From NCBI RefSeq assembly GCF_004342445.1, contig NZ_SLWW01000003.1, forward strand, positions 248,001 to 312,000: DNA of 64,000 nt. The letters are read 5' to 3'. Position 1 is the stretch's first letter, and the number at the start of each line of letters is the position of its first letter. The translations under genes and the position numbers were made by a program. This DNA is from Rhodovulum euryhalinum (GTDB lineage: Bacteria > Pseudomonadota > Alphaproteobacteria > Rhodobacterales > Rhodobacteraceae). The notes beneath the pieces were generated by a model. The model was not told where the DNA came from. It searched no databases and worked only from the letters and a program-made list of their open reading frames with translations. Below, piece by piece: positions 1 through 64,000 of this stretch.

Positions 1-117
1 TTGGCCCAAGTGACGAAACCCGTTAAGCGCGAATCCTTGATTTTCAAGGGCGTGACACGACTCGGATTTCGTGCTGCACTGTGACTGTTGGATGACACGA
101 GGAAAGGATCATCGACC

Positions 118-285
118 ATGAATCTGGGTTCGCATCTGCAGGAACTCCGCCGGAAGCATCAGGCGCTTTCGCAACAGGTCGAAGAGGCGCAGCGAACGCC
201 CGCAATGGATGGTCTTCAAGTCGCTGAACTCAAGAAGCAGAAGCTCAAACTGAAGGAACAGATCGAACGCCTGTCTCAGGTCTGA
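118..285 (+). CDS. DUF465 (YdcH-like) small coiled-coil protein
   Basis: A 55-residue, highly charged, almost wholly alpha-helical protein. The heptad-like middle and the KLKEQIERL tail resemble the DUF465/YdcH family, small cytosolic helical-hairpin proteins of unknown function. I chose the ATG at 118 rather than the in-frame start at 88 because GGAAAGG lies about 10 bases upstream and the family begins close to the first helix. It converges on the EamA-type exporter gene, whose stop lies inside its last codons (10-base overlap). Family assignment is from sequence style, so the function stays unknown. Confidence 0.8.
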   Translation: MNLGSHLQELRRKHQALSQQVEEAQRTPAMDGLQVAELKKQKLKLKEQIERLSQV

Positions 286-1148
286 GGCAGCCGTGCGCTG
301 GCCCGCGCGGCCAGCGCCGCCCCGCCGGTGATCAGAACAGCAGCGGCGGCAAGGGTTGGTGTAGGGGTGGCAATCCCCGCGGCCACCAGCGCGAGCGTCG
401 AGAGAAGCGGTGCGGCATAGCTGGCAACCCCCAGCATCTGGATGTCGCCCCGCTTTACACCGATATCCCACACATAGAACGCAAGCCCGACAGGCCCGAG
501 CCCGAGCGCCAGAACGTTGAACCAGCCGGCGGTGCCGATGGGCCAGACCGTCTCTTCCAGCGCAAGGTGCAGCGGTAGCGACATCGCCGCGGTGGCCAGG
601 CAGAACACCGCCACGCTGGCCGTCGGGATGGCGCCCAGCCGACGCGACAGCACCGAATAGCTTGACCAGGTCAGCGCGCACAGCAGCGCAAGGCCATAAC
701 CCGGCAGCGCCGTGCCGTCGAACCCGACTGCCCCCCGCGCCACGATCAGTGCGGCCCCGGCAAAACCCGCCAGCGCGCCGATCACATGGCCCGCGCGCAA
801 CCGCTCGCCCGGCAAGAGCCCCGAGAACAGCACGATCAACAGCGGCCAGAGATAGGCGATGAGACCCGCCTCGGCCGCGGGCGCCAGTCGGAGTGCCGAG
901 AAATAGAGCGCATGATACCCGAACAGACCCGCCGTGCCGAAGGCATAGACCCGCAGCGGGACGCGCATGAGCATCCGTGCCTCGCCGGTCGCCGCTACCC
1001 ATAGCAGCCCGATCGCCCCGCCGATCGCGAAACAGATCGCGTTCAGTTGCAGGGGCGGTACCGGGGCCGAGCCCACCGTGAACAGCGCCAGAAGCGCCCA
1101 GAGCAGGACGGCGAGAAATCCGATGGATGTGGCGCGGGCGCGGGACAT
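276..1148 (-). CDS. EamA/DMT-superfamily transporter
   Basis: A 290-residue inner-membrane protein with about ten hydrophobic segments in two homologous halves, the layout of drug/metabolite transporters (EamA). The second half has the typical helix-loop pattern around a conserved GPVGLAFYVWD stretch. Such proteins export amino acids, metabolites or drugs; the substrate cannot be read from the sequence. The ATG at 1148 is preferred over an upstream in-frame start (1223) because it follows AGGTGG and the N-terminus then begins directly before the first membrane helix. It stands alone, divergent from nothing obvious, and converges with the DUF465 gene. Confidence 0.85.
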   Translation of the reverse strand: MSRARATSIGFLAVLLWALLALFTVGSAPVPPLQLNAICFAIGGAIGLLWVAATGEARMLMRVPLRVYAFGTAGLFGYHALYFSALRLAPAAEAGLIAYLWPLLIVLFSGLLPGERLRAGHVIGALAGFAGAALIVARGAVGFDGTALPGYGLALLCALTWSSYSVLSRRLGAIPTASVAVFCLATAAMSLPLHLALEETVWPIGTAGWFNVLALGLGPVGLAFYVWDIGVKRGDIQMLGVASYAAPLLSTLALVAAGIATPTPTLAAAAVLITGGAALAARASARLPQT

Positions 1149-1225
1149 GTCGCCACCTCTAGACTGGCCGCGCCGCTCTGCCCAGAGCGATTTGCGCGCC
1201 GCTTTCTTGTGGTACGCGGGCACGG

Positions 1226-1253
1226 AAAAGGGGCGGCCCGGCCGGGCCGCCCC
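1226..1253 (-). terminator. Rho-independent terminator after phaB
   Basis: A 24-base perfect palindrome (1230-1253, core GGGGCGGCCCGG) followed on the minus strand by four T residues (1226-1229). It lies 22 bases past the phaB stop codon, so it should end the phaA-phaB transcript before the exporter gene. Confidence 0.8.
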
Positions 1254-1275
1254 CTGCCTCTTTGGTGTCCCGGGA

Positions 1276-1998
1276 TCAGACGAAGAACTGCGCGCCGTTG
1301 GCCGAGATGGTCGAGCCGTTCAGGAACGCGGCCTCGTCCGCGGCGAGGAAGGCCACGCAGCGGGCGATCTCTTCGGGTTCGCCCAGGCGGCCGGTCGGGA
1401 TCTGGGCGATGATCGACTCGCGCACCTTTTCAGGAACCGCCATCACCATCTCGGTGGCGATGTAGCCCGGGCAGATCGCGTTGGCGGTGATGCCGAAGCG
1501 TGCGCCTTCCTGGGCCAGCGACTTGACGATGCCCAGATCGCCCGCCTTGGTCGCGGCATAGTTCACCTGGCCGAACTGGCCCTTCTGCCCGTTGATCGAG
1601 GAAATCACGATCACCCGGCCGAACTTGCGCTCGCGCATGCCAGGCCAGATCGGGTGGACGGTGTTGAACACGCCGGTCAGGTTGGTGTCGATAACCTCCT
1701 GCCACTGGTCGCGGGTCATCTTGTGGAACGGCGCGTCGCGGGTGATGCCCGCGTTGGCCACCACCACGTCGATGGGGCCAAGGTCGGCCTCGACCTGCTG
1801 GGCGCCCGCCGCGCAGGCGTCGTAGTCGGCGACCGACCACTTGTAGGTCTTGATGCCGGTCTCGTCGGTGAATTTCTTCGCGGCGTCGTCGTTGCCGGCA
1901 TAGTTCGCCGCGACGGTATAGCCCGCCGCCTTGAGCGCCTTCGAGATCGCCGCGCCGATGCCGCGGCTGCCGCCGGTGACGAGTGCAACTCTTGCCAT
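1276..1998 (-). CDS. phaB: Acetoacetyl-CoA reductase
   Basis: A 240-residue short-chain dehydrogenase. It has the Rossmann motif TGGSRGIG at residues 8-15, the NAG motif, and the catalytic Ser with YAATK (YxxxK). Length and sequence match PhaB, which reduces acetoacetyl-CoA to (R)-3-hydroxybutyryl-CoA with NADPH, the second step of polyhydroxybutyrate synthesis in the cytoplasm. The start at 1998 follows GGAGGAATC. The upstream gene on the same strand is phaA, 99 bases away with a strong hairpin between them. The polymer synthase is not in this window, as is common in Rhodobacteraceae. Confidence 0.95.
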   Translation of the reverse strand: MARVALVTGGSRGIGAAISKALKAAGYTVAANYAGNDDAAKKFTDETGIKTYKWSVADYDACAAGAQQVEADLGPIDVVVANAGITRDAPFHKMTRDQWQEVIDTNLTGVFNTVHPIWPGMRERKFGRVIVISSINGQKGQFGQVNYAATKAGDLGIVKSLAQEGARFGITANAICPGYIATEMVMAVPEKVRESIIAQIPTGRLGEPEEIARCVAFLAADEAAFLNGSTISANGAQFFV

Positions 1999-2050
1999 GA
2001 TTCCTCCAGGATGGGGTCTGTTTGCGTCGGCAATGTTGTTACGGAAGAAA

Positions 2051-2079
2051 GAAAGGGTGCGCAACAATATTGCGCACCC
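2051..2079 (-). terminator. Hairpin between phaA and phaB
   Basis: Perfect 10-base arms GGGTGCGCAA (2055-2064) and TTGCGCACCC (2070-2079) with a 5-base loop, followed on the minus strand by a T-rich run (TTTCTTTC). It sits between phaA and phaB. It may terminate part of the phaA transcript or act as a processing or stability element that sets the phaA:phaB ratio. Confidence 0.65.
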
Positions 2080-2097
2080 GATTTTCCGCGATTGCGA

Positions 2098-3273
2098 TTA
2101 CGGGCGCTCGAGGCACATGGCCACGCCCATGCCACCGCCGATGCAGAGCGTTGCGAGGCCCTTCTTCGCACCGCGGCGCTGCATCTCGAACAGCAGCGTG
2201 TTGAGGATGCGCGCGCCCGAGGCGCCGATCGGGTGACCGATGGCAATGGCGCCGCCGTTCACATTCACGACCTCGGGGTTCCAGCCCATGTCCTTGTTCA
2301 CCGCGCAGGCCTGGGCGGCGAAGGCCTCGTTGGCCTCGACCAGGTCGAGATCCTCGGGTTTCCAGCCCGCCTTTTCCAGCGCCTTGCGGCTGGCATGGAT
2401 CGGGCCCACGCCCATGATCGAGGGGTCAAGCCCGGCGGTGGCGTAGGAGGCGATCCGCGCGAGCGGTTGAAGGCCGCGGCGTTCGGCCTCTTCTGCCGAC
2501 ATGACCAGGACGCCCGCTGCGCCGTCATTGATGCCGCTTGCATTACCGGCGGTCACGCTGCCGTCCTTGGTGAAGGCGGGGCGCAGCTTCTGCATGCTTT
2601 CCAGCGTCGCGCCGTGGCGGATGTATTCGTCGTTCTCGACGATCGTGTCGCCCTTGCGGCTGGACACGGTCACCGGCACGATCTCGTCCTTGAACTTTCC
2701 GGCCTTCTGGGCGGCCTCGGCCTTGTTCTGGCTGGCCAGCGCGAATTCATCCTGCATGTCGCGGCTGATCTGCCATTGCTGCGCCACGTTCTCGGCGGTC
2801 TGGCCCATGTGATAGCCGTTGAAGGCGTCCCACAGCCCGTCCTTGATCATCGAGTCGATGAAGCTCATGTCGCCCATCTTGTGGCCCGCGCGCAGGTGGG
2901 CGACGTGGGGGGAAAGGCTCATGTTCTCCTGCCCGCCGGCGGCGACGATCGCGGCATCGCCCAGCTGGATGTGCTGGGCGGCCAGCGCCACGGCACGCAG
3001 GCCCGAGCCGCAGACCTGATTGATCGACCAGGCCGCCGATTCGATGGGGAGTCCAGCCTTGATATGGGCCTGGCGGGCGGGGTTCTGGCCCTGTCCGGCG
3101 GTCAGCACCTGGCCGAGAATGGTTTCGGAGACCTCCGCCTTGTCGATTCCGGCGCGCGCGACCAGCGCTTCCAGCATGATGCGGCCAAGCTCGTGGGCCG
3201 GCACCGTTGCGAAAGCTCCGTTGAAACTGCCGACCGGCGTGCGCGCGGCCGAGACGATGACGACATTGGTCAT
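2098..3273 (-). CDS. phaA: Acetyl-CoA acetyltransferase (beta-ketothiolase)
   Basis: A 391-residue thiolase, the usual family length. The acyl-accepting Cys is C88 in [10 protein letters not shown]. The [10 protein letters not shown] histidine loop and the C-terminal LCIGGGMG cysteine are present, so the active site is complete. It condenses two acetyl-CoA into acetoacetyl-CoA, the first step of polyhydroxybutyrate synthesis, and runs in reverse in ketone-body use. The start at 3273 follows AGAAGGA. The longer in-frame extension to 3507 lacks family similarity and overlaps the neighbouring gene, so it was rejected. It is transcribed towards phaB. Confidence 0.96.
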
Positions 3274-3409
3274 GGAATGGGTCCTTCTCCCCTGGGATGG
3301 TTCGCCGCGCACTATAGGGGATGCGGATGCAGAACGGCACCCCCCATAACCGACAGGGGATGCCGCAATGGCAAGGGGTTGCCGTTCTTGCTGCGGCGCA
3401 GCGGGGTGG

Positions 3410-4249
3410 TCAGGCGCGGCGCTTTTCCCGCCCCTCGCGCCACGGCGGCACGAGCGAGGGCGCACCGAAGGCGAAGCCCTGCATGCAGTCGACCCCGGCG
3501 GCGGCAAGCCAGGCTGCGTCGCGCGCGGTTTCCACGTTCTCGGCCACGGTGAACATGTCGAAATGCTGCGCGATGGCGATCAGCGCCGAGGCCAGAACCT
3601 GGTTGTCAGGACTGTCGGCGATGCCGCGGATGAACTGGCCGTCGATCTTGAGGATGTCGAAATAGAACTCGCGCAGATAGCGGAAGGCGGTGTAGCCCGC
3701 GCCGAAATCGTCCAGTGCGAAGGCGATGCCCTTGGCCTGCAATTCGCGCATGAAGACCGAGACGAGGTCGGGCATGACCATGGCCGAGCTTTCGGTGATC
3801 TCGAGGATCAGCCGCTCGGCCAACGTCGCATTCCGGGCAAGCCCGTCCTCCAGCGTCTTCTTCCAGCGGGGATAGCCGATCGAACGGGCCGACATGTTGA
3901 TCGACAGGCGCAGGTCGGGCGCCTCGGCCAGCGCGACCAGCCCCATTTCCAGGGAAAGGCAGTCGATCACCCGGCCAAGCTCGGTCGTTTCGACGGTCTC
4001 GATGAACTCGCGCGCGGGGATCACCCGTCCGGTATGGTCCAGGATGCGGATGAGCCCCTCGTAAAAGGCGACCTGGCCGTGCTCGACGGCCTGCACCACC
4101 GGCTGGAAGGCCAGCAGGACATCGCGCCGCTTCAGCGCATTGTGGACCGTTTCGATGATGTTCCGGTCCCGCTGCGAGATGGCCGCAGAGAGCGGGCTGT
4201 CCTGTCCCGGTTCCACGATGATGCTGGGGTCGATTTTTGCGCTCGGCAT
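3410..4249 (-). CDS. EAL-domain cyclic-di-GMP phosphodiesterase
   Basis: A 279-residue cytosolic protein made almost entirely of an EAL domain (about residues 40-265), with no sensor domain or membrane segment. Residues expected for metal binding and catalysis are present: E64, N118 (INMSARS), E150 (EITES), D180-D181 (LDDFGAGY), K201 (LKIDG), E237 (AENVE) and Q257. The signature triad itself reads Glu-Gly-Leu instead of Glu-Ala-Leu. It probably hydrolyses c-di-GMP to pGpG, though a degenerate sensor role is possible. The start at 4249 has a clear GGAGG; the in-frame extension to 4351 does not. It is divergent from tag. Confidence 0.88.
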
Positions 4250-4381
4250 GCTGTCCCTCCGCTGCGACACGATCCAATTGCTGCAAAAGCCGTTAAGGGC
4301 GAATGAATGTTCGTATTTGGTTCCAATTTTTCGTAACCTGTAGCGAGACACTCAAGTAACTGGCGGAAAACGGAGATCCTG

Positions 4382-4951
4382 ATGGACGGGCGGTGTGGCT
4401 GGTGCGGGACGGACCCGCTTTACGTAACGTACCATGACACCGAGTGGGGCGTTCCCGAGCGTGACGGCCGGGCGCTGTTCGAGAAGCTGATTCTCGACGG
4501 GTTCCAGGCGGGGCTGGCCTGGATCACCATCCTGAAGAAGCGCGAAGCGTTTCGCGCGGCCTTTGCGGGGTTCGATCCGGGGGTGATCGCGGGGTGGGGC
4601 GACCCCGAGGTTGCGCGGCTCTTGTCCGACCCGGGGATCGTGCGTCACCGGGGCAAGATCGAGGCGGCTATCGGCAATGCCCGGGCCTGGCAGCGGATCG
4701 AGGCGGGCGAGGGGTTTTCGGCCTTTCTGTGGCGCTACGTCGATGGACGGCCGCTGCAGAACCGGTTTGCCACGCTGAAGGATGTTCCCGCAGAGACGCC
4801 GTTGTCGCTCCGGATATCCAGGGATCTGCGGGCCGAGGGGTTCCGGTTCTGCGGTCCGACGATCACATATGCCTTCATGCAGGCTGTGGGAATGGTCAAC
4901 GATCACCTTGTGGCGTGCCCGCGTCACGCGGAAGTCGCGGCGCTGGCCTAG
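4382..4951 (+). CDS. tag: DNA-3-methyladenine glycosylase I
   Basis: A 189-residue protein matching Tag in length and motifs. The zinc-site residues are visible as C5, H18 (YHDTEWG), H175 and C179. The RCGWCG opening and the DGFQAGLAWITIL helix are family hallmarks. Tag removes 3-methyladenine from alkylated DNA, starting base-excision repair. It stands as a single gene, divergent from the EAL phosphodiesterase across about 130 bases and convergent with the SPFH protein gene. Confidence 0.95.
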   Translation: MDGRCGWCGTDPLYVTYHDTEWGVPERDGRALFEKLILDGFQAGLAWITILKKREAFRAAFAGFDPGVIAGWGDPEVARLLSDPGIVRHRGKIEAAIGNARAWQRIEAGEGFSAFLWRYVDGRPLQNRFATLKDVPAETPLSLRISRDLRAEGFRFCGPTITYAFMQAVGMVNDHLVACPRHAEVAALA

Positions 4952-4991
4952 GGCCTCACCTCGCGGCGACCCGGACCAAGGGGGGCACCCG

Positions 4992-6092
4992 TCAGGATTC
5001 GGGCGGTGGCGGGGGCGGGGCGACGGTGAAGAGCTGGGCGAGTTCGGTCACCTCTTCGGCGCGTTTCCAGCCGTCCTGGCCTGCGGTCCAGACGAAGGTT
5101 TCGCGCCGCAGCGTCCCGTCGGCGGCCATCCGGCCGAGATCGGCCCTGGAGAACGGCCCGCGGGTCTCGCCCTTTTCGGCGATGTGCCAGACATGCTCGA
5201 CGGGTGGCGGGGGCGGCGCGGCAGGGGCGGCCCCCCAGGGGCCGGGCTGTGCCATCTGCGCCCCCATCGCCATGCCCATGCCGGCACCCAGACCGGCGGC
5301 CATGCCGCCGCCCGCCGGATTCTGCGCCGCCTCGGTCATCGCCTCGGCCGCCGAATACTGGGTGAACCGGCCCAGATCGCCCACGATCCCCATCGAGGTC
5401 CGCTTGTCGAGCGCCTTTTCAACGGCGGGGGGCAGCGAGATGTTCTCGATGTAGAATTCGGGCATGGTCAGCCCGTAGGCCGCCAGCGCCTTCGATACCT
5501 CGGTCGCGACAAGCTTGCCCAGATCGTCGGTATTCGCGGCCATGTCCAGAACCGGAATACCCGAGCGCGCGATCACCCGGCTGAATTCCTGCACGATGAT
5601 GTTGCGGATCTGGAACGCGATCTCGTCGCGGGTGAATTCGCCATCCGTGCCCACGATCTCGACCAGGAACTTCGCGGGGTCCGTCACCCGGATCGCAAAG
5701 GTGCCGAAGGCGCGCAGACGCAGCGGCCCGAATTCCGGGTCGCGCAGCATTACCGGGTTCTTGGTGCCCCATTTCAGATCGGTGAACCGCGTCGTGTTGA
5801 CGAAGTAGATTTCCGACTTGAAGGGCGAGCGGAAGCCGTGGTCCCAGTGCTGGAGCGTGGTCAGCACCGGCATGTTGTTGGTTTCCAGCATGTAGAGGCC
5901 GGGGGTGAACACGTCGGCCAACTGCCCCTCGTGGACGAAGACGGCGGCCTGGCCCTCGCGCACGGTCAGCTTGGCGCCGTACTTGATCTCGTGGCCCTCG
6001 CGCTCGAACCGCCAGACCATCGTGTCGCGGGTGTCGTCGGTCCAGTGGATGACGTCGATGAATTCGCCGGACAGGAAGTCGAAAATGCCCAT
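4992..6092 (-). CDS. SPFH-domain protein with C-terminal GYF_2 domain
   Basis: A 366-residue protein. Residues about 30-240 form an SPFH/band-7-like domain of the virion-core-protein (YdjI-type) subfamily, with no N-terminal membrane helix. A Gly/Ala/Met/Pro-rich linker follows (about 265-305), then a GYF_2-type domain (WHIAEKGETRGPFS to LAQLF). The tail ends in a run of prolines. SPFH proteins form oligomeric scaffolds on membranes, and GYF domains bind proline-rich partners, so its own Pro-rich linker could drive self-assembly. It is the last gene of the minus-strand island that begins with the 27-residue peptide. The function is unproven. Confidence 0.8.
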   Translation of the reverse strand: MGIFDFLSGEFIDVIHWTDDTRDTMVWRFEREGHEIKYGAKLTVREGQAAVFVHEGQLADVFTPGLYMLETNNMPVLTTLQHWDHGFRSPFKSEIYFVNTTRFTDLKWGTKNPVMLRDPEFGPLRLRAFGTFAIRVTDPAKFLVEIVGTDGEFTRDEIAFQIRNIIVQEFSRVIARSGIPVLDMAANTDDLGKLVATEVSKALAAYGLTMPEFYIENISLPPAVEKALDKRTSMGIVGDLGRFTQYSAAEAMTEAAQNPAGGGMAAGLGAGMGMAMGAQMAQPGPWGAAPAAPPPPPVEHVWHIAEKGETRGPFSRADLGRMAADGTLRRETFVWTAGQDGWKRAEEVTELAQLFTVAPPPPPPES

Positions 6093-6178
6093 GGGTCGGT
6101 TCCTCTGGATCGCGTGCCACCAAGTATAGCCTGTGCCTGCCGGTCAGACCACGCGGAAGGTGCCGCGCGACCGCGCCG

Positions 6179-7117
6179 TCAGCTTTCGCCCCCCATCAGT
6201 TCGGCCGCGATCGTCTCGACGATCGGCCGTGCCTCGGCTTCGGTCATTCCCGGGCGCAGGCGGCGATCATAGAGGATCTTCAGCAAGAGCGCGTCATGGC
6301 GGGTGAGGAGGGCGAATTCCTCGTCATCGTTGAAGATCGAGGGCCGCGCCGCGGGGCTGTCATTGGCCAGCCCCATGCCTTGTGCCAGTTCCTCGTGGAT
6401 GCAGGACTGGCGCAGGCGTTCGGGATGCTCGGCCCGGATCACCGCGACCGCCCGGGAATAGACGCTGGAGTCCCCGCGTGAGAAGGCCAGCACCAGACAG
6501 AAGGTCGATCGCGGGATCGTCTCGATCGTGTTGATCGCGGTGGCGTCGATGCCCGGCACCAGCGCGCGCAGCCGCGGGCCGATCGTGCGCCGGTCGTCCT
6601 CGTTCAGGATCAGCACCTGGAAGTTTGCCTGGCCTGGGTCGACGATGCGGATCGGCAGCCGGGCCAGCCCCGACAGCCGCCGCGAATAGGCCGACACTTC
6701 GGCGCGGTCGCGTGCCCGCTGCGCCTCGGGCACCGTGTCGCCGAACACCAGCCCCAGCCGGATCGGCTGCTCCCAGCGGCGCAGCCGGCTCGGCGTTTCG
6801 CGCGCGACGAGCTGGCCCGACCGCGTCACGTATTCATCGTAAAGCGCGATCTTGACGAAATTCTCGACCAGCGCCCGGCGCGAGAACGTCACGTCGGCGG
6901 CGTCGCCATCGGTACGCAAGAGCCCGCGCGACGCGAGGTCGGCCTCGACCCGGGCAAAATGGCGGGCAATCGCCGCGCTCTCGGGCGAGGGCAGGGGCGT
7001 CGCGGCCTCCGGCCGCGGCACGGGCCGGGTGGCGGGGCCCTGCGGCGCGACCTGGCAGCCCGCCAGCGCGCTGAGAACAAGACCCGGTAGAACCAAGGCG
7101 CGAAGACGGGCGGTCAC
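6179..7117 (-). CDS. DUF2927 lipoprotein
   Basis: Read from the GTG at 7117 this is a 312-residue lipoprotein: a short basic N-terminus, a hydrophobic helix and the lipobox LSALAGC. The mature part has the DUF2927 pattern, including IHEELAQGMGL (a HEExxQ motif) and NDDEEFALLT. The HEE motif hints at a metal site, but catalysis is not established for the family. An alternative in-frame start at 7150 would overlap the telA stop and displace the signal peptide. It starts 7 bases after telA, so the two are almost certainly co-transcribed and this lipoprotein is the periplasmic arm of the module. Confidence 0.78.
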   Translation of the reverse strand: MTARLRALVLPGLVLSALAGCQVAPQGPATRPVPRPEAATPLPSPESAAIARHFARVEADLASRGLLRTDGDAADVTFSRRALVENFVKIALYDEYVTRSGQLVARETPSRLRRWEQPIRLGLVFGDTVPEAQRARDRAEVSAYSRRLSGLARLPIRIVDPGQANFQVLILNEDDRRTIGPRLRALVPGIDATAINTIETIPRSTFCLVLAFSRGDSSVYSRAVAVIRAEHPERLRQSCIHEELAQGMGLANDSPAARPSIFNDDEEFALLTRHDALLLKILYDRRLRPGMTEAEARPIVETIAAELMGGES

Positions 7118-7124
7118 GGACGTT

Positions 7125-8303
7125 TCAGACCCCCGGAACTGCGCCCGCACCCTCGGCGCGGGACTTGGCAGAGGCGAGCGTGTCGCGCAGCTCGGCCTCC
7201 ATCTTCTTCAGGTCTTCCTCGGCGGCGGCACGGCGCGCCTTGCCCTCGTCGGCGATGGACAGGCTTTCCTGGATGGTTGCGATGAGTTCGGCATTGGCCT
7301 TCTTGACGGCCTCGATATCGAACACGCCGCGCTCCATCTCCTGGCGGACGATCTTGTTCGCCGCCCGCAGGTTCTCGGCATTGGCCGTCAGCAGTTCATT
7401 GGTCAGATCAGTGGCTTCGCGCACCGCCTGTGCGGCCTCCTTCGAGCGCTGGATCGTCACTGCCTGGGCAAGCTGGGTTTCCCAAAGCGGCACGGTGTTG
7501 ACGAGTGTCGAGTTGATCTTGGTGACCAGCGACTTGTCGTTCTCCTGAACCAGCCGGATCGAGGGCAGCGACTGCATCGTGACCTGGCGGGTCAGTTTCA
7601 GGTCGTGGACACGGCGTTCCAGATCGTCGCGTGCGGCGCGCAGGTCGCGCAGTTCCTGCGCCTTGATCACTTGATCGTTCTCGGGTGCGGCGCCCACCGC
7701 TGCCTCGAGCGCCGGGATGTCCTTCCCGTCCAGTTCGCGCAACTTGGCCTCGCCCGCGGCGATATAGAGCGCAAGTTCGTCGTAGAAGGTCAGCGTCTTT
7801 TCATACAGCTTGTCCAGCGACTTGATGTCCTTGAGCAGCGTGTGCTCGTGGGTCAGCAGGTTGTCGGTGATCTTGTCGATCTGTGCCTGAACCGTTTCGA
7901 ACCGCGCCACGAAATTGGCAAAGGGCGCCGCGCGGCCCAGCAGCTTTTCCCACCAGCTGCGTTCGCGCCGCACGTCCAGTTCCGAAACCGAAAAGCCACG
8001 GATCGTGGTGACGATCTGGCGCAGGTTATCGCCCGCGGGACCCACGTCCTTGTTGCGCACATCGGCCAGCATCGCTTGGCTGATCTGCTGCAGTTCCGCC
8101 TGCGCGGACGACCCGAAGGAGATGATCGAATTGGTGTCGCCCATGTCGATCTCGTCCATCCGGGTGCGGATGCCGAGCGCCTGCTTGTCGTCGGCAGCCT
8201 CCAGCGGCACGATCTCGCCCACGGGTTCGGGCAGGATCACGGCGGTCAGTTGTTCCACCTCTGTCAGCGTGGCCTGAGCCTTCTGGCGAACGGTATCGGA
8301 CAT
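7125..8303 (-). CDS. telA: TelA/KlaA-family toxic-anion (tellurite) resistance protein
   Basis: A 392-residue, mostly helical cytosolic protein of the TelA family. It has long coiled-coil stretches (about 180-260 and 330-385) and the conserved SWWEKLLGRAAPF and RFETVQAQIDKI segments. TelA proteins were named for plasmid tellurite resistance. In chromosomes they sit with XpaC and are linked to envelope or phage stress; the molecular role is unknown. Here the gene begins 5 bases after the xpaC-like stop and is followed at 7 bases by the DUF2927 lipoprotein, so this is one operon. Confidence 0.9.
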   Translation of the reverse strand: MSDTVRQKAQATLTEVEQLTAVILPEPVGEIVPLEAADDKQALGIRTRMDEIDMGDTNSIISFGSSAQAELQQISQAMLADVRNKDVGPAGDNLRQIVTTIRGFSVSELDVRRERSWWEKLLGRAAPFANFVARFETVQAQIDKITDNLLTHEHTLLKDIKSLDKLYEKTLTFYDELALYIAAGEAKLRELDGKDIPALEAAVGAAPENDQVIKAQELRDLRAARDDLERRVHDLKLTRQVTMQSLPSIRLVQENDKSLVTKINSTLVNTVPLWETQLAQAVTIQRSKEAAQAVREATDLTNELLTANAENLRAANKIVRQEMERGVFDIEAVKKANAELIATIQESLSIADEGKARRAAAEEDLKKMEAELRDTLASAKSRAEGAGAVPGV

Positions 8304-8308
8304 GGCAA

Positions 8309-9217
8309 TTAATCTCCCGAATTTGGTGCGGCCGGGTCGGGGCGCACGCCTTCACGCTGCAGCCTGTCGCGCAGCACTTCAATTTCCACTTCCAGATCGG
8401 CGCGGTCGTCCAGCAGCAATGCGCGGGTTCTCGCCGAGAAATTCTGTTCGAGATCGGACAGCAGGGTCTCGTAATCCGCCCGTGCCTTGGCGTCGCGGGT
8501 GCGGCCGTAGAGTTCGGCGAACTTGACCGTCGCATCGCGCGCGCCCAGCAGGTAGACGACCAGATACTTGCGCGCGGCCGTCAGGTCGCGGGGGTCGTCC
8601 TCGACGGTGCGGAACATTTCGCGCACGGTGGACTGGAACCGTTCGACATGGGCCTCCAGCGGGCGGTCGCCCGCCCGGCGGATCGCATCGGCCATGGTCT
8701 TGAGATGCTTTTCCGCCTCGACGATGACACGGGCCACGCGATCCTGCTGGAAGGTGTCGACACCTTCCATCCCCTTGTCCTTCATCGGGTCGGTTCCGAA
8801 GGCCGCGCTGTGCAGCACGATGCCGAGCACGGCAAGGATGGCGGGCGGCAGGAACCCCGCCTCGGGCGACATGCCGGCCAGGAACAGGCCCGCGCCGGTC
8901 AGTGCCGAGCCGAATATCTTGCGCGGGATGGCGGGTCGGCGGGCGATCTTGCGTGCGGCCCAGGCATCCTCGGCCTTCAGCCCCTCGCGCGTCAGCCATG
9001 CCGCAAGGATCAGGACGCCGAACGCTGTCAGCGTCAGCGCAAGCCCGGTCGGGTCCGAAAAGAAGGCGCGCGGCACCAGCGGCAGCGGCGCGAAGAACAT
9101 CACGTTTGCCCGCCCGCCCGCGCGCGATGCGCGCTTGTCGTGGAACGGGTGCCGGGGGGCGGGCGCGTCCCCGGGGCGTGGGTCGGGGCTGAATTTCCCG
9201 CCATAGCGCTGGGCCAT
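8309..9217 (-). CDS. XpaC-like membrane protein (5-bromo-4-chloroindolyl phosphate hydrolysis family)
   Basis: About 302 residues: a basic/proline-rich N-terminal tail (1-45), two hydrophobic segments (about 50-75 and 100-135), then a helical cytosolic domain resembling XpaC. XpaC proteins commonly neighbour TelA in bacterial genomes and probably act together. The family name comes from a reporter-substrate phenotype, not a proven enzyme. The ATG at 9217 shares its first base with the stop of the 27-residue gene upstream; a GTG one codon earlier (9220) is possible. It is the second gene of the operon. Confidence 0.8.
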   Translation of the reverse strand: MAQRYGGKFSPDPRPGDAPAPRHPFHDKRASRAGGRANVMFFAPLPLVPRAFFSDPTGLALTLTAFGVLILAAWLTREGLKAEDAWAARKIARRPAIPRKIFGSALTGAGLFLAGMSPEAGFLPPAILAVLGIVLHSAAFGTDPMKDKGMEGVDTFQQDRVARVIVEAEKHLKTMADAIRRAGDRPLEAHVERFQSTVREMFRTVEDDPRDLTAARKYLVVYLLGARDATVKFAELYGRTRDAKARADYETLLSDLEQNFSARTRALLLDDRADLEVEIEVLRDRLQREGVRPDPAAPNSGD

Positions 9218-9300
9218 CACGCGCCCCCCATGAACGAGACATAGAGGACCAGCGCGACCAGCAGGAAGAACGCCAGTTTCTGAAGGCCAGACTCGGACAT
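9217..9300 (-). CDS. 27-residue membrane microprotein, first gene of the telA operon
   Basis: A short reading frame starting at the ATG at 9300 encodes MSESGLQKLAFF, then a single hydrophobic helix ending FMGGA. It is preceded by AGAGGGTCC and its TGA overlaps the xpaC-like start (TGATG), which argues for translational coupling. The composition (polar N-terminus, one 16-18 residue helix, tiny tail) is that of a single-pass inner-membrane peptide. No family is recognised. It may be a subunit or regulator of the XpaC-TelA complex. Confidence 0.6.
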   Translation of the reverse strand: MSESGLQKLAFFLLVALVLYVSFMGGA

Positions 9301-9376
9301 GGACCCTCTCTTGTCTCGGTTTCCGCCGTATACATGGGATGCGACGGAGCGGTGAAAAGCAAGCCCGTCGATGACG

Positions 9377-10180
9377 TCAGCGCCCCTTGGGCGGGGTGCG
9401 GCCGCGCGGGACGCGCTTGGGGCGCGGCGGCGCCGCCGGGCGGCCCTCGCGGTCGAGCCCGAGCTGGTCGCGCAGCACGCGGCCGCGCACCTCCTCGACC
9501 TCGCCGGCCTTGAGCTCGCCCAGCCGGAACGGTCCGTAACTGACGCGGATCAGCCGGTTGACGGCCAGTCCCACCGCCTCCATCGCGCGGCGAACCTCGC
9601 GGTTCTTGCCCTCGCGGATGCCGACCGTCAGCCAGGCATTCGCCCCCTGCTGGCGATCGAGCGTCACTTCCATCGGCAGGAACCGTTCGCCCTCGATGGT
9701 GATGCCCCGGCGCAGGGGGGCAAGCGCCTCGTCGCTGGGCGCGCCCTTGACCCGGACGCGGTATTTCCGAAGCCAGCCGGTCGAAGGCAGTTCCAGCCGC
9801 CGCTTGATCTCGCCATCATTGGTGAGCAGCAAGAGCCCCTCGGAGTTGATGTCGAGCCGGCCGATGGACATCACCCGCGGCATGTCCTCGGGCAGCTTGT
9901 CGAATACCGTCTCGCGGCCCTTTTCGTCTTTGGCACTGGTCACCAGCCCGCTGGGCTTGTGGTAAAGCCACAGCCGCGGCGGCTCGGCCTCTGCCAGCGG
10001 GGTGCCGTCGACCTCGATCCGGTCCTTGGGCGTGACGTTCAGCGCGGGGCTGTCGATGATGCGCCCGTTCACGGCGACGCGGCCGGCCTCGATCATCCGC
10101 TCGGCCTCGCGGCGCGAGGCGACGCCGGCGCGGGCCAGCACCTTGGCGATCCGCTCGCCCTCTGGGGTGTTCTGTTCCAT
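9377..10180 (-). CDS. rluB: 23S rRNA pseudouridine synthase (RluB type)
   Basis: A 267-residue protein: an N-terminal S4 RNA-binding domain (about 8-60), then a RsuA/RluB-type pseudouridine synthase domain with catalytic D110 in GRLDINSEG and the LTNDG motif. The C-terminal tail is Arg/Pro/Lys-rich, as in RluB. It should isomerise a uridine in helix 80 of 23S rRNA; RluF or RsuA specificity cannot be fully excluded. It is divergent from tadA by 75 bases, and both are translation-quality genes. Confidence 0.88.
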   Translation of the reverse strand: MEQNTPEGERIAKVLARAGVASRREAERMIEAGRVAVNGRIIDSPALNVTPKDRIEVDGTPLAEAEPPRLWLYHKPSGLVTSAKDEKGRETVFDKLPEDMPRVMSIGRLDINSEGLLLLTNDGEIKRRLELPSTGWLRKYRVRVKGAPSDEALAPLRRGITIEGERFLPMEVTLDRQQGANAWLTVGIREGKNREVRRAMEAVGLAVNRLIRVSYGPFRLGELKAGEVEEVRGRVLRDQLGLDREGRPAAPPRPKRVPRGRTPPKGR

Positions 10181-10255
10181 GCGCCCCGTTTACGCGGGAT
10201 TCGGCCGGTGGGAAAGCGGCTTGCGCGGGGCAGGGGGGCTGGGCCATGAGGGGGC

Positions 10256-10708
10256 ATGAGTCCGTTTCGCAGCCATATGGACACCGCCCTGGACGAGGCC
10301 CGCGCCGCCGCGCTCCGCGGCGAGGTGCCGGTTGGCGCGGTGGTCGTTTCGCCCGAGGGCCGGGTCGTGGCGCGGGCCGGCAACCGGACGCGCGAGTTGT
10401 GCGATCCGACGGCACATGCCGAGATTCTGGCGTTGCGCGCCGCCTGCGCGGCGGCCGGGTCGGAACGGCTGCCGGGCCATGACCTTTACGTGACGCTGGA
10501 ACCCTGCCCGATGTGCGCCTCGGCGATCAGCCAGGCCCGGATCGCGCGGCTCTACTACGGGGCGGCGGACCCGAAATCGGGCGGCGTGGCGCATGGGCCC
10601 CGCGTGTTCGACCACCCGCAAAGCCACCATGTCCCCGAGGTCTATGACGGCATCAGCGCGGCCGAGGCCGAGCGGCTGTTGAAGGTGTTCTTTGCCGACC
10701 GGCGCTGA
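10256..10708 (+). CDS. tadA: tRNA-specific adenosine(34) deaminase
   Basis: A 150-residue cytidine-deaminase-fold enzyme with zinc ligands H54 (in AHAEIL), C84 and C87 (in EPCPMC) and the general acid E56. The order and spacing match TadA, which converts A34 to inosine in tRNA-Arg(ACG) so that it can read CGN codons. The length is normal. It is divergent from rluB and convergent with the acyltransferase-like gene 6 bases downstream. Confidence 0.95.
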   Translation: MSPFRSHMDTALDEARAAALRGEVPVGAVVVSPEGRVVARAGNRTRELCDPTAHAEILALRAACAAAGSERLPGHDLYVTLEPCPMCASAISQARIARLYYGAADPKSGGVAHGPRVFDHPQSHHVPEVYDGISAAEAERLLKVFFADRR

Positions 10709-10713
10709 GGCCG

Positions 10714-11436
10714 CTAGCGCAGCAGCGCCGTCCCCGCCCAGACCAGCCCGATCAGCACCGGCTGGTGCAGCAGGTAGACCGCCAGGCTGTGGCGCCCCGG
10801 CCAGGTCAGCGCGCGCATCGACGGCGCAGGGGAAACGGTGCTGCGCATCCTGTCCCACAGGCCCGCGCGCGCCGCGATTCGCGCCAGGGCGAGCCCGGCA
10901 AGAAAGGGGGCGAGCCAGGGGAAGACCGGCTCGAAATCGACGCTGGGCCGGTTGGTCGCGGTCAGGCCCGTCCAGTCCAGCCAGGGCCAGTCGGGGCCAA
11001 GCGGGCGGGGCATCAGAAGGACGGCGAGGGCTGCGCCAAGCGTCAGCCCCGCGGGCAGGCGCAGGAAGACCAGGCCGATCACGCTGGCCACCGCGATGGA
11101 ATGGAGGATGCCGAAATAGACCAGGCGTTCGGGGAACACCGCCCAGGTGGCCAGCGTCACCATCCCCGCCGCGCCGCCGATCACCGCGAGGCGCCGGGCG
11201 AACGCCCGCCTGCGGATCCCCTGCCCATGGGCAAGGTACAGGCTGACGCCCGCAAGGAACAGGAACGACCCGGCCACCGTCACGGACAGCACGCGCCATC
11301 CGCCCGAGATCGCGGTGCCGGTGGCCAGGTGGCCGAACATCTCGAGGTCGAAGACGAAGTGAAAGAGCGCCATCCCCAGAAGCGCTACCCCGCGGGCGAG
11401 GTCAACCGCGTGAATCCGCCCCTTTGGTGCGTGCAT
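10714..11436 (-). CDS. DUF1624 membrane protein (heparan-alpha-glucosaminide acetyltransferase-like)
   Basis: A 240-residue inner-membrane protein with about seven hydrophobic helices, starting MHAPKGR and the characteristic DLARGVALLGM segment with a following histidine-containing helix (FHFVFDLEMFG). This pattern is DUF1624 / HGSNAT-like, related to acyltransferases that move acetyl groups across membranes. The substrate is unknown. It starts 5 bases after the soxT stop, so it may be the last gene of the soxR-soxT transcript, although no link to sulfur oxidation is evident. Confidence 0.78.
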   Translation of the reverse strand: MHAPKGRIHAVDLARGVALLGMALFHFVFDLEMFGHLATGTAISGGWRVLSVTVAGSFLFLAGVSLYLAHGQGIRRRAFARRLAVIGGAAGMVTLATWAVFPERLVYFGILHSIAVASVIGLVFLRLPAGLTLGAALAVLLMPRPLGPDWPWLDWTGLTATNRPSVDFEPVFPWLAPFLAGLALARIAARAGLWDRMRSTVSPAPSMRALTWPGRHSLAVYLLHQPVLIGLVWAGTALLR

Positions 11437-11441
11437 CCCGC

Positions 11442-12488
11442 TCAATCGGGCTGGAATCCGGCGATCAGCCGCCTGAGGCCCAGAAAGGCACCCGCATAGA
11501 TCGCCAGCAGCGTCACCGGCGCGGAATAGGCCAGCGTTGAGAAGGCCGTCGCGCCCTGTCCGATGGAGCAGCCCATCGCCACCACGCCGCCGATCCCCAT
11601 CAGCGCCGCCCCGCCCACCTGGCGGCCCAGCTCGCGCGGATCCTCGCAGGCCTCCCAGCGAAAGCTGCCCTTGCGCCACGACCCGATCCAGGCGCCAAGC
11701 AGGACGCCCAGCACCGAGCCGACCGAGAACGAAAGCCCGCCCGCCGACGAGGTCATCAGCCACATCAGCGTGCGCCCGAGCGGCGCGGTGAAGGTGTGCC
11801 CCTCGACATCGACCGCGCCGAGGGTCGCCTCGTTCAGGACACTCATCCCCCACAGCGCGCCCGCGATGGCCAGCCCCACCGCGACGCCCCAGCCGATCCG
11901 GCGCGGTTCGGCCCGCAGGGGGGCATGCGACAGCCCCCAGGCAAGGAACCCAGCGGCCACCATCAGCGCCACCAGCAGCGCGGGCAGGCCAAGCGTCGCC
12001 TCGACCAGATGCGCCAGACCCTGCATGCCCGACGAGGGCTCCTGCGGGAAGGCCCAGTCGCGCAGGGGGGACAGCGGCCCCGACAGCGTGACGAAGCCGA
12101 AGATCGAGATCACGACGACGACCACCAGCGACCGCAGGTCGCCGCCGCCGAACCGCGCCAGAGCGCCAAAGCCGCAATTGCCCGCCAGCGCCATGCCATA
12201 GCCGAACAGCGCCCCGCCCAGCACGCTGGCCAGCGGGTTCCAGGCAATGGCGTGGTAGGGGGTTCTGTCGAGGGCGATCTGGCCGGACGCGGCCAGCAGG
12301 TAGGTGGCCGCGATCCCGGTGCCCAGCACCACGCCCCACATCCGCAGCCGCCTGTGATCATCGCCATAGACCGCGCTTTCGATGGCGCCCAGCGTGCAGA
12401 ATTCGCCCAGCCGCGCGGCAAGGCCCAGAACGCAGCCGGTGACAAGGCCGATCAGCGCCGCCCAGGTGCCCACGGGTATGCTGTCCAT
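11442..12488 (-). CDS. soxT: YeeE/YedE-family sulfur-compound permease (SoxT-like)
   Basis: A 348-residue inner-membrane protein with about ten helices in two YeeE/YedE halves. Each half carries its hallmark cysteine motif: GNCGFG in the first and MGCSIGQG in the second. In YeeE these cysteines relay thiosulfate across the membrane. Homologues called SoxT or PmpA occur beside soxR. Its place directly downstream of soxR suggests it brings a thiosulfate or polysulfide signal or substrate into the cytoplasm, possibly to inform SoxR. The name follows context; the substrate is inferred. Confidence 0.85.
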   Translation of the reverse strand: MDSIPVGTWAALIGLVTGCVLGLAARLGEFCTLGAIESAVYGDDHRRLRMWGVVLGTGIAATYLLAASGQIALDRTPYHAIAWNPLASVLGGALFGYGMALAGNCGFGALARFGGGDLRSLVVVVVISIFGFVTLSGPLSPLRDWAFPQEPSSGMQGLAHLVEATLGLPALLVALMVAAGFLAWGLSHAPLRAEPRRIGWGVAVGLAIAGALWGMSVLNEATLGAVDVEGHTFTAPLGRTLMWLMTSSAGGLSFSVGSVLGVLLGAWIGSWRKGSFRWEACEDPRELGRQVGGAALMGIGGVVAMGCSIGQGATAFSTLAYSAPVTLLAIYAGAFLGLRRLIAGFQPD

Positions 12489-12501
12489 CCGTCCTCCCCG
12501 G

Positions 12502-12528
12502 CCCGGGCCGCGGCACCCGCGGCCCGGG
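12502..12528 (-). promoter_or_regulatory. Strong hairpin between soxR and soxT
   Basis: Perfect 12-base arms (12502-12513, CCCGGGCCGCGG, and 12517-12528) with a 3-base loop, 4 bases after the soxR stop and just before the soxT ribosome-binding site. No T-tract follows on the minus strand, so it is more likely an mRNA stability, processing or attenuation element than a full terminator. Confidence 0.6.
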
Positions 12529-12531
12529 GCC

Positions 12532-12921
12532 TCAGTCGATTTCCTTTCCGCCGGCGAACCGCGGCGGCGGGTTCTGTGCGTTGCAGAACATGTCGTGCAT
12601 CAGTTCAAGAATACGCCGTGCGCGCTCGTCGGCCAGCGAATAGTAGATCGCCTTGCCCTCGCGCCGGTAGTTCACCAGCCCCTCCAGCCGCAGCCGGGCC
12701 AGTTGCTGGCTGACCGCGGCCTGGCGCGAGGCCAGCAGCGTTTCAAGCTCGGTCACCGATTTCTCGCCAGTGGTCAGGTGGCACAGGATCATCAGCCGCC
12801 CCTCGTGCGAGAGCGCCTTGAGAAAGCTCGACGCGGTTTCGGCATGCTGGACCATGTCCTCGGCCTGGATGCCGCCCTCGTCGGGATCGTGCGTGTCGCT
12901 ATGGGCGATGTCTGCTGCCAT
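12532..12921 (-). CDS. soxR: ArsR-family sulfur-responsive repressor SoxR
   Basis: A 129-residue winged-helix ArsR-type repressor with recognition helix around residues 66-80 (RQAAVSQQLARLR). Only two cysteines are present, C47 and C113. Their spacing matches the redox pair of SqrR/BigR/SoxR, which form a per- or polysulfide bridge and then release DNA. It should repress sox transcription until reactive sulfur appears. Two similar AT-rich dyads upstream of soxV and soxX (13848-13879 and 15278-15309) are the likely targets. It is in the minus-strand unit soxS-hbpS-soxR-soxT. Confidence 0.92.
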   Translation of the reverse strand: MAADIAHSDTHDPDEGGIQAEDMVQHAETASSFLKALSHEGRLMILCHLTTGEKSVTELETLLASRQAAVSQQLARLRLEGLVNYRREGKAIYYSLADERARRILELMHDMFCNAQNPPPRFAGGKEID

Positions 12922-12941
12922 GCCGGCTGTCCTGGGCTTCG

Positions 12942-13436
12942 TCAGAAGCCCATCTCCTCCTCGATCGCGGCGATGCCTTGCCTGGCGCAGTCATTGTCCA
13001 GATCGGGCCCGGGCGCGCCCGAGACACCGATCGCGCCGACGATCGAGCCCGCATGTTCGATCGTCACGCCGCCGCCGAGCGCCAGCGCCTCGTTCAGGTC
13101 GCGGATGCCCGAGAACATCGTCCCGGGCGCGGTCAATTCGGCCAGCTCCAGCGTGCTGGTGCGAAAGCTCGCCGCCGTCCAGGCCTTGCGCCGCGCCGTC
13201 TCCTCGACATGGGCGCCGGCAAAGCGGTCGCGGACGAAGGCCTGCATCACGCCGAAACGGTCCGTGACGGCCACACCGACCTGATAGCCCTCGGCCCGGC
13301 AATACTCCATCGCCGCCACCGCGGCGGCCAGCGCCAGTTCCGGCTTCAGTGCCTTGTAGTCCACGAAGGCGTCCTGCGCGGCCGCCCCGCCTGCGGGCAA
13401 CGCCAGCGCCGCCGCGAAAACCAGGTTCCTTGTCAT
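12942..13436 (-). CDS. Secreted GlcG/HbpS-family (heme-binding-like) protein
   Basis: A 164-residue protein with a cleavable signal peptide (about 1-20, ending AAA-QDA) and a GlcG/HbpS (DUF336) domain. The pattern GVAVTDRFGVMQAFVRD, the MFSGI loop and the GGGVTI and GAIGVSG segments are typical. Family members are octameric; HbpS binds heme and protects against oxidative stress. Its start overlaps the soxS stop (ATGA) and it precedes soxR, so it is co-transcribed with them. It may scavenge heme or buffer redox stress for the cytochrome-rich Sox system. That role is inference; the gene is not part of the classical sox nomenclature. Confidence 0.82.
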   Translation of the reverse strand: MTRNLVFAAALALPAGGAAAQDAFVDYKALKPELALAAAVAAMEYCRAEGYQVGVAVTDRFGVMQAFVRDRFAGAHVEETARRKAWTAASFRTSTLELAELTAPGTMFSGIRDLNEALALGGGVTIEHAGSIVGAIGVSGAPGPDLDNDCARQGIAAIEEEMGF

Positions 13437-13831
13437 CCCTCGGCTCCTCCCTTTTCGCCGTGTTCCGCCCATTCGGGCTGTTTCCTGAGCATTTCCCCGA
13501 TCAGGCCCCAGAAGAAATCCTCGCCCGGATAGCCTTCGAGCCGCGCCACTTCCACTCCGTCGCGCAACAGCACGAAGGTGGGGGTAAAGACCGGCTTGCG
13601 GTCCAGCACGATATCCCCGGGCAGCCGCGCATCCAGGTCGATCGGGCGCAGCGGCGCGACCGCTCCCTCGGTCGTCCTGGGCCAGATCGGTCCGATCTCG
13701 TTTTTCCACCGGATGCAATAGGAGCAGCCCGCGCGTTCGAACATTGCCAGCACAAGCTCGGCGCGCGCAACGCCAATGGGCGCGGCCGCCAAAAGGCCCG
13801 CGCAAAGCAATGCGGCAAATATTCGTTTCAT
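13433..13831 (-). CDS. soxS: Periplasmic thioredoxin-like SoxS
   Basis: A 132-residue protein with a signal peptide (1-24, ending ARA) and a thioredoxin-fold domain carrying C36-S-Y-C39. Its size and divergent position next to soxV match SoxS of Paracoccus, which keeps SoxYZ in an active reduced state and supports induction by thiosulfate. It is divergent from soxV, with an AT-rich operator-like dyad in the 67-base gap, and overlaps the hbpS-like gene by 4 bases. Confidence 0.92.
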   Translation of the reverse strand: MKRIFAALLCAGLLAAAPIGVARAELVLAMFERAGCSYCIRWKNEIGPIWPRTTEGAVAPLRPIDLDARLPGDIVLDRKPVFTPTFVLLRDGVEVARLEGYPGEDFFWGLIGEMLRKQPEWAEHGEKGGAEG

Positions 13832-13847
13832 TTCCGGCGGTCCCGTT

Positions 13848-13879
13848 ACATATAAAAATCGTAATGTGTTTTTGCATCC
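13848..13879. promoter_or_regulatory. Putative SoxR operator, soxS/soxV site
   Basis: AT-rich dyad in a GC-rich genome: left arm ATATAAAAA (13850-13858), 10-base spacer, right arm TTTTTGCAT (13869-13877). The whole 32-base stretch aligns without gaps to the site upstream of soxX (15278-15309), with about 20 identities and the same 10-base spacer. The published SoxR sites of related bacteria lie in these same two gaps. Confidence 0.65.
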
Positions 13880-13898
13880 ACGGCAAGGGAGGGCCTCG

Positions 13899-14636
13899 AT
13901 GCTGGAGATTTCCTATGGCGGCGCTGCCCTTGCGGGCATCCTGTCGTTCCTGTCGCCCTGTATCCTGCCGATCGTTCCCTTCTACCTCTGCTACATGGCC
14001 GGCATCTCGATGAACGAGCTGCGCGGCGAGGACCAGATTTCGTCCGGCGCCGTGCGCAGGCTGGTGATTTCGGCGGTTTTCTTCGCGCTGGGCGTGACCT
14101 CGATCTTCGTGTTGCTGGGGATGGGGGCGACGGCCCTGGGCAAGGGGTTCGCCGCGTGGCGGGAAGAGCTGTCCTATGCGGCGGCGGCGCTTCTGTTCGT
14201 GTTCGGGCTGCACTTCCTGGGCGTGTTGCGCATCCCCTTCCTCTATCGCGAGGCGCGAATCGAATCCAAGGCGGAACCCACGACGATCCTGGGCGCCTAC
14301 CTCATGGGGCTTGCCTTCGGGTTCGGCTGGACGCCCTGCGTGGGGCCGGCACTGGCCGCGATCCTGATGGTGGCGTCGGGCATGGGCGACATCGGGCGCG
14401 GCGCCCTTCTGCTGCTGGTCTACGGGCTGGCGATGACGCTGCCCTTCGTGATTGCGGCGGCCTTTGCGCGGCCGTTCCTGAAATGGATGCAGAGAAACCG
14501 CAAGTATCTTGGCCATGTCGAGAAGGCGATGGGGGTGATGCTGATCCTTTTCGCCGTGCTGATCGCGACCAACTCGATCAGCTACATCGCACAATTCATG
14601 ATCGACCACGTGCCGTGGTTCACGAGAATCGGCTAG
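13899..14636 (+). CDS. soxV: CcdA-like thiol electron transporter SoxV
   Basis: A 245-residue inner-membrane protein with six hydrophobic helices and the CcdA/DsbD-beta cysteine pair C21 (SPCILPIVP) and C147 (TPCVGP). SoxV carries electrons from cytoplasmic thioredoxin to periplasmic SoxW and SoxS, which reduce SoxYZ. The ATG at 13899 is preceded by GGGAGGG; the longer in-frame start at 13776 lies inside soxS and was rejected. It is followed 23 bases later by soxW, its redox partner. Confidence 0.95.
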   Translation: MLEISYGGAALAGILSFLSPCILPIVPFYLCYMAGISMNELRGEDQISSGAVRRLVISAVFFALGVTSIFVLLGMGATALGKGFAAWREELSYAAAALLFVFGLHFLGVLRIPFLYREARIESKAEPTTILGAYLMGLAFGFGWTPCVGPALAAILMVASGMGDIGRGALLLLVYGLAMTLPFVIAAAFARPFLKWMQRNRKYLGHVEKAMGVMLILFAVLIATNSISYIAQFMIDHVPWFTRIG

Positions 14637-14659
14637 GGTCGCAGAAAGGGAGGATGAAG

Positions 14660-15223
14660 ATGAGACTGACCACGATTCTGGCTGCCGGTGTCCTGGCGTT
14701 CGCCATGCCCGCGTCCGCCGCCGAACTGGGCGACGACGGGCTGCACAAGGCGGAATGGATGCGCGACACCTTCAGGGACATGCGCGAGGACCTGGCCGAG
14801 GCCGGGGCCGAGGGCAAGCGCATGCTGGTGATCTGGGAGCAGCGGGGCTGCATCTACTGCACCAGGATGCATGCAGAGGTCTATCCCGATCCCCGGATCG
14901 ATGCGCTGCTGAAGGACAAGTACTTCGTCGTGCAGATGAACCTGTTCGGGGATGTCGAGGTCACCGATTTCGACGGCAAGGTGTTGCCCGAAAAGGAGAT
15001 GGCGGCGCGCTGGGGGGTCTTTTTCACGCCGACCCTGATGTTCATGCCCGAAGAGGTGCCCGAGGGCGGCACCGCGGCCGAAGCGGCCGTCGCCACGATG
15101 CCCGGCGCGTTCGAAAAGGGGACGACGCGGGCGTTGCTGCAATGGGTGCTGGAAAAGGGCTACGAGGGCGACGAGCATTTCCAGAAATACGTCGCGCGGG
15201 TTCTTGCCGACGGCGATAACTGA
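14660..15223 (+). CDS. soxW: Periplasmic thioredoxin SoxW
   Basis: A 187-residue exported thioredoxin: signal peptide 1-20 (ending ASA-AEL) and a thioredoxin-fold domain with C64-I-Y-C67. The cis-proline loop FTPTLMF is present. It takes electrons from SoxV and reduces periplasmic Sox partners. The ATG at 14660 has AGGGAGG at ideal distance; an ATG two codons upstream (14654) is too close to that site. The gene ends about 145 bases before soxX, where the second SoxR-like site lies. Confidence 0.92.
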   Translation: MRLTTILAAGVLAFAMPASAAELGDDGLHKAEWMRDTFRDMREDLAEAGAEGKRMLVIWEQRGCIYCTRMHAEVYPDPRIDALLKDKYFVVQMNLFGDVEVTDFDGKVLPEKEMAARWGVFFTPTLMFMPEEVPEGGTAAEAAVATMPGAFEKGTTRALLQWVLEKGYEGDEHFQKYVARVLADGDN

Positions 15224-15277
15224 CATGTGGAATACGGGTTTTGCGGATCAAGTGCCTGAAATACTGGAACAGTTCTC

Positions 15278-15309
15278 GTATGCAAAAAATTATATTTGTT
15301 GTTGCATGC
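15278..15309. promoter_or_regulatory. Putative SoxR operator, soxW/soxX site
   Basis: AT-rich dyad: left arm ATGCAAAAA (15280-15288), 10-base spacer, right arm TTGTTGCAT (15299-15307). An outer extension CGTATGCAA/TTGCATGCG adds symmetry. It matches the site before soxV in sequence and spacing, and sits about 60 bases upstream of the soxX start, where the soxXYZA promoter is expected. Confidence 0.68.
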
Positions 15310-15367
15310 GAAGGTGCACATCCGCTACCTTTCGATCCAGGGAGAAGACACGGGAGGATTCTTGACG

Positions 15368-15844
15368 ATGAAGAAGGTGGCAATAACCGCCCTCTGCCTG
15401 GCTGCGGGTCTGACCGTGGCCCATGCGGCTGAGGTGGCCCCGGCGGACGTGAAATTCGACGATTACGGGTTCGTTCCCGCGCCGCTGACCGATACGCCCG
15501 GTGACCCCGAGGCAGGCCGCAAGCTGATGTCGAGCCGGTCCAACGCGAACTGCATCGCTTGCCATACGGCGACCGATCTGGCGGATATTCCATTCCATGG
15601 CGAGGTCGGCCCGTCCTTCGATGGTGTGGCCATGCGTTACCCCGAGGCGATGATCCGCGGCATCCTCATCAATCCCAAGAACGTGTTCGAGGGGACGGTG
15701 ATGCCGGCCTTCTACAAGGTCGAGGGGTTCAACCGCCCGGGCGAGGCGTTCACCTCGAAGCCGATCGAGGGCGAGATCAAGCCGCTTCTGACGGCCCAGC
15801 AGATCGAGGATGCGGTCGCCTATCTGATGACGCTTAAGAATTGA
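15368..15844 (+). CDS. soxX: Sulfur-oxidising cytochrome c SoxX
   Basis: A 158-residue periplasmic monoheme cytochrome: signal peptide 1-20 (ending AHA-AEV) and heme motif C62-IAC-H66, with M112 (TVMPAF) as the likely distal ligand. SoxX pairs with SoxA; the complex joins thiosulfate oxidatively to the SoxY cysteine. The start at 15368 gives a proper signal peptide, whereas the in-frame extension to 15296 runs through the operator region. It heads the soxXYZA unit. Confidence 0.95.
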   Translation: MKKVAITALCLAAGLTVAHAAEVAPADVKFDDYGFVPAPLTDTPGDPEAGRKLMSSRSNANCIACHTATDLADIPFHGEVGPSFDGVAMRYPEAMIRGILINPKNVFEGTVMPAFYKVEGFNRPGEAFTSKPIEGEIKPLLTAQQIEDAVAYLMTLKN

Positions 15845-15879
15845 GCCCCGGACAGGGCCCATCTCGAAAGGAGAAAGAC

Positions 15880-16299
15880 ATGGAATTCACGAGACGAGGA
15901 GCGATCGCGATCAGCGCCGGCTTCGTGGCCGTGCTGATGCTGCCGGCGCGGATGGCAAAGGCGGCCGTGGATGAAAAGATCGCCGCGTTCACCGGTGGTG
16001 CGTCGGTCGGTTCGGGCGGGATCACCCTGACCACCCCCGAGATCGCCGAGAACGGCAACACGGTGCCGATCGAAGTCAACGCCCCCGGCGCGACCGAGAT
16101 ACTGGTGCTGGCCTCGGGCAACCCGACGCCGGACGTTTGCTCGGTCAAGTTCGGCCCGCTGGCGGGCAGCCAGAGCCTCTCGACGCGGATCCGGCTTGCC
16201 GGCACGCAGGATGTCGTGGCCATCGCCAAGATGGCCGATGGCAGCTTCGTGCAGGCGGCCAACACCGTGAAAGTCACCATCGGCGGCTGCGGCGGCTGA
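15880..16299 (+). CDS. soxY: Sulfur-carrier subunit SoxY
   Basis: A 139-residue protein with a twin-arginine-type leader (TRRGAIAIS) and the hallmark C-terminal GGCGG swinging arm, whose Cys carries the sulfur intermediates in thiosulfate oxidation. An extra internal Cys (DVCSVKF) is present. SoxY forms a heterodimer with SoxZ and is probably exported with it by the Tat system. The ATG at 15880 follows AAAGGAG; the upstream extension to 15841 adds no leader. It lies between soxX and soxZ. Confidence 0.97.
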   Translation: MEFTRRGAIAISAGFVAVLMLPARMAKAAVDEKIAAFTGGASVGSGGITLTTPEIAENGNTVPIEVNAPGATEILVLASGNPTPDVCSVKFGPLAGSQSLSTRIRLAGTQDVVAIAKMADGSFVQAANTVKVTIGGCGG

Positions 16300-16319
16300 G
16301 CGTACAGGAGGACAAGGAC

Positions 16320-16649
16320 ATGGCAGAAGGTGTCAAGCCCCGCGTGAAGGCCCCGAAATCGGCGGCAGCGGGCGAATCCGTGGTCATCAAGACCCTGATC
16401 AGCCACAAGATGGAGTCAGGCCAGCGCAAGGACAGCGACGGCAACCTCATTCCGCGCTCGATCATCAATCGCTTCACCGTCGAGTTCAACGGCCAGAGCG
16501 TTGTCGATGTCGAACTGGCGCCGGCGATCTCGACCAACCCCTATTTCGAATTCGCGGCGGTCATCCCCGAGGCGGGCGACATGAAGTTCACCTGGTACGA
16601 TGACGACGGCTCGGTCTACGAGGACGTCCAGTCGATCGCCATCGCCTGA
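16320..16649 (+). CDS. soxZ: Sulfur-carrier partner SoxZ
   Basis: A 109-residue protein without a signal peptide, as expected because SoxZ is exported by hitch-hiking with SoxY. It has the typical opening with PRVKAPKSAAAGE and the IINRFTVEFNG strand pair of the SoxZ beta-sandwich. It supports the SoxY carrier arm and helps it dock to SoxXA, SoxB and SoxCD. The ATG at 16320 has an AGGAGG-like site; the longer frame from 16137 overlaps soxY. It lies 20 bases after soxY. Confidence 0.95.
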   Translation: MAEGVKPRVKAPKSAAAGESVVIKTLISHKMESGQRKDSDGNLIPRSIINRFTVEFNGQSVVDVELAPAISTNPYFEFAAVIPEAGDMKFTWYDDDGSVYEDVQSIAIA

Positions 16650-16681
16650 GCGGACGGCGACGTTTCAAGGGAGGGAAACGA

Positions 16682-17542
16682 ATGAAATCCAAGCCGCTCA
16701 ACATGATGACGGCACTGGCTGCGGGCCTGGCGATGTCTGCCGGGGCCGTGGCCGCAGACCCGGATGCCACCCTGGTCATCAACGGCGAAATTCCGATCGT
16801 CACGAGGACCGAGGCGCCCGCGCATCTTGAAGGGGCCCTTGACGAGATCCGGTCGGGCTGGACGTTCCGCACCAAGGAAACCCAGGCGCTCCAGATGGAC
16901 GATTTCGAGAACCCGGGCATGGGACCCGCCGAAGAGGCGATGACCGTGTGGGAAACCGCCGATGGCACCGAGGGCAAGTCCTGTGCCGATTGCCACGGCG
17001 CGGTCGAGGACGGCATGAAGGGCGTGCGCGCGGTCTATCCGAAATGGGTGGAGAGCGCGGGCGAGGTGCGCTCCATCGAACAGATGATCAACGAGTGCCG
17101 CACCACCCGGATGGGCGCCGAGGAATGGCAATACATCGGCTCCGAAATGGTCAACATGACGGCGCTGATTTCTTCCGTCTCGCGCGGCATGCCGATGAAC
17201 GTGGCGATCGACGGGCCCGCGGCCGAGACCTGGGCCAAGGGCAAGGAGATCTACTACACCCGCTTCGGCCAGCTCGACTTGTCCTGCGCGAATTGCCACG
17301 AAGAGAACTTCGACAACTACATCCGGGCCGATCACCTCAGCATGGGGATGACCAACGGCTTTCCGACCTACCGGCTGAAGAACACCAAGCTCAATGCGGT
17401 GCATGACCGGTTCAAGGGCTGCATCCGCGATACCCGCGGCGTGCCGTTCGGTGTCGGCTCGCCCGAGTTTGTCGCGCTGGAGCTCTACGTTGCCTCGCGC
17501 GGCAACGGCCTGTCGGTCGAGGGCCCCTCGGTCCGCAACTGA
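16682..17542 (+). CDS. soxA: Diheme cytochrome c SoxA
   Basis: A 286-residue periplasmic protein with signal peptide 1-25, two heme motifs C101-ADC-H105 and C202-ANC-H206, and C247 in KGCIRDTRG, the persulfide-modified cysteine ligand of the active-site heme. This makes it the diheme form of SoxA, as in Paracoccus and Rhodovulum. With SoxX it starts thiosulfate oxidation on SoxY. A terminator-like hairpin lies just after its stop, so soxXYZA is probably the most abundant transcript. Confidence 0.96.
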   Translation: MKSKPLNMMTALAAGLAMSAGAVAADPDATLVINGEIPIVTRTEAPAHLEGALDEIRSGWTFRTKETQALQMDDFENPGMGPAEEAMTVWETADGTEGKSCADCHGAVEDGMKGVRAVYPKWVESAGEVRSIEQMINECRTTRMGAEEWQYIGSEMVNMTALISSVSRGMPMNVAIDGPAAETWAKGKEIYYTRFGQLDLSCANCHEENFDNYIRADHLSMGMTNGFPTYRLKNTKLNAVHDRFKGCIRDTRGVPFGVGSPEFVALELYVASRGNGLSVEGPSVRN

Positions 17543-17548
17543 TCGCGG

Positions 17549-17581
17549 AACCCGCGCCGGCGCGGTCGGTGCGGGTTTTTT
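17549..17581 (+). terminator. Terminator-like hairpin between soxA and soxB
   Basis: Arms AACCCGC (17549-17555) and GCGGGTT (17571-17577), with an internal GC-rich loop, followed by a run of T (17576-17581). It starts 6 bases after the soxA stop and lies 69 bases before soxB. It probably causes partial termination, lowering soxBCD relative to soxXYZA. Confidence 0.7.
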
Positions 17582-17649
17582 CTGCCCGGAAATATTCAGT
17601 TTCGCGCATGTGACAATGCGCGGGACGTGCCAGAAAGGACGCTGAGACG

Positions 17650-19341
17650 ATGATTTCGCGGAGGGATTTCCTGCAGGCCGCGGTGGCCGCATCCGCCGTC
17701 TACGGGGCTTCGGGCATCGGCAACTGGGCGCGTCTCGCCGCGCAGCAGGCGCTGACGCAGGACCAGTTGCTGAACTTCGACACCTTCGGCAACGTCACGC
17801 TGATCCACGTCACCGACATCCACGGCCAGCTTAAGCCGATCTGGTTCCGCGAGCCGGAGATCAACCTGGGCGTCGGCGACGTGAACGGCAAGCCGCCGCA
17901 TGTCACGGGCGAGGATTTCCTCAGGATGTTCGACATAAAGCCGGGCACGCCCGAGGCCTATGCGCTGACCCATGTCGATTTCGTCTCGCTCGCCCGCGGC
18001 TACGGCAAGATGGGCGGGCTGGACCGGGTGGCGACCGTGATCAACGCGATCCGCGCCGACCGGCCCGACGCGCTGCTGCTGGACGGCGGCGACACGTGGC
18101 ACGGCTCCTACACCTGCTTCAAGACCGCCGGGCAGGACATGGTCAACGCGATGAACGCGCTGAAGCCCGACGCGATGACCAGCCACTGGGAATTCACCCT
18201 CGGCATCGACCGGGTGACCGAGATCGTCGAAAGCCTGCCCTTCCCGTTCCTCGGCGCCAACATTTTCGACGCCGAATGGGACGAACCCGCCTACGAGCCC
18301 TACAAGATGTTCGACCGCGGCGGCGCGCAGATCGCCGTGATCGGCCAGGCCTTCCCCTACATGCCGATCGCCAATCCGGGCTGGATGTTCCCGGGCCTTT
18401 CGTTTGGTGTGCGCGAGGAACGCATGGCCGCGGTCGTGGCCGAGGTGCGTGACGCGGGCGCCGACCTGGTGGTGGTGCTGTCCCACAACGGTTTCGACAC
18501 TGACCGCAGGATGGCCGCTCAGGTGCCCGGCATCGACGTCATCCTGACCGGCCACACCCATGATGCGTTGCCCGAGCCGGTGATGGTGGGCAAGACGATG
18601 CTGATCGCCTCGGGATCGAACGGCAAGTTCGTGACGCGCCTTGATCTCGATGTGCAGGGGGGGCAGCTTCTGGGCTTCCGCCACAAGCTGATCCCGATCT
18701 TCTCGGACGTGATCGCGCCCGATGCCGACATGGCCGCGCTGATCGACGAGCAGCGCGCGCCCTACACGGCGGACCTCGAAAAGGTGCTGGGCACCACTGA
18801 CAGCCTGCTCTACCGCCGGGGCAACTTCAACGGCACCTGGGACGACCTGATCTGCAACGCCCTGATCGAGGAGCGCGAGGCCGACATCGCGCTGTCGCCC
18901 GGTTTCCGCTGGGGGCCGAGCCTGCTGCCGGGCGAGCCGATCACCCGAGAGGACGTGTTCAACGCGACCTCGATGAGCTACCCGAACGCCTACCGCTCGG
19001 AAATGACCGGCGAAATGCTGCACATCATCCTGGAAGACGTGGCCGACAACCTGTTCAACCCCGACCCCTACTACCAGCAGGGCGGCGACATGGTCCGCGT
19101 TGGCGGCATGGGCTACCACATCGACGTATCGAAACCGCAGGGCAGCCGCATCACCAACATGACGCTGCTGAAGACCGGCGAGGCGATCGACCCGGGCAGG
19201 AGTTACGTCGTCTCGGGCTGGGCCAGCGTGAACGAGGGCACCGAGGGACCGCCGATCTGGCAGGTGGTCGAGGATTACATCACCCGCAAGGGCACCGTTT
19301 CGGTCGATCCGAACAAATCGGTGCAGGTCAGCGGGGCATAA
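17650..19341 (+). CDS. soxB: S-sulfosulfanyl-L-cysteine sulfohydrolase SoxB
   Basis: A 563-residue Tat-exported enzyme (leader ISRRDFLQAA) of the 5'-nucleotidase-like metallophosphoesterase fold. Metal-site motifs are visible: TDIHGQL, DGGDTWHGS, SHWEFTLG and TGHTHD. The C-terminal nucleotidase-type domain is complete. SoxB uses two manganese ions to cleave the terminal sulfone from SoxY-bound thiosulfate as sulfate. The start follows AAAGGACGC. It is the first gene after the soxA terminator and is followed by soxC. Confidence 0.97.
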   Translation: MISRRDFLQAAVAASAVYGASGIGNWARLAAQQALTQDQLLNFDTFGNVTLIHVTDIHGQLKPIWFREPEINLGVGDVNGKPPHVTGEDFLRMFDIKPGTPEAYALTHVDFVSLARGYGKMGGLDRVATVINAIRADRPDALLLDGGDTWHGSYTCFKTAGQDMVNAMNALKPDAMTSHWEFTLGIDRVTEIVESLPFPFLGANIFDAEWDEPAYEPYKMFDRGGAQIAVIGQAFPYMPIANPGWMFPGLSFGVREERMAAVVAEVRDAGADLVVVLSHNGFDTDRRMAAQVPGIDVILTGHTHDALPEPVMVGKTMLIASGSNGKFVTRLDLDVQGGQLLGFRHKLIPIFSDVIAPDADMAALIDEQRAPYTADLEKVLGTTDSLLYRRGNFNGTWDDLICNALIEEREADIALSPGFRWGPSLLPGEPITREDVFNATSMSYPNAYRSEMTGEMLHIILEDVADNLFNPDPYYQQGGDMVRVGGMGYHIDVSKPQGSRITNMTLLKTGEAIDPGRSYVVSGWASVNEGTEGPPIWQVVEDYITRKGTVSVDPNKSVQVSGA

Positions 19342-19388
19342 GCGAGATGAGCGAGATTTCCAGACGAGACGAGGAGGAGGTTGCAGAC

Positions 19389-20657
19389 ATGACCGATCGG
19401 TCCCAACCCTCGACGACGCGGCGCGGGTTTCTCAAGGCGGGGCTGGCCACGGGCGGGGCGATGGCTGCCGGCGGGGCGGCGCTTGCGGCGGAACCCGATC
19501 CGCTGATCACCGAGGTCCAGCCCTGGGCCCAGGGTCTGGGCGAGGGTGTCGACGCCACGCCCTACGGGCTGCCCATCGAGTACGAATCTGACGTGATCCG
19601 CCGGAACGTGCCCTGGCTGACGGCCGATCCGATCTCGTCGATCAACTTTACCCCGATCCATGCCCTCGATGGCACGATCACGCCACAGGGCTGTGCCTTC
19701 GAGCGGCACCATTCCGGCGCGATAGAACTGCGCAAGGAAGACTACCGGCTGATGATCAACGGGCTGGTGGATACGCCGCTGGTCTTCACCTACGAGGATC
19801 TGGAACGCTTTCCGCGCGTGAACCACGTCTATTTCTGCGAATGTGCGGCGAATACCGGCATGGAATGGGCGGGCGCGCAGCTGAACGGCGCCCAGTTCAC
19901 GCATGGCATGATCCACAACATGGAATATACCGGCGTGCCGCTGCGCACCCTGCTGAACGAGGCCGGTATCAAGCCCGAGGGCAAGTGGGTCTATGTCGAA
20001 GGGGCGGATGCCTCGTCGAATGGCCGTTCGATCCCGTTGGAAAAGGCACTTGACGACGTTCTGGTGGCCTTCAAGGCTAATGGCGAGGCGCTGCGCAAGG
20101 AACATGGCTATCCGGTGCGGCTGTGCGTGCCGGGCTGGGAGGGCAACCTCTGGATCAAGTGGCTGCGCCGCATCGAGGTGACCAGCCAGGCCATCGAAAG
20201 CCGTGAAGAGACGTCGAAATACACCGACACGCTGGCCGACGGCACCTCGCGCAAATGGACCTGGGTCATGGACGCGAAATCGGTCATCACCTCGCCCAGC
20301 CCGCAATCGCCGATCAAGCACGGCCCCGGTCCGCTGGTCGTCACCGGGCTTGCCTGGTCGGGCCGCGGCGCGATCGAGCGGGTGGATGTCTCGCTCGACG
20401 GCGGCAAGACCTGGCAGACCGCGCGGCTGGCCCAGCCCGGACAGGCGATGGCACTGTCGCGCTTCTACCTCGATATCGACTGGGACGGGTCCGAAATGCT
20501 GCTTCAGTCGCGGGCAATGGACAGCACCGGTTACGTGCAGCCCACCAAGGCGCAGTTGCGCGACGTGCGCGGGCTGAACTCGATCTATCACAACAACTGC
20601 ATCCAGACCTGGTGGGTCCGGGAAACCGGGGAGGCCGAGAATGTCGAAGTTTCGTGA
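19389..20657 (+). CDS. soxC: Sulfane dehydrogenase molybdoprotein subunit SoxC
   Basis: A 422-residue Tat-exported protein (TTRRGFLKAG) of the sulfite-oxidase family, with a molybdopterin domain whose Mo-ligand Cys lies in VYFCECAAN, and a C-terminal Mo-co dimerisation domain. With SoxD it oxidises the sulfane sulfur left on SoxY by six electrons. The ATG at 19389 is preceded by GAGGAGGAGG; the start at 19347 would delay the Tat motif. SoxD starts inside its last codons (17-base overlap), so the pair is translationally coupled. Having soxCD means thiosulfate goes to sulfate without sulfur globules. Confidence 0.96.
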   Translation: MTDRSQPSTTRRGFLKAGLATGGAMAAGGAALAAEPDPLITEVQPWAQGLGEGVDATPYGLPIEYESDVIRRNVPWLTADPISSINFTPIHALDGTITPQGCAFERHHSGAIELRKEDYRLMINGLVDTPLVFTYEDLERFPRVNHVYFCECAANTGMEWAGAQLNGAQFTHGMIHNMEYTGVPLRTLLNEAGIKPEGKWVYVEGADASSNGRSIPLEKALDDVLVAFKANGEALRKEHGYPVRLCVPGWEGNLWIKWLRRIEVTSQAIESREETSKYTDTLADGTSRKWTWVMDAKSVITSPSPQSPIKHGPGPLVVTGLAWSGRGAIERVDVSLDGGKTWQTARLAQPGQAMALSRFYLDIDWDGSEMLLQSRAMDSTGYVQPTKAQLRDVRGLNSIYHNNCIQTWWVRETGEAENVEVS

Positions 20658-21675
20658 TCTGGTGATCGGCACGGCGCTGGCCACGACCCTGGCCGCGGCG
20701 CCGGCACTGGCCGAGAAACTGGGCCTGGGCCGCGCCGCGCTGCCCGAGGAAATCGCCGCCTGGGACATGGATGTCGCCCCCGACGGCACCGGCCTTCCGG
20801 TGGGCTCGGGCTCGGTCGAGGATGGCGAGATGCTGTTCTCGGAGAATTGTGCGGTCTGCCACGGCGAGTTTGCCGAAGGCGTCGACAACTGGCCCAAGCT
20901 GGCGGGCGGCGACGGCACGCTGGACGACGCCGATCCGCTCAAGACCGTGGGCTCCTACTGGCCCTACCTCTCGACCGTCTGGGATTATGTCCACCGCTCG
21001 ATGCCGTTCGGTGGCGCGCAGACGCTGGCGCCTGACGAGGTTTATGCGATCACGGCCTACATTCTTTACTCGAACTACCTGGTCGAGGACGATTTCGTTC
21101 TGTCGAACGAGAATTTCCTCGATGTCGCGATGCCCAACGCGGACGGCTTCATCGTGGATGATCGCGACCAGGTCGAACTGCCGCTGTTCTCGCAAGAGCC
21201 GTGCATGAGCGATTGCAAGGACAGCGTCGAGATCACCATGCGCGCCGCCGTGCTGGACGTGACGCCCGACGAACTGACCGAGGATGTTGCGCGCGAGCAG
21301 GAGGCGATCAAGGCTGCGGCTGCGGCGCAGCAGGCGGCACCGATCAAGCTGCCCGACCCCAAGCTGGTCGCGGCGGGTGAGAAGGTGTTCGCCGAATGCA
21401 AGGCCTGCCATCAGGTTGGCGAAAGCGCCAAGCACCGCGTCGGCCCCGTGCTGAACGGGGTGGTGGGGCGCCAGGTCGGACAGGCCGAGGGCTTCAACTA
21501 TTCGCCGGCGATCAGGAAGGCGGCCGAGCAGGGCATGATCTGGGACCATGCGACGCTGGACGCCTATCTCGCAAGCCCGCGCTCGGTGATCGAGAAGGGC
21601 CGGATGTCCTTCCAGGGGCTTCGGTCCGAAGACGATCGCGAGGCGGTGATCGCCTATCTGCGCACCTTCAATTGA
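20641..21675 (+). CDS. soxD: Sulfane dehydrogenase diheme cytochrome c subunit SoxD
   Basis: A 344-residue periplasmic protein with signal peptide 1-24, first heme motif C70-AVC-H74 and second C253-KAC-H257. The two cytochrome domains are joined by a linker rich in Glu and Ala (about 212-235). It accepts electrons from the SoxC molybdenum centre. The start overlaps soxC. A strong terminator follows 27 bases after the stop. Confidence 0.95.
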   Translation: MSKFRDLVIGTALATTLAAAPALAEKLGLGRAALPEEIAAWDMDVAPDGTGLPVGSGSVEDGEMLFSENCAVCHGEFAEGVDNWPKLAGGDGTLDDADPLKTVGSYWPYLSTVWDYVHRSMPFGGAQTLAPDEVYAITAYILYSNYLVEDDFVLSNENFLDVAMPNADGFIVDDRDQVELPLFSQEPCMSDCKDSVEITMRAAVLDVTPDELTEDVAREQEAIKAAAAAQQAAPIKLPDPKLVAAGEKVFAECKACHQVGESAKHRVGPVLNGVVGRQVGQAEGFNYSPAIRKAAEQGMIWDHATLDAYLASPRSVIEKGRMSFQGLRSEDDREAVIAYLRTFN

Positions 21676-21702
21676 TATCGGTTTCTGCTCCCGCACCATC
21701 CT

Positions 21703-21729
21703 GCGGCCCCCACCGGGGCCGCTTTTTTT
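21703..21729 (+). terminator. Rho-independent terminator after soxD
   Basis: Perfect 8-base arms GCGGCCCC (21703-21710) and GGGGCCGC (21715-21722), 4-base loop, then seven T (21723-21729). It separates soxBCD from soxEF. Confidence 0.88.
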
Positions 21730-21881
21730 CCGCATTTCGCCGTTGCCGGGACGGCACCGCCCCGGGTGGGATTAAAGAATTGGAAAAATTTGACTTTTTC
21801 GCAACGACGCCAATGCGGGAATCCGCTTTCGGCCCGCAGGATTCGCTTGATTGGCCGGGTTCTCCATCGCATCCTTTGAAT

Positions 21882-22598
21882 ATGAGGGAGGCATTTTTCC
21901 TGGCTCTCGCGCTCGCCACGGGAGGGGCGGGTGCGGGGTGGGCCGAGACCGCGGTCTCGGCCATCGGCGACGCCGAGCGTGGCGCCGATATCTGGATATT
22001 CTGCAGTGGCTGCCACCAGATCGGTCCCGATGCCGAAATCGGGATCGGGCCGCCGCTGACCGGAATCTTCGGCCGCCGGGCAGCCTCGGTCGACGGGTTT
22101 CCCTATTCGAGGTCGATGACCCGGGCAGGCCGCGACGGGCTGACATGGACACTTGAAACGCTCGACGCCTATATCGAGAATCCGCGGGTTCTGGTCAGCG
22201 GCACGAGGATGAGCTTTGACGGGCTCGAAGATGCGGGAGAACGGGCGGATCTGCTGGCCTTCCTGCGCGTATACTCGGACAAGCCGTCGAACATCCCCGA
22301 GGCCGCGCCGACCGCACGGGCGGATGTGCCCACGCTGCCGCCCGAAACGCTGGCCATCGTTGGCGACCGCGCCTATGGCGAGTATCTTTCCAGCGAATGT
22401 ACCACCTGCCACCAGCGCGACGGGTCGGACAAGGGCATCCCTTCGATCGTGCTCTGGCCCGAAGAGAATTTCGTCCTCGCGATGCATGCCTATCGGCAAA
22501 AGCTCAGGCCCCATCCGGTGATGCAGATGATGGCCGGGCGGCTCACCGACGAGGAGATTGCGGCGCTGGCCGCTTATTTCGGTTCGCTGACCCCATAG
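21882..22598 (+). CDS. soxE: Diheme cytochrome c SoxE
   Basis: A 238-residue periplasmic cytochrome with signal peptide 1-21 (ending GWA-ETA) and heme motifs C41-SGC-H45 and C173-TTC-H177. The first half resembles SoxD-type cytochrome c, the second a sulfide-dehydrogenase cytochrome subunit. It is the electron-accepting partner of SoxF. The start at 21882 gives a clean signal peptide but only a weak ribosome-binding site; in-frame sequence continues far upstream through the soxD terminator, which is not plausible coding. SoxF follows 58 bases later. Confidence 0.85.
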   Translation: MREAFFLALALATGGAGAGWAETAVSAIGDAERGADIWIFCSGCHQIGPDAEIGIGPPLTGIFGRRAASVDGFPYSRSMTRAGRDGLTWTLETLDAYIENPRVLVSGTRMSFDGLEDAGERADLLAFLRVYSDKPSNIPEAAPTARADVPTLPPETLAIVGDRAYGEYLSSECTTCHQRDGSDKGIPSIVLWPEENFVLAMHAYRQKLRPHPVMQMMAGRLTDEEIAALAAYFGSLTP

Positions 22599-22656
22599 CG
22601 GGCCCCACGATCGCGACATTGGAAACGCGCGACTTAGTCCCAGGGAGGAGACAAGG

Positions 22657-23922
22657 ATGACACTGAACAGACGGAGCTTTCTCGGCGCGAGTCTCGCGGC
22701 CGGGGCCGCGTTGTCGGCACCGAGGGCCATCGGTCAGGCCCGCCCGCGGGTGGTGATCGTCGGCGGCGGTGCGGGCGGCGCGACGGCCGCGCGCTATATA
22801 GCCAAGGACAGCCAGGGCGCGATCGACGTGACGCTGATCGAACCCACGCGCACCTACTACACCTGCTTCTTCTCGAATCTCTATCTCGGCGGTTTCCGCG
22901 ACTTTGCCTCGATCGGCCACAGCTATGGCGCGCTCGCCTCGGGCTACGGCATAAACGTGCTCCATGACTGGGTGATCGGTGTGGATCGCGACGCCAGGAC
23001 GGTCACGACGGCGGCGGGTCATACGCTGCCCTATGACCGGCTGATCGTCTCGCCGGGGATCGACTTTGTCGAGGGCTCGGTGCCTGGCTGGGACATCTCG
23101 GCCCAGAACAGGATGCCCCATTCCTGGAAGGCGGGCAGCCAGACCCAGCTGCTCAAGGCGCAGATCGAGGCGATGCCCGAGGGCGGGGTCTTTGCCATGG
23201 TCGCCCCCCCCGATCCGTTCCGTTGCCCGCCCGGCCCCTACGAGCGCGTCTCGATGGTGGCCCATGTCCTGAAGGCGACCAACCCGACCGCCAAGATCCT
23301 CATCCTCGATCCCAAGGCCAGCTTCTCGAAACAGGCGCTGTTCGAGGAGGGATGGCAGCGGCATTATGCCGGCATGGTCGATCGCATCGGTCCCGATTTC
23401 GGGGGCGCTAACGTCTCGGTCAATCCCGAGGCAATGGAGGTCGATATCGACGGTACCGTCGAAAAGGTGGATGTCTGCAACGTGATCCCCGCGCAGAAGG
23501 CGGGGCGTATCGCCGAGATCGCCGGGCTGACGGACGACAGCGGCTTCTGTCCCATCGTCCCCGCCACGATGCAAAGCCGGATGGACGAGACTGTCTTTGT
23601 CCTTGGCGACGCGACCATTGCGGGCGACATGCCGAAATCGGGCTTCTCGGCCAACAGCCACGCCAAGGTGGCGGCAATGCAGGTGCGCGCGGCGCTGACC
23701 GGGTCCACCGCCTTCCCGGCGAAATATTCCAACACCTGCTGGTCGCTGATCGACACCGATGACGGGGTCAAGGTCGGCGCTTCCTACGCGCCGACCGACG
23801 AGAAGATCGCCAAGGTGGACGGCTTCGTCAGCCAGACCGGCGAGGACGCGGCGCTGCGGAAGGCGACCTACGAGGAAAGCGTCGGCTGGTATGCGGGGAT
23901 CACGGCCGACATGTTCGGCTGA
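22657..23922 (+). CDS. soxF: FAD-dependent sulfide dehydrogenase (flavocytochrome c) SoxF
   Basis: A 421-residue Tat-exported flavoprotein (NRRSFLGASL) with the FAD-binding GGGAGG motif. C70 in TYYTCFF fits the covalent FAD-attachment cysteine of FccB. C190 (FRCPPGPYER) and C361 (NTCWSL) fit its redox-active disulfide. With SoxE it oxidises sulfide, or reactive sulfane species, in the periplasm and may help reactivate SoxYZ. The start follows GGGAGGAGAC. A strong terminator follows. soxG and soxH, present in Paracoccus, are absent here. Confidence 0.95.
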   Translation: MTLNRRSFLGASLAAGAALSAPRAIGQARPRVVIVGGGAGGATAARYIAKDSQGAIDVTLIEPTRTYYTCFFSNLYLGGFRDFASIGHSYGALASGYGINVLHDWVIGVDRDARTVTTAAGHTLPYDRLIVSPGIDFVEGSVPGWDISAQNRMPHSWKAGSQTQLLKAQIEAMPEGGVFAMVAPPDPFRCPPGPYERVSMVAHVLKATNPTAKILILDPKASFSKQALFEEGWQRHYAGMVDRIGPDFGGANVSVNPEAMEVDIDGTVEKVDVCNVIPAQKAGRIAEIAGLTDDSGFCPIVPATMQSRMDETVFVLGDATIAGDMPKSGFSANSHAKVAAMQVRAALTGSTAFPAKYSNTCWSLIDTDDGVKVGASYAPTDEKIAKVDGFVSQTGEDAALRKATYEESVGWYAGITADMFG

Positions 23923-23947
23923 CCGCCCGCAAGGTGGCAGAGATCGA

Positions 23948-23980
23948 CCCCGCCCGGGCATGTGCTGCGGGCGGGGTTTT
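23948..23980 (+). terminator. Rho-independent terminator after soxF
   Basis: Arms CCCCGCCCG (23948-23956) and CGGGCGGGG (23968-23976), 11-base loop, followed by TTTT. It marks the end of the soxEF transcript. Confidence 0.85.
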
Positions 23981-24145
23981 CGTCCGGTCGGCGGCTTGTC
24001 GCCACCGGACCGCCCGCCCGTTCCGTCGAAGCGGCAGGCCGGGGCGGCATGTGGTATGATCCCTGGAGCCGGAATCCGGATAGTGCCGGGCGAGAATCAT
24101 GGTACAACTGGGCGGCGAGGGACTGGTTCGGGAGGAGCCAGGAAC

Positions 24146-24370
24146 GTGAGTACCATACGCGACAAACGGCCAGGCCAGATGTGCCGGGCCTGCCTTGACG
24201 ATCACGAACTGATCCTTGGCAAGCTGGGGCCCATGCCCGATGCCGCGCTGCGCGCAATGGCGGGCTATGGTCTCAGCGATCAGGAGATGGCGCGCTATTT
24301 CGGTGTCACCCCGTCCTCGCTGCGTCGGCTCAAGCGCAGCCTGAACGTATCGGCGACGCTGATCGACTGA
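24146..24370 (+). CDS. 74-residue protein with N-terminal CxxC and helix-turn-helix-like region
   Basis: A GTG start at 24146 after GGAGGAGCC opens a 74-residue frame. It begins VSTIRDKRPGQ, has C12-R-A-C15 near the N-terminus, and then a region (about 45-67: GLSDQEMARYFGVTPSSLRRL) that reads like a helix-turn-helix. It is too short and basic to be an enzyme. It could be a thiol- or metal-sensing DNA-binding protein. It is monocistronic downstream of the soxF terminator; a link to sulfur metabolism is only suggested by position. No family is recognised. Confidence 0.6.
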   Translation: MSTIRDKRPGQMCRACLDDHELILGKLGPMPDAALRAMAGYGLSDQEMARYFGVTPSSLRRLKRSLNVSATLID

Positions 24371-24551
24371 GCCCGCCAGAGCCAAAGGGCGCGGCGATAT
24401 CGCCGGTTCGGCGGATCAAGGGCAATGGTCTGGCTTGGGCCGCGCCAACCGCACAACCGGACAGGAGCAGGTGCGCTCCGGCAGGGCAGGGCCCGTGACA
24501 ACCGGCCCCATTCTGCCGCGGGAACGATTGGCCGGGCGGCGCGCGGCGCCC

Positions 24552-25049
24552 TTATCCCGCCGGACTGAAATCCCCATAGGCGCCGCCGGCGAAGACCAGC
24601 GGCGGCCCCTCACGGCGCGCCACCTCGTCGACGCGGCCCACCACGATGGCGTGGTCGCCCGCCTCGTGCAGTGCGACGCGGGTGCACAGGAACCGTGCGA
24701 TCCAGCCTTCGTCCAGCAGCGGCGGCCCGGTCTCGGTCCATTCCAGCGCCAGCCCCTCGAACGCGCCGCCCGAACTGGCAAAGCGATGCGCCAGCGCATC
24801 TTCGCCCGCGCCCAGCACGTGAACGGCAAACCGCTCTGCCCCGGACATCGCCGGGAACCGGCGCGAGGCGCGGGCGGGCGACCACAGCACCAGCGGCGGA
24901 TCCAGCGAGACCGAGGAAAAGCTGTTCGCCGTCATACCCACCGGGCCGGCGCCGCTGTCGACCGTGACCACCGTGACGCCGGTCGCAAAGCAGCCCAGCG
25001 CGTCGCGGTACTGCCGCTCGGTCGCGGGGCCGGGGGTGAATCGTTGCAT
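24552..25049 (-). CDS. Flavin reductase domain protein
   Basis: A 165-residue protein with the flavin-reductase-like split-barrel fold: FATGVTVVT, the GMTANSFSSVSLDPPLVLW segment and the GDHAIVVGRV strand are all diagnostic. It probably reduces FMN or FAD with NAD(P)H for a two-component monooxygenase, or acts as a stand-alone reductase. No monooxygenase partner lies beside it. It has a single-gene layout, about 180 bases after the 74-residue gene on the other strand. Confidence 0.88.
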   Translation of the reverse strand: MQRFTPGPATERQYRDALGCFATGVTVVTVDSGAGPVGMTANSFSSVSLDPPLVLWSPARASRRFPAMSGAERFAVHVLGAGEDALAHRFASSGGAFEGLALEWTETGPPLLDEGWIARFLCTRVALHEAGDHAIVVGRVDEVARREGPPLVFAGGAYGDFSPAG

Positions 25050-25437
25050 GGCCGGGCATCCTCTCGCTGGCGTCGGAGGGCGAGAATGCGCGATCGTCCG
25101 GGCGGCGGCAACCGTCCAGCGCCGCTACCCCGCGCGGTTCACGGAGCATCTGCATGCGCCGGGCGCGTGGCAACCGGGCGGTGTCGCAGTTGTTCCGGCC
25201 AAGCGCGGCGGCCGACGCCACCCTTCGCCGAAGTGTCAGGCCAGGAAAAAGGGGGCGGCCTGAGCGGCTGCCCCCTGCACTCGTTCAAAGACTGTTTGAA
25301 ATGTGCGGCCGCCCGCAGGCGTAAAGATGTAACCGATGTCCCCACCGGCACCCTTGAATGATTCCAATTATACACATGTTGTGCGACGCTACGGCAACCA
25401 ATATGTGAAAGCACGGTGAACAAACCTATCCTGATGC
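25050..25437. other. Gene-poor interval with a minus-strand terminator and a small dyad
   Basis: 388 bases without a convincing gene; the reading frames here have no start signals or family likeness. It holds the terminator at 25246-25275, a perfect dyad TTCAAA-N5-TTTGAA (25284-25300) of unknown meaning, and an AT-richer stretch (about 25320-25440) before the end of the PhnM-like gene. Confidence 0.6.
25246..25275 (-). terminator. Terminator after the minus-strand PhnM-like gene
   Basis: Read on the minus strand: arms GGGGGCAGCC and GGCCGCCCCC (one G-T pair) with a 5-base loop (25261-25265), then TTTTT (25246-25250). It lies about 160 bases past the stop of the PhnM-like gene and probably ends the phnF-phnM-like transcript. 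Confidence 0.75.
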
Positions 25438-26622
25438 CTATTCTGCCGCCATGTCGAGCGCATGAAGCCTGTTGGCAAGGCGCCGCGCGGCCTCGCCCGC
25501 GAGGTAGGTAAGCCGCCCGCCGGCCACCGTCATCTCGATGGCGCGGGTCCGCTCGTCGACCACGCACAGATCCGCCCGGCGCCCGAAATCCAGCCGTCCG
25601 CGGTCGGGCAGGCGCAGGATCGCGGCCGGCCGTTCCGAGATCATCGCCCAGGCCCGCGGCAGATCCATCAGCCCGCTGTCGACCAGCCGCCAGGCGCCAT
25701 GGGCCAGCGCGGGATAGTAATAGTCCGACACCAGCGCGTCGCACAGCCGCTGCGCCACCAGGTCAAGCGCCGAGACATTGCCGGATTGCGATCCGCCCCG
25801 CACCACGTTTGGCGCGCCCAGAAGGACGGGATCGTTCATCGCCTTGGCCGCTGCCGCCGCGCGCCGGGTCAGCGGGAATTCGGCGATCCGCGCGCCGATC
25901 ATCGAGAACCGCTCGCGCGTCTCGCCATCGGGGTCGTCATGCGAACCGTAAAGCACGCCCATCTCGTCGAAAGCGTCGGCCAGCCGGCAAAGATGGCGCG
26001 GCACCTCGGGGGCCTGGTCCAGCGCCGCCGCGATCCGCGACCGCAGATCGCCGGGGCTGCACCCGGCCCCAGACGCCCACTGCGCCAGACCGTCGGGCCG
26101 AATTTCCGCCAGTTCGGCCGCCTCTTCGAGGTGGTTGTTGAAGACGACATAGCCGATCCGGTGGCGCCGTACCGCATCCAGCAGGCGCTGGGCGCTGTCG
26201 ACCATGTGGGTTTCGCAGCGGACCTGCAGGCGCAGGTCGGTCAGCATCCGTGGACGATAGGCGTCGAGCGCGGCCATCAGCGCCTCGGCCTGGTCCGGGC
26301 CGCGATGCCCGCCTTCCCAGGACCACCCCTGCGCCAGCCAAGCGGTGGTCACCCCGTTTGCCGCCGCCTCGCGGTCGGTCGCGGCAAGCCCGATCCCGTG
26401 CGCGAAGGGGGCGCCGGGGCGGGGGGTGATGTGGCGTTCGAAGCTGTCGCCATGCAGGTCGACGATGCCGGGCAGGATCAGATAGCCGGAAAGATCCACC
26501 TCGGGCAGCGGGCCCCTGGTGATCCGGCCCTCCGCGATGGCGAGCGACCGGCGTTGCATCTCGCCGTCGCGGAGGATGGCGGCACCGGTGAAACGCAAGG
26601 GAGGCAGGATCTGATACATCAT
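25438..26622 (-). CDS. PhnM-like amidohydrolase (phosphonate metabolism), first paralogue
   Basis: A 394-residue amidohydrolase of the PhnM type. The metal-binding loop DLHGDSFERH (HxDxxxxH in PhnM) and the SHDDPDGET segment are present. PhnM removes diphosphate from alpha-D-ribose 1-methylphosphonate 5-triphosphate to give the C-P lyase substrate. A second, more classical PhnM lies at 33528. This copy is downstream of phnF on the minus strand (69-base gap), so PhnF probably controls it. It may be a redundant PhnM or handle a different phosphonate derivative. Confidence 0.82.
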   Translation of the reverse strand: MMYQILPPLRFTGAAILRDGEMQRRSLAIAEGRITRGPLPEVDLSGYLILPGIVDLHGDSFERHITPRPGAPFAHGIGLAATDREAAANGVTTAWLAQGWSWEGGHRGPDQAEALMAALDAYRPRMLTDLRLQVRCETHMVDSAQRLLDAVRRHRIGYVVFNNHLEEAAELAEIRPDGLAQWASGAGCSPGDLRSRIAAALDQAPEVPRHLCRLADAFDEMGVLYGSHDDPDGETRERFSMIGARIAEFPLTRRAAAAAKAMNDPVLLGAPNVVRGGSQSGNVSALDLVAQRLCDALVSDYYYPALAHGAWRLVDSGLMDLPRAWAMISERPAAILRLPDRGRLDFGRRADLCVVDERTRAIEMTVAGGRLTYLAGEAARRLANRLHALDMAAE

Positions 26623-26691
26623 TCGGCTCGGAACAGGGTCGGGCCTTGTGGATAAACCGGTTCTGTATCGCCGGTATGACAGGCGCAGGGG

Positions 26692-27402
26692 TCAGTCGGG
26701 CGTCACGACAAGGGTGACCCGGTCACCGGCGAACCATGTGTGGCCGTATTCGACGGGCCGGCCCGCGTCATCGACATTGATCGCGACCGCCCGCAGGATC
26801 GGCGCGCCCTCGCGCAGTGCCAGGTGCAGCGCCTGGGTGGGCGAGGCAAGCTTGGCGGTGAGCCGGGTCGAGGCGCGGGTGTAGTCGGGAACCCCGCCGC
26901 GGGCCAGCGCGGCGGTGACCGAGCGCGTCTCGGTCAGCGCGTCCAGCAGGCCCGGAAAGCGGTCCGCCGGAAACACGCTGCGAAACAGCGCGATGGGCGC
27001 GCCGTCGGCAAGCGAGACGCCTTCATAGACATGGACGGCCGCGCCCGGGGGCCGCGCCAGTGCCTCGGCCTCGCGCGCATCGGCGTTGCGGGTTTCGGTC
27101 AGAAGCAGCTTTTTCTCAGGCGTCTGGCCTGCGGCTCTCAGGTTCTGGTGGAACCGGACCCGGCGGCCGATCGGATAATCCGTGGGCCGCGCGGCGACAT
27201 AGACGCCGGCGCCGCGGCGGGTATGGATCAACCCGTCCCCGGCAAGTGCGGCCAGCGCCCGGCGCAAGGTGTGCCGGTTCACGCCAAACCGGCGGGCAAG
27301 CTCTGCCTCGGTCGGCAGCTTGTCGCCCGGCCGGTAGCGGCCCGCGCCGATCTCGCCGGTCAGCGTTGCGGCGATCGAGGTCCAGACTGCGTTGCGACCC
27401 AT
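26692..27402 (-). CDS. phnF: GntR/HutC-family regulator PhnF
   Basis: A 236-residue regulator: N-terminal winged helix (about 10-75, RPGDKLPTEAELARRFGVNRHTLRRAL spans the recognition part) and a C-terminal UTRA ligand domain. It matches PhnF, the phosphonate-operon GntR repressor. The start at 27402 is preferred to the in-frame start at 27495, which would run through the operator. A perfect 11-base inverted repeat (27448-27481) lies between it and phnG, giving a simple two-way switch. The ligand is unknown. Confidence 0.9.
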   Translation of the reverse strand: MGRNAVWTSIAATLTGEIGAGRYRPGDKLPTEAELARRFGVNRHTLRRALAALAGDGLIHTRRGAGVYVAARPTDYPIGRRVRFHQNLRAAGQTPEKKLLLTETRNADAREAEALARPPGAAVHVYEGVSLADGAPIALFRSVFPADRFPGLLDALTETRSVTAALARGGVPDYTRASTRLTAKLASPTQALHLALREGAPILRAVAINVDDAGRPVEYGHTWFAGDRVTLVVTPD

Positions 27403-27447
27403 CCGTTCGGACCTTTGCCCTTGCACGACTCGGGTGCCGCGCGTAAC

Positions 27448-27481
27448 GATTTGTCTAGTTGTATATATATCTAGACAAATC
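27448..27481. promoter_or_regulatory. Probable PhnF operator between phnF and phnG
   Basis: Perfect inverted repeat: GATTTGTCTAG (27448-27458) and CTAGACAAATC (27471-27481), separated by a 12-base alternating TA-rich spacer. The GTCTAG/CTAGAC cores resemble half-sites used by GntR/HutC regulators. Its place 14 bases upstream of the phnG start and within 50 bases of the phnF start suits autorepression and control of both directions. Confidence 0.8.
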
Positions 27482-27494
27482 TGCAAGTTGTCCA

Positions 27495-27941
27495 ATGACC
27501 GGAATCGATACGCGGCAGGGATGGATGGGGCTTCTGGCCCGGGCGCCGGCTATGGCGCTGGCCGAGCTTTGGGCGGGGTTTGGGGCAGAGCCGGGCTTTT
27601 CCTGGCTGCGCCCGCCCGAAACCGGGGCAGTGATGGTGCGCGGCCGGATGGGCGGCACGGGCGCGGCCTTCAACCTGGGCGAGATGACGGTGACGCGCTG
27701 TGTGCTGAAACTCGACGAGGGCGGAGCGGTCGGCCATGCCTGCGTTCAGGGCCGCGACAGGGACAAGGCGCGGCGGGCCGCGCTGATCGACGCGCTGATG
27801 CAGACAGGCCGGGCGGAAGACTGCCGTTCGAAGGTTCTTGGCCCACTCGCCGCGCGGATGGAGGAGGCGGGCCGGGCGCGGGCCGCGCGGGCGGCGGCCA
27901 CGAAGGTCGAGTTCTTCACCATGGTTCGCGGGGAGGATTGA
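27495..27941 (+). CDS. phnG: C-P lyase core subunit PhnG
   Basis: A 148-residue protein matching PhnG in length. It has the typical GWMGLLARAP opening and the NLGEMTVTRC and GHACVQGRDRDKARRAALIDAL segments. PhnG, H, I and J form the C-P lyase core; PhnGHI joins methylphosphonate to the ribose of ATP. The ATG at 27495 lies just past the PhnF-type operator; the start at 27459 would place the operator inside the gene. It is followed 3 bases later by phnH. Confidence 0.92.
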   Translation: MTGIDTRQGWMGLLARAPAMALAELWAGFGAEPGFSWLRPPETGAVMVRGRMGGTGAAFNLGEMTVTRCVLKLDEGGAVGHACVQGRDRDKARRAALIDALMQTGRAEDCRSKVLGPLAARMEEAGRARAARAAATKVEFFTMVRGED

Positions 27942-27944
27942 GCG

Positions 27945-28514
27945 ATGCAGATGCAGGCGCTGACCGGCGGTTTCACCGATACCCCCCGCGAGGCGGCCAT
28001 CGCCTTCCGCGCGATGCTGGAGGCAATGGCCCGGCCGGGCCGGATCTTCGACATCGCCGGCGCCACGCCGCCCATGCCGCTGTCAATTGCGGCGGGCACG
28101 GCGCTTCTGGTCTTGGCCGATGGCACGACGCCGGTGCATCTGGCCGGTGCCCATGACGCGCCCGGCGTCCGCGACTGGATCACCTTCCACACCGGCGCGC
28201 CTCTGGCCGCACGGGGGGAGGCCGCCCTCGCGGTAGGCGACTGGGCGGGGCTCCTGCCGCTCGATGCCTACCGCATCGGCGTGCCGGAATATCCCGACCG
28301 CTCGGCCACGCTGATCGTCGAGATGGCGGCGCTGACCTCCTCGGGCGCACGGCTGACGGGGCCGGGGATCGAGACCGAGCACCGGCTGTCGCTACCCGAG
28401 ATCGCCGCGTTCCGCACCAACCGGGCACTGTTCCCGCTGGGGATCGACTTCTTCTTCACCGCGGATGCGCGCATCGCCGCGCTGCCCCGCACGACCCATG
28501 TGGAGGAAGGCTGA
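27945..28514 (+). CDS. phnH: C-P lyase core subunit PhnH
   Basis: A 189-residue protein with the PhnH pattern: GGFTDTPREAAIAFRAML near the start, an FHTGAP segment and a C-terminal NRALFPLGIDFFF stretch. PhnH is a structural subunit that forms the core complex with PhnG, I and J. The gene shares its last base region with the phnI start (ATG overlapping TGA), showing tight coupling. Confidence 0.93.
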   Translation: MQMQALTGGFTDTPREAAIAFRAMLEAMARPGRIFDIAGATPPMPLSIAAGTALLVLADGTTPVHLAGAHDAPGVRDWITFHTGAPLAARGEAALAVGDWAGLLPLDAYRIGVPEYPDRSATLIVEMAALTSSGARLTGPGIETEHRLSLPEIAAFRTNRALFPLGIDFFFTADARIAALPRTTHVEEG

Positions 28515-29602
28515 TGTATGTCGCGGTCAAGGGCGGCGAGCGCGCCATCGAGAATGCCCATGCCTGGCTGGCCGAGGAACGCCGGGGCGATCCGTCCGTC
28601 GCCGAGCTGTCCGTCGCGCAGATCCGCGAACAACTGGCGCTGGCGGTCAACCGGGTGATGGCCGAGGGCTCGCTTTACGATCCCGACCTCGCCGCGCTGG
28701 CGATCAAGCAGGCGCGCGGCGACCTGATCGAGGCGATCTTCCTGATCCGCGCCTATCGCACCACGCTGCCGCGGCTGGGCACGTCGGTGCCGGTGGATAC
28801 CGGCGCGATGGCCTGCGACCGGCGCATCTCGGCCACGTTCAAGGATGCGCCGGGCGGGCAGGTGCTGGGGCCGACCTTCGACTATACCCACCGCCTGCTG
28901 GATTTCATGCTGGCTGCCGAAGGCAAGATGACCCCCGCGCCGCAGGCCGAGCCGCGCGACGAACCCATGCCGCGGATCACCGGGTTCCTGAACCGCGACG
29001 GGCTGATCGAGGAGGAGGCGCCCTCGGACGAGACCCCGCCCGACCTGACCCGCGAGCCGCTCGAATTTCCCGCGAACCGGGCGCTTCGCCTTCAGGCACT
29101 GACCCGCGGCGACGAGGGGTTCGTCCTCGGGATGGCCTATTCCACCCAGCGCGGCTATGGCCGCAACCATCCCTTCGTGGGCGAACTGCGCGTCGGCACG
29201 GTTTCGGTCGAGATGGAGATCCCCGAACTGGGCTTCGCGGTCGCGATCGGCGAGATCGCCCTGACCGAATGCGAGACGGTGAACCAGTTCAAGGGTTCCA
29301 AGACCGAGCCCGCGCAGTTCACACGTGGCTATGGCCTTGCCTTCGGCCATTCGGAACGCAAGGCGATTTCCATGGCGCTGGTCGACCGGGCGCTGCGGTG
29401 GGAAGAGCTTGGCGAGGACAATGCGGGGGTTCCCGCACAGGATGCCGAGTTCGTCCTCAGCCATGCCGACAATATCCAGGCCTCGGGGTTCCTCGAACAC
29501 ATCAAGCTGCCGCACTATGTCGATTTCCAGTCCGAGCTGGAGCTTGTCCGCCGGATCAGGGCGGGCGCGGCTGCGGACCCTGTTCGGGGAGCAGCGGAAT
29601 GA
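28514..29602 (+). CDS. phnI: C-P lyase core subunit PhnI (nucleosidase)
   Basis: A 362-residue protein, the normal PhnI length, opening MYVAVKGGE(R)AIE as the family does and ending with an Arg/Glu-rich helix. Conserved segments include AYSTQRGYGRNHPF and TECETVNQFKGSKTEPAQFTRGYG (given in part). PhnI is the nucleosidase that, with PhnG, H and L, swaps adenine of ATP for phosphonate. After it there is an unusual 222-base gap before phnJ that contains a short minus-strand frame. Confidence 0.95.
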   Translation: MYVAVKGGERAIENAHAWLAEERRGDPSVAELSVAQIREQLALAVNRVMAEGSLYDPDLAALAIKQARGDLIEAIFLIRAYRTTLPRLGTSVPVDTGAMACDRRISATFKDAPGGQVLGPTFDYTHRLLDFMLAAEGKMTPAPQAEPRDEPMPRITGFLNRDGLIEEEAPSDETPPDLTREPLEFPANRALRLQALTRGDEGFVLGMAYSTQRGYGRNHPFVGELRVGTVSVEMEIPELGFAVAIGEIALTECETVNQFKGSKTEPAQFTRGYGLAFGHSERKAISMALVDRALRWEELGEDNAGVPAQDAEFVLSHADNIQASGFLEHIKLPHYVDFQSELELVRRIRAGAAADPVRGAAE

Positions 29603-29609
29603 GCGGCGG

Positions 29610-29768
29610 CTATTCCTCGCCCCGGTCCGTGGCGGTGTCGATCAGCCAGCCGCCGGGCCCGGCCACGCTGTCGGGCAGGGCGAAGACCATGATCTCGCGC
29701 AACAGGGCGAGCGTCACCAGGCTGAGTGCGATCTGGTCGAAGGTGATCGTGGCGATCCGGTCGAACAC
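29610..29768 (-). CDS. Small hydrophobic protein encoded antisense in the phnI-phnJ gap
   Basis: A GTG start at 29768 with GGAGG seven bases upstream opens a 52-residue frame on the minus strand. It has a hydrophobic middle (ITFDQIALSLVTLALL) and an acidic tail (TDRGEE). The phn operon is otherwise packed without gaps, so this 222-base break needs an explanation. The amphipathic, coherent sequence looks more like a real peptide than the plus-strand frame opposite it. The function is unknown; it might equally be non-coding. Confidence 0.45.
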   Translation of the reverse strand: MFDRIATITFDQIALSLVTLALLREIMVFALPDSVAGPGGWLIDTATDRGEE

Positions 29769-29824
29769 GGGCGGGCCTCCATGGTCAAAGTCCCGCCCGT
29801 ATCGCGGGTAAATGAGGCGTGAAC

Positions 29825-30679
29825 ATGGCCGAGGCTGAACAATACAATTTCGCCTATCTCGACGAGCAGACAAAGCGGATGATCCGCCGGACCGTGTTGA
29901 AGGCGCTCGCCATCCCCGGCTACCAGGTGCCGTTTGCCAGCCGCGAGATGCCGATGCCCTATGGCTGGGGGACGGGGGGCGTGCAGGTCACGGCCGCCGT
30001 CCTGACGCCGTCCGACACATTGAAGGTGATCGACCAGGGCGCCGACGACACGACGAACGCGGTGTCGATCCGCAAGTTCTTCGAGAAGACGGCCCAAGTG
30101 GCGACGACCACGCGGACCCCCGCGGCCAGCGTGATCCAGACCCGTCACCGGATTCCCGAGACGCCGCTGGCCGAGGGCCAGATCCTTGTCTACCAGGTGC
30201 CGATCCCCGAACCGCTGCGCTTTTTGGAACCGCGTGAGACCGAGACGCGCAAGATGCACGCGCACGAGGAATACGGGCTGATGCATGTGAAGCTCTACGA
30301 GGACATCGCGCGGCACGGGGCGATCGTGACGGCCTATGCCTATCCGGTGCGGGTCGAGGGGCGCTACGTGATGGACCCCTCGCCGATCCCGAAATTCGAC
30401 AACCCCAGGATGAACATGGCGGCGATCCAGCTGTTTGGCGCGGGGCGCGAACAACGCATCTACGCCGTGCCGCCCCATACAGGCGTCGTCAGCCTGGATT
30501 TCGAGGACTACCCGTTCGAGGCGACGAAGGCCGCGGCGGTTTGCGCGCTTTGCGGGTCGGCCGAAAGCTATCTCGACGAGGTGATCGTGGACGACACGGG
30601 CGGGCGTATGTTCGTCTGCTCGGACACCGATTTCTGCGCCGGGCGGCGGGGGGCCATGGACGCGGAGGCAGTGGCATGA
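29825..30679 (+). CDS. phnJ: Alpha-D-ribose 1-methylphosphonate 5-phosphate C-P lyase PhnJ
   Basis: A 284-residue radical-SAM enzyme. Cysteines C240, C243 and C265 fit the [4Fe-4S] cluster ligands and C271 the thiyl-radical cysteine of E. coli PhnJ. G32 fits the glycyl-radical glycine, and H108 the zinc ligand shared with PhnI. PhnJ breaks the carbon-phosphorus bond, releasing methane from methylphosphonate. I chose the ATG at 29825; a GTG two codons upstream is possible. The start of phnK overlaps its stop. Confidence 0.96.
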   Translation: MAEAEQYNFAYLDEQTKRMIRRTVLKALAIPGYQVPFASREMPMPYGWGTGGVQVTAAVLTPSDTLKVIDQGADDTTNAVSIRKFFEKTAQVATTTRTPAASVIQTRHRIPETPLAEGQILVYQVPIPEPLRFLEPRETETRKMHAHEEYGLMHVKLYEDIARHGAIVTAYAYPVRVEGRYVMDPSPIPKFDNPRMNMAAIQLFGAGREQRIYAVPPHTGVVSLDFEDYPFEATKAAAVCALCGSAESYLDEVIVDDTGGRMFVCSDTDFCAGRRGAMDAEAVA

Positions 30680-31497
30680 GCACGCAGAATCCCTGCCGGG
30701 ACGTGTCGGGAAAGCCCCGGATCCCGGAGACGCCCCTGCTGAGCGTTCGGGCGTTGTCGAAATCCTACGGTGCACGGATTGGATGCACCGATGTGTCCTT
30801 CGACCTTTTTCCCGGCGAGGTGATGGGGATCGTCGGCGAGAGCGGGTCGGGCAAGTCGACGCTGCTGGCCTGCCTTGCCGGGCATCTGGCACCCGACGCG
30901 GGCGAGATCCGGTTCGAGACGCGGGACAAGGGGCCCGTGGACACGATCGGTCTGGGCGAGCCCGCGCGGCGGATGCTGGCGCGCACCGACTGGGCCTTCG
31001 TTCACCAGAACCCGCGGGACGGGCTGCGGATGGGCGTGTCGGCGGGCGGCAATGTCGGCGAGCGGTTGATGGCGGTGGGCGCGCGGCACTACGGAAGGAT
31101 CCGCGGTCAGGCGCTGGACTGGCTGGGCCGGGTCGAGATCGACGCCGACCGGGTGGACGACCGGCCATCGGCCTTTTCGGGTGGCATGCAGCAACGGTTG
31201 CAGATCGCCCGCAACCTCGTGACCGGGCCGCGGCTGGTGTTCATGGACGAGCCCACCGGCGGGCTGGATGTCAGCGTTCAGGCGCGGCTGCTGGACCTGA
31301 TGCGCGGGCTGGTGCGCGAGATGGGGCTGAGCGCGATCATCGTGACCCACGACCTGGCGGTGGTGCGTCTGCTGGCCGACCGTCTGATGGTGATGAAATC
31401 GGGCCGGGTGGTCGAGGCCGGTCTGACCGACCAGGTGCTGGACGATCCGCAGCACCCCTATACGCAGCTTCTGGTCAGTTCGGTGCTGCAGGTCTGA
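30676..31497 (+). CDS. phnK: C-P lyase ABC-type ATPase PhnK
   Basis: A 273-residue ABC ATPase with Walker A GESGSGKST, signature FSGGMQQR, Walker B LVFMDEPTGGLD and a switch histidine (THD). PhnK is not a transporter part; it docks on the PhnGHIJ core and drives its cycle with ATP. The first 22 residues are a short N-terminal extension beyond the ABC domain. It overlaps phnJ by 4 bases. The following 57-base gap carries a copy of the dispersed repeat. Confidence 0.93.
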   Translation: MSTQNPCRDVSGKPRIPETPLLSVRALSKSYGARIGCTDVSFDLFPGEVMGIVGESGSGKSTLLACLAGHLAPDAGEIRFETRDKGPVDTIGLGEPARRMLARTDWAFVHQNPRDGLRMGVSAGGNVGERLMAVGARHYGRIRGQALDWLGRVEIDADRVDDRPSAFSGGMQQRLQIARNLVTGPRLVFMDEPTGGLDVSVQARLLDLMRGLVREMGLSAIIVTHDLAVVRLLADRLMVMKSGRVVEAGLTDQVLDDPQHPYTQLLVSSVLQV

Positions 31498-31524
31498 CCG
31501 GGTGCCTGTGGGGCGGGTGGGATC

Positions 31525-31548
31525 GAGTATTTTTGCCAAGAAGAAGGA
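31525..31548 (+). repeat. Dispersed repeat, copy A (short form)
   Basis: The core GAGTATTTTTGCCAAGAAGA and following GGA matches the A/T-rich arm of the copies at 35249, 51311 and 51903 but lacks their GC hairpin. Its AAGAAGGA end sits 7 bases before the phnL start and so serves as the ribosome-binding site of phnL. Confidence 0.7.
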
Positions 31549-31554
31549 CCGGGG

Positions 31555-32235
31555 ATGATCGAGATCGAAGGGGCGGCGAAGACCTTCACGCTGCACAACC
31601 AGGGCGGCGCGGTGATCGAGGTTCTCAGCGGGGCCTCGCTGTCGGTGGTGCCGGGGGAATGCGTTGCGCTGACCGGCGCCTCGGGGGCGGGCAAGTCGAC
31701 GCTGATGCGGATGGTCTACGGCAATTACCGGGCCTCGTCGGGCCGGATCGTCGTGGGGGACGTCGACATCGCCTGCGCCGCCCCGCGCGAGATCCTGGCG
31801 CTGAGGCGCCGCACGCTTGGCCATGTCAGCCAGTTCCTGCGGGTCGTGCCCCGGGTGCCCACGCGCGATGTGGTGGCAGAACCGTTGCTGGCGGTCGGCT
31901 GGCCCGCCGGCCGGGCGCGGGCGCGGGCCGAGGCGCTGTTGGCGCAACTGAACGTTCCCGAGCCGCTCTGGAACCTGAGCCCCACAACCTTCTCGGGCGG
32001 CGAGCAGCAGCGGGTGAACATCGCGCGGGGCTTTGCGCATGATTACCCGGCGTTGCTGCTGGACGAGCCGACCGCAAGCCTCGACCCGGCGAACCGCGAG
32101 GTGGTGCTGGGGCTGATCGCGGCGGCCAAGGCGCGCGGCGCGGCGATCCTGGGGATCTTTCACGACGCCGAGGCGCGCGCCCGGGTCTGCGACCGCGAAG
32201 TGGATGTTGCGGTCTTCGCCCCGGGGATGGCCTGA
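31555..32235 (+). CDS. phnL: C-P lyase ABC-type ATPase PhnL
   Basis: A 226-residue ABC ATPase with Walker A GASGAGKST, signature FSGGEQQR and Walker B LLLDEPTASLD. PhnL binds with PhnK on the core complex and is needed for forming the ribosyl-phosphonate nucleotide. Its ribosome-binding site comes from repeat copy A. Its stop overlaps the phnN start (TGATG). Confidence 0.93.
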   Translation: MIEIEGAAKTFTLHNQGGAVIEVLSGASLSVVPGECVALTGASGAGKSTLMRMVYGNYRASSGRIVVGDVDIACAAPREILALRRRTLGHVSQFLRVVPRVPTRDVVAEPLLAVGWPAGRARARAEALLAQLNVPEPLWNLSPTTFSGGEQQRVNIARGFAHDYPALLLDEPTASLDPANREVVLGLIAAAKARGAAILGIFHDAEARARVCDREVDVAVFAPGMA

Positions 32236-32777
32236 TGCCGGGGCGGTTTTTCGCGTTGGTCGGCCCGTCCGGCGTGGGCAAGGATACGTTGCTGGCAGCG
32301 GTTCAGGCGCGGCGGCCCGATCTGCACATCGCAAGGCGGGTGATCACGCGGCCGCCCGGGGCAGGCGGCGAGCGGTTCGATGCCGTCACAGAGGCCGCGT
32401 TCGAGCAACTGCTGGAGGCGGGCGGCTTCGCGTTGCACTGGCGGGCGCACGGGCTGTGCTACGGGATTCCGGCGATGATCGACGGGGTTTTGGCGGAGGG
32501 GCGGGATGTCGTCTTCAACGGCTCGCGCGCGGTTCTGGCCGAGGCGGCGGCGCGTTATCCGGGGATCAGGGTGCTGCATGTCACCGCCTGTCCCGAGACG
32601 CTGGCCCGGCGGCTGGCGGGACGGGGACGCGAGAGCGATGCGGACATCGCCGCGCGGCTGGGGCGGGCGGACTACGTGCTGCCCGAGGGGCTGCCGGTCA
32701 CGGCCATCGCCAATGATGGTCCGCTGGACGAGGCCGTTGCGGCCCTGCTTGCCGCGCTTCAGCCGGAAAGGGTGTAA
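32235..32777 (+). CDS. phnN: Ribose 1,5-bisphosphate phosphokinase PhnN
   Basis: A 180-residue P-loop kinase with Walker A GPSGVGKDTL and a guanylate-kinase-like fold. PhnN phosphorylates ribose 1,5-bisphosphate to PRPP, closing the sugar-phosphate end of the C-P lyase pathway. The last 19 bases overlap the tail of the convergent DUF1045 gene. The start at 32235 overlaps the phnL stop. Confidence 0.92.
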   Translation: MPGRFFALVGPSGVGKDTLLAAVQARRPDLHIARRVITRPPGAGGERFDAVTEAAFEQLLEAGGFALHWRAHGLCYGIPAMIDGVLAEGRDVVFNGSRAVLAEAAARYPGIRVLHVTACPETLARRLAGRGRESDADIAARLGRADYVLPEGLPVTAIANDGPLDEAVAALLAALQPERV

Positions 32778-33448
32778 CGATGCAGATTGTGGAACCGGCC
32801 ATCCTCGGCCTCGCCGAACAGGCACAGGCTTGCGATCCTGAGCGGCCGGTCGATCAGCGGTTGCAGCACCGGCGACAGAACGGCGCGGGTGCGCTCGGCC
32901 TCGGGGTCCTTGAGGGGTCCGGTCAGGGTCATGTGAAAGCGGAACTCCTCCATCACGCAGGGGTAGCCCCAGCGGTCCAGAAGCCGGCGCTGGCGCGCGC
33001 TCAGCCGGTCGGGGTCACGCCGGGCGATGTCCTCGGGGGCAGGCGGGGCCCGAAACCCGTCCAGCGCCTCGACCACGCTGCCCGCGAGTGCCCCCAGCGC
33101 CCGGGTATCGCCGCGGGCGGTGAGCGCGAGAAAGCCCGAAAGCCGCGAGATTTGCAGCCCGTCCAGCAGAACCGGCTTCAACTGACCGGCAAGCGCCGCA
33201 GCCGAGCGGTGCAAGAGCGCGATGTCGCTGCCCTCGACCAGCCGGAAGGGCGGCTTGATCGTCGCGTGAAACCCGTAGCGGCGGGGCGTCTCGGTCAGTT
33301 CCGCGATCTTGCATGGCAGGCCCTGAAGCCGCAGATGCGCCCGCGTCGTCCCGGCCGTCGGATCCCAGCCAAGCCAGGCCGCACCGAACTCGGCCAGGGG
33401 GCCCGGTTCCGGCGCATAGTAGATCGCGTAGCGCTTGTAGCCTTCCAT
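32759..33448 (-). CDS. DUF1045 phosphonate-operon protein, 2H-phosphoesterase-like
   Basis: A 229-residue protein of the DUF1045 family often found in phn clusters. It has two HxT motifs, FHATIKPPF (about residue 60) and FHMTLTGPL (about 174), the signature of 2H phosphoesterases that open cyclic phosphates. The C-P lyase product is a 5-phosphoribosyl 1,2-cyclic phosphate, normally opened by PhnP, and no phnP is in this window. A PhnP-like job is therefore plausible but unproven. It is transcribed against the operon and overlaps the phnN 3' end by 19 bases. Confidence 0.88.
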   Translation of the reverse strand: MEGYKRYAIYYAPEPGPLAEFGAAWLGWDPTAGTTRAHLRLQGLPCKIAELTETPRRYGFHATIKPPFRLVEGSDIALLHRSAAALAGQLKPVLLDGLQISRLSGFLALTARGDTRALGALAGSVVEALDGFRAPPAPEDIARRDPDRLSARQRRLLDRWGYPCVMEEFRFHMTLTGPLKDPEAERTRAVLSPVLQPLIDRPLRIASLCLFGEAEDGRFHNLHRYTLSG

Positions 33449-33527
33449 CCCTCGCTCCGGGGCCCGTTAACGACTATGTGCGCCATCACTCCTGCCCCAA
33501 TCCGTCCCGTCCATCAAGGATCGAGCC

Positions 33528-34667
33528 ATGTCTGAGATCGTTCTGGCCAACGCCATCCTGGTCCTGCCGGGCGAGACGCTGCGGGGCGCGGTGCGCGTGG
33601 CAGACGGCCGGATCGCCGCGATCGACGCCGGCCCGGCCGTGCCGAGGGGCGCCGTGGATTGCGGCGGCGACATGGTGATGCCGGGGCTGATCGAACTGCA
33701 CACCGACAACCTGGAACGTCACATCCAGCCGCGCCCCGCCGTCGACTGGCCCCACGCCAGCGCCATCGTCGCCCATGATGCGGAGCTGGCGGGCGTCGGC
33801 ATCACCACGGTGTTCGACGCGATGCGGGTGGGATCGATTCCAACGGGCAAGGCGCGCTACCGGGCCTATGCCCGGCGGCTGGCCAGCGAGTTGCTGGACC
33901 TTCGGGCGCACGGGGCGCTCCGGATCAGCCATTTCCTGCACCTGCGTGCCGAGGTCTGTTCCGAGACCCTGGCCGACGAGATGGCCGAGTTTGGCCCCGA
34001 GGACCGGGTGGGCATCGTCAGCCTGATGGACCACACCCCCGGCCAGCGCCAGTTCCGCGATCTCTCCAAGCTCAAGACCTATGTGATGGCCAAGAACAAC
34101 TTCTCCGAAGCCGAGTTCATCGAGCATGTGGCGAACCTGCGCGATCTGCGTGCCCGCCATGGCGCGGCGCATGAACGGATCGCGGTGGCCGAGGCGCGGC
34201 GTCTGGGCGCGATCCTGGCCAGCCACGACGATACCACACCCGACCATGTGGCGGTGTCCGCCGCAAATGGCATCGGGCTGGCCGAGTTCCCCACCACTCT
34301 CGAGGCGGCGCGGGCCTGCCGCGAGAACGGCATTGCGGTGATGATGGGGGCGCCGAACCTGATCCGCGGGGCGTCGCATTCGGGCAATGTCGCGGCAACG
34401 GAACTGGCCGAATTTGACCTGCTTGACATCGTGTCGTCCGACTACGTGCCGGGTGCGCTGTTGATGGCGGGGTTGATGCTGGGTGATTTCTGGGGTGACA
34501 TGGCGCGCGGGATCGCCACCGTGACGCGTGCGCCGGCCGATGCCGCGCATCTGCCCGATCGCGGCCGGATCGAGCCCGGGGCAAGGGGCGACCTGATCCG
34601 GGTTGCGCGGATCGACGGGGCGCCGGTGGTCCGGGGCAACTGGGTGCAAGGCGCCCGCGTGGCCTGA
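33528..34667 (+). CDS. phnM: Alpha-D-ribose 1-methylphosphonate 5-triphosphate diphosphatase PhnM
   Basis: A 379-residue amidohydrolase of normal PhnM length, with ELHTDNLERH (metal loop), SLMDHTPGQRQF and ASHDDTT near the active site. It hydrolyses the triphosphate made by PhnGHI(L) to the 5-phosphate that PhnJ cleaves. AAGGA precedes the ATG at 33528. It is separated from phnN by the reversed DUF1045 gene, so it may have its own promoter. This is the more classical of the two PhnM proteins here. Confidence 0.94.
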   Translation: MSEIVLANAILVLPGETLRGAVRVADGRIAAIDAGPAVPRGAVDCGGDMVMPGLIELHTDNLERHIQPRPAVDWPHASAIVAHDAELAGVGITTVFDAMRVGSIPTGKARYRAYARRLASELLDLRAHGALRISHFLHLRAEVCSETLADEMAEFGPEDRVGIVSLMDHTPGQRQFRDLSKLKTYVMAKNNFSEAEFIEHVANLRDLRARHGAAHERIAVAEARRLGAILASHDDTTPDHVAVSAANGIGLAEFPTTLEAARACRENGIAVMMGAPNLIRGASHSGNVAATELAEFDLLDIVSSDYVPGALLMAGLMLGDFWGDMARGIATVTRAPADAAHLPDRGRIEPGARGDLIRVARIDGAPVVRGNWVQGARVA

Positions 34668-34767
34668 GCGCGATATTCTGTCGCAATAACGGCATGTTGG
34701 GCTTTGACGAGCGGCGCTTGCGCGCCTATGTTTCGCACCATCCGATATCCCCGACCGGGAGACCCGT

Positions 34768-35115
34768 ATGATGCCGACCCATGCCGTCACCCGATCCGCC
34801 GCGCCCTTCCATGCAGTCCTCAAGGCGCAGGCCGAGGGATTGGGCCTGATGGCCTGGGTGGGCGCGGCCATGCTCGACCACGCGGTGCGCACCGCGAGCG
34901 AGTTCGCGAGCTTTGCCCGGGACGAGGCGCGCCGCGATGCCCGGGCGTTGGGCCGGATCGCCGCCTGCCGTGATCCCGAACGCGCGGCCGCGCTTCGCGG
35001 GGCCTATCTCGGTGAGAAGATCGCGGCCTGCACCGACGAGGCCGAAAGGCTCGCGAGGATGACCGCCGAGGTCTGTGAGGTGACGCGGCGGCGCATGACC
35101 GGCGAGCGCGGCTGA
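34768..35115 (+). CDS. Phasin-like small helical protein
   Basis: A 115-residue, helix-forming, Ala/Arg-rich protein that resembles short phasin-type proteins (HAVLKAQAEGLGLMAWVGAAMLD, then a charged helical tail). Phasins coat polyhydroxyalkanoate granules, and this organism has phaA-phaB. The resemblance is loose and rests on composition and the amphipathic first helix. Two ATG codons in tandem (34768 and 34771) are possible starts, after GGGAGA. It is the last gene before the repeat-transposon junction. Confidence 0.6.
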   Translation: MMPTHAVTRSAAPFHAVLKAQAEGLGLMAWVGAAMLDHAVRTASEFASFARDEARRDARALGRIAACRDPERAAALRGAYLGEKIAACTDEAERLARMTAEVCEVTRRRMTGERG

Positions 35116-35248
35116 TCGATCGCGGCGGGGTGCCCGTGCCCGGACACGCCATCGGGTCAGTCGACCCAGTCGCACCTGCCCCGGCGAAAAGCCCCGGGTC
35201 TCGGCGTTCCGCGCCACCTGACAGTCCGTTCGGCGCGATCCACCCGAT

Positions 35249-35302
35249 CCTTCTTCTTGGTGAAAATACTCCGGGGGTCCGGGGGCAGAGCCCCCGGCGG
35301 GT
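35249..35302 (+). repeat. Dispersed repeat, copy B
   Basis: CTTCTTCTTGGTGAAAATAC followed by a GC hairpin (GGGGGC-AGA-GCCCCC, with flanking CGG). It is nearly identical over about 40 bases to copy D at 51903 in the same orientation. The remnant transposon begins immediately after it (35303). Confidence 0.8.
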
Positions 35303-35375
35303 TGTTAGTGTTCAGTCGGTTTGATCCCTGTGGTTCAGTCGGTTTGATACCGGAAGCGGCCCCAAGTGTCCGGAC

Positions 35376-35586
35376 TGCCTCGGATGGTTTTTCCGCCACC
35401 AGTCGTTGATTGCGGACCGGCCGACGCGTCGGTCTGGTGGGAATGCCTTGGCGACTTCCTCGGCCAGGTCAATGAACGTCATCCGGTCGATCCGGGCGCG
35501 GATGAAGGCGCGCAGCTCGGGGTCGATGTCGAGCTTGGCGGGGTAGCCGGTGCGATGGGCGCGGATGTGGTCGTTCGGTTCAGGTC
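35376..35586 (-). pseudogene. Fragment of the element's terminal gene
   Basis: The minus-strand reading matches the last half of the 124-residue gene at 50855-51229, including RAHRTG, DPELRAFI and DWWRKNHPR. The stop codon has become CAG. Only the C-terminal portion remains, fused upstream to about 45 bases (35582-35630) of tape-measure gene sequence. Confidence 0.8.
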
Positions 35587-35629
35587 GGCGACGGCGTCAC
35601 GTTCCTCGCGCGCAGCGGCGGCCCCGCCT

Positions 35630-36092
35630 GTCGGTCGCGGTGTTCAGGTCATGGATCGCTTCGGCCAGTCCGGCTTGCGCGTCTGTTTCGTGCGGTAGGC
35701 CGGTGTAAGCCCGCCCGCGATCCGGCGGCTATTGAACGCGCTGCCATTGTCGAAGCCGACCTTCTGCGGGCGGTAATGCGTCTCGCACATGTGCAGGATC
35801 GCCGCCTCGGTCACATCGGAGTTTTCCGACTTGCCCACGGCCATCCCACGGTCTTGCGCGTGCGGCGATCCGCGAACGCGACAACCCAGGGGCAGCCGGC
35901 CGTGTCATCCGGCCAGCGCACGAGCATCTTGAATTCGCGCCCGTCGCCGTCGACCATGTCCATTGCGGCCATGCCCTCGGCCGTCTGCGGCAGGCGAAGG
36001 GTCAGGAGCGCGGCCGCCCGCTCTTCCCCCACCTCGGCCACAAGCCGCGCGATGGGGTCCATATCGTTCCAGCGCCGCAGGATCGTGTGATA
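35630..36092 (-). pseudogene. Truncated, frameshifted MuA-like transposase
   Basis: The minus strand matches the transposase at 46183-46605 (residues about 206-347, first two catalytic aspartates included), then jumps to a short piece around 46815-46850. A one-base deletion near 35840, in the codons for KTVGWAVGK, breaks the frame. The third catalytic residue and the whole N-terminal DNA-binding part are missing, so it cannot act as a transposase. Confidence 0.85.
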
Positions 36093-36154
36093 CGGGGGCC
36101 ACCTAAAATCGGCGCATTCCAGGATATGAGCTACACGAACTAGCGACCGTGGCC

Positions 36155-36298
36155 ATGCTCGATTTCATGACGATCGTTGATCTGCAAAGTAATGACCCAG
36201 ATCGCCCAAAGGGCTACTTCAAGCGCAACTTTGGGACACTTTCGCGATGGGCAGCGGTGGTGAAAGTTGAACCCCGAGAAGACGAAGCCAACGAGTGA
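36155..36298 (+). pseudogene. 47-residue frame or C-terminal gene fragment inside the remnant
   Basis: In a 271-base stretch (36093-36363) with no counterpart in the intact element, the plus strand has an open frame MLDFMTIVDLQ ... EDEANE. The frame is open back to a TAA near 36105 with no good start, so it looks like the end of a longer lost gene. Its base composition is more AT-rich than the surroundings. No family is recognised. Confidence 0.4.
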
Positions 36299-36596
36299 CC
36301 GCCGGTTGTCGGCAAGGTCGTGCGGTCGTGCGCATATCTGCGCAGGGTGAAATCACCCATACGCTGATTTCATAGTATTTTCCCTGACCGCCAGCCCCGA
36401 CAACGGCCTGCTCTGCCCCTGAAAAGCCCAGAAACTGTCAAAACCCCTACAACTCGCCACCCGCTAACCCGTTGATTTCAAATGCTGCGAAAATCCGATG
36501 GTGTCTAAACCTCCTGTCGCCGCTCAGGCAGCGCCCCCCGCGCGCGTCGCCCTGGCATGAGCCAGGGCGAAACCCGAAGACCGGCCACGCTCTTGC

Positions 36597-37748
36597 TCAG
36601 GGCGTGAGGTAGGGCATCGGGTCGACGCTTTCAAAGCCCTTGCGCAATTCGAAATGCAGGAAGGCGGGGCTGCCCGGACGCACCTTGGCGACGGCCTGGC
36701 CGCGCTTGACACTGGCGCCCTTCTCGACCGCGATCCCGTCGATATTGGCATAGACCGACAACATGTTGTCGGCGTGGCGCACCACCAGGATCGGCACCTG
36801 TTCGGTGTCGCGGGTGATCGCGGCCACGGTGCCGTCGGCGGCGGCCTTCACCGGGCTGCCGGCGCTGGCCGCGATGTCGATCCCGTCGTTCTTGCCCTTC
36901 TGGTAGCCGCGGATGATGCTGCCTTGGGCAGGCATCGCAAAGGCGGCGCGGGCCGTGCTCTCGCTTTTCATCTGCGGCGAGGCGGGGGCGGCAGGCTTGG
37001 CGGCGGGGGCGGCTTCTTCGCGCGGCAGGGGTTTCGAGGCGCTGGGCGGCACCGGGGCGGCAGAGCCGGCGCCGGGGCGGGGCGTTGTTTTGGGGGCGGC
37101 GGCGGCCACTGTCCGCGCCGGGACCGGGATTAGCAGGAACTGCCCCTCGCGCACCGCGAGATCGGCGCCAAGCCCGTTCCAGTCGGCCAGCGCCCGCGGG
37201 GTCACGTCGTAGAGCCGGGCGATGGAATAGGCGGTCTCGCCCCGCACCACCTTGTGGCGCACGGGTTCCGCGCCCGCCGGGGCGGCCTGCGCGGGCCGCG
37301 CGCCCGGTTCGGTGCGCTGGATCGCGTCGCCGGCCAGCGTCGTGATGTCGATCTGGCCCTCGGGCGTGATCGCGCCCGCCGTGGCGCCGGATCCGGCCAC
37401 CCGGCGGGGCAGGGCGACGATCTCGCCCTCGCGCAGTTGCGCTTCGCCGGGGATGCCGTTGAAGCGGGCCAGCTCGTCGGCGGGCAGGCCCACCCGGGTC
37501 GCGACCGTGCCCACGGTGTCGCCGCGGCGCGCGACCGCCACCTGGTAGTTCGGGTACGAGATCACGCCGCGCGCGTCCGGTTGCGGGCGCGGTGCGGTTT
37601 CGACGCGGACGGGCTGGTTGGGCGCGGCCCCGCCGATCGTGCGGAAATCGTAGTCCCAGCCGCTTTCGCAACCGGCGACAAGGGTCAGGCCCAGTCCCAG
37701 GGCAAGGGCGTGGGCGGGCAAACGGGCAGGGCGGTCGCTTGTGGACAT
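36597..37748 (-). CDS. NlpD-like lipoprotein, LysM plus degenerate M23 domain
   Basis: A 383-residue lipoprotein (lipobox LTLVAGC). It has two LysM-like regions (about 75-120 and 165-210), an Ala/Pro-rich linker, and a C-terminal M23/LytM domain (about 270-380). In that domain the first zinc His is replaced (KNDGIDIAA instead of HxGxDIA) and the HxH motif reads FLHFELR, so catalysis is probably lost. E. coli NlpD and EnvC are similar non-catalytic activators of cell-wall amidases. It is followed downstream on the opposite side by the remnant element. The genes surE, pcm and nlpD in this order are a classic cluster, which supports the call. Confidence 0.88.
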   Translation of the reverse strand: MSTSDRPARLPAHALALGLGLTLVAGCESGWDYDFRTIGGAAPNQPVRVETAPRPQPDARGVISYPNYQVAVARRGDTVGTVATRVGLPADELARFNGIPGEAQLREGEIVALPRRVAGSGATAGAITPEGQIDITTLAGDAIQRTEPGARPAQAAPAGAEPVRHKVVRGETAYSIARLYDVTPRALADWNGLGADLAVREGQFLLIPVPARTVAAAAPKTTPRPGAGSAAPVPPSASKPLPREEAAPAAKPAAPASPQMKSESTARAAFAMPAQGSIIRGYQKGKNDGIDIAASAGSPVKAAADGTVAAITRDTEQVPILVVRHADNMLSVYANIDGIAVEKGASVKRGQAVAKVRPGSPAFLHFELRKGFESVDPMPYLTP

Positions 37749-37800
37749 CGCTCGATCCTCACTGTTGCGGGGCCCGTTTGCCCGGACCCTCGGGGTTGTC

Positions 37801-38448
37801 CTAGTCGTTCCCGAGCCCCTCCACCAGCGGCACGAAACGCACCTCGCGAAGCTCGTCATAGTCCAGGCCGGTCTCGGTGCGGGTGACCTTTATCAGGCGC
37901 TGCACCGTGTCCGACTGCCCGACGGGCACGATCATGATACCGCCAACGCGCAATTGCGCCAAGAGCGGCCCGGGGGGATCCTCGGCGGCGGCGGTCACGA
38001 GGATGCGGTCGAAGGGCGCCTGTTCGGGCAGGCCAAAGGACCCGTCCGCGGCGATCGCCGTGACATTGGTCAGCGCCAGCGCCTCGAACCGCGCCTGTGC
38101 CTCGGCCGCCAGGCGGCGGTGGCGTTCCACGGTATAGACCCGGCGCGCCAGCCGCGACAGGATCGCCGCCTGATAGCCCGAACCGGTGCCGATCTCGAGA
38201 ACCTTGTCGCGCGGCTGCACGTCCAGCGCCTGGGTCATGATCGCCACCACCGAGGGCTGGCTTATGGTCTGGCCGCAGGCGATGGGCAGCGGCATGTCCT
38301 CGTAGGCGCGGGGGGCGAAATGGCCCTTGATGAAGACGCCGCGGTCGATCTTCTCCATCGCGCCCAGCACGCGGGCGTCTGTCACGCCCTTGGACCGCAG
38401 CGCGAAAAGGAACTGCATCTTGCGTTCCGCGGCGCTGTCCCCGGTCAT
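37801..38448 (-). CDS. pcm: Protein-L-isoaspartate O-methyltransferase
   Basis: A 215-residue class I methyltransferase with the SAM-binding motif [12 protein letters not shown] and the QPSVVAIM segment conserved in PCMT. It methylates isoaspartyl residues in damaged proteins to start their repair. It overlaps surE by 4 bases and precedes the nlpD-like gene, the common stationary-phase repair cluster. Confidence 0.93.
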
Positions 38449-39230
38449 TCCAGCCTCGCCTTCAGCGCGTCCAGCGCGTCATGGGCGGTCAGGTCGGCCC
38501 GCATCGGCGTCACCGCGATATAGCCGTCGAGGTTCAGCGCCGCGTCCGAGCCGGGTGCGGTCGGCAGGTGCTGTGCGCCGCCCTTGATCCACAGGAACCG
38601 CCGCCCCGAGGGCGAGCGGTGCGGTTCCACCCCGAAGGACGCGTCGCGGCGATAGCCCTGGGGGCCGACGCGCAGCCCCTTGACCTTGCCGGCCGGGACG
38701 GGCGGGAAATTCACGTTGTAGAAGATCCGGTAATCGGCGCTGTCCCAATGGCCCTGGTCGAGCAGCGCGCGCACCGTGGCTGCGCCATGGGCCGCCGACG
38801 CCTCGAATTGCAGCTCCTCGTCGAAATTGAGCGGGCCCAGATATTGCGACAGCGCGATCGCGGGCAGGCCCTGCAACGCGGCTTCCATCGCGCCGCCCAG
38901 CGTGCCCGAGTAAAGCGCGTTCTCGGCCGCGTTGTTGCCCCGGTTCACGCCCGACAGCACGAGGTCCGGTTTCGCCTCGGTCATCACGTCGTAAAGCCCG
39001 GCCAGAACGCAATCCGCGGGCGAGCCTTCGGCGGCGAAGCGGCGCGGGCCCAGTTCGGCGATCATCATCGGGTGGGTGTAGGAAATCTTGTGCGCCACGC
39101 CCGACTGTTCGAAGGCGGGGGCGACCACCCAGACCTCGCCCGTGGGCCCTGCGATCTCGGCTGCGATGGCCTCTAGCACCTTGAGCCCCGGGGCGTTGAT
39201 GCCGTCGTCGTTGGTGATGAGAATACGCAT
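38445..39230 (-). CDS. surE: 5'/3'-nucleotidase SurE
   Basis: A 261-residue protein opening [10 protein letters not shown], with metal ligands D8 and D9, N in SGVNRGNNA and the conserved GTLGGA segment. SurE dephosphorylates nucleoside monophosphates and short polyphosphates as a survival factor. The start at 39230 follows AGGACGC; the extension upstream to 39359 lacks family similarity. The stop overlaps the pcm start. Confidence 0.95.
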
Positions 39231-39409
39231 GCGTCCTGCCCGAACCGTTTGCCCTTCAATAGTGGACCGCCGGTTGGGCGTAAAGCGCCGCGGCGGGCGG
39301 TGTGCAAGGCAAACATGGTTAAGATTCCGTTGACTCGGGCCCGGAAATCCGCAAACCAAGAATGTTGATAAGTGTGTCCCGTGTATGGTTGTTGCAATTG
39401 GTGGGTGAA

Positions 39410-40081
39410 ATGTCGGTTTACAATTTGCTGAAATCCGGGGCGGTGCTCGTGGGGCTCGCGACGGGCTCGGCTGCGATCGCGGCCGGGATAAATGGCATTG
39501 GCAGTTATTTCAGCGGCGACCCATGGGCAGAGGCGGCCGGCGCTGTCAGGCCGCTGCCGAAGGACGCCCGCATCGTCCGGGTGGCCGAGGGCGGCACCGT
39601 TTCGGGGGTGGATTTCTCCCTGTTCGAGGGTGGGAGTGCAGTCCAGTACGTGGCCAGCGCGCATGGCAGGTTCGTCGTGCCTGCGGCCCTGGCCGCAGGG
39701 GCGGGGGTGTATGACTATTCCTTCGACGATCCCGTGGCCGGGCGCGGCGCGCCGTTCATGTTCCGTACCGGGCTTGGCGCGTTGGCGTCCGCGAATGAAC
39801 GCGCGCAAGGTTCTGCCACGCAAGCCGCGGCATCGGATCTCCCGGCCGCCATGCCGGCGCTTTTTGCCGGTGGCTTCGGGCGTGCTCTGGGCGGGCCGCA
39901 AGGTGGGGCTGATCTGGAGCGCACCGCTCTGGAGGGTGCGCCCGCGGATGATGCCAGCGTCCCGGCGCAGGATCCGCTTGTGACCGCGCGGATTGCCCCG
40001 GTGCCGCTGCCCGCGGGCGCGGCGCTGTTGCTGACCTCGCTTCTTGGTCTGGGCAGCCTGCGCCGCGCGCGCCGCGGCTGA
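39410..40081 (+). CDS. Exported protein with VPLPA-type CTERM sorting signal
   Basis: About 223 residues: an N-terminal hydrophobic export signal ([15 protein letters not shown]), a low-complexity exported domain of unknown function (about 25-190), then the tripartite C-terminal signal [11 protein letters not shown]-hydrophobic helix-LRRARRG. VPLPA-CTERM proteins are recognised and cut by an exosortase/archaeosortase-like enzyme in Rhodobacteraceae, often linked to exopolysaccharide. The start at 39410 is chosen because it directly precedes the export signal; 39362 is also in frame. A terminator follows 25 bases after the stop. Confidence 0.78.
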
Positions 40082-40106
40082 ACGGTTCCCTCCAGCCTGA
40101 ACAAAC

Positions 40107-40130
40107 ACGCCCGCGGTTACCCGCGGGCGT
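40107..40130 (+). terminator. Terminator after the VPLPA-CTERM gene
   Basis: Perfect 10-base arms ACGCCCGCGG (40107-40116) and CCGCGGGCGT (40121-40130) with a TTAC loop, followed by a T-rich tail (TTTCGCATTTT). It may also serve the convergent SDR gene on the minus strand. Confidence 0.85.
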
Positions 40131-40153
40131 TTCGCATTTTCCGCAGCGTTCGT

Positions 40154-40816
40154 TCAGCCAAGCGCCAGATCCGCCACCATCCGCCGCGCCTCGTCGGCCG
40201 GGCGGGCCAGGCCGGTGGTGTCCTCGCCCGGAAACAGGCGGTTGCGGTGGTTGGTCGGCATCGGTGCGGGGACGAAGCGGCGCACATGCACGTCCTGCAA
40301 CCGCGCCTGTTCGGCCTCCCACGCGGTGAAGAGCGCGCGTTGGGCGGCCTTGCAGGCGGTATAGGCGCCCGCGAACGGGCCCGCGGCTTCGTCGTCGACC
40401 AGAACCGCGGTGCCGCCGCCCGGCGCCGCGCGCAACAGCGGCGCGACAAAGCCCATCAGCACCGCCATGGCCTCGACATTGGCGGCGATGGCCTTGGGCC
40501 AGAATTTCAGGTCGATCTGTTCGGCCGGGCTGAAGGGCGGGCTCTGGATCGCGGTGTGCACCCAAAGGTCGACATGGCCCCAGCGGTCGAAGATGCCCCG
40601 GCACAGCGTGCGCATGGCATCCGTCTGGGTGATGTCCATCGGCGCGAGCGTGGCATGCCCGCCCGCCGCCTGGATGCGGTCGTCCAGATCCTCCAGCCCG
40701 CCGGTGGTGCGGGCGACGGCGACGACGTGATAGCCCAGCCGGGCCAGTTCCTCGGCCACCGCCGCGCCGAAGCCGCGGGAGGCGCCTGTCACAAGGGCAA
40801 TTTTCTGATCGGTCAT
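40154..40816 (-). CDS. SDR-family oxidoreductase
   Basis: A 220-residue short-chain dehydrogenase starting MTDQKIALVTGASRGFG (Rossmann motif TGASRGFG). The Tyr-x-x-x-Lys region reads YTACK. The substrate is not readable from sequence. The start at 40816 is chosen because the extension to 41005 reads through unrelated purF-proximal sequence. It is convergent with the CTERM gene and 92 bases from purF on the same strand. Confidence 0.85.
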   Translation of the reverse strand: MTDQKIALVTGASRGFGAAVAEELARLGYHVVAVARTTGGLEDLDDRIQAAGGHATLAPMDITQTDAMRTLCRGIFDRWGHVDLWVHTAIQSPPFSPAEQIDLKFWPKAIAANVEAMAVLMGFVAPLLRAAPGGGTAVLVDDEAAGPFAGAYTACKAAQRALFTAWEAEQARLQDVHVRRFVPAPMPTNHRNRLFPGEDTTGLARPADEARRMVADLALG

Positions 40817-40908
40817 GGGCGGTGTTTGGAATACCCGAGCGTTGTGGTCAAGATGCGGTCCGGAGCCTGCGCCCGCTGCACCGCGCGACATCGGCGCGCA
40901 GGGCGCGC

Positions 40909-42366
40909 CTATTCCGCCGCCCTGGTCTGGAAGCCCTTTTCGATCATGTCCGACGGCGCCACCGGGTAGTCGCCCGAGAAGCAGGCATCGCAATATTGCG
41001 GGCATTGCGCGTTGCGCCCCCGGGCCTCGCCCACCGCGCGGTAAAGCCCGTCGAGCGAGACGAAGCGCAGCGAGTCGACGCCGAGATAGACGCGCATCTC
41101 GTCCTCGGTCATGTGGCTGGCCAGCAGCTTGTCGCGCTCGGGCGTGTCGACGCCGTAGAAGCAGGGCCAGGCCGTGGGCGGCGAGGCGATGCGGAAATGC
41201 ACCTCGCGGGCACCGGCGTCCAGGATCATCTCCTTGATCTTGCGGGAGGTGGTGCCGCGCACCACGCTGTCGTCCACCAGCACGACCCGCTTGCCCTCGA
41301 TCAACGCGCGGTTGACGTTCAGCTTCAGCCGGACGCCCATGTTGCGGATCTGTTCGGTCGGCTCGATGAAGGTGCGGCCCATATACTGGTTGCGGATGAT
41401 CCCCATGCCGTAGGGGATGCCGCTTTCGAAGGAATAGCCGATGGCCGCTGGCGTCCCCGAGTCGGGCACCGGGCAGACCAGATCGGCCTCGACCGGCGCC
41501 TCGCGGGCGAGTTCCACGCCGATCTGGTGGCGCGTTTCATAGACCGACCGGCCGCCGAGGATCGAGTCGGGGCGCGAAAAGTAGACATGCTCGAAGATGC
41601 AGAAGCGCGGTTGCGTGCGCTCGAACGGAAAGTAGCTTTCCACGCCCTTCTCGGGCGAGATCTGCACCATCTCGCCGGGCGCGATCTCGCGCACGAATTC
41701 GGCGCCGATGATGTCCAGCGCGCAGGTTTCGGACGACAATACCCAGCCGCCGCCGAACCGGCCCAGAACCAGCGGGCGCACGCCCAGCGGATCGCGCACG
41801 CCGATCAGTTTCGTGCGCGTCATCGCGACCACCGAGAACGCGCCCTCGACGCGGCGCAGCGCATCCTTCATCCGTTCGGGAATGGTCTTTTGCAGCGACC
41901 GCGCCATCAGGTGGATGATGCATTCGCTGTCCGACGAGCTTTGGAAGATCGAGCCGCGGTCGATCAGTTCGCGGCGCAGCGCCTCGGCGTTTACGATGTT
42001 GCCGTTATGCGCGATCGCCGCGCCGCCCATCGAGAATTCGCCAAAGAAGGGCTGCACGTCGCGGATCGCGGTGTGGCCCTTGGTGCCGGCGGTGGAGTAG
42101 CGCACGTGACCGATCGCCAGCGTGCCCGGCAGCGTCTCCATCAGGCCCGCCTTGGTGAAATTGTCGCGCACATAGCCGAAGCGGTGGGCCGAGTTGAACC
42201 CGGTCTCGGCGTCATAGCTGACGATACCGCCGGCTTCCTGGCCGCGGTGCTGCAATGCATGCAGCCCCAGCGCCACGAAGTTGGCGGCATCGACAAGTCC
42301 GATCACGCCATAGATACCACATTCCTCGCGCAGCTTGTCGGCGTCGAAAGGATGGGCGGGCGGCAT
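40909..42366 (-). CDS. purF: Amidophosphoribosyltransferase
   Basis: A 485-residue enzyme. A short propeptide precedes C16 (REECGIYGVIG), the glutaminase nucleophile freed by self-processing. The PRPP-binding motif VVLVDDSVVRGTT and a C-terminal Cys-rich region (CFYGVD, CDACFSG) suit the iron-sulfur form known from Bacillus. It makes 5-phosphoribosylamine, the first step of purine synthesis. I prefer the ATG at 42366 (AAGG before it); 42405 is an alternative start with a longer tail. cvpA lies directly upstream on the same strand. Confidence 0.93.
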   Translation of the reverse strand: MPPAHPFDADKLREECGIYGVIGLVDAANFVALGLHALQHRGQEAGGIVSYDAETGFNSAHRFGYVRDNFTKAGLMETLPGTLAIGHVRYSTAGTKGHTAIRDVQPFFGEFSMGGAAIAHNGNIVNAEALRRELIDRGSIFQSSSDSECIIHLMARSLQKTIPERMKDALRRVEGAFSVVAMTRTKLIGVRDPLGVRPLVLGRFGGGWVLSSETCALDIIGAEFVREIAPGEMVQISPEKGVESYFPFERTQPRFCIFEHVYFSRPDSILGGRSVYETRHQIGVELAREAPVEADLVCPVPDSGTPAAIGYSFESGIPYGMGIIRNQYMGRTFIEPTEQIRNMGVRLKLNVNRALIEGKRVVLVDDSVVRGTTSRKIKEMILDAGAREVHFRIASPPTAWPCFYGVDTPERDKLLASHMTEDEMRVYLGVDSLRFVSLDGLYRAVGEARGRNAQCPQYCDACFSGDYPVAPSDMIEKGFQTRAAE

Positions 42367-42507
42367 GATGCCTTGGGGGATATCATGCGGGGGCGTCGGG
42401 CGCATGGGCAGCGAGGCTCCGAATCCGTCTTGGGGAATTGGCCCCTCTCTACGCGCTTGAGGCCGGACTGTCACGAAAGGATCACATGACGATCGCGTGC
42501 GCGGACA

Positions 42508-43089
42508 TCACTGCGCCGGGCTGGCATCCTGTGCCGGTGCGCCGCAGCCGCCGATCAGCGCCTCGTAGCGGTTCGTCAGCCAGCCAAGCGCCTGATCGGG
42601 ATCCGTCTCGGCGATCTTGTCGGTCAGTCCGGCGAAGATCTCGAACGAACGGCTGTTGTCGACCATCGGGTAATCCTGGGTCGTGACCACCATGCCGTAG
42701 ACGAAGAACGCCACCGCAACCAGCAGGGCGCCGCGCGCCACCCCGAACAGGAAGCCAAGCCCCTGGTCGATCCCGCCCAGCGCCGAGCCCTGGATCATCG
42801 AGGACAGAAGCGGCGTGAACAGCGACACCGCGATCAGCGCCACCATGAAGACGACGGCAAAGGCGGCAAGGATCGCCAGTTCGCACGACCCGCCGATCAG
42901 GTTGCCGAGAACGGGGATTTCGTACATCAGCGGCTCGACCTGCGGGGCGAACACAAAGCCCACGACCGCGGCCACGACCCAGCCCGCGATGGCCATCGTC
43001 TCGCGCACCAGGCCGCGCGAATAGGCCAGGATCGCGGAAAGCAGGATCACGACGGCAACGCCCCCGTCGACGGCTGTGAACCCTTCCAT
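42508..43089 (-). CDS. cvpA: CvpA-family inner-membrane protein
   Basis: A 193-residue protein with four hydrophobic helices in the first 150 residues, matching CvpA (colicin V production protein). CvpA is linked to envelope homeostasis and often precedes purF, as here, where it lies 141 bases upstream. The gene follows radA by 18 bases, so radA-cvpA-purF probably share a transcript. Confidence 0.9.
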   Translation of the reverse strand: MEGFTAVDGGVAVVILLSAILAYSRGLVRETMAIAGWVVAAVVGFVFAPQVEPLMYEIPVLGNLIGGSCELAILAAFAVVFMVALIAVSLFTPLLSSMIQGSALGGIDQGLGFLFGVARGALLVAVAFFVYGMVVTTQDYPMVDNSRSFEIFAGLTDKIAETDPDQALGWLTNRYEALIGGCGAPAQDASPAQ

Positions 43090-43107
43090 GGCTGTCCCTC
43101 CTCGGCC

Positions 43108-44475
43108 TCAGCCGGCGCCGAACATGTCCCCGACGAAGGCGGCAAGATCCGGCATCTGCCGTACCGCCATCCCCGTAGGCGCGCCCAGCTTGCTGTTCGC
43201 GGGCGCGATCGCTGTGGAAAAACCAAGTTTCCGCGCCTCTTTCAACCTGTTTTCCGTCTGACCCACGGGGCGCAGCGCCCCCGAGAGGGATATTTCCCCG
43301 AAGACGACGCAATCCTTGGGCAGCGCGACATCTTCGCGCGCGCTGAGAAGCGCGGCCGCCACGGCCAGATCGGCGGCCGGTTCGGTCACCCGAAGTCCGC
43401 CCGCGACGTTCAGGAACACGTCGAGCCCGGCGAAGGGAATACCGCACCGCGCCTCGAGCACCGCGAGCGTGGTCGAAAGCCGGCCGGCATCCAGCCCGAC
43501 AACGGTGCGCCGCGGCGTGCCGAGCGGCGAGGGCGCGACCAGCGCCTGGATCTCGGTCAGCACCGGGCGCGTGCCCTCGATCCCGGCGAAGACCGCGGTG
43601 CCGGGCGCGGGCTCGCCGCGCTGTGACAGGAACAGCGCCGAGGGATTCGTCACCTCGGCCAGCCCCGCGCCCGTCATCTCGAACACGCCGATCTCGTCGG
43701 CGGGTCCGAAGCGGTTCTTGACAGCGCGCAGGATGCGGAACGGGTGGCCGCGCTCGCCCTCGAAGTAGAGCACAGTGTCGACCATGTGCTCGACCACGCG
43801 GGGGCCGGCGATCTGGCCCTCCTTGGTGACGTGGCCGACAAGGATGACGGCGCTGCCGCGCCGCTTGGCGAAGGCGGTCAGCTCATGCGCGGCGGCGCGG
43901 ACCTGCGCGACGGAGCCGGGCGCGCTGTCGACCATGTCGGCCCACATCGTCTGGATCGAGTCGACGATGGCGAGGGCGGGGCGCTCGGCATCCAGCGTCG
44001 TCAGGATGTCGCGCAGGTTGGTTTCGGTGGCAAGCTTCACCGGTGCCTCGGCAAGCCCGAGACGGCGCGCGCGCATGCGGATCTGGGCGCCGGCCTCCTC
44101 GCCGGAAATGTAGATGCAGCTCAGGCCGGTGCGGGCGAAACTTGCGGCCGCCTGCAAGAGCAGCGTGGACTTGCCGATGCCCGGATCGCCGCCGACCAGG
44201 ATCGCCGAGGCCGGCACCAGCCCGCCGCCCAGCACCCGGTCAAGCTCGGCCATGCCACTGGCCGCGCGGGGCGGCTCGGGTTCGGTGGAGGACAGATCGG
44301 ACAGCGGCAGGGCCCGGCCGCGCGCGGCGCCCAGCGATTTCCCCGCAGGCGCCGCGGAAAGGGGCGCCTCTTCCCGGATGGTATTCCATGCCCCGCAGGC
44401 GTCGCAGCGGCCAGCCCATTTCTGGTGCGCGGCGCCACAGGCGGTGCAGGTGAAGGTGGTTGGGGCTTTTGCCAT
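43108..44475 (-). CDS. radA: DNA-recombination helicase RadA
   Basis: A 455-residue protein: C4 zinc finger (C10, C13, C24, C27), RecA-like ATPase with Walker A GGDPGIGKST, the RadA-specific KNRFG motif, and a C-terminal Lon-like domain (from about 290). RadA is a hexameric helicase that extends D-loops and processes branches during recombination. It is the first gene of the radA-cvpA-purF string. The intact Mu-like element is inserted 111 bases upstream of its start, so the promoter may be affected. Confidence 0.95.
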   Translation of the reverse strand: MAKAPTTFTCTACGAAHQKWAGRCDACGAWNTIREEAPLSAAPAGKSLGAARGRALPLSDLSSTEPEPPRAASGMAELDRVLGGGLVPASAILVGGDPGIGKSTLLLQAAASFARTGLSCIYISGEEAGAQIRMRARRLGLAEAPVKLATETNLRDILTTLDAERPALAIVDSIQTMWADMVDSAPGSVAQVRAAAHELTAFAKRRGSAVILVGHVTKEGQIAGPRVVEHMVDTVLYFEGERGHPFRILRAVKNRFGPADEIGVFEMTGAGLAEVTNPSALFLSQRGEPAPGTAVFAGIEGTRPVLTEIQALVAPSPLGTPRRTVVGLDAGRLSTTLAVLEARCGIPFAGLDVFLNVAGGLRVTEPAADLAVAAALLSAREDVALPKDCVVFGEISLSGALRPVGQTENRLKEARKLGFSTAIAPANSKLGAPTGMAVRQMPDLAAFVGDMFGAG

Positions 44476-44776
44476 GGCCCTTCTTGGCGGATGGGCGGCG
44501 CGGGATCAAGCCGGGTCACTCCCGCCCCCGGCCCGCGCGGGGCCTTGCTCCGCTTGTCCGGCGTTGGGCGTGGCGCGGCCTCCGGCTGAGCGGCGACAGG
44601 AGGTTTTGACACCCTCGGATTTTAGCGCCGTTTGAAACCAATGGGTTAGCGGGTGGCGAGTTGCAGGTGTTTTGACAGTTTCGGGGCTTCTCAGGGGCCG
44701 AACGGGCCGTTACCGCGGCTGGCGGTCAGGAAAAACCCAATGAAATCAGAGGCGGCGCGCCCCACTCGGAAACTAG

Positions 44777-45289
44777 TCAGTTTCCGGTTTCCGATTGGGC
44801 AACCGACTGCTCGATGAGCTTCTGGAAGTCGCTCCGATGTGGTGCATCGCGCTCGTTTGACGCGAACTCCCTCATGCCCTCCATGAATGCCGCCATTGCG
44901 TTCGCGGCTATCTCAGGACGCGTAAGACCAGCGATGCGGTCACCGGCTAGGATTGGGCCCTCGCTCTTCGACTGCTGTGCCCACAACCATGCAAGCAGAC
45001 TGTCGACGACACGGAAGCATTGAAGGGCATAGTCGCGCTGGCTCAGCTTGGGCGAAAAGCTGTCGGCCGACCTCCCTACGAGCCAGTCGATAGAAACATC
45101 CATCCCATTGGCGATTGCGATGAGCGCATCTACGCCGGGCCGCTTCGCGCCTTTCACCCGCATGTAGCCTTCCATAGAACTCTTCGGGATGCCGCACCGC
45201 TCGGCCATTTCCCTAATGCTCAGCCCGCGCGTGAAGGCCAGATGCGCCAAGCGCCCCACAAGAATATCGGGCTCGTCAGTGTCAACCAT
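44777..45289 (-). CDS. Phage/transposon repressor with XRE-type helix-turn-helix
   Basis: A 170-residue repressor with an N-terminal HTH (about 12-60: GLSIREMAERCGIPKSSMEGY) and a helical C-terminal domain for oligomerisation. It lies at the left end facing away from the transposition genes, as the Mu c repressor does. The ATG at 45289 has AGGAAG before it; a TTG two codons upstream is an alternative. A dyad TGTCAA-CCA-TTGACA covers its start codon and the early promoter. Confidence 0.82.
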   Translation of the reverse strand: MVDTDEPDILVGRLAHLAFTRGLSIREMAERCGIPKSSMEGYMRVKGAKRPGVDALIAIANGMDVSIDWLVGRSADSFSPKLSQRDYALQCFRVVDSLLAWLWAQQSKSEGPILAGDRIAGLTRPEIAANAMAAFMEGMREFASNERDAPHRSDFQKLIEQSVAQSETGN

Positions 45290-45317
45290 TGACAACTTCC
45301 TAAAGGGTGCATAACGT
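45280..45317 (+). promoter_or_regulatory. Early promoter and operator of the Mu-like element
   Basis: TTGACA (45289-45294), a 17-base spacer and TAACGT (45312-45317) form a sigma-70-like promoter reading into the Ner-A-B genes. The -35 overlaps the dyad TGTCAA-CCA-TTGACA (45280-45294), a natural operator for the divergent repressor. Confidence 0.6.
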
Positions 45318-45354
45318 CCCCTATGGGAGACGACTTCGTTTGGACTACGTTCCT

Positions 45355-45570
45355 ATGTCAGGTTCTAACATACCAGAGGATGCCGAGAAAGCCCGTTACA
45401 GGCGTGTTCGCGCCGCGTTCGTGGCTCAAGGCACGACCTTGAATGCTTGGTGCTCAGACAACGGGACGCGCATTCAGAACGTGCGGGATGCCTTCTTTGG
45501 GAACTGGAAGGGTCCGAAAGCGCGGGCCTTGGTGGATCGTGTGAACGAAGCCGCCGGGATACGTCGATGA
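45355..45570 (+). CDS. Ner-like small DNA-binding protein
   Basis: A 71-residue basic protein between the repressor and the transposase, the position of Mu ner. It has EDAEKARYRRVRAAFVAQGTTLNAWC followed by a second helix that together could form a helix-turn-helix. Ner turns down early transcription in Mu. The start at 45355 has a weak ribosome-binding site; a GTG at 45307 is in frame. Its stop overlaps the transposase start (ATGA). Confidence 0.65.
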   Translation: MSGSNIPEDAEKARYRRVRAAFVAQGTTLNAWCSDNGTRIQNVRDAFFGNWKGPKARALVDRVNEAAGIRR

Positions 45571-47498
45571 GCCTTTGCGTTACCGACATAACAGGGCTTC
45601 CCGGCCGTCCCAAGACCCCGATGGGCGTCCGCAAGATGCTGAAGCGGTTGGGCGTCCCTGTTCGCCAAGTTGGTAAGAGGTTCGAATTCGAACTCGCCGA
45701 CCTTCCCAAGGACTTGCAGAACGAATGGCGTCGGCTGACGTGCGAAGAGCATCACCTCGACCCCGGCGAGTACGACGACGCGGCGCATGTCGCGCTTGAG
45801 CGTGCCCCGGTTTCGGTGCGCGAACGGGCGCATGACAATGCCCTGAAGCTGATGTTCGTGGCGAAGATGGAGGCCGCGGGCGCGACCTGGCCGGAGATCG
45901 CGAAGGAAGGGAAGGCCAAGTTTGGCCGCTTTCCATCATCGCGGAACACCGTCAAGGGCTGGAAGGACAAGACGGACGGCGTGGCACCTGCGAACTGGGC
46001 GCCCGCGCTGGCCCCGGCCTGGAAGGGCGGGGAGCGCGACGAGCCGACACCGGAAGCCTGGGCCTCCCTGATCAACCGCATGAACCTGTCGGGCAAGAAC
46101 GGGACAGGCTTCCCGCTGAAGCACGCCCATAAGCAGGTCGCGAAGGAAGCCGCGGCCAAGGGTTGGGATTGGCCGAAGTATCACACGATCCTGCGTCGCT
46201 GGAACGATATGGACCCCATTGCGCGCCTCGTGGCCGAGGTGGGGGAAGAGCGGGCGACCGCGCTCCTGACCCTTCGCTTGCCGCAGACGGCCGAGGGCAT
46301 GGCCGCAATGGACATGGTGGACGGCGACGGGCGCGAATTCAAGGTGCGGGTGCGCTGGCCGGATGGCACGGTCGGCTGCCCGTGGGTTGTCGCCTTCGCG
46401 GATCGCCGCACGCGCAAGACCGTGGGCTGGGCCGTGGGCAAGTCGGAAAACTCCGATGTGACCGAGGCGGCTATCGTGCATATGTGCGAGACGCACGGCC
46501 GCCCGCAGAGGGTCGGTTTCGACAACGGCAGCGCGTTCAACAGCCGCCGGATCGCGGGCGGGCTTACACCGGCTTACCGCACGAAACAGACCCGCAATCC
46601 CGACTGGGCCGTGCCCGGCGTGCTGAAGATTATCGGGGCCGAGCTGCACAACAAGGGCGTCGGCGCGAAGACCAGCAACCTTCAGGAAAACGTCTGGTCG
46701 CATCTGCGCCACGTGGACAACGACCCGCGCTTTCACGGGGCGCAGCGGCCGGGGCCGAACGATCCGACCCCGCCCAAGGGCGAGCCGGTCCCGCTCGAAG
46801 TCTTCGAAGCCGTCCTGGCCGAAGCCATCCATGACCTGAACACCGCGACCGACAACCGGGTGAAGGGGCTGAAGAAGGGCGAGAGCCGGGCGCAAGCGTT
46901 TGAACGGCTGTTGCAAGGCAATTCGAAGCGGGTTCTGACCCCCTTCATGCGCCGCCGCCTGGCCATGACCTGGAAGATCAAGACGGTGCGCGCGGATGGC
47001 CGGATCGCCTTCGACGGCGGCCTGTTCGGCGACCACACGACCCAGCGCGAGCTGCTGCGGCACGTGGGCAAGGAAGTCCTGATCGGCTTCAACCCCAGGG
47101 ACTTCGACGCCCCCGCGATGGTGTGCCATTGGGAGGACGAGACCCGGCGCGGGAGCCTCTTCCTCGAAGAGCTGCCGCCCGTCACGCCCACCCGGCACGG
47201 CAGCACCGAAGGCCGCCGCGCCGCCGCCACCGAAAAGCAGCGGGTGCGCCAGCTTGTCCGCAAGTTCCGTGCGGCGCACCCCGAGGCGGACGTGGCCAAG
47301 CTGCGCGAAGCTGCGATGGACGCCATCGGCTCGGCCGATGCGATCCGGCGGCCGGAAGCCGGGGTTGTCGAGCTTCACACCGATAGCGGCTTCAAGGCCG
47401 CTGAGCCCGGCGAGGGCGCCGCCGAGGTGTCTTACCTGACCGAGGAACGATTGAGGAACTTCATCGAGGCCACGGAACGCCAGTTGGCTTCGAGATGA
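45567..47498 (+). CDS. MuA-like DDE transposase
   Basis: A 643-residue transposase. The N-terminal part (1-60) is a Mu-type winged-helix end-binding domain (TPMGVRKMLKRLGVPVRQVGK). Residues about 240-400 form the RNase-H-like DDE core: an aspartate in MDMVDGDG (about 252), D319 (GFDNGSAF) and a glutamate in NLQENVWSHL (about 374). A Mu-type C-terminal domain follows. It should cut and join the TG...CA ends with the MuB-like partner. A frameshifted copy lies in the remnant at 35.6-36.1 kb. Confidence 0.9.
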   Translation: MSLCVTDITGLPGRPKTPMGVRKMLKRLGVPVRQVGKRFEFELADLPKDLQNEWRRLTCEEHHLDPGEYDDAAHVALERAPVSVRERAHDNALKLMFVAKMEAAGATWPEIAKEGKAKFGRFPSSRNTVKGWKDKTDGVAPANWAPALAPAWKGGERDEPTPEAWASLINRMNLSGKNGTGFPLKHAHKQVAKEAAAKGWDWPKYHTILRRWNDMDPIARLVAEVGEERATALLTLRLPQTAEGMAAMDMVDGDGREFKVRVRWPDGTVGCPWVVAFADRRTRKTVGWAVGKSENSDVTEAAIVHMCETHGRPQRVGFDNGSAFNSRRIAGGLTPAYRTKQTRNPDWAVPGVLKIIGAELHNKGVGAKTSNLQENVWSHLRHVDNDPRFHGAQRPGPNDPTPPKGEPVPLEVFEAVLAEAIHDLNTATDNRVKGLKKGESRAQAFERLLQGNSKRVLTPFMRRRLAMTWKIKTVRADGRIAFDGGLFGDHTTQRELLRHVGKEVLIGFNPRDFDAPAMVCHWEDETRRGSLFLEELPPVTPTRHGSTEGRRAAATEKQRVRQLVRKFRAAHPEADVAKLREAAMDAIGSADAIRRPEAGVVELHTDSGFKAAEPGEGAAEVSYLTEERLRNFIEATERQLASR

Positions 47499-47570
47499 AG
47501 CGGCCGGGCGGTGTAGCCGCACCGTCCCGACCGAACGCAGCGGGCGAAAGCCCACAACCAGGAGAAACCC

Positions 47571-48338
47571 ATGACAGCAAATGTCCACATGATCAAGCCC
47601 GAGGCACCGCCGGTGCAATGGGGCTTTATCGAGACCAGGAGCGCGCAGGCGATGGCCCTGGCGCTGCGCCGCGCCCGGGCGAAGGGGAAGATCGTCGCGA
47701 TTTCCGCGGCCTCCGGTGTCGGCAAGACCGCGACCGTCTTCCACCTCAAGCAGGACGCGCCGGGAACGCTTGTGTTCACGGCGAAGTCGGGCGAAGGCGG
47801 GGTTTGGAACCTCGCCTGCGGCCTCTGCAATCTGTTGGGCCTTGAGCCCCCGAATGGCCGCGACCTGGCGGCCGCGCGGGCCGAGATCGCCGACAAGATC
47901 GGGCCTGATGGCTTCCTGGTGATCGACGAGGCCCAGTACCTGATCAAGCGGAACCCGCGCGGCCCCGATGATCGGGACGCCCTGGAATGGGCGCGCCAAC
48001 TGGCCGAAGAGGGCTTCTTCGCCCTGGCGCTGGTGGGCGATCTGCGTCTCGACAAGGCGATCAACGACCTGCCCCAGCTCAAGCGGCGCACCCATCCGCG
48101 GGTGACCATCAGCCACGCCACCGAAGCGGACGTGGATCTGTATTGCCGGGCACGCGGGCTGCATGACGATGCCACCATCCGCAAGCTGGCCGACATCGCG
48201 CGGCGGAATGGCGGGTTGGGCGACGTGGAGGACATCTTCGCGACCGCACGCGACCTGGGCAAGACCGGGGTTCCTACCGTCGAAGACATCCTCGCCGCGC
48301 TCGAATACCTCGAATTCACCACCAGGAGGGCGAAGTGA
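47571..48338 (+). CDS. MuB-like AAA+ target-selection ATPase
   Basis: A 255-residue AAA ATPase with Walker A (SAASGVGKTA, residues 45-54) and Walker B (GFLVIDEAQYL, about 111-121). The position directly after the MuA-like gene and the size match MuB, which coats target DNA, recruits the transposase and prevents self-insertion. The 72 bases between the two genes include a CGGCCGGGCGG stretch and a GGAGAAACCC ribosome site. Confidence 0.9.
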   Translation: MTANVHMIKPEAPPVQWGFIETRSAQAMALALRRARAKGKIVAISAASGVGKTATVFHLKQDAPGTLVFTAKSGEGGVWNLACGLCNLLGLEPPNGRDLAAARAEIADKIGPDGFLVIDEAQYLIKRNPRGPDDRDALEWARQLAEEGFFALALVGDLRLDKAINDLPQLKRRTHPRVTISHATEADVDLYCRARGLHDDATIRKLADIARRNGGLGDVEDIFATARDLGKTGVPTVEDILAALEYLEFTTRRAK

Positions 48339-48403
48339 TGACCGACAAGACCGAAGACCGCGACGTGTTGCTCTGGGTGAGCGGGCTGAGCGGAAAGGGC
48401 TGA
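48338..48403 (+). CDS. 21-residue frame at the MuB/tape-measure junction
   Basis: An ATG overlapping the MuB-like stop (TGATG) opens MTDKTEDRDVLLWVSGLSGKG before a stop. It could be the first codons of a former phage gene cut short when the structural module was lost, or a coupling peptide for the next gene, whose GTG start lies 4 bases on. Low confidence that it is made. Confidence 0.35.
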   Translation: MTDKTEDRDVLLWVSGLSGKG

Positions 48404-48406
48404 GCC

Positions 48407-50290
48407 GTGAGCTTCGTCGTCCAGGGTTATCTGAATGTCAATCCAGACGGCGCCGTCACGGGCGTGCGGATCCTCAAGGAGGACCTTGAGAAGCTGCGCC
48501 TCGCTGGCGTCAATGTCAGCAAGAGCCTGAGCGCGAGCAAGGAACTGCTCGGCGGCATCGGCCAGCGGTCGCATGTCGCGGCGGGCAGCGTCGCGAACCT
48601 CGGCGCGCAGTTCAACGACATCGGCATGATGATGGCGGCGGGGCAGTCGCCGTTGATGCTGGCCATCCAGCAGGGCACCCAGATCAGCCAGGTGCTGGGC
48701 CCGATGGGCGCGCAGGGCGCAGTGGCGGCGCTGGGGGGCGCATTCCGGTCGATGATCAGCCCGGTCAGCCTGGCGACCATCGCCATTGTCGCGGGCGTGG
48801 CGGCCGTGGGGCAATGGGCCATCGCAGCGGCCAGGGGCGGCGAGGAGGCACGCGACTTCGCGGATAGCCTGGACGACCTCGTCGCCTCCATGGACGAGTT
48901 GAACGCGATCACGAGCGTCTATTCGGCCAGCGGCCTGGTGGAGCTGAAGCAGAAATACGGCGAGGTGACCGACCAGGTGCTCGCCCTGGTCGAGGCGCAG
49001 CGCCAGCAGGCCCTGGCAGAGGCCGACAGCGCGGCCCGCGGGGCCATCGAGGCGCTGGCCGACGAGTTCCGCATCGTTGCGCTTGCGGCGGGCGAGACCG
49101 GCCGCACGGCCGAGCAGTCCTTCACGATCATGGCGAACCGGCTGGGCATCTCGAAGGACAGCGCGCGCGAGCTTGCCGCGGCGTTCCACGATCTGCGCGC
49201 GGCTGGCGACTTTTCCGACCGCTCCGCGGCGATGGCCCGCATTCGGGACGTTCTCAAGGGCAGCGCCGTTGCGGGCTCCGAGCTCTACGCCGCCCTTCTG
49301 GACGCCGAGAGCACGATGCGCCAGCTCGCCGCGGCCGCCCCGAAGGCCGGGTGGCTGGCGGGCATGATTTCCGAGGCCCGCACGCTTGCCAGCGAACTGT
49401 GGGACGCGGCCAGGGCGCGGGCGGCGGCGATGGCCGAGGCCACCACAGACGCGGCGGGCAACCCGACCGAATTCGGGCCGGGATCGCGCGCGCGCAGCCG
49501 CCCGGAGCGAATGGGGTTCGAAGCATCGGAAGAGGCGATCTATGGCCCGGCCGTCCGGACGCGGCAAGGCGGGGCCGCCGCTGCGCGCGAGGAACGTGAC
49601 GCCGTTGCCGACCTGATCCTGTCGCTGCAAGGCGAGGTGGACATTCTCCGCGAGGCGGACCCGGTGCAGCAGGAGCTTATCCGGCTGCGCGAACACATGG
49701 TGGACGCAACCGACGCCGAGCGGGCGAAGATCGAAGATCTCATTCGCGCCAAGGAGCGCGAGATCAACCTTGGCCAGACCCAGAAGCAGACCTGGCAATC
49801 GCTCGGGCAGATCGCGCTGACCGCGCTGAACGACATGGACTCGGCCCTGGACATGCTCTTGCGGTCGCTTCAGGAAGGGGCCTTCCTGGGCAGCGGGCCG
49901 CTGGGCGGTCTCTTCGGCGGTCAGAACGCAAGTGGCCTCGGCGGGCTCTTCGGCATGATCGTCGGCGGGTTCGGCGGCTTCCGCGCCTCGGGCGGATCGG
50001 TGCAGCCGGGCATGTATTACGAGGTGGGCGAGCGCGGGCGCGAACGGTTCTACCCCGGCGTGGCGGGCACCATCGTTCCGACCCCGGCGATGACGCGCGC
50101 GAACACCGGGGGCGCGGCGCAGTTCTCCATCACGGTGAACGTCAACGGCGCGACGGGCGACCGCGACCTGGAAGCGCGCGCCTATGCGGGCACGTCGCGC
50201 GCCATCGAGGCGGCCTTCGCGCAGTACGATGCCGAGCGCCTGCCGCTGCGCATCCGCGAGATCAACGACCAACCCGAGAGGATCGGATGA
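48407..50290 (+). CDS. Phage tail tape-measure-like protein
   Basis: A 627-residue protein, helical and Ala-rich, with a hydrophobic middle (about 95-145) and the typical C-terminal GGSVQPGMYYEVGERGRERF segment of tail length tape-measure proteins. It begins with a GTG after GGAAAGGGC. Mu-like phages need such a protein inside the tail tube, but no other tail gene exists in this element, so here it is an orphan. It is long and uninterrupted, suggesting selection or recent loss of the rest. A fragment also survives in the remnant copy. Confidence 0.82.
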   Translation: MSFVVQGYLNVNPDGAVTGVRILKEDLEKLRLAGVNVSKSLSASKELLGGIGQRSHVAAGSVANLGAQFNDIGMMMAAGQSPLMLAIQQGTQISQVLGPMGAQGAVAALGGAFRSMISPVSLATIAIVAGVAAVGQWAIAAARGGEEARDFADSLDDLVASMDELNAITSVYSASGLVELKQKYGEVTDQVLALVEAQRQQALAEADSAARGAIEALADEFRIVALAAGETGRTAEQSFTIMANRLGISKDSARELAAAFHDLRAAGDFSDRSAAMARIRDVLKGSAVAGSELYAALLDAESTMRQLAAAAPKAGWLAGMISEARTLASELWDAARARAAAMAEATTDAAGNPTEFGPGSRARSRPERMGFEASEEAIYGPAVRTRQGGAAAAREERDAVADLILSLQGEVDILREADPVQQELIRLREHMVDATDAERAKIEDLIRAKEREINLGQTQKQTWQSLGQIALTALNDMDSALDMLLRSLQEGAFLGSGPLGGLFGGQNASGLGGLFGMIVGGFGGFRASGGSVQPGMYYEVGERGRERFYPGVAGTIVPTPAMTRANTGGAAQFSITVNVNGATGDRDLEARAYAGTSRAIEAAFAQYDAERLPLRIREINDQPERIG

Positions 50291-50495
50291 AGCGCTGAAG
50301 GATTGAATTGCGCGGGGGTCTCCATCCCTCGCGCATGGCCGCCGGGCACCAGGGCTGGCGGCAACGGGCCGGTTGCCTTTCCCCAGGGGGCGACCGGCCT
50401 ACCCCGCCGCGCCAACGGCGGGCATGGGCGGGCCGGTCGCGCTCTCTCGGCCGGTCCGCCCTCCATCCACCCCGCCGCGTGACGGAGTGAGCGAC

Positions 50496-50858
50496 GTGAC
50501 CGACAGCTATCCGAAACCCCCGGCCCACGCCGCACCCTATGTCGATATCCTCGGCTCCGCTCTGGCCGTGCGGTTCCTGATGGCCTTCGGCGGGGCTGAA
50601 CTCTACTGGGCCGAGAACCCGGGCGAGCGCTCGCGCGTGGTGCAGATCGTTGGCGTTGACCTTGCCAGTGCGCTGGCAAGGGCGGACCTTCCCCCCCGCG
50701 TGCCGCTCGCCAAGCCCTGGCTGGCCGCCTGCCTGGCGCATGAGGGGCTGAGCGTGGCCGAGATCGCCCGCACGCTGCACGCCAGCGACGTGGCGGTGCG
50801 CGGCTGGCTGCGCAAGAACCCTTACCGGCCGTCTCCTGCCATGTGGGGGGACGCATGA
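50496..50858 (+). CDS. Mor-like (Mu middle-operon regulator family) DNA-binding protein
   Basis: A 120-residue protein with the Mor/C-type layout: a small strand-turn region (ILGSALAVRFLMAFGGAELYW) and a C-terminal helix-turn-helix (LSVAEIARTLHASDVAVRGWL). Mor activates late Mu transcription. The GTG at 50496 has GGAG before it; 50487 is also in frame. Late genes to be activated are missing here, so its job may be altered. The preceding 205 bases (50291-50495) hold no gene. Confidence 0.68.
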   Translation: MTDSYPKPPAHAAPYVDILGSALAVRFLMAFGGAELYWAENPGERSRVVQIVGVDLASALARADLPPRVPLAKPWLAACLAHEGLSVAEIARTLHASDVAVRGWLRKNPYRPSPAMWGDA

Positions 50859-51229
50859 GCCGCGCCCAGTCGCATATCCTGGCGGCGCGGGCCGCCCTGG
50901 CCGAGGCCCGCAAGCTGCTCGACAACGTCTCGGCCGAGCTCGACCGCCTCCAGGTCGCCGTCCGGGCCGAGCTTGCAGAGGGTGTTCCAACGCCCCTTCA
51001 AACGCCCCTCGAAGACCTGCCAGAACCGAGCGAGCACCGCCGCGCCCATCGCACCGGCTTCCCCTCGAAGATCGACACCGACCCCGAGTTGCGCGCCTTC
51101 ATCCTGGCCAGAATCGACCGGATGGGCTTCGTCCCCCTGGCGGCCGAAGTCGCCCAAGCCTTCCCGCCCAAGCGCCGCGTCGGCAAGAGTGGGATCTACG
51201 ACTGGTGGCGGAAAAACCATCCGAGGTAG
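50855..51229 (+). CDS. Small element protein with coiled-coil N-terminus and HTH-like C-terminus
   Basis: A 124-residue protein overlapping the Mor-like stop (ATGA). The N-terminus (about 1-45) is helical, and the C-terminal part PPKRRVGKSGIYDWWRKNHPR looks like a short DNA-binding tail. Its C-terminal half is conserved in the remnant copy, so it belongs to the element and is not host DNA. The function is unknown. It ends 73 bases before the right terminus. Confidence 0.7.
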   Translation: MSRAQSHILAARAALAEARKLLDNVSAELDRLQVAVRAELAEGVPTPLQTPLEDLPEPSEHRRAHRTGFPSKIDTDPELRAFILARIDRMGFVPLAAEVAQAFPPKRRVGKSGIYDWWRKNHPR

Positions 51230-51310
51230 TCCGGACTCTTGGGTCCACTTCCGGTATCAAAACCCCTGTAATCCCCCTGTCAGAACCACCTGTAACTACA
51301 CACCGGCCGC

Positions 51311-51377
51311 GTGGGGGCGCTGCCCCCGTCGCCCGTTCCGGGCGACTCCCCCCGGAGTATTTTCGCCAAGAAGAAGG
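51311..51377 (-). repeat. Dispersed repeat, copy C
   Basis: On the minus strand: CTTCTTCTTGGCGAAAATAC, then two GC hairpins, GTCGCCCG/CGGGCGAC and GGGGGC/GCCCCC. It is the same family as copies B and D but with a longer hairpin region. It begins 4 bases past the target duplication of the intact element and ends at the PqiA-like gene's stop. Confidence 0.78.
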
Positions 51378-51378
51378 G

Positions 51379-51825
51379 TCAGGGCGTTCGGGTCAGGCGG
51401 CGTTTCGTCAGGATCGAGAGGGCGAGGGAGGCAAGGATGCAAACGGTGAAGAGGTAGAGGCCCCAGGCGGTCTCGATCCGGGCGAGACCAACGCCTTTGG
51501 CGATGACGATGTAGAGGGCGACAAGGAAGATGTCGGCCATCGCGAGCTTGCCCATCAGCTGGATCGCGGGCAGCAGGCGCGGGGAGGCGAGGTTGAAGTG
51601 GATGAGCGCAAGGCCGACGGTTTTCAGGTAGGGGGCAACGAGGGCGAAGAAGGTGACGAGGAACGCCAGCGGGATGTCGGTTTCCCAAAGCGCGACAAGA
51701 CCGGACAGGACGGAGATTTCGTTGAGGCCGAAGAGAGGCAGGAGGCCCGCGCGCATCAGCGGCGCGGCCCAGGCGACGGGGAAAAGGATCAGGAGGGTGA
51801 GGTTGGCGAGTTTCAGGGCGCTCAT
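51379..51825 (-). CDS. Paraquat-inducible protein A-like membrane protein
   Basis: A 148-residue protein with four hydrophobic helices and the PqiA-like WAAPLMRAGLLPLFG and GKLAMADIFLVALYIV segments; only one PqiA half is present. PqiA proteins work with MCE/Mla lipid-transport systems. An MlaFE pair lies just upstream on the same strand, separated by repeat copy D, which suggests a shared envelope-lipid role. The start at 51825 follows GGTACG, a weak site. Confidence 0.75.
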   Translation of the reverse strand: MSALKLANLTLLILFPVAWAAPLMRAGLLPLFGLNEISVLSGLVALWETDIPLAFLVTFFALVAPYLKTVGLALIHFNLASPRLLPAIQLMGKLAMADIFLVALYIVIAKGVGLARIETAWGLYLFTVCILASLALSILTKRRLTRTP

Positions 51826-51902
51826 CTTCGTACCTTTCAGAGCCTCGGTCCGCGCGCCGATATACGTTATGCCGACAGGGCCCCGCTGTCTCGGTGCCGC
51901 GG

Positions 51903-51956
51903 CCTTCTTCTTGGCACAAATACTCCGGGGGTCCGGGGGCAGAGCCCCCGGCGGGT
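51903..51956 (+). repeat. Dispersed repeat, copy D
   Basis: CTTCTTCTTGGCACAAATAC followed by the GC hairpin GGGGGC-AGA-GCCCCC, essentially the same as copy B. It lies in the 215-base gap between the MlaF-like gene and the PqiA-like gene. Confidence 0.8.
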
Positions 51957-52040
51957 CGGCTTGGCAAACGCCCAGCCGAAACCAGGGCACCGAAAGACCC
52001 GTGGCCTTGTGTCCGGTGCCCGCCGCACGCCCTTGCTGCC

Positions 52041-52787
52041 TTACCGTACCGCCTCGATCGGCCCCTCGGCGCGGCCGTGGATGAACTGTTGCAGGTAGGG
52101 ATCTGGTGCCGCGTCCATGTTGGCGACCGGTCCCGTCCACTGGATCACCCCGTCATGCAGCATCGCCACGTCGTCGGCTATGGCGCGGACGGACGTCATG
52201 TCGTGGGTGATGGTCATCGCCGTCGCGCCCATTTCCACCACGATCTCGCGGATCAGCTCGTTGATGACGCCGGCCATGATCGGGTCGAGGCCGGTGGTGG
52301 GTTCGTCGAAGAAGATGATCTCGGGCTCGGCGGCGATGGCGCGGGCCAGCCCGACACGCTTCTGCATGCCGCCCGACAGCTCGGCGGGGTAGAGGTCGGC
52401 CACCTCGGGTTTCAGGCCGACGCGGCGCAGTTTCTCGATCGCGATCTCGCGGGCCTCCGCCTTCGGGCGCTTCTGCGCGCCGCGCAGCAGGCGGAAGGCG
52501 ACGTTCTGCCAGACGGTGAGTGAATCGAACAGCGCGCCGCCCTGGAACAGCATGCCGAAGCGGGCGAGGAAGGCGTCGCGGTCAAGCCCGGTTGCGTCCT
52601 CGCCCTGGATCAGGATCCGGCCCGCATCGGGTTTCACCAGCCCGAGGATGCATTTCAGCAGCACCGACTTGCCGGTGCCGGACCCGCCGATGATGACCAT
52701 GCTTTCGCCCCGGGGCACGCTAAGGTCCACCCCGCGCAGGACGCGGTTCGGGCCGAACGCCTTGTGGATGCCCCGAAGCTCGATCAT
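52041..52787 (-). CDS. mlaF: MlaF-type ABC transporter ATPase
   Basis: A 248-residue ABC ATPase with Walker A GGSGTGKSV, signature LSGGMQKR, Walker B IIFFDEPTTGLD, and the MlaF-like IMAGVINELIREI segment. MlaF powers retrograde lipid transport with MlaE, MlaD and MlaC. It overlaps mlaE by 4 bases. The MCE partner mlaD is not in this window. The start at 52787 lacks a strong ribosome site because translation is coupled. Confidence 0.92.
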   Translation of the reverse strand: MIELRGIHKAFGPNRVLRGVDLSVPRGESMVIIGGSGTGKSVLLKCILGLVKPDAGRILIQGEDATGLDRDAFLARFGMLFQGGALFDSLTVWQNVAFRLLRGAQKRPKAEAREIAIEKLRRVGLKPEVADLYPAELSGGMQKRVGLARAIAAEPEIIFFDEPTTGLDPIMAGVINELIREIVVEMGATAMTITHDMTSVRAIADDVAMLHDGVIQWTGPVANMDAAPDPYLQQFIHGRAEGPIEAVR

Positions 52788-53563
52788 GCGGAGAAGAACA
52801 GTTCGGTCAGCAGGTAGTTGGCGGCCAGGATCAGGATCGAGGCGGTCACCACGGCCGATTTGGTGGCGCGGCCCACCCCTTGCGCGCCGCGTTCAGAATT
52901 CATCCCGAAATAGCAGCCGACCAGCGCCACGATGAATCCGAAGACCGCGCCCTTGATCAGGCCCGAGGTGATGTCCCAGAGTTCAAGGTAATCGGCGGTG
53001 TTCTTCAGGTAGGCCGCCGCGTTCAGGTCCAGCCGGCCGGTGCCGATCACGTAACCGCCGAAGATGCCGATGGAATCGCCCACCGCCACCAGCACCGGCA
53101 CGGCGAAGGTCGCGGCCAGCACGCGGGGCACGGTGAGATAGCGCATCGGATCTGTCGACAGCGTCACCAGCGCGTCAAGCTGCTCGGTCACTTTCATGGT
53201 GCCGATCTCGGCGGCGATCGAACTGGCCACGCGGGCAGCGACCATCAGCCCGCCGAGGACGGGGCCCAGTTCGCGCACCATGCCGATGGCGACGATCGAG
53301 GGCACCACCTGTTCGGCGTTGAAGCGCGAGCCGCCTTCGTAGATTTGCAGGGCCAGCGCGCCACCGGTGAAGAACGCCGTCAGCCCGACAACCGGCAGCG
53401 AGTTGTAGCCGATGACCCAGAGGGCGTGGACGAATTCGCGGAAATAGAAGGGGGGACGCAGCGCGGCTGAAAGCGTGGCCACAAGGAACAGGCCGATCCG
53501 GCCGAGCGCGGCCAGCCCGCCAAGCGTCGAGCGGCCGATGGCGGCGACCGGTGCGAGGATCAT
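52784..53563 (-). CDS. mlaE: MlaE-type ABC transporter permease
   Basis: A 259-residue inner-membrane permease of the MlaE family: [28 protein letters not shown] (shown in part), the RELGPVL motif and [14 protein letters not shown], which is the family hallmark. It forms the membrane channel of the phospholipid transporter with MlaF. It overlaps alr by 4 bases upstream, an unusual tie between cell-wall and lipid genes. Confidence 0.93.
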
Positions 53564-54612
53564 GGGCCGGTTCCGCCGGTGTAGTGGCGCGCGTAGCGGG
53601 CCCCGAGGCTGGTCAGCACCTCGTAGCCGATGGTCTGGGCGATGTCGGCGACGTCGTCCACGCTCTGGTCCGGGCCGATCAGGTCCAGCGCGTCGGGCAT
53701 CCGGGGCAGGCCGGTGATGTCGGCGGTGATCAGGTCCATCGAGACGCGGCCGAGGATCGGGCAGGGGTGCCCGTCGGCCCAGAGTGTGCCGCGGTTGGTC
53801 AGGTAGCGAAGGATGCCGTCGGCATAGCCGCCCGCGACGGTGGCGACCCGGCGGCGGTCCCCGGCGACCCAGGTGCAGCCATAGCCGACGGCCTCGCCCG
53901 GTTCGACCTCGCGGGCCTGGATCACCGGCAGCGACAGCGTCACCACCGGGGCGGCATCGGCAAAGGGCCGCGCGCCGTACAGGCCGATGCCGGGCCGGGT
54001 CACGTCGAAATGATACTCGGGGCCCAGCAGGATGCCGCCCGTGGCCGACAGCGAGCGCGGCACGCCGCAGCCCTCGGTCATCTCGCGGAATGTGGCGAGC
54101 TGTTTGCCGTTGAAGCCTGTCGTGTCCTCGTCGGCGCAGGCGAGGTGGCTCATCAGCAGGCGGGGCCCCGCGGCCAGCGCGATGTCGCGGACGGCGGCCC
54201 ATTCGGCGGGCTCCATCCCCAGCCGGTTCATGCCGGTGTCAAGCTGGATGCCGAACGGGTGGCCCGGCAGCGCCTCGAAGTGGCGGGTGAGTTGTTCGAC
54301 CGAGTTCAGCATCGGGATCAGGTCCAGATCGCCGATCATGTCGGTGTCGCCTGCCATGTGCCCGCCGAAGACGCAGATCTCGGGGCCGCGGCCCAGCGCC
54401 TCGCGGATCGCCGCGCCCTCTTCGGCGACGGCGACGAAGAATCGGCGGGCGCCGGCACGGGCCAGCGTGCGGGCGACGTGCGCCGCGCCCAGGCCATAGC
54501 CGTCGGCCTTGACCACGGCGCCGGTTTCAACGCCCGGGCCGCTGGCGCGGTCAAGGGCGGTCCAGTTGCGCGCGAGCGCGTCGAGATCGATGGTGAGGGA
54601 ACCTGTGGCCAT
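53560..54612 (-). CDS. alr: Alanine racemase
   Basis: A 350-residue PLP enzyme. The Schiff-base lysine is K35 ([10 protein letters not shown]), and the second catalytic Tyr lies in [12 protein letters not shown]. It interconverts L- and D-alanine for peptidoglycan. The start at 54612 gives the normal family N-terminus; the in-frame extension to 54804 reads through unrelated sequence. Its stop overlaps mlaE. Confidence 0.94.
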
Positions 54613-54670
54613 GGCCGCTGTTTTCGGCAGGCGTAGGGCTGACGTCAAGGCCGGATTCCGGTCCGGGCGG

Positions 54671-55792
54671 TCAGCGGCGTTCGTAGCCCGCGCCGGTCCA
54701 GGCCCAGGTCTCGCCGGTTTCGAGGACGAGCGCGGGCCAACCGTCCCGGGCCGCCGCCTCGTCAAGGGACAATCCCGTCGAGGAAAACAGATCGCCATCG
54801 CCAAAGACCGGCCGGGCGCTCTCGCCCGCGATGGTGAAGATCACCCCGCTGCACCCGGTGGGGCCGAAATAGGCGCCGCCGCAGAGCCGGGTGAGCAGCA
54901 GCGCCTGTTCGGGGGCAAGTTCGACCAGCCGGGCGCGCAGCGTGGGCGCCTTGCCCTCGATGGACCGGACCGCCTCGATGATCGGCCCGACGATCTGTTG
55001 GGCCAGTGCCATGGCGGCCTTGTCCTCGGTGCCGGGGGTCACGGGAACCAGGGGGCGGGGTGGTTCGGGGGCGGGCGTGTCCGCCGCAGGCGCGGCTTCG
55101 GGGTCGGGCAGGGGTAGGGGCGGTTCGGGGGCCGCCTCCGGGACGTCTGGCACGTCCGGGAGGACCGCCTGCTCGGTCGCTGCGGGGGGGCTTGGGTCCA
55201 GCGGCGGCCTGTCGGGCAACTCGCCGACCGGCTGGTGGTCGGCCAGGACCGGGTCGGCCAGTGGAACGTCCGGGTCCTGCCGGGCGAGTGTCGCGCAGCG
55301 TCCGTCAAGCATCCGGTTGATCGCCCGCCCCGATCCGCCGAGCGAAAACCCCGCGCCGGTCGTCCGTCCGTCCCCGGGCCGGATCCAGACCGTCAGCCGC
55401 ACACCCCGGCGCAGCCGTTCGATAAGCCCCCGGTGCTGGGCCGGGTGATAGGGCAGGGCAAGCCCGCTGCGATTTCCGGGCTCCACCACGGCAAAGGTGT
55501 AGGCCAGCGGCGCGGTCGCGTCGACCAGCAGCGTCACCCCGGTGGACCGGTCGGCAAGCGGCCAATCGGGGGTTGACACCAGCGCGAATTCCAGCGGACT
55601 GTCCGCCCGGCACCGGATCTGAAAGCACAGCGATCCGCCCGCGCCGGTTGCGCAGGTTTCCGCGCCCTCGATGCCGGCGGTCCCGGGGATTTCGCGCCAC
55701 GCCTGTGCGCCCGCGCTACCGGCCAGCGCTGCCGCGGCCAGCATCGCACCCGCGCCCACAAGCGCCGACAGACGGCCCGTGATCCCTGGCAT
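54671..55792 (-). CDS. Secreted proline-rich protein of unknown function
   Basis: A 373-residue protein with an export signal (1-30, ending GAQA), an N-terminal domain resembling an invasion-associated locus B-type fold by its [15 protein letters not shown] cysteine pattern (weak), a Pro/Glu/Ala-rich linker (about 195-260) and a C-terminal domain with a [11 protein letters not shown] cysteine pair. It is periplasmic by inference. No enzyme motif is evident. It stands between dnaB and alr on the same strand. Confidence 0.6.
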
Positions 55793-55890
55793 GCGTCCGG
55801 CCCCTCGCGATTCCACCTCGTTCGAGCCTAGAGCCTGGTCCCGCTGCACCGCAACCGGCGCTTCGCTGTCGCGCCGGATCACAGCCGGTC

Positions 55891-57390
55891 TCAGCCGAAG
55901 CCTTCGGTCTCGTCCCGTTGCCACGGTTTCACCAGATTGCCGAACCGGGTAAAGCGGCCCTCGAAGCTGAGTTCGACGGTGCCGATCGGGCCGTGGCGCT
56001 GCTTGCCGATCACGACCTCGGCCTTGCCGTGGCAGCGCTCCATCACCTCCTGCCACTTGGCCATGGCCTCAAGATTGTCCTCGCCGGGTTTCTCGCGTTC
56101 CTTGTAGTACTCGTCGCGGTAGACGAACATCACGACGTCGGCGTCCTGCTCGATCGAGCCGGATTCCCGAAGGTCGGACAGTTGCGGGCGCTTGTCCTCG
56201 CGGCTTTCCACCTGGCGTGACAACTGCGACAGGGCGATCACCGGGATATCCAGTTCCTTGGCGATGGCCTTCAGGCCTTGCGTGATCTCGCTGACCTCGT
56301 TCACCCGGCTGTCCTTGGCGGTCGCCGGGCGGACAAGCTGCAGGTAGTCGACGAACAGCGCGTCCAGCCCGTGCGTGCGCTTCAGCCGCCGCGCCCGGGC
56401 GGCAAGCTGGCTGATCGGCAGGGCGGGCGTGTCGTCGATGAACAGCGGGCAGGCTTCCAGCGCCTTGGCGGCCTCGACGAAGCGGCGGAACTCGGCTTCG
56501 GTCATGTCGCCGCGGCGGATCTGTTCGCTGGGCACCTCCGAGGCCTCGGACAGGATGCGCGCGGCCAGCTGCTCGGCGCTCATCTCGAGGCTGAAGAAGC
56601 CGACGACACCGCCTTCGACCGCCCCTTCCGAGCCGTCCGGCAACCTGCCGCGGCGATAGGATTTCGCGACGTTGAAGGCAATGTTGGTGGCCAGCGACGT
56701 CTTGCCCATCGACGGCCGCCCGGCAAGGATCAGCAGGTCGGACCGGTGCAGCCCTCCCAGCTTGCGGTCGAGGTCGATCAGCCCGGTCGAGACACCCGAA
56801 AGCTGCCCGTCGCGCTGATAGGCGGCATTGGCGACGTTCACCGCGTCGGTCACGGCCTTGAGGAAGGACTGGAACCCGCTTTCCGACTGGCCCTGTTCGC
56901 CCAGCTTGTAGAGCGCCTGTTCGGCCTCGACGATCTGGGCACGCGGTTCGGACGCGATGTCGACCTTGGCCGCCTTGTCCGAGATGTCCCGGCCCAGCCG
57001 GATCAGTTCGCGGCGGATCGCGAAATCGTAGATCATCTGCGCATAGTCGCGCGCCGCGAAAGTCGAGATCGCCGCGCCCGCAAGGCGCGCCAGATAGGCC
57101 GGGCCGCCCAGTTCCTTGAGCCCCTCGTCATCCTCGAGAAACGCCTTGAGCGTGACCGGCGAGGCCAGCGCGTTCTTCTGGATGCGCGCCGCAGCGATCT
57201 CGTAGATGCGCTGGTGGACGGGTTCGTAGAAATGATGCGACTGGATGATCGACGCGATCCGGTCGAAGACATCGTTGTTGGTCAGGATCGCGCCCAGCAA
57301 TTGCTGCTCGGCCTCGATGTTGTGGGGCAGGGTGCCGGCCTCGTCCTCGGCCGCCTTGCCGCCCGGTTGGATCGTTCTGATCTCGTTCAT
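55891..57390 (-). CDS. dnaB: Replicative DNA helicase
   Basis: A 499-residue helicase: N-terminal DnaB domain (about 20-125), linker helix, and a RecA-like C-terminal domain with Walker A GRPSMGKTS, a DnaB-type FSLEMSAEQLA segment and a C-terminal arginine-finger region. It unwinds DNA at the fork as a hexamer. It is divergent from nothing; pyrE lies 223 bases upstream on the same strand, and no gene was seen in that gap. Confidence 0.96.
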   Translation of the reverse strand: MNEIRTIQPGGKAAEDEAGTLPHNIEAEQQLLGAILTNNDVFDRIASIIQSHHFYEPVHQRIYEIAAARIQKNALASPVTLKAFLEDDEGLKELGGPAYLARLAGAAISTFAARDYAQMIYDFAIRRELIRLGRDISDKAAKVDIASEPRAQIVEAEQALYKLGEQGQSESGFQSFLKAVTDAVNVANAAYQRDGQLSGVSTGLIDLDRKLGGLHRSDLLILAGRPSMGKTSLATNIAFNVAKSYRRGRLPDGSEGAVEGGVVGFFSLEMSAEQLAARILSEASEVPSEQIRRGDMTEAEFRRFVEAAKALEACPLFIDDTPALPISQLAARARRLKRTHGLDALFVDYLQLVRPATAKDSRVNEVSEITQGLKAIAKELDIPVIALSQLSRQVESREDKRPQLSDLRESGSIEQDADVVMFVYRDEYYKEREKPGEDNLEAMAKWQEVMERCHGKAEVVIGKQRHGPIGTVELSFEGRFTRFGNLVKPWQRDETEGFG

Positions 57391-57613
57391 CGCCCGCCCC
57401 TGGATTTCGGTCCGGCCTGCCTAGCGCAAGCGGCCGCCGCGCGACATGGCAAGAACATGGTGGAGAACGCGGCGCGACACCTGTGCGTGGCCTGTGGACA
57501 ACTCGCGTCAATCCCACCTGTTGTGTCTCAAGGTAGTGTAGCCGCAAAATCTGGACCGTGCGAGCGATTCTCTCGGCGAGTTGTCCCCAACATGTCCACA
57601 GCGCCGTCCCCGG

Positions 57614-58291
57614 CTATTTTTGCCGCGCCGCCTGCCACTCCCGCGGCGCAGTCAGGAAGGCCTCGACCTCGGCCAGCGTGGCCGCATCGAACGCGCCCTG
57701 GGCGCGGGCCTCGGCCAGCACATCCCACCAGGTGCACAGGTGATGCAGCCTGACCCCATGGGCGGCCAGCGTCGTCTCGGTCTCGGGGAAGATGCCGTAG
57801 TAGAAGATCACCGCGGTGTGGCCGCAGACCGCCCCGGTCTCGCGGATCGCGTCGACGAAGCTGAGCTTCGAGCCGCCATCGGTGGTCAGATCCTCGACCA
57901 GCAGCACCCGGTCGCCCGCGCCCATCACGCCCTCGATGCGGGCGTTGCGGCCATAGCCCTTGGGCTTTTTCCGGACATAGGTCATCGGCAGCGCCAGCCG
58001 TTCGGCCACCAGCGCTGCAAAGGGGATGCCCGCGGTCTCGCCGCCCGCGACATTGTCGAACGCCTCGAACCCCGCGTCCCGCAGGACCGTGACGGTCAGG
58101 AAATCCATCAGCGTCGACCGGATGCGCGGGAACGAGATCAGCTTGCGGCAATCGATATAGGTGGGCGAGGGCAGGCCCGAGGCCAGGGTAAAGGGGGTCT
58201 CGGCGTTGAAATGGACCGCGCCCACCTCCAGCAGCATGCGGGCCGTGAGCCGGGCGATCTCGGCCTGGTCGGGGAAAGAGGTGGGGATCAT
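57614..58291 (-). CDS. pyrE: Orotate phosphoribosyltransferase
   Basis: A 225-residue type I phosphoribosyltransferase with the PRPP motif [13 protein letters not shown] and the [14 protein letters not shown] loop. It joins orotate to PRPP, the fifth step of pyrimidine synthesis. pyrC lies 73 bases upstream on the same strand, so the two are likely co-transcribed. Confidence 0.95.
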
Positions 58292-58364
58292 GGCGCGGAC
58301 CTCTCGATCGGGCGGCGGGAGGTTTCGAACCGTCCCGGCAAATTGGCTTCAGGATACTCGCGGT

Positions 58365-59405
58365 TTACCGCTCCACCCGCCAGTGCAGGGGGAAACCGGG
58401 GTCGAAGACCGTGACCGGACCGGCGCCCGTCGCGATCTTGGCGGGGTAGGCGACGGCGGCGCCCTTCACCAGCGTGATGGTCCCGGCGTTCGGGGGCAGG
58501 CGGTAGAAGGCCGGGCCGTTGAGCGAGGCAAAGGCCTCCAGCCGGTCCAGCGCGCCTTCGCGGTCGAACACCTCGGCGAGGCAGGACAGCGTGTTGGTGG
58601 CCGAGAAGATGCCCGCGCAACCGCAGGCGCACTCCTTGGTCGGGTCCGTGTGCGGTGCGCTGTCGGTCCCGAGGAAGAACCGCGCGTCCCCCGACGTGGC
58701 GGCAGCCACCAGGGCGTCGCGGTGGCGCGCGCGCTTGGCCACCGGCAGGCAGTAGTAATGCGGCTTGATGCCCCCCACCAGGATGTGGTTGCGGGTGATG
58801 ATCAGGTGATGCGTCGTGATCGTCGCGCCAAGGTCGTTCTCATGCGCCTTGACATAGTCCACCCCGTTGGCCGTGGTCAGGTGTTCCATCACCACGCGCA
58901 GGCCCGGCGTGGTCCGGCGGATCGGGTCCAGCACGCGGTCGATGAACGCCGCCTCTCGGTCGAAGATGTCCACCTCCGGGTCCACCACCTCGCCATGCAC
59001 GCAAAGCGGGCAGCCGATCTCGGCCATCCTTTCCAGCACACCGCGCACCTTGTCGAAATCCGTGACCCCCGAGGCCGAGTTCGTCGTCGCGCCCGCGGGG
59101 TAGAGCTTGACCGCGGTGACAAGGCCGCTGGCATGGGCGGCGGCCACGTCCTCGGGGTCGGTCTCCTCGGTCAGGTAAAGCGTCATCAGCGGGGTGAAAT
59201 CCGCCCCTTCGGGCAGGGCGGCCAGGATGCGGTCGCGATAGGCGGCGGCGTCAAGCGCGGTCACCACGGGCGGGACCAGGTTGGGCATGATGATCGCGCG
59301 GGCGAAATCGCGCGCGGTCTCGGGCAGGACACCTGCCATCATGGCGCCGTCGCGCAGGTGCAGGTGCCAGTCATCGGGGCGGCGGATCGTGAGGCGGTTT
59401 GTCAT
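58365..59405 (-). CDS. pyrC: Dihydroorotase
   Basis: A 346-residue class II dihydroorotase opening with [10 protein letters not shown] (metal ligands H14 and H16), a [12 protein letters not shown] segment containing the carboxylated Lys, and LGTDSAPHT near the C-terminus. It closes carbamoyl-aspartate to dihydroorotate. The start at 59405 follows the short non-family extension to 59423, which was rejected. Confidence 0.95.
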
Positions 59406-59533
59406 GGGGTGCGCGATACACAATCGGCGGCGGGCTTTCCAGTGGAGATCGAGAAGCCCGGCCGGGGACGCATGCGGCCTTGCGCGGCAGGTGTGGCTGC
59501 GGCACCAGACGGAAAGTCTGAAAATCCCGTAAA

Positions 59534-59547
59534 GAAACCCGGGTTTC
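59534..59547. promoter_or_regulatory. Perfect 14-base palindrome upstream of the DUF1127 gene
   Basis: GAAACCCGGGTTTC lies about 118 bases upstream of the DUF1127 start, in a 259-base interval otherwise without a gene. It could be an operator for a dimeric regulator; no known consensus is claimed. Confidence 0.35.
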
Positions 59548-59664
59548 GCTACGCGCTGGGCGCAAGGCGGGCCTTCCGATCGGGCATTGGAAATGGCAGC
59601 GCGCCTGACTTATCTTGCAGCCCATGGGAGGAAACAACTGTGAACCGGCAGGAGTTTCCAAAAG

Positions 59665-59871
59665 ATGGCAGTTGCACATACCGATGTCTCGGGCCGCAAG
59701 GGGTCGATCCTTCTTGCCGTGCTCGACATGCTGATCCGGGTGATGGAAAACCATCCCCACACCCGCCAGATCGAACGGTTGAACGCCCTCAGCGACGAGG
59801 ATCTGGCCGCCAGGGGCCTGACCCGGCAGGACGTGATCCGCCATATCTTCCGCGATCGCTACTACCTCTGA
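59665..59871 (+). CDS. DUF1127 (YjiS-like) small protein
   Basis: A 68-residue protein with the DUF1127 pattern in its C-terminal half (RQIERLNALSDEDLAARGLTR) and the Arg-rich end. These small proteins in alphaproteobacteria have been linked to phosphate, RNA or stress responses. It has its own promoter region and is closed by a strong terminator (59897-59921). The start at 59665 follows AGTTTCCAAAAG, a poor site; no better start exists. Confidence 0.82.
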   Translation: MAVAHTDVSGRKGSILLAVLDMLIRVMENHPHTRQIERLNALSDEDLAARGLTRQDVIRHIFRDRYYL

Positions 59872-59896
59872 CGTACCGCGCGGGCCACGACATCCG

Positions 59897-59921
59897 GGCG
59901 CCTTTCCCCGGGAAAGGCGCC
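59897..59921 (+). terminator. Terminator after the DUF1127 gene
   Basis: Perfect 11-base arms GGCGCCTTTCC (59897-59907) and GGAAAGGCGCC (59911-59921) with a 3-base loop, then TTCG. The T-run is short, but the stem is strong and well placed 25 bases past the stop. Confidence 0.7.
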
Positions 59922-59949
59922 TTCGTCCCGAATGGCCGAGCGCGATGTC

Positions 59950-60882
59950 TCAGGGGGCGATGACGCCCATCGGCGGCCTGTCGCTGCGTTCGTCGAGTTC
60001 GGCCAGACGGCGGAGGAAATGCGGCCGGTTGCGGCTTTGCAGCACATGCCGGCAGAGCAGGGCGCCAAGCCGCGGCCGGTTCCCTGCCGCAACCCGGTCG
60101 AGCAGCGCGTCGAGATAGGGGGCATGATCCCGCCGCGCCCGGAACAGCCGGTGAAAGACCCGCGCCGAAAGCTGGCCCTCGCCCGCCGCGTCGATCAGTT
60201 CGGGAAGGATCCCCATCGCCATCAGCCGGTCCTCGAGCCCGCCGCCGCACAGCGGCGTGCGCAGGTGAACCACGTTCGTGCCGCGGAACATCGCGGCATG
60301 CATCGCGTCCAGCGGCCGCGTCGGATCGTAGAGGATCATCGCCAGTTCCGCCGCCTCGACCATGTCGGGGGCGAAACCGAAGCGCGAGGTGAAGTCCAGC
60401 CGGCGCGCCGCGGGATAGCGGCGGTCCCATCCGGCCAGCGCCGGATCCAGCGTCGCCTGCGGTTCCAGCGCGATCACCGTGGCGCCCGGCGCGGCGACCG
60501 AAAAGGCCGCGGCGGCATGGCCGCACGGCCCGGCGCCATAGAACACCACGCGGTCGAAGCGGTCGAAATAGCCCTCGTCGATCAGCCGGTCGAAATACGC
60601 ATGGACCGCGGGGTCGCGGAACCAGGTGTCGCCGCGCGCGGCCAGCGTCAGCCGCGACCAGCCCGCGGGTTCTGCCAGGTCCGCGGCCAGCGGCCGGCCC
60701 GCGCGTCCGCGGGCGAAGAGATCCCCGGCCTGTTCGAAGGTGACCAGCAGGACCGCGTCATCCTCGGCACGGATCGCCGCATGGTCCGGCCCCAGCGGCT
60801 GGACCACCGCACGATCCCCGGCGCCGAGCAGCCTGTCCTGCCAGATGAAGGTCTGATCCACGTTGCCGATTCTGTCCTTCAT
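59950..60882 (-). CDS. Conserved hypothetical protein with nucleotide- or serine-hydrolase-like loop
   Basis: A 310-residue protein not recognised with confidence. The central part has a GAGPCGHAAAAFS loop between hydrophobic strands (VVFYGAG, ATVIALEP), which suggests an alpha/beta fold. The C-terminal third is Arg-rich and helical. Similar proteins occur widely in Rhodobacteraceae under uninformative names. It has no operon partner: LysE is 90 bases downstream on the same strand, DUF1127 is on the other side. Confidence 0.6.
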   Translation of the reverse strand: MKDRIGNVDQTFIWQDRLLGAGDRAVVQPLGPDHAAIRAEDDAVLLVTFEQAGDLFARGRAGRPLAADLAEPAGWSRLTLAARGDTWFRDPAVHAYFDRLIDEGYFDRFDRVVFYGAGPCGHAAAAFSVAAPGATVIALEPQATLDPALAGWDRRYPAARRLDFTSRFGFAPDMVEAAELAMILYDPTRPLDAMHAAMFRGTNVVHLRTPLCGGGLEDRLMAMGILPELIDAAGEGQLSARVFHRLFRARRDHAPYLDALLDRVAAGNRPRLGALLCRHVLQSRNRPHFLRRLAELDERSDRPPMGVIAP

Positions 60883-60971
60883 GGCGCCCCCTCATAGAGG
60901 GGCATGATAGCAACATATGGGCGATCGAGAAAGGTCCGACACCATATTTGCCATAGGCCGGGGGCAGGTGG

Positions 60972-61592
60972 TCAGCCGCGCGCAGCACTTGCGGTCAACG
61001 CGCCCATGCCGATCAGCGCGCCGCCACCTGCCCGGGTCATCCAGCGCAGGACCGCGGGGCGCCGGATTCGGGCGCGCAGCCGGTCGGCGAGCAACGCATA
61101 GGCCAGCGCGTTCAGCGCCGCGAGCCCCACGAAGGTCGCGATCAGCACCGCGAATTGCGGGGCCAGCGCCGCGTCGGGCCGCAGGAACTGGGGCACGAAC
61201 GCGATGAAGAAGGCGATGGACTTGGGGTTCAGCGCGGTGACAGTCGCGGCATGGGCAAAGATCGCGCGCGCCGGGCGCGGCTCGGGCGCGATCTCGGCCG
61301 CCAGCACAGGCCGTGACCGGATCAGCCTGACCCCCAGCCAGATCAGGTAGGCCGCGCCGATCCATTTCAGCAGGGTGAACAGCGTGGCCGAGGCCAGCAC
61401 CAGTGCGCCCAGCCCCGCCAGCGACGCGCTCATCGCGACCAGATCCCCCAGCGCCACCCCCAGCGCCATCGCGACCGCAACCCGCCGCCCCTGGCTGAGG
61501 GCATAGGACAGCACCAGCAGGATCGTCGGGCCGGGGATGACCAGCAGCACCGCCGAGGCCGCGGCGAAGGCCAGCCAGAGATCGAGGGGCAT
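60972..61592 (-). CDS. LysE-family amino-acid exporter
   Basis: A 206-residue inner-membrane protein with six helices and the LysE/RhtB opening (IPGPTILLVLSYALSQGRR). It exports amino acids or related metabolites; the substrate cannot be told. The start at 61592 is chosen because the extension to 61625 lies before the first membrane helix without a family match. Confidence 0.88.
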   Translation of the reverse strand: MPLDLWLAFAAASAVLLVIPGPTILLVLSYALSQGRRVAVAMALGVALGDLVAMSASLAGLGALVLASATLFTLLKWIGAAYLIWLGVRLIRSRPVLAAEIAPEPRPARAIFAHAATVTALNPKSIAFFIAFVPQFLRPDAALAPQFAVLIATFVGLAALNALAYALLADRLRARIRRPAVLRWMTRAGGGALIGMGALTASAARG

Positions 61593-61710
61593 GGTCGGGA
61601 CTCCCTTTCCCGCCAGTTCAGCCACGCCCGGTCCGACGAGGCAACTGCAAATGCACGGCCACCCGCGGGCGCGGATGTCGCACGGCCCCGCGCGGCCGCC
61701 CGCTGGCCTC

Positions 61711-62931
61711 TCAGAAGAACGCCTGAAGCCCCGTCTGGGCCCGCCCCAGGATCAGCGCGTGGATGTCATGCGTGCCCTCGTAGGTGTTCACGGTCTCCAG
61801 GTTGATCATATGCCGCATCACCGGGAAGGCGTCGGAAATCCCGTTGCCGCCATGCATGTCACGGGCGGCGCGCGCGATCTCCAGCGCCTTGCCGCAATTG
61901 TTGCGCTTGATCAGGCTGATCATCTCGGGCGCGGCGCGCCCCTCGTCCATCAGCCGTCCGACCTGCAGGCAGGCGTGCAGCCCCAGCGAAATCTCGGTCT
62001 GCATGTCCGCCAGCTTCTTCTGGTAAAGCTGCGTGCCCGCCAGCGGCTTGCCGAACTGCGTGCGGTCAAGCCCGTAGGCGCGCGCCGCATGCCAGCAGGC
62101 CTCGGCCGCCCCCATCACCCCCCAGGCGATGCCATAGCGCGCCCGGTTCAGGCAGCCGAACGGCCCCTTCAGCCCCTCGACGCCCGGCAGCAGGGCGTCC
62201 TCGCCGACCTCGACCCCGTCCATCACGATCTCGCCCGTGGGCGAGGCGCGCAAGGACAGCTTGCCCTCGATCTTCGGCGCCGACAGTCCCTTCAGGCCCT
62301 TGTCCAGGACGAAGCCCCTGATCTTGCCGCCATGGGCCTCGGACCTGGCCCAGACCACGAAGACATCGGCGAAGGGGCTGTTGGAAATCCAGGTCTTGGT
62401 CCCGGTCAGCCGGTAGCCGCCCGCGATCCTTTCGGCCCGCGTCTTCATCCCCGCGGGATCCGAGCCCGCATCGGGTTCGGTCAGCCCGAAACAGCCGATC
62501 AGTTCGCCCTTCGCCAGCCCCGGCAGGTATTTCCGCCGCTGCGCGTCCGTCCCGTAGGCCTGGATCGGGTACATCACGAGGCTGGACTGCACGCTCATCA
62601 TCGACCGGTACCCCGAATCCACCCGCTCGATCTCGCGCGCGATCAGGCCATAGGTCACATAGGACGCGCCCAGCCCGCCATGGTCCTCGGGCACCGTCAC
62701 CCCCAGAAGCCCCGCCGCCCCCATCTCGGCGAACAGCCCGGGCTCCACCCGGTCCTCGCGATAGGCCGCCGTCACCCGCGGCGCCAGCCGCTCCTGCGCG
62801 AAGGTGCGCGCCGCATCCCGCAGCATCCGCTCGTCCTCATCCAGCCGGTCCTCCAGCCGCAGCGCATCCTCCCAGTCGAACCGCGCGAGATCGGGGGCGT
62901 CCTTGGGCTTGGGCGGCACGGCGCTGTCCAT
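61711..62931 (-). CDS. gcdH: Glutaryl-CoA dehydrogenase-like acyl-CoA dehydrogenase
   Basis: A 406-residue acyl-CoA dehydrogenase with the FAD-binding [14 protein letters not shown] and WISNSP segments and the catalytic Glu E385 in TYEGTHDIH. Subfamily features ([27 protein letters not shown]) favour glutaryl-CoA dehydrogenase, which makes crotonyl-CoA from lysine or tryptophan breakdown. GGAGGA precedes the start at 62931. It is divergent from the MoxR gene. Confidence 0.9.
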
Positions 62932-63067
62932 CTGATGTCCTCCTTTTGGCCTATGGACGAGCCATAGCGCGACCGGGCAGGGTGGGGCAATCGCCGCCGC
63001 CGGCCCGCCCCGCTTGACCGGGCGCGCCCGCCGGGGCAGCAAGGGAACGGGAACGGGAGGAACGCGC

Positions 63068-63991
63068 ATGGGCGGGACGGTCGGCTCGATCGACGAGGTG
63101 CAGCAACTGCTGTCGGGGCAGAATTACGTCTGCGGGCGGGCGCTGGCGACGGTGACCTTCCTGTCGCTCCGCCTCGGCAAGCCGCTTTTCCTGGAAGGCG
63201 AGCCCGGCACCGGCAAGACCGAGATCGCCAAGGCCATCGCCGCGGCGCTGGGCCGCCGGCTGATCCGGCTGCAATGCTACGAGGGGCTGGACGCGGCCAG
63301 CGCGGTCTACGAATGGAACTTCGCCGAGCAGATGATCGCGATCCGCACCGCCGAGGCCGTGGGCTTCGAAGGCGCGGGCGCGGACCGCACCGCGCTCAAG
63401 GACGAACTCTTCTCGCCCGAATACCTCATCGAACGCCCGCTGCTGCAGGCCATGCGCCCCCAGGTCGAGGGCCCGCCGGTGCTGCTGATCGACGAGCTTG
63501 ACCGCACCGACGAACCCTTCGAGGCCTTCCTGCTCGAGGCGCTCAGCGACTTCCAGGTGACGATCCCCGAACTCGGCACGATCCGCGCCGAGGCGCCCCC
63601 CATCGTCGTCATCACCTCGAACCGCACGCGCGAGGTGCACGACGCGCTCAAGCGCCGCTGCCTCTACCACTGGGTGGATTACCCCAGCTTCGACCGGGAA
63701 CTCGACATCCTGCATGCCCGCGCCCCCGAGGCCGCCGAGACGCTGAGCCGCGAGATCGTCGCCTTCGTCCAGAAGCTCCGCGCGCAGGACCTGTTCAAGA
63801 AACCGGGCGTCGCCGAGACCATCGACTGGGCCAAATGCCTGCTCGCCCTCGACGTGATCGACCTCAGCCCGCAGGTGATCGCCGACACGATCGGCGCGCT
63901 TCTGAAATACCAGGACGACATCCAGAGGATCGAGGGCTCCGAGGCCAAGCGCCTGCTCGACGAGGTCCGCGCGGAACTCGCGCCGGCCTGA
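63068..63991 (+). CDS. MoxR-family AAA+ ATPase (CoxD-like)
   Basis: A 307-residue AAA+ ATPase with Walker [10 protein letters not shown], Walker [11 protein letters not shown] and sensor-1 ITSNRTRE. MoxR proteins insert cofactors or activate enzymes together with a VWA-domain partner. The CoxD-type branch helps mature carbon-monoxide-type dehydrogenases. The VWA (coxE-like) gene would be expected just beyond the right edge. GGGAGGAACG precedes the start at 63068. The stop is at 63989-63991; the last nine bases may begin another repeat copy. Confidence 0.88.
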
Positions 63992-64000
63992 ATCTTCTTC

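Follow-up and report, generated by a model that had tools for sequence, protein, structure and literature searches.

Compact Mu-type elements with capsid and tape-measure genes in Rhodovulum and related genera, a candidate family of phage satellites

Is a Mu-type element that has kept its transposition genes and a single tail gene a decaying prophage or a mobile unit of its own kind? This question is raised by an element of Rhodovulum euryhalinum, located in the window, i.e. the whole stretch of 64,000 nucleotides analysed here (GCF_004342445.1, contig NZ_SLWW01000003.1, positions 248,001 to 312,000). The element spans positions 44587-51302 (6,716 bp). As the original prediction had stated, it has exact TG...CA ends and is flanked by an exact 5-bp target duplication, CCGGC, at 44582-44586 and 51303-51307. 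At the left junction CCGGC is followed by TGAGCGGCGACAGG, and at the right junction it is preceded by AACTACACA. By eye, the left and right ends are inverted relatives of the form TG N7 ACAGG N GGTT N TGACA. The following features were assigned in the window:

35303-36526, minus strand: second family copy, scrambled, 1.2 kb (DNA search)
44582-44586, no strand: left target-duplication copy CCGGC (sequence)
44587-44613, plus strand: left terminal site L1 (TGAGCGGCGACAGGAGGTTTTGACACC), with a similar site ~65 bp inward (by eye)
44777-45295, minus strand: repressor, HTH, CI type (Pfam/PHROGs, phrog_8, 3.7e-12)
45307-45570, plus strand: Ner-like small protein (phrog_15281, 1.7e-14)
45567-47498, plus strand: MuA-type DDE transposase A, 643 aa (DDE_2, 7.7e-18; phrog_310, 2.3e-61)
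47571-48338, plus strand: MuB-type AAA ATPase B, 255 aa (AAA_22 and Phage-MuB_C)
48335-48403, plus strand: truncated small ORF at the B-TMP junction, from a 106-aa R. marinum ORF (comparison with R. marinum)
48407-50290, plus strand: tape-measure protein TMP, 627 aa, open (TMP_2, 3e-17)
50496-50858, plus strand: Mor/C-type late transcription activator (phrog_836, 1.4e-17)
50855-51229, plus strand: RE gene, 124 aa, long helix and C-terminal HTH, marker of the compact class, adjoining the right end
51254-51302, minus strand: right terminal sites R2 and R1 (by eye)
51303-51307, no strand: right target-duplication copy CCGGC (sequence)
51313-51327, no strand: host palindrome GGGGGCGCTGCCCCC, adjoining the window insertion, one of 37 in the genome

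The predicted order repressor-Ner-A-B with a Mor-like activator was recovered by Pfam and PHROGs; the name Ner is given by position and size, phrog_15281 being a family of unknown function. The repressor, Ner-like, A, B, TMP and Mor-like genes are all open. In A, residues D254, D319 and E374, presumably the Mu catalytic residues, are present in all eight aligned rows. MuA and MuB homologues with a DDE motif, TG...CA ends and a 5-bp duplication, by which Mu-like phages are recognised, are thus all found in the window element. The lone 627-residue tape-measure gene is indeed uninterrupted, and besides it Pfam and PHROGs revealed no gene for head, packaging, baseplate or lysis functions within the element. 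The RE gene, the truncated ORF between B and TMP and the second family copy had been missed at first.

The nearest relative is a 9,274-bp element in Rhodovulum marinum DSM 18063 (G300), flanked by the duplication GCCAA. Between B and TMP it contains an additional 2.6 kb with three small ORFs, GemA and a gpT major capsid gene (PF10124, 5.9e-123). At ~48379 the window sequence jumps from inside the first of these ORFs, which is intact in R. marinum, to the TMP leader. Because the relative has GemA and a capsid gene besides TMP, we read the window copy, on sequence comparison, as an internal deletion of a compact element, and its tape-measure gene would therefore be an orphan left over after the neighbouring capsid gene was lost. 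Judged by the limits of DNA matches, the host genome is the one among 16 genus genomes that has the junction. The suggestion that MuB directly before the tape-measure gene might be a stable arrangement was accordingly not borne out. Each of the seven genes compared between the two copies has a dN/dS below 1 (A 0.22, B 0.12, TMP 0.41, Mor 0.25, RE 0.38, repressor 0.26 and Ner 0.37). The window copy has kept A, B, both ends, TMP, the activator and RE and lacks GemA and gpT; therefore it probably can jump, i.e. transposition may have outlasted the loss of the capsid gene. Its effect on a helper could be a change of the tail at most. One could also regard this copy as a functional, minimal satellite carrying a tape measure rather than as a decaying derivative, as all its genes are open, the duplication is exact and the dN/dS values of TMP and RE are low enough to suggest selection. 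However, it is a single copy, gpT is kept in both other TMP-bearing elements, and the selection may be older than the deletion. We consider a functional minimal satellite improbable and treat the window copy as a deletion derivative.

RE relatives were found in 22 of 295 genomes of the host's family, which we take to be the Rhodobacteraceae in GTDB, and A relatives (E up to 0.001) in 35 of the 295. At class level, RE was present in 3 of 385 genomes, the host and two with marginal matches. Of the 22 RE genomes, 10 (host counted) have A on the same contig as RE at a distance of 2-8 kb; the others have the two genes on different contigs or broken, or gave no A. The gene order between the ends was compiled for ten elements: the window element, that of R. 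marinum, seven from other genomes and one metagenome contig. Intact compact elements measure 8.0-9.3 kb and follow the plan repressor (minus strand)-Ner-A-B-small ORFs-GemA-gpT-(gpI or TMP)-RE. The gpI version sometimes has Dec and gpG, and the Mor-like activator precedes gpT or RE. A, B and RE are present in all ten, GemA and gpT in nine, with the window copy as the exception. gpI occurs in seven elements and TMP in the remaining three; both together were never seen. The Ner-like protein was found in nine, the repressor in seven by sequence likeness, the Mor-like activator in eight and, by PHROGs, in a ninth (G035), whereas Dec (virion structural, phrog_1731) and gpG (Phage_tail_S) occur in two each. 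Seven of the ten elements have exact 5-bp duplications (CCGGC, GCCAA, GCGGC, TTTGC, GCTGA, GCAGA and TGCCC); none was found for G173 and G302, and the metagenome contig breaks off at what is apparently the right end of its element. The original prediction had asked for the same compact arrangement recurring at different sites with 5-bp duplications, and for the class of compact elements these seven provide it; the compact class as such is well supported.

The end sites of the family read TG N6 TTCANNNGGTTTGATAC, from which the Rhodovulum ends deviate. Left end pairs L1/L2 were 64-66 bp apart in 9 of 17 loci scanned and right end pairs R1/R2 22-23 bp apart in 6 of them. GemA, gpT and RE occur together on five IMG/VR contigs, and A and B are also present on two of these; a 9,157-bp contig (L127) is a near-complete element. 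Many copies are broken, with one in-frame stop in gpT of G099 and one each in gpI and Mor of G031. At two loci (L048 and L065) the RE stop lies ~600-700 bp from the right end, compared to the usual 70-100 bp, and gpG is found there in G159. Palleronia rufa MOLA 401 (G066) has eight RE-like places, several with stops, and broken A and gpT pieces, so that decayed copies occur throughout its genome.

The position of the family relative to full-length Mu-like prophages was analysed by trees. In the A tree a branch with 100/100 support parts 13 compact rows from 21 full-length rows (19 prophages and two phages), where Portal_Mu accompanies A on the contig in 18 of the 19 prophage rows (exception G215). 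Eleven of the 13 compact rows have A and RE within ~8.5 kb. The remaining two genomes gave no Mu portal match; G066 is broken at a contig end and G207 is split over contigs. No full-length relative with a compact-clade A was seen among the 30 of 35 A-bearing family genomes on the tree, which leaves aside G078, G108, G126, G242 and G248, further A copies in some genomes, the partial L073, L111, in which A was not found, and L123, whose A is cut off. That only full-length prophages would carry this sequence in relatives, the outcome named beforehand as speaking against a stable class, was hence not observed. The gpT tree unites 9 of 11 compact rows with 99/99 support, with G239 and G302 outside; this tree is without L069 (N-terminus missing) and L045 (broken), L064 enters with the part before its stop, and 17 of the 20 full-length rows have Portal_Mu on the same contig within a few kb (exceptions G169, G091 and G040). 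A structure model of gpT had a mean pLDDT of 43 (eight sequences) and was set aside.

Portal_Mu was detected in 35 of 295 genomes (34 above the cut-off), a set that did not include G300, G302 and G305, and gpT at any strength in 81. The Portal_Mu search revealed no portal beside any compact gpT locus, and whole-genome searches gave no Mu portal match in G031, G035, G099, G154, G159, G173, G178 and G242. A Mu-type portal is present in 5 of 21 RE-positive genomes (host aside) versus 30 of 273 RE-negative ones. G239 contains a compact element and a full-length prophage 2.1 Mb apart. In the host genome gpT and portal are both absent. The window element could be a one-off defective Mu-like prophage whose structural genes were lost by chance, and its deletion junction, seen in no other genome searched, as well as three more deletion copies or remnants in the host are in line with this. 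Yet the A clade holds no full-length relative, and compact relatives with their own duplications occur in many genera. A one-off defective prophage is thus contradicted for the family and, as an account of the locus, very improbable; it is partly true of the window copy, as a deletion derivative of a compact element.

Two kinds of tape-measure genes occupy the position before RE, TMP_2 in the window and R. marinum elements and PhageMin_Tail (3.6e-50, 673 aa) in L127. The likeness between the two kinds is limited to the C-terminal ~90 aa (36%). As two Pfam families are found at the same position, a tape measure was probably gained or swapped there more than once. Prophage TMP ORFs have 778-870 aa in 9 of 11 stretches with a match, a further prophage match lies in a 1560-aa ORF cut by the stretch, and two phage TMPs have 1098 and 1231 aa, compared to 627 aa in the window. 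A deliberate shortening of the window TMP is unsupported, since the TMP of vB_RhkS_P1 (643 aa) and that of a G302 prophage (~660 aa) are similarly short. This prophage (L060, G302:C1:2680000-2697000) has the TMP nearest to that of the window (48% over 518 aa); its length is an estimate, as the frame is apparently broken near the end, and by eye its capsid gene is unlike gpT.

A search of 50,697 phage records with the RE protein (E 0.01) gave no match. Its structure model, which is good locally (pLDDT 87), shows a long helix and then a helical HTH-like end. Foldseek of the model against the PDB gave a best E of 2.2, and comparison with the sequences of solved structures gave nothing of note. 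In hhalign, the RE profile aligned with the N-terminal HTH of Mu gp27-type small terminases (P 2.2e-4, score 32.2, probability 45%); the gp27 profile is a 7-sequence alignment, and 150 column shuffles peak at score 20.8. Profiles of Mor, gpT and MuA gave P 0.18-0.6, and two single gp27 sequences gave weak matches (P 0.28 and 0.032). The commonest Pfam match of RE is the generic HTH_32 (9 of 14 members), and the PHROGs small-terminase family matches 2 of 14 members (best 0.0034), which does not exceed the match to a head-tail connector family. The likeness of RE to the Mu gp27 small terminase is therefore suggestive and weak. Alternatively, RE may act as a target selector.

Judged from their genes, the compact elements have kept transposition functions and genes that would alter a virion, with much else needed for a virion absent. 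They are small and without a complete virion or lysis set: a full head, packaging, tail and lysis set is absent from the 6.7-kb window copy (Pfam/PHROGs), and its relatives, 8.0-9.3 kb in size, were checked for the portal. Genes that could remodel a virion are gpT, gpI and TMP in the family, and the weakly TerS-like RE; the window copy is without gpT. We favour, as the rather likely reading, that the compact elements are phage satellites which transpose by the Mu pathway and remodel the virions of a helper, the window copy being internally deleted. This fits the satellite guess of the original prediction for the compact family, and we infer the satellite function from gene content. Counting against it are the low share of RE-positive genomes with a Mu-type portal, the absence of gpT and portal from the host genome, the many broken copies, the gpT rows of G239 and G302 outside the compact group, and the low probability of the gp27 match. 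Thereby, A and B would copy the element to new sites, preferably at intergenic palindromes. Upon infection or induction of a helper (a full-length Mu-like phage or other siphophage), the Mor-like activator would turn on late genes. Terminase, portal, tail and lysis proteins would be taken from the helper, the element would provide its own capsid protein or capsid and tape measure, and RE (HTH, TerS-like) would direct packaging to the element DNA. The full combination of replicative Mu-type transposition, a swappable virion cassette, TerS-like retargeting of packaging and parking at rare terminator-like palindromes has, in our view, an even chance; the cassette would be capsid and protease, or capsid and tape measure of either Pfam family.

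A different reading takes the compact elements as Mu-type transposons that carry structural genes as defence cargo, where a foreign capsid or tape measure would sabotage phages, and that are not packaged. A and B could be enough for the elements to spread within a genome, there are deletion copies as small as ~350 bp, and the available portion of PMC12987554 describes a satellite protein that blocks helper tail assembly. On the other hand, RE is small-terminase-like, the retained genes are a head-making set (gpT, gpI, Dec and gpG), and the compact class extends across many genera, a spread that needs cell-to-cell transfer. We regard unpackaged defence cargo as rather unlikely and return to phage satellites. 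The well-known satellites of the P4-like, PICI, cf-PICI and PLE types generally integrate by a site-specific integrase, and PLE is not known to use MuA/MuB transposition. Among the window-copy genes other than the MuA-type transposase, no integrase match was found (Pfam/PHROGs).

GemA-type proteins, late activators and 5-bp duplications are features of Mu-like phages. The Rhodobacteraceae Mu-like phages RS1, vB_ThpS-P1 and vB_RhkS_P1 as well as prophages share A-B transposition and gpT/gpI heads with the compact elements. However, the three phages are 38.8-40.2 kb in size and, as far as they are annotated, encode terminase, portal, tail and lysis proteins; gpI lies before gpT in them, whereas gpT precedes gpI in compact elements. 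Full-length A is 22-30% identical to compact A and forms a separate clade, and the full-length forms gave no RE match. cf-PICIs, MulchRoom and MiniFlayer are small and have own capsid genes, like the compact elements, and cf-PICIs and MulchRoom use helper tails. Capsid-forming PICIs, MulchRoom and MiniFlayer encode full head and packaging sets, according to the available part of PMC10690885. In contrast to cf-PICIs and the Streptomyces satellites, the compact family, which moves by MuA/MuB, has no recognised portal or terminase large subunit. Putative tmp genes are indicated for cf-PICIs in a figure legend. PLE satellites of Vibrio cholerae have their own TMP, like three compact elements; a 2026 report (PMC12987554, available portion) describes it as built into chimeric, shorter tails. 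They are larger, ~18 kb (PMC10803314, excerpt). A description of a Mu-type satellite was not found in the literature searched, most subscription journals and preprints being outside it. If true, a satellite family based on Mu transposition would represent a second way of being a satellite, head and tail-length genes would, as is suggested, be exchangeable cargo at one position, and Rhodovulum laboratory strains would offer a natural system for satellite effects on capsid and tail.

Most of the insertions with known ends adjoin a palindrome. Both ends are known for 13 elements or deletion copies, and a perfect GGGGGC-NNN-GCCCCC was found within 45 bp of 10 of them. The host genome has 37 such places (control pattern: 1), and the zone of up to 45 bp around them covers ~0.09% of the genome; all four host copies or remnants adjoin one. 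The terminator-like GGGGGCNNNGCCCCC is located at 51313-51327, 35281-35295 and 51935-51949, and beside both window copies it is followed by a CGGAGTATTTT stretch. The palindrome was also present at four of five further right ends and one of two further left ends in G305, and at a second G035 copy. At L048 and L066 the insertion splits the palindrome itself. No perfect palindrome lay within 45 bp at three of the 13 (L064, L065 and L054; L065 has one with two mismatches), none within 350 bp after RE at L070, L073, L075, L076, L074, L072, L069 and L047, loci with undetermined ends, and none in the same range in three IMG/VR contigs. As a control, 17 full-length prophages were searched in the 8 kb upstream of A and none had the palindrome (up to one mismatch), which says little, because the test misses insertion-split palindromes and, applied to compact loci, detects a perfect palindrome in just 2 of 7. 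The copies may be partly non-independent, as 35303-36526 and the contig-8 remnant share a flank and four G305 right ends share theirs; shared flanks may be the host repeat itself or a duplication. Compact elements may actively target the palindrome. In Tn7/Tn5053-type transposons a TniQ/TnsD target selector adjoins transposase and ATPase; no TniQ match was found among the seven window-element genes (Pfam/PHROGs). The palindrome association suggests that a Mu-type element can have a strong natural bias for its target. Phage Ab30/2P1 shows a milder preference, with ~5% of Mu-type insertions near repetitive extragenic palindromes (PMC5977238, available part), compared to the 10 of 13 resident compact elements.

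When the host genome was searched by DNA, three sequences of the family came up in addition to the window element, namely the 1.2-kb copy, a ~350-bp copy (contig 5) and a remnant of a right end (contig 8). The 1.2-kb copy contains a left end, two A pieces, a 53-bp TMP piece, an RE piece and a consensus-type right end, and a 5-bp duplication is absent around it. Some DNA match was found in 14 of 16 genus genomes (host counted), mostly short; the long ones are in G300 and G305. G305 also has deletion forms, one of which measures 2,477 bp and is flanked by its own duplication GAAAC. At the right ends of 35303-36526 and of the remnant (G000:C8, ~233951), ~53 letters of host flank including the palindrome are identical and then diverge. 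The contig-5 copy (L009, G000:C5:92075-92423) consists of both ends and 55 bp of A, is flanked by ACCCA and ACCCG, and resembles a MITE-like Mu-type derivative.
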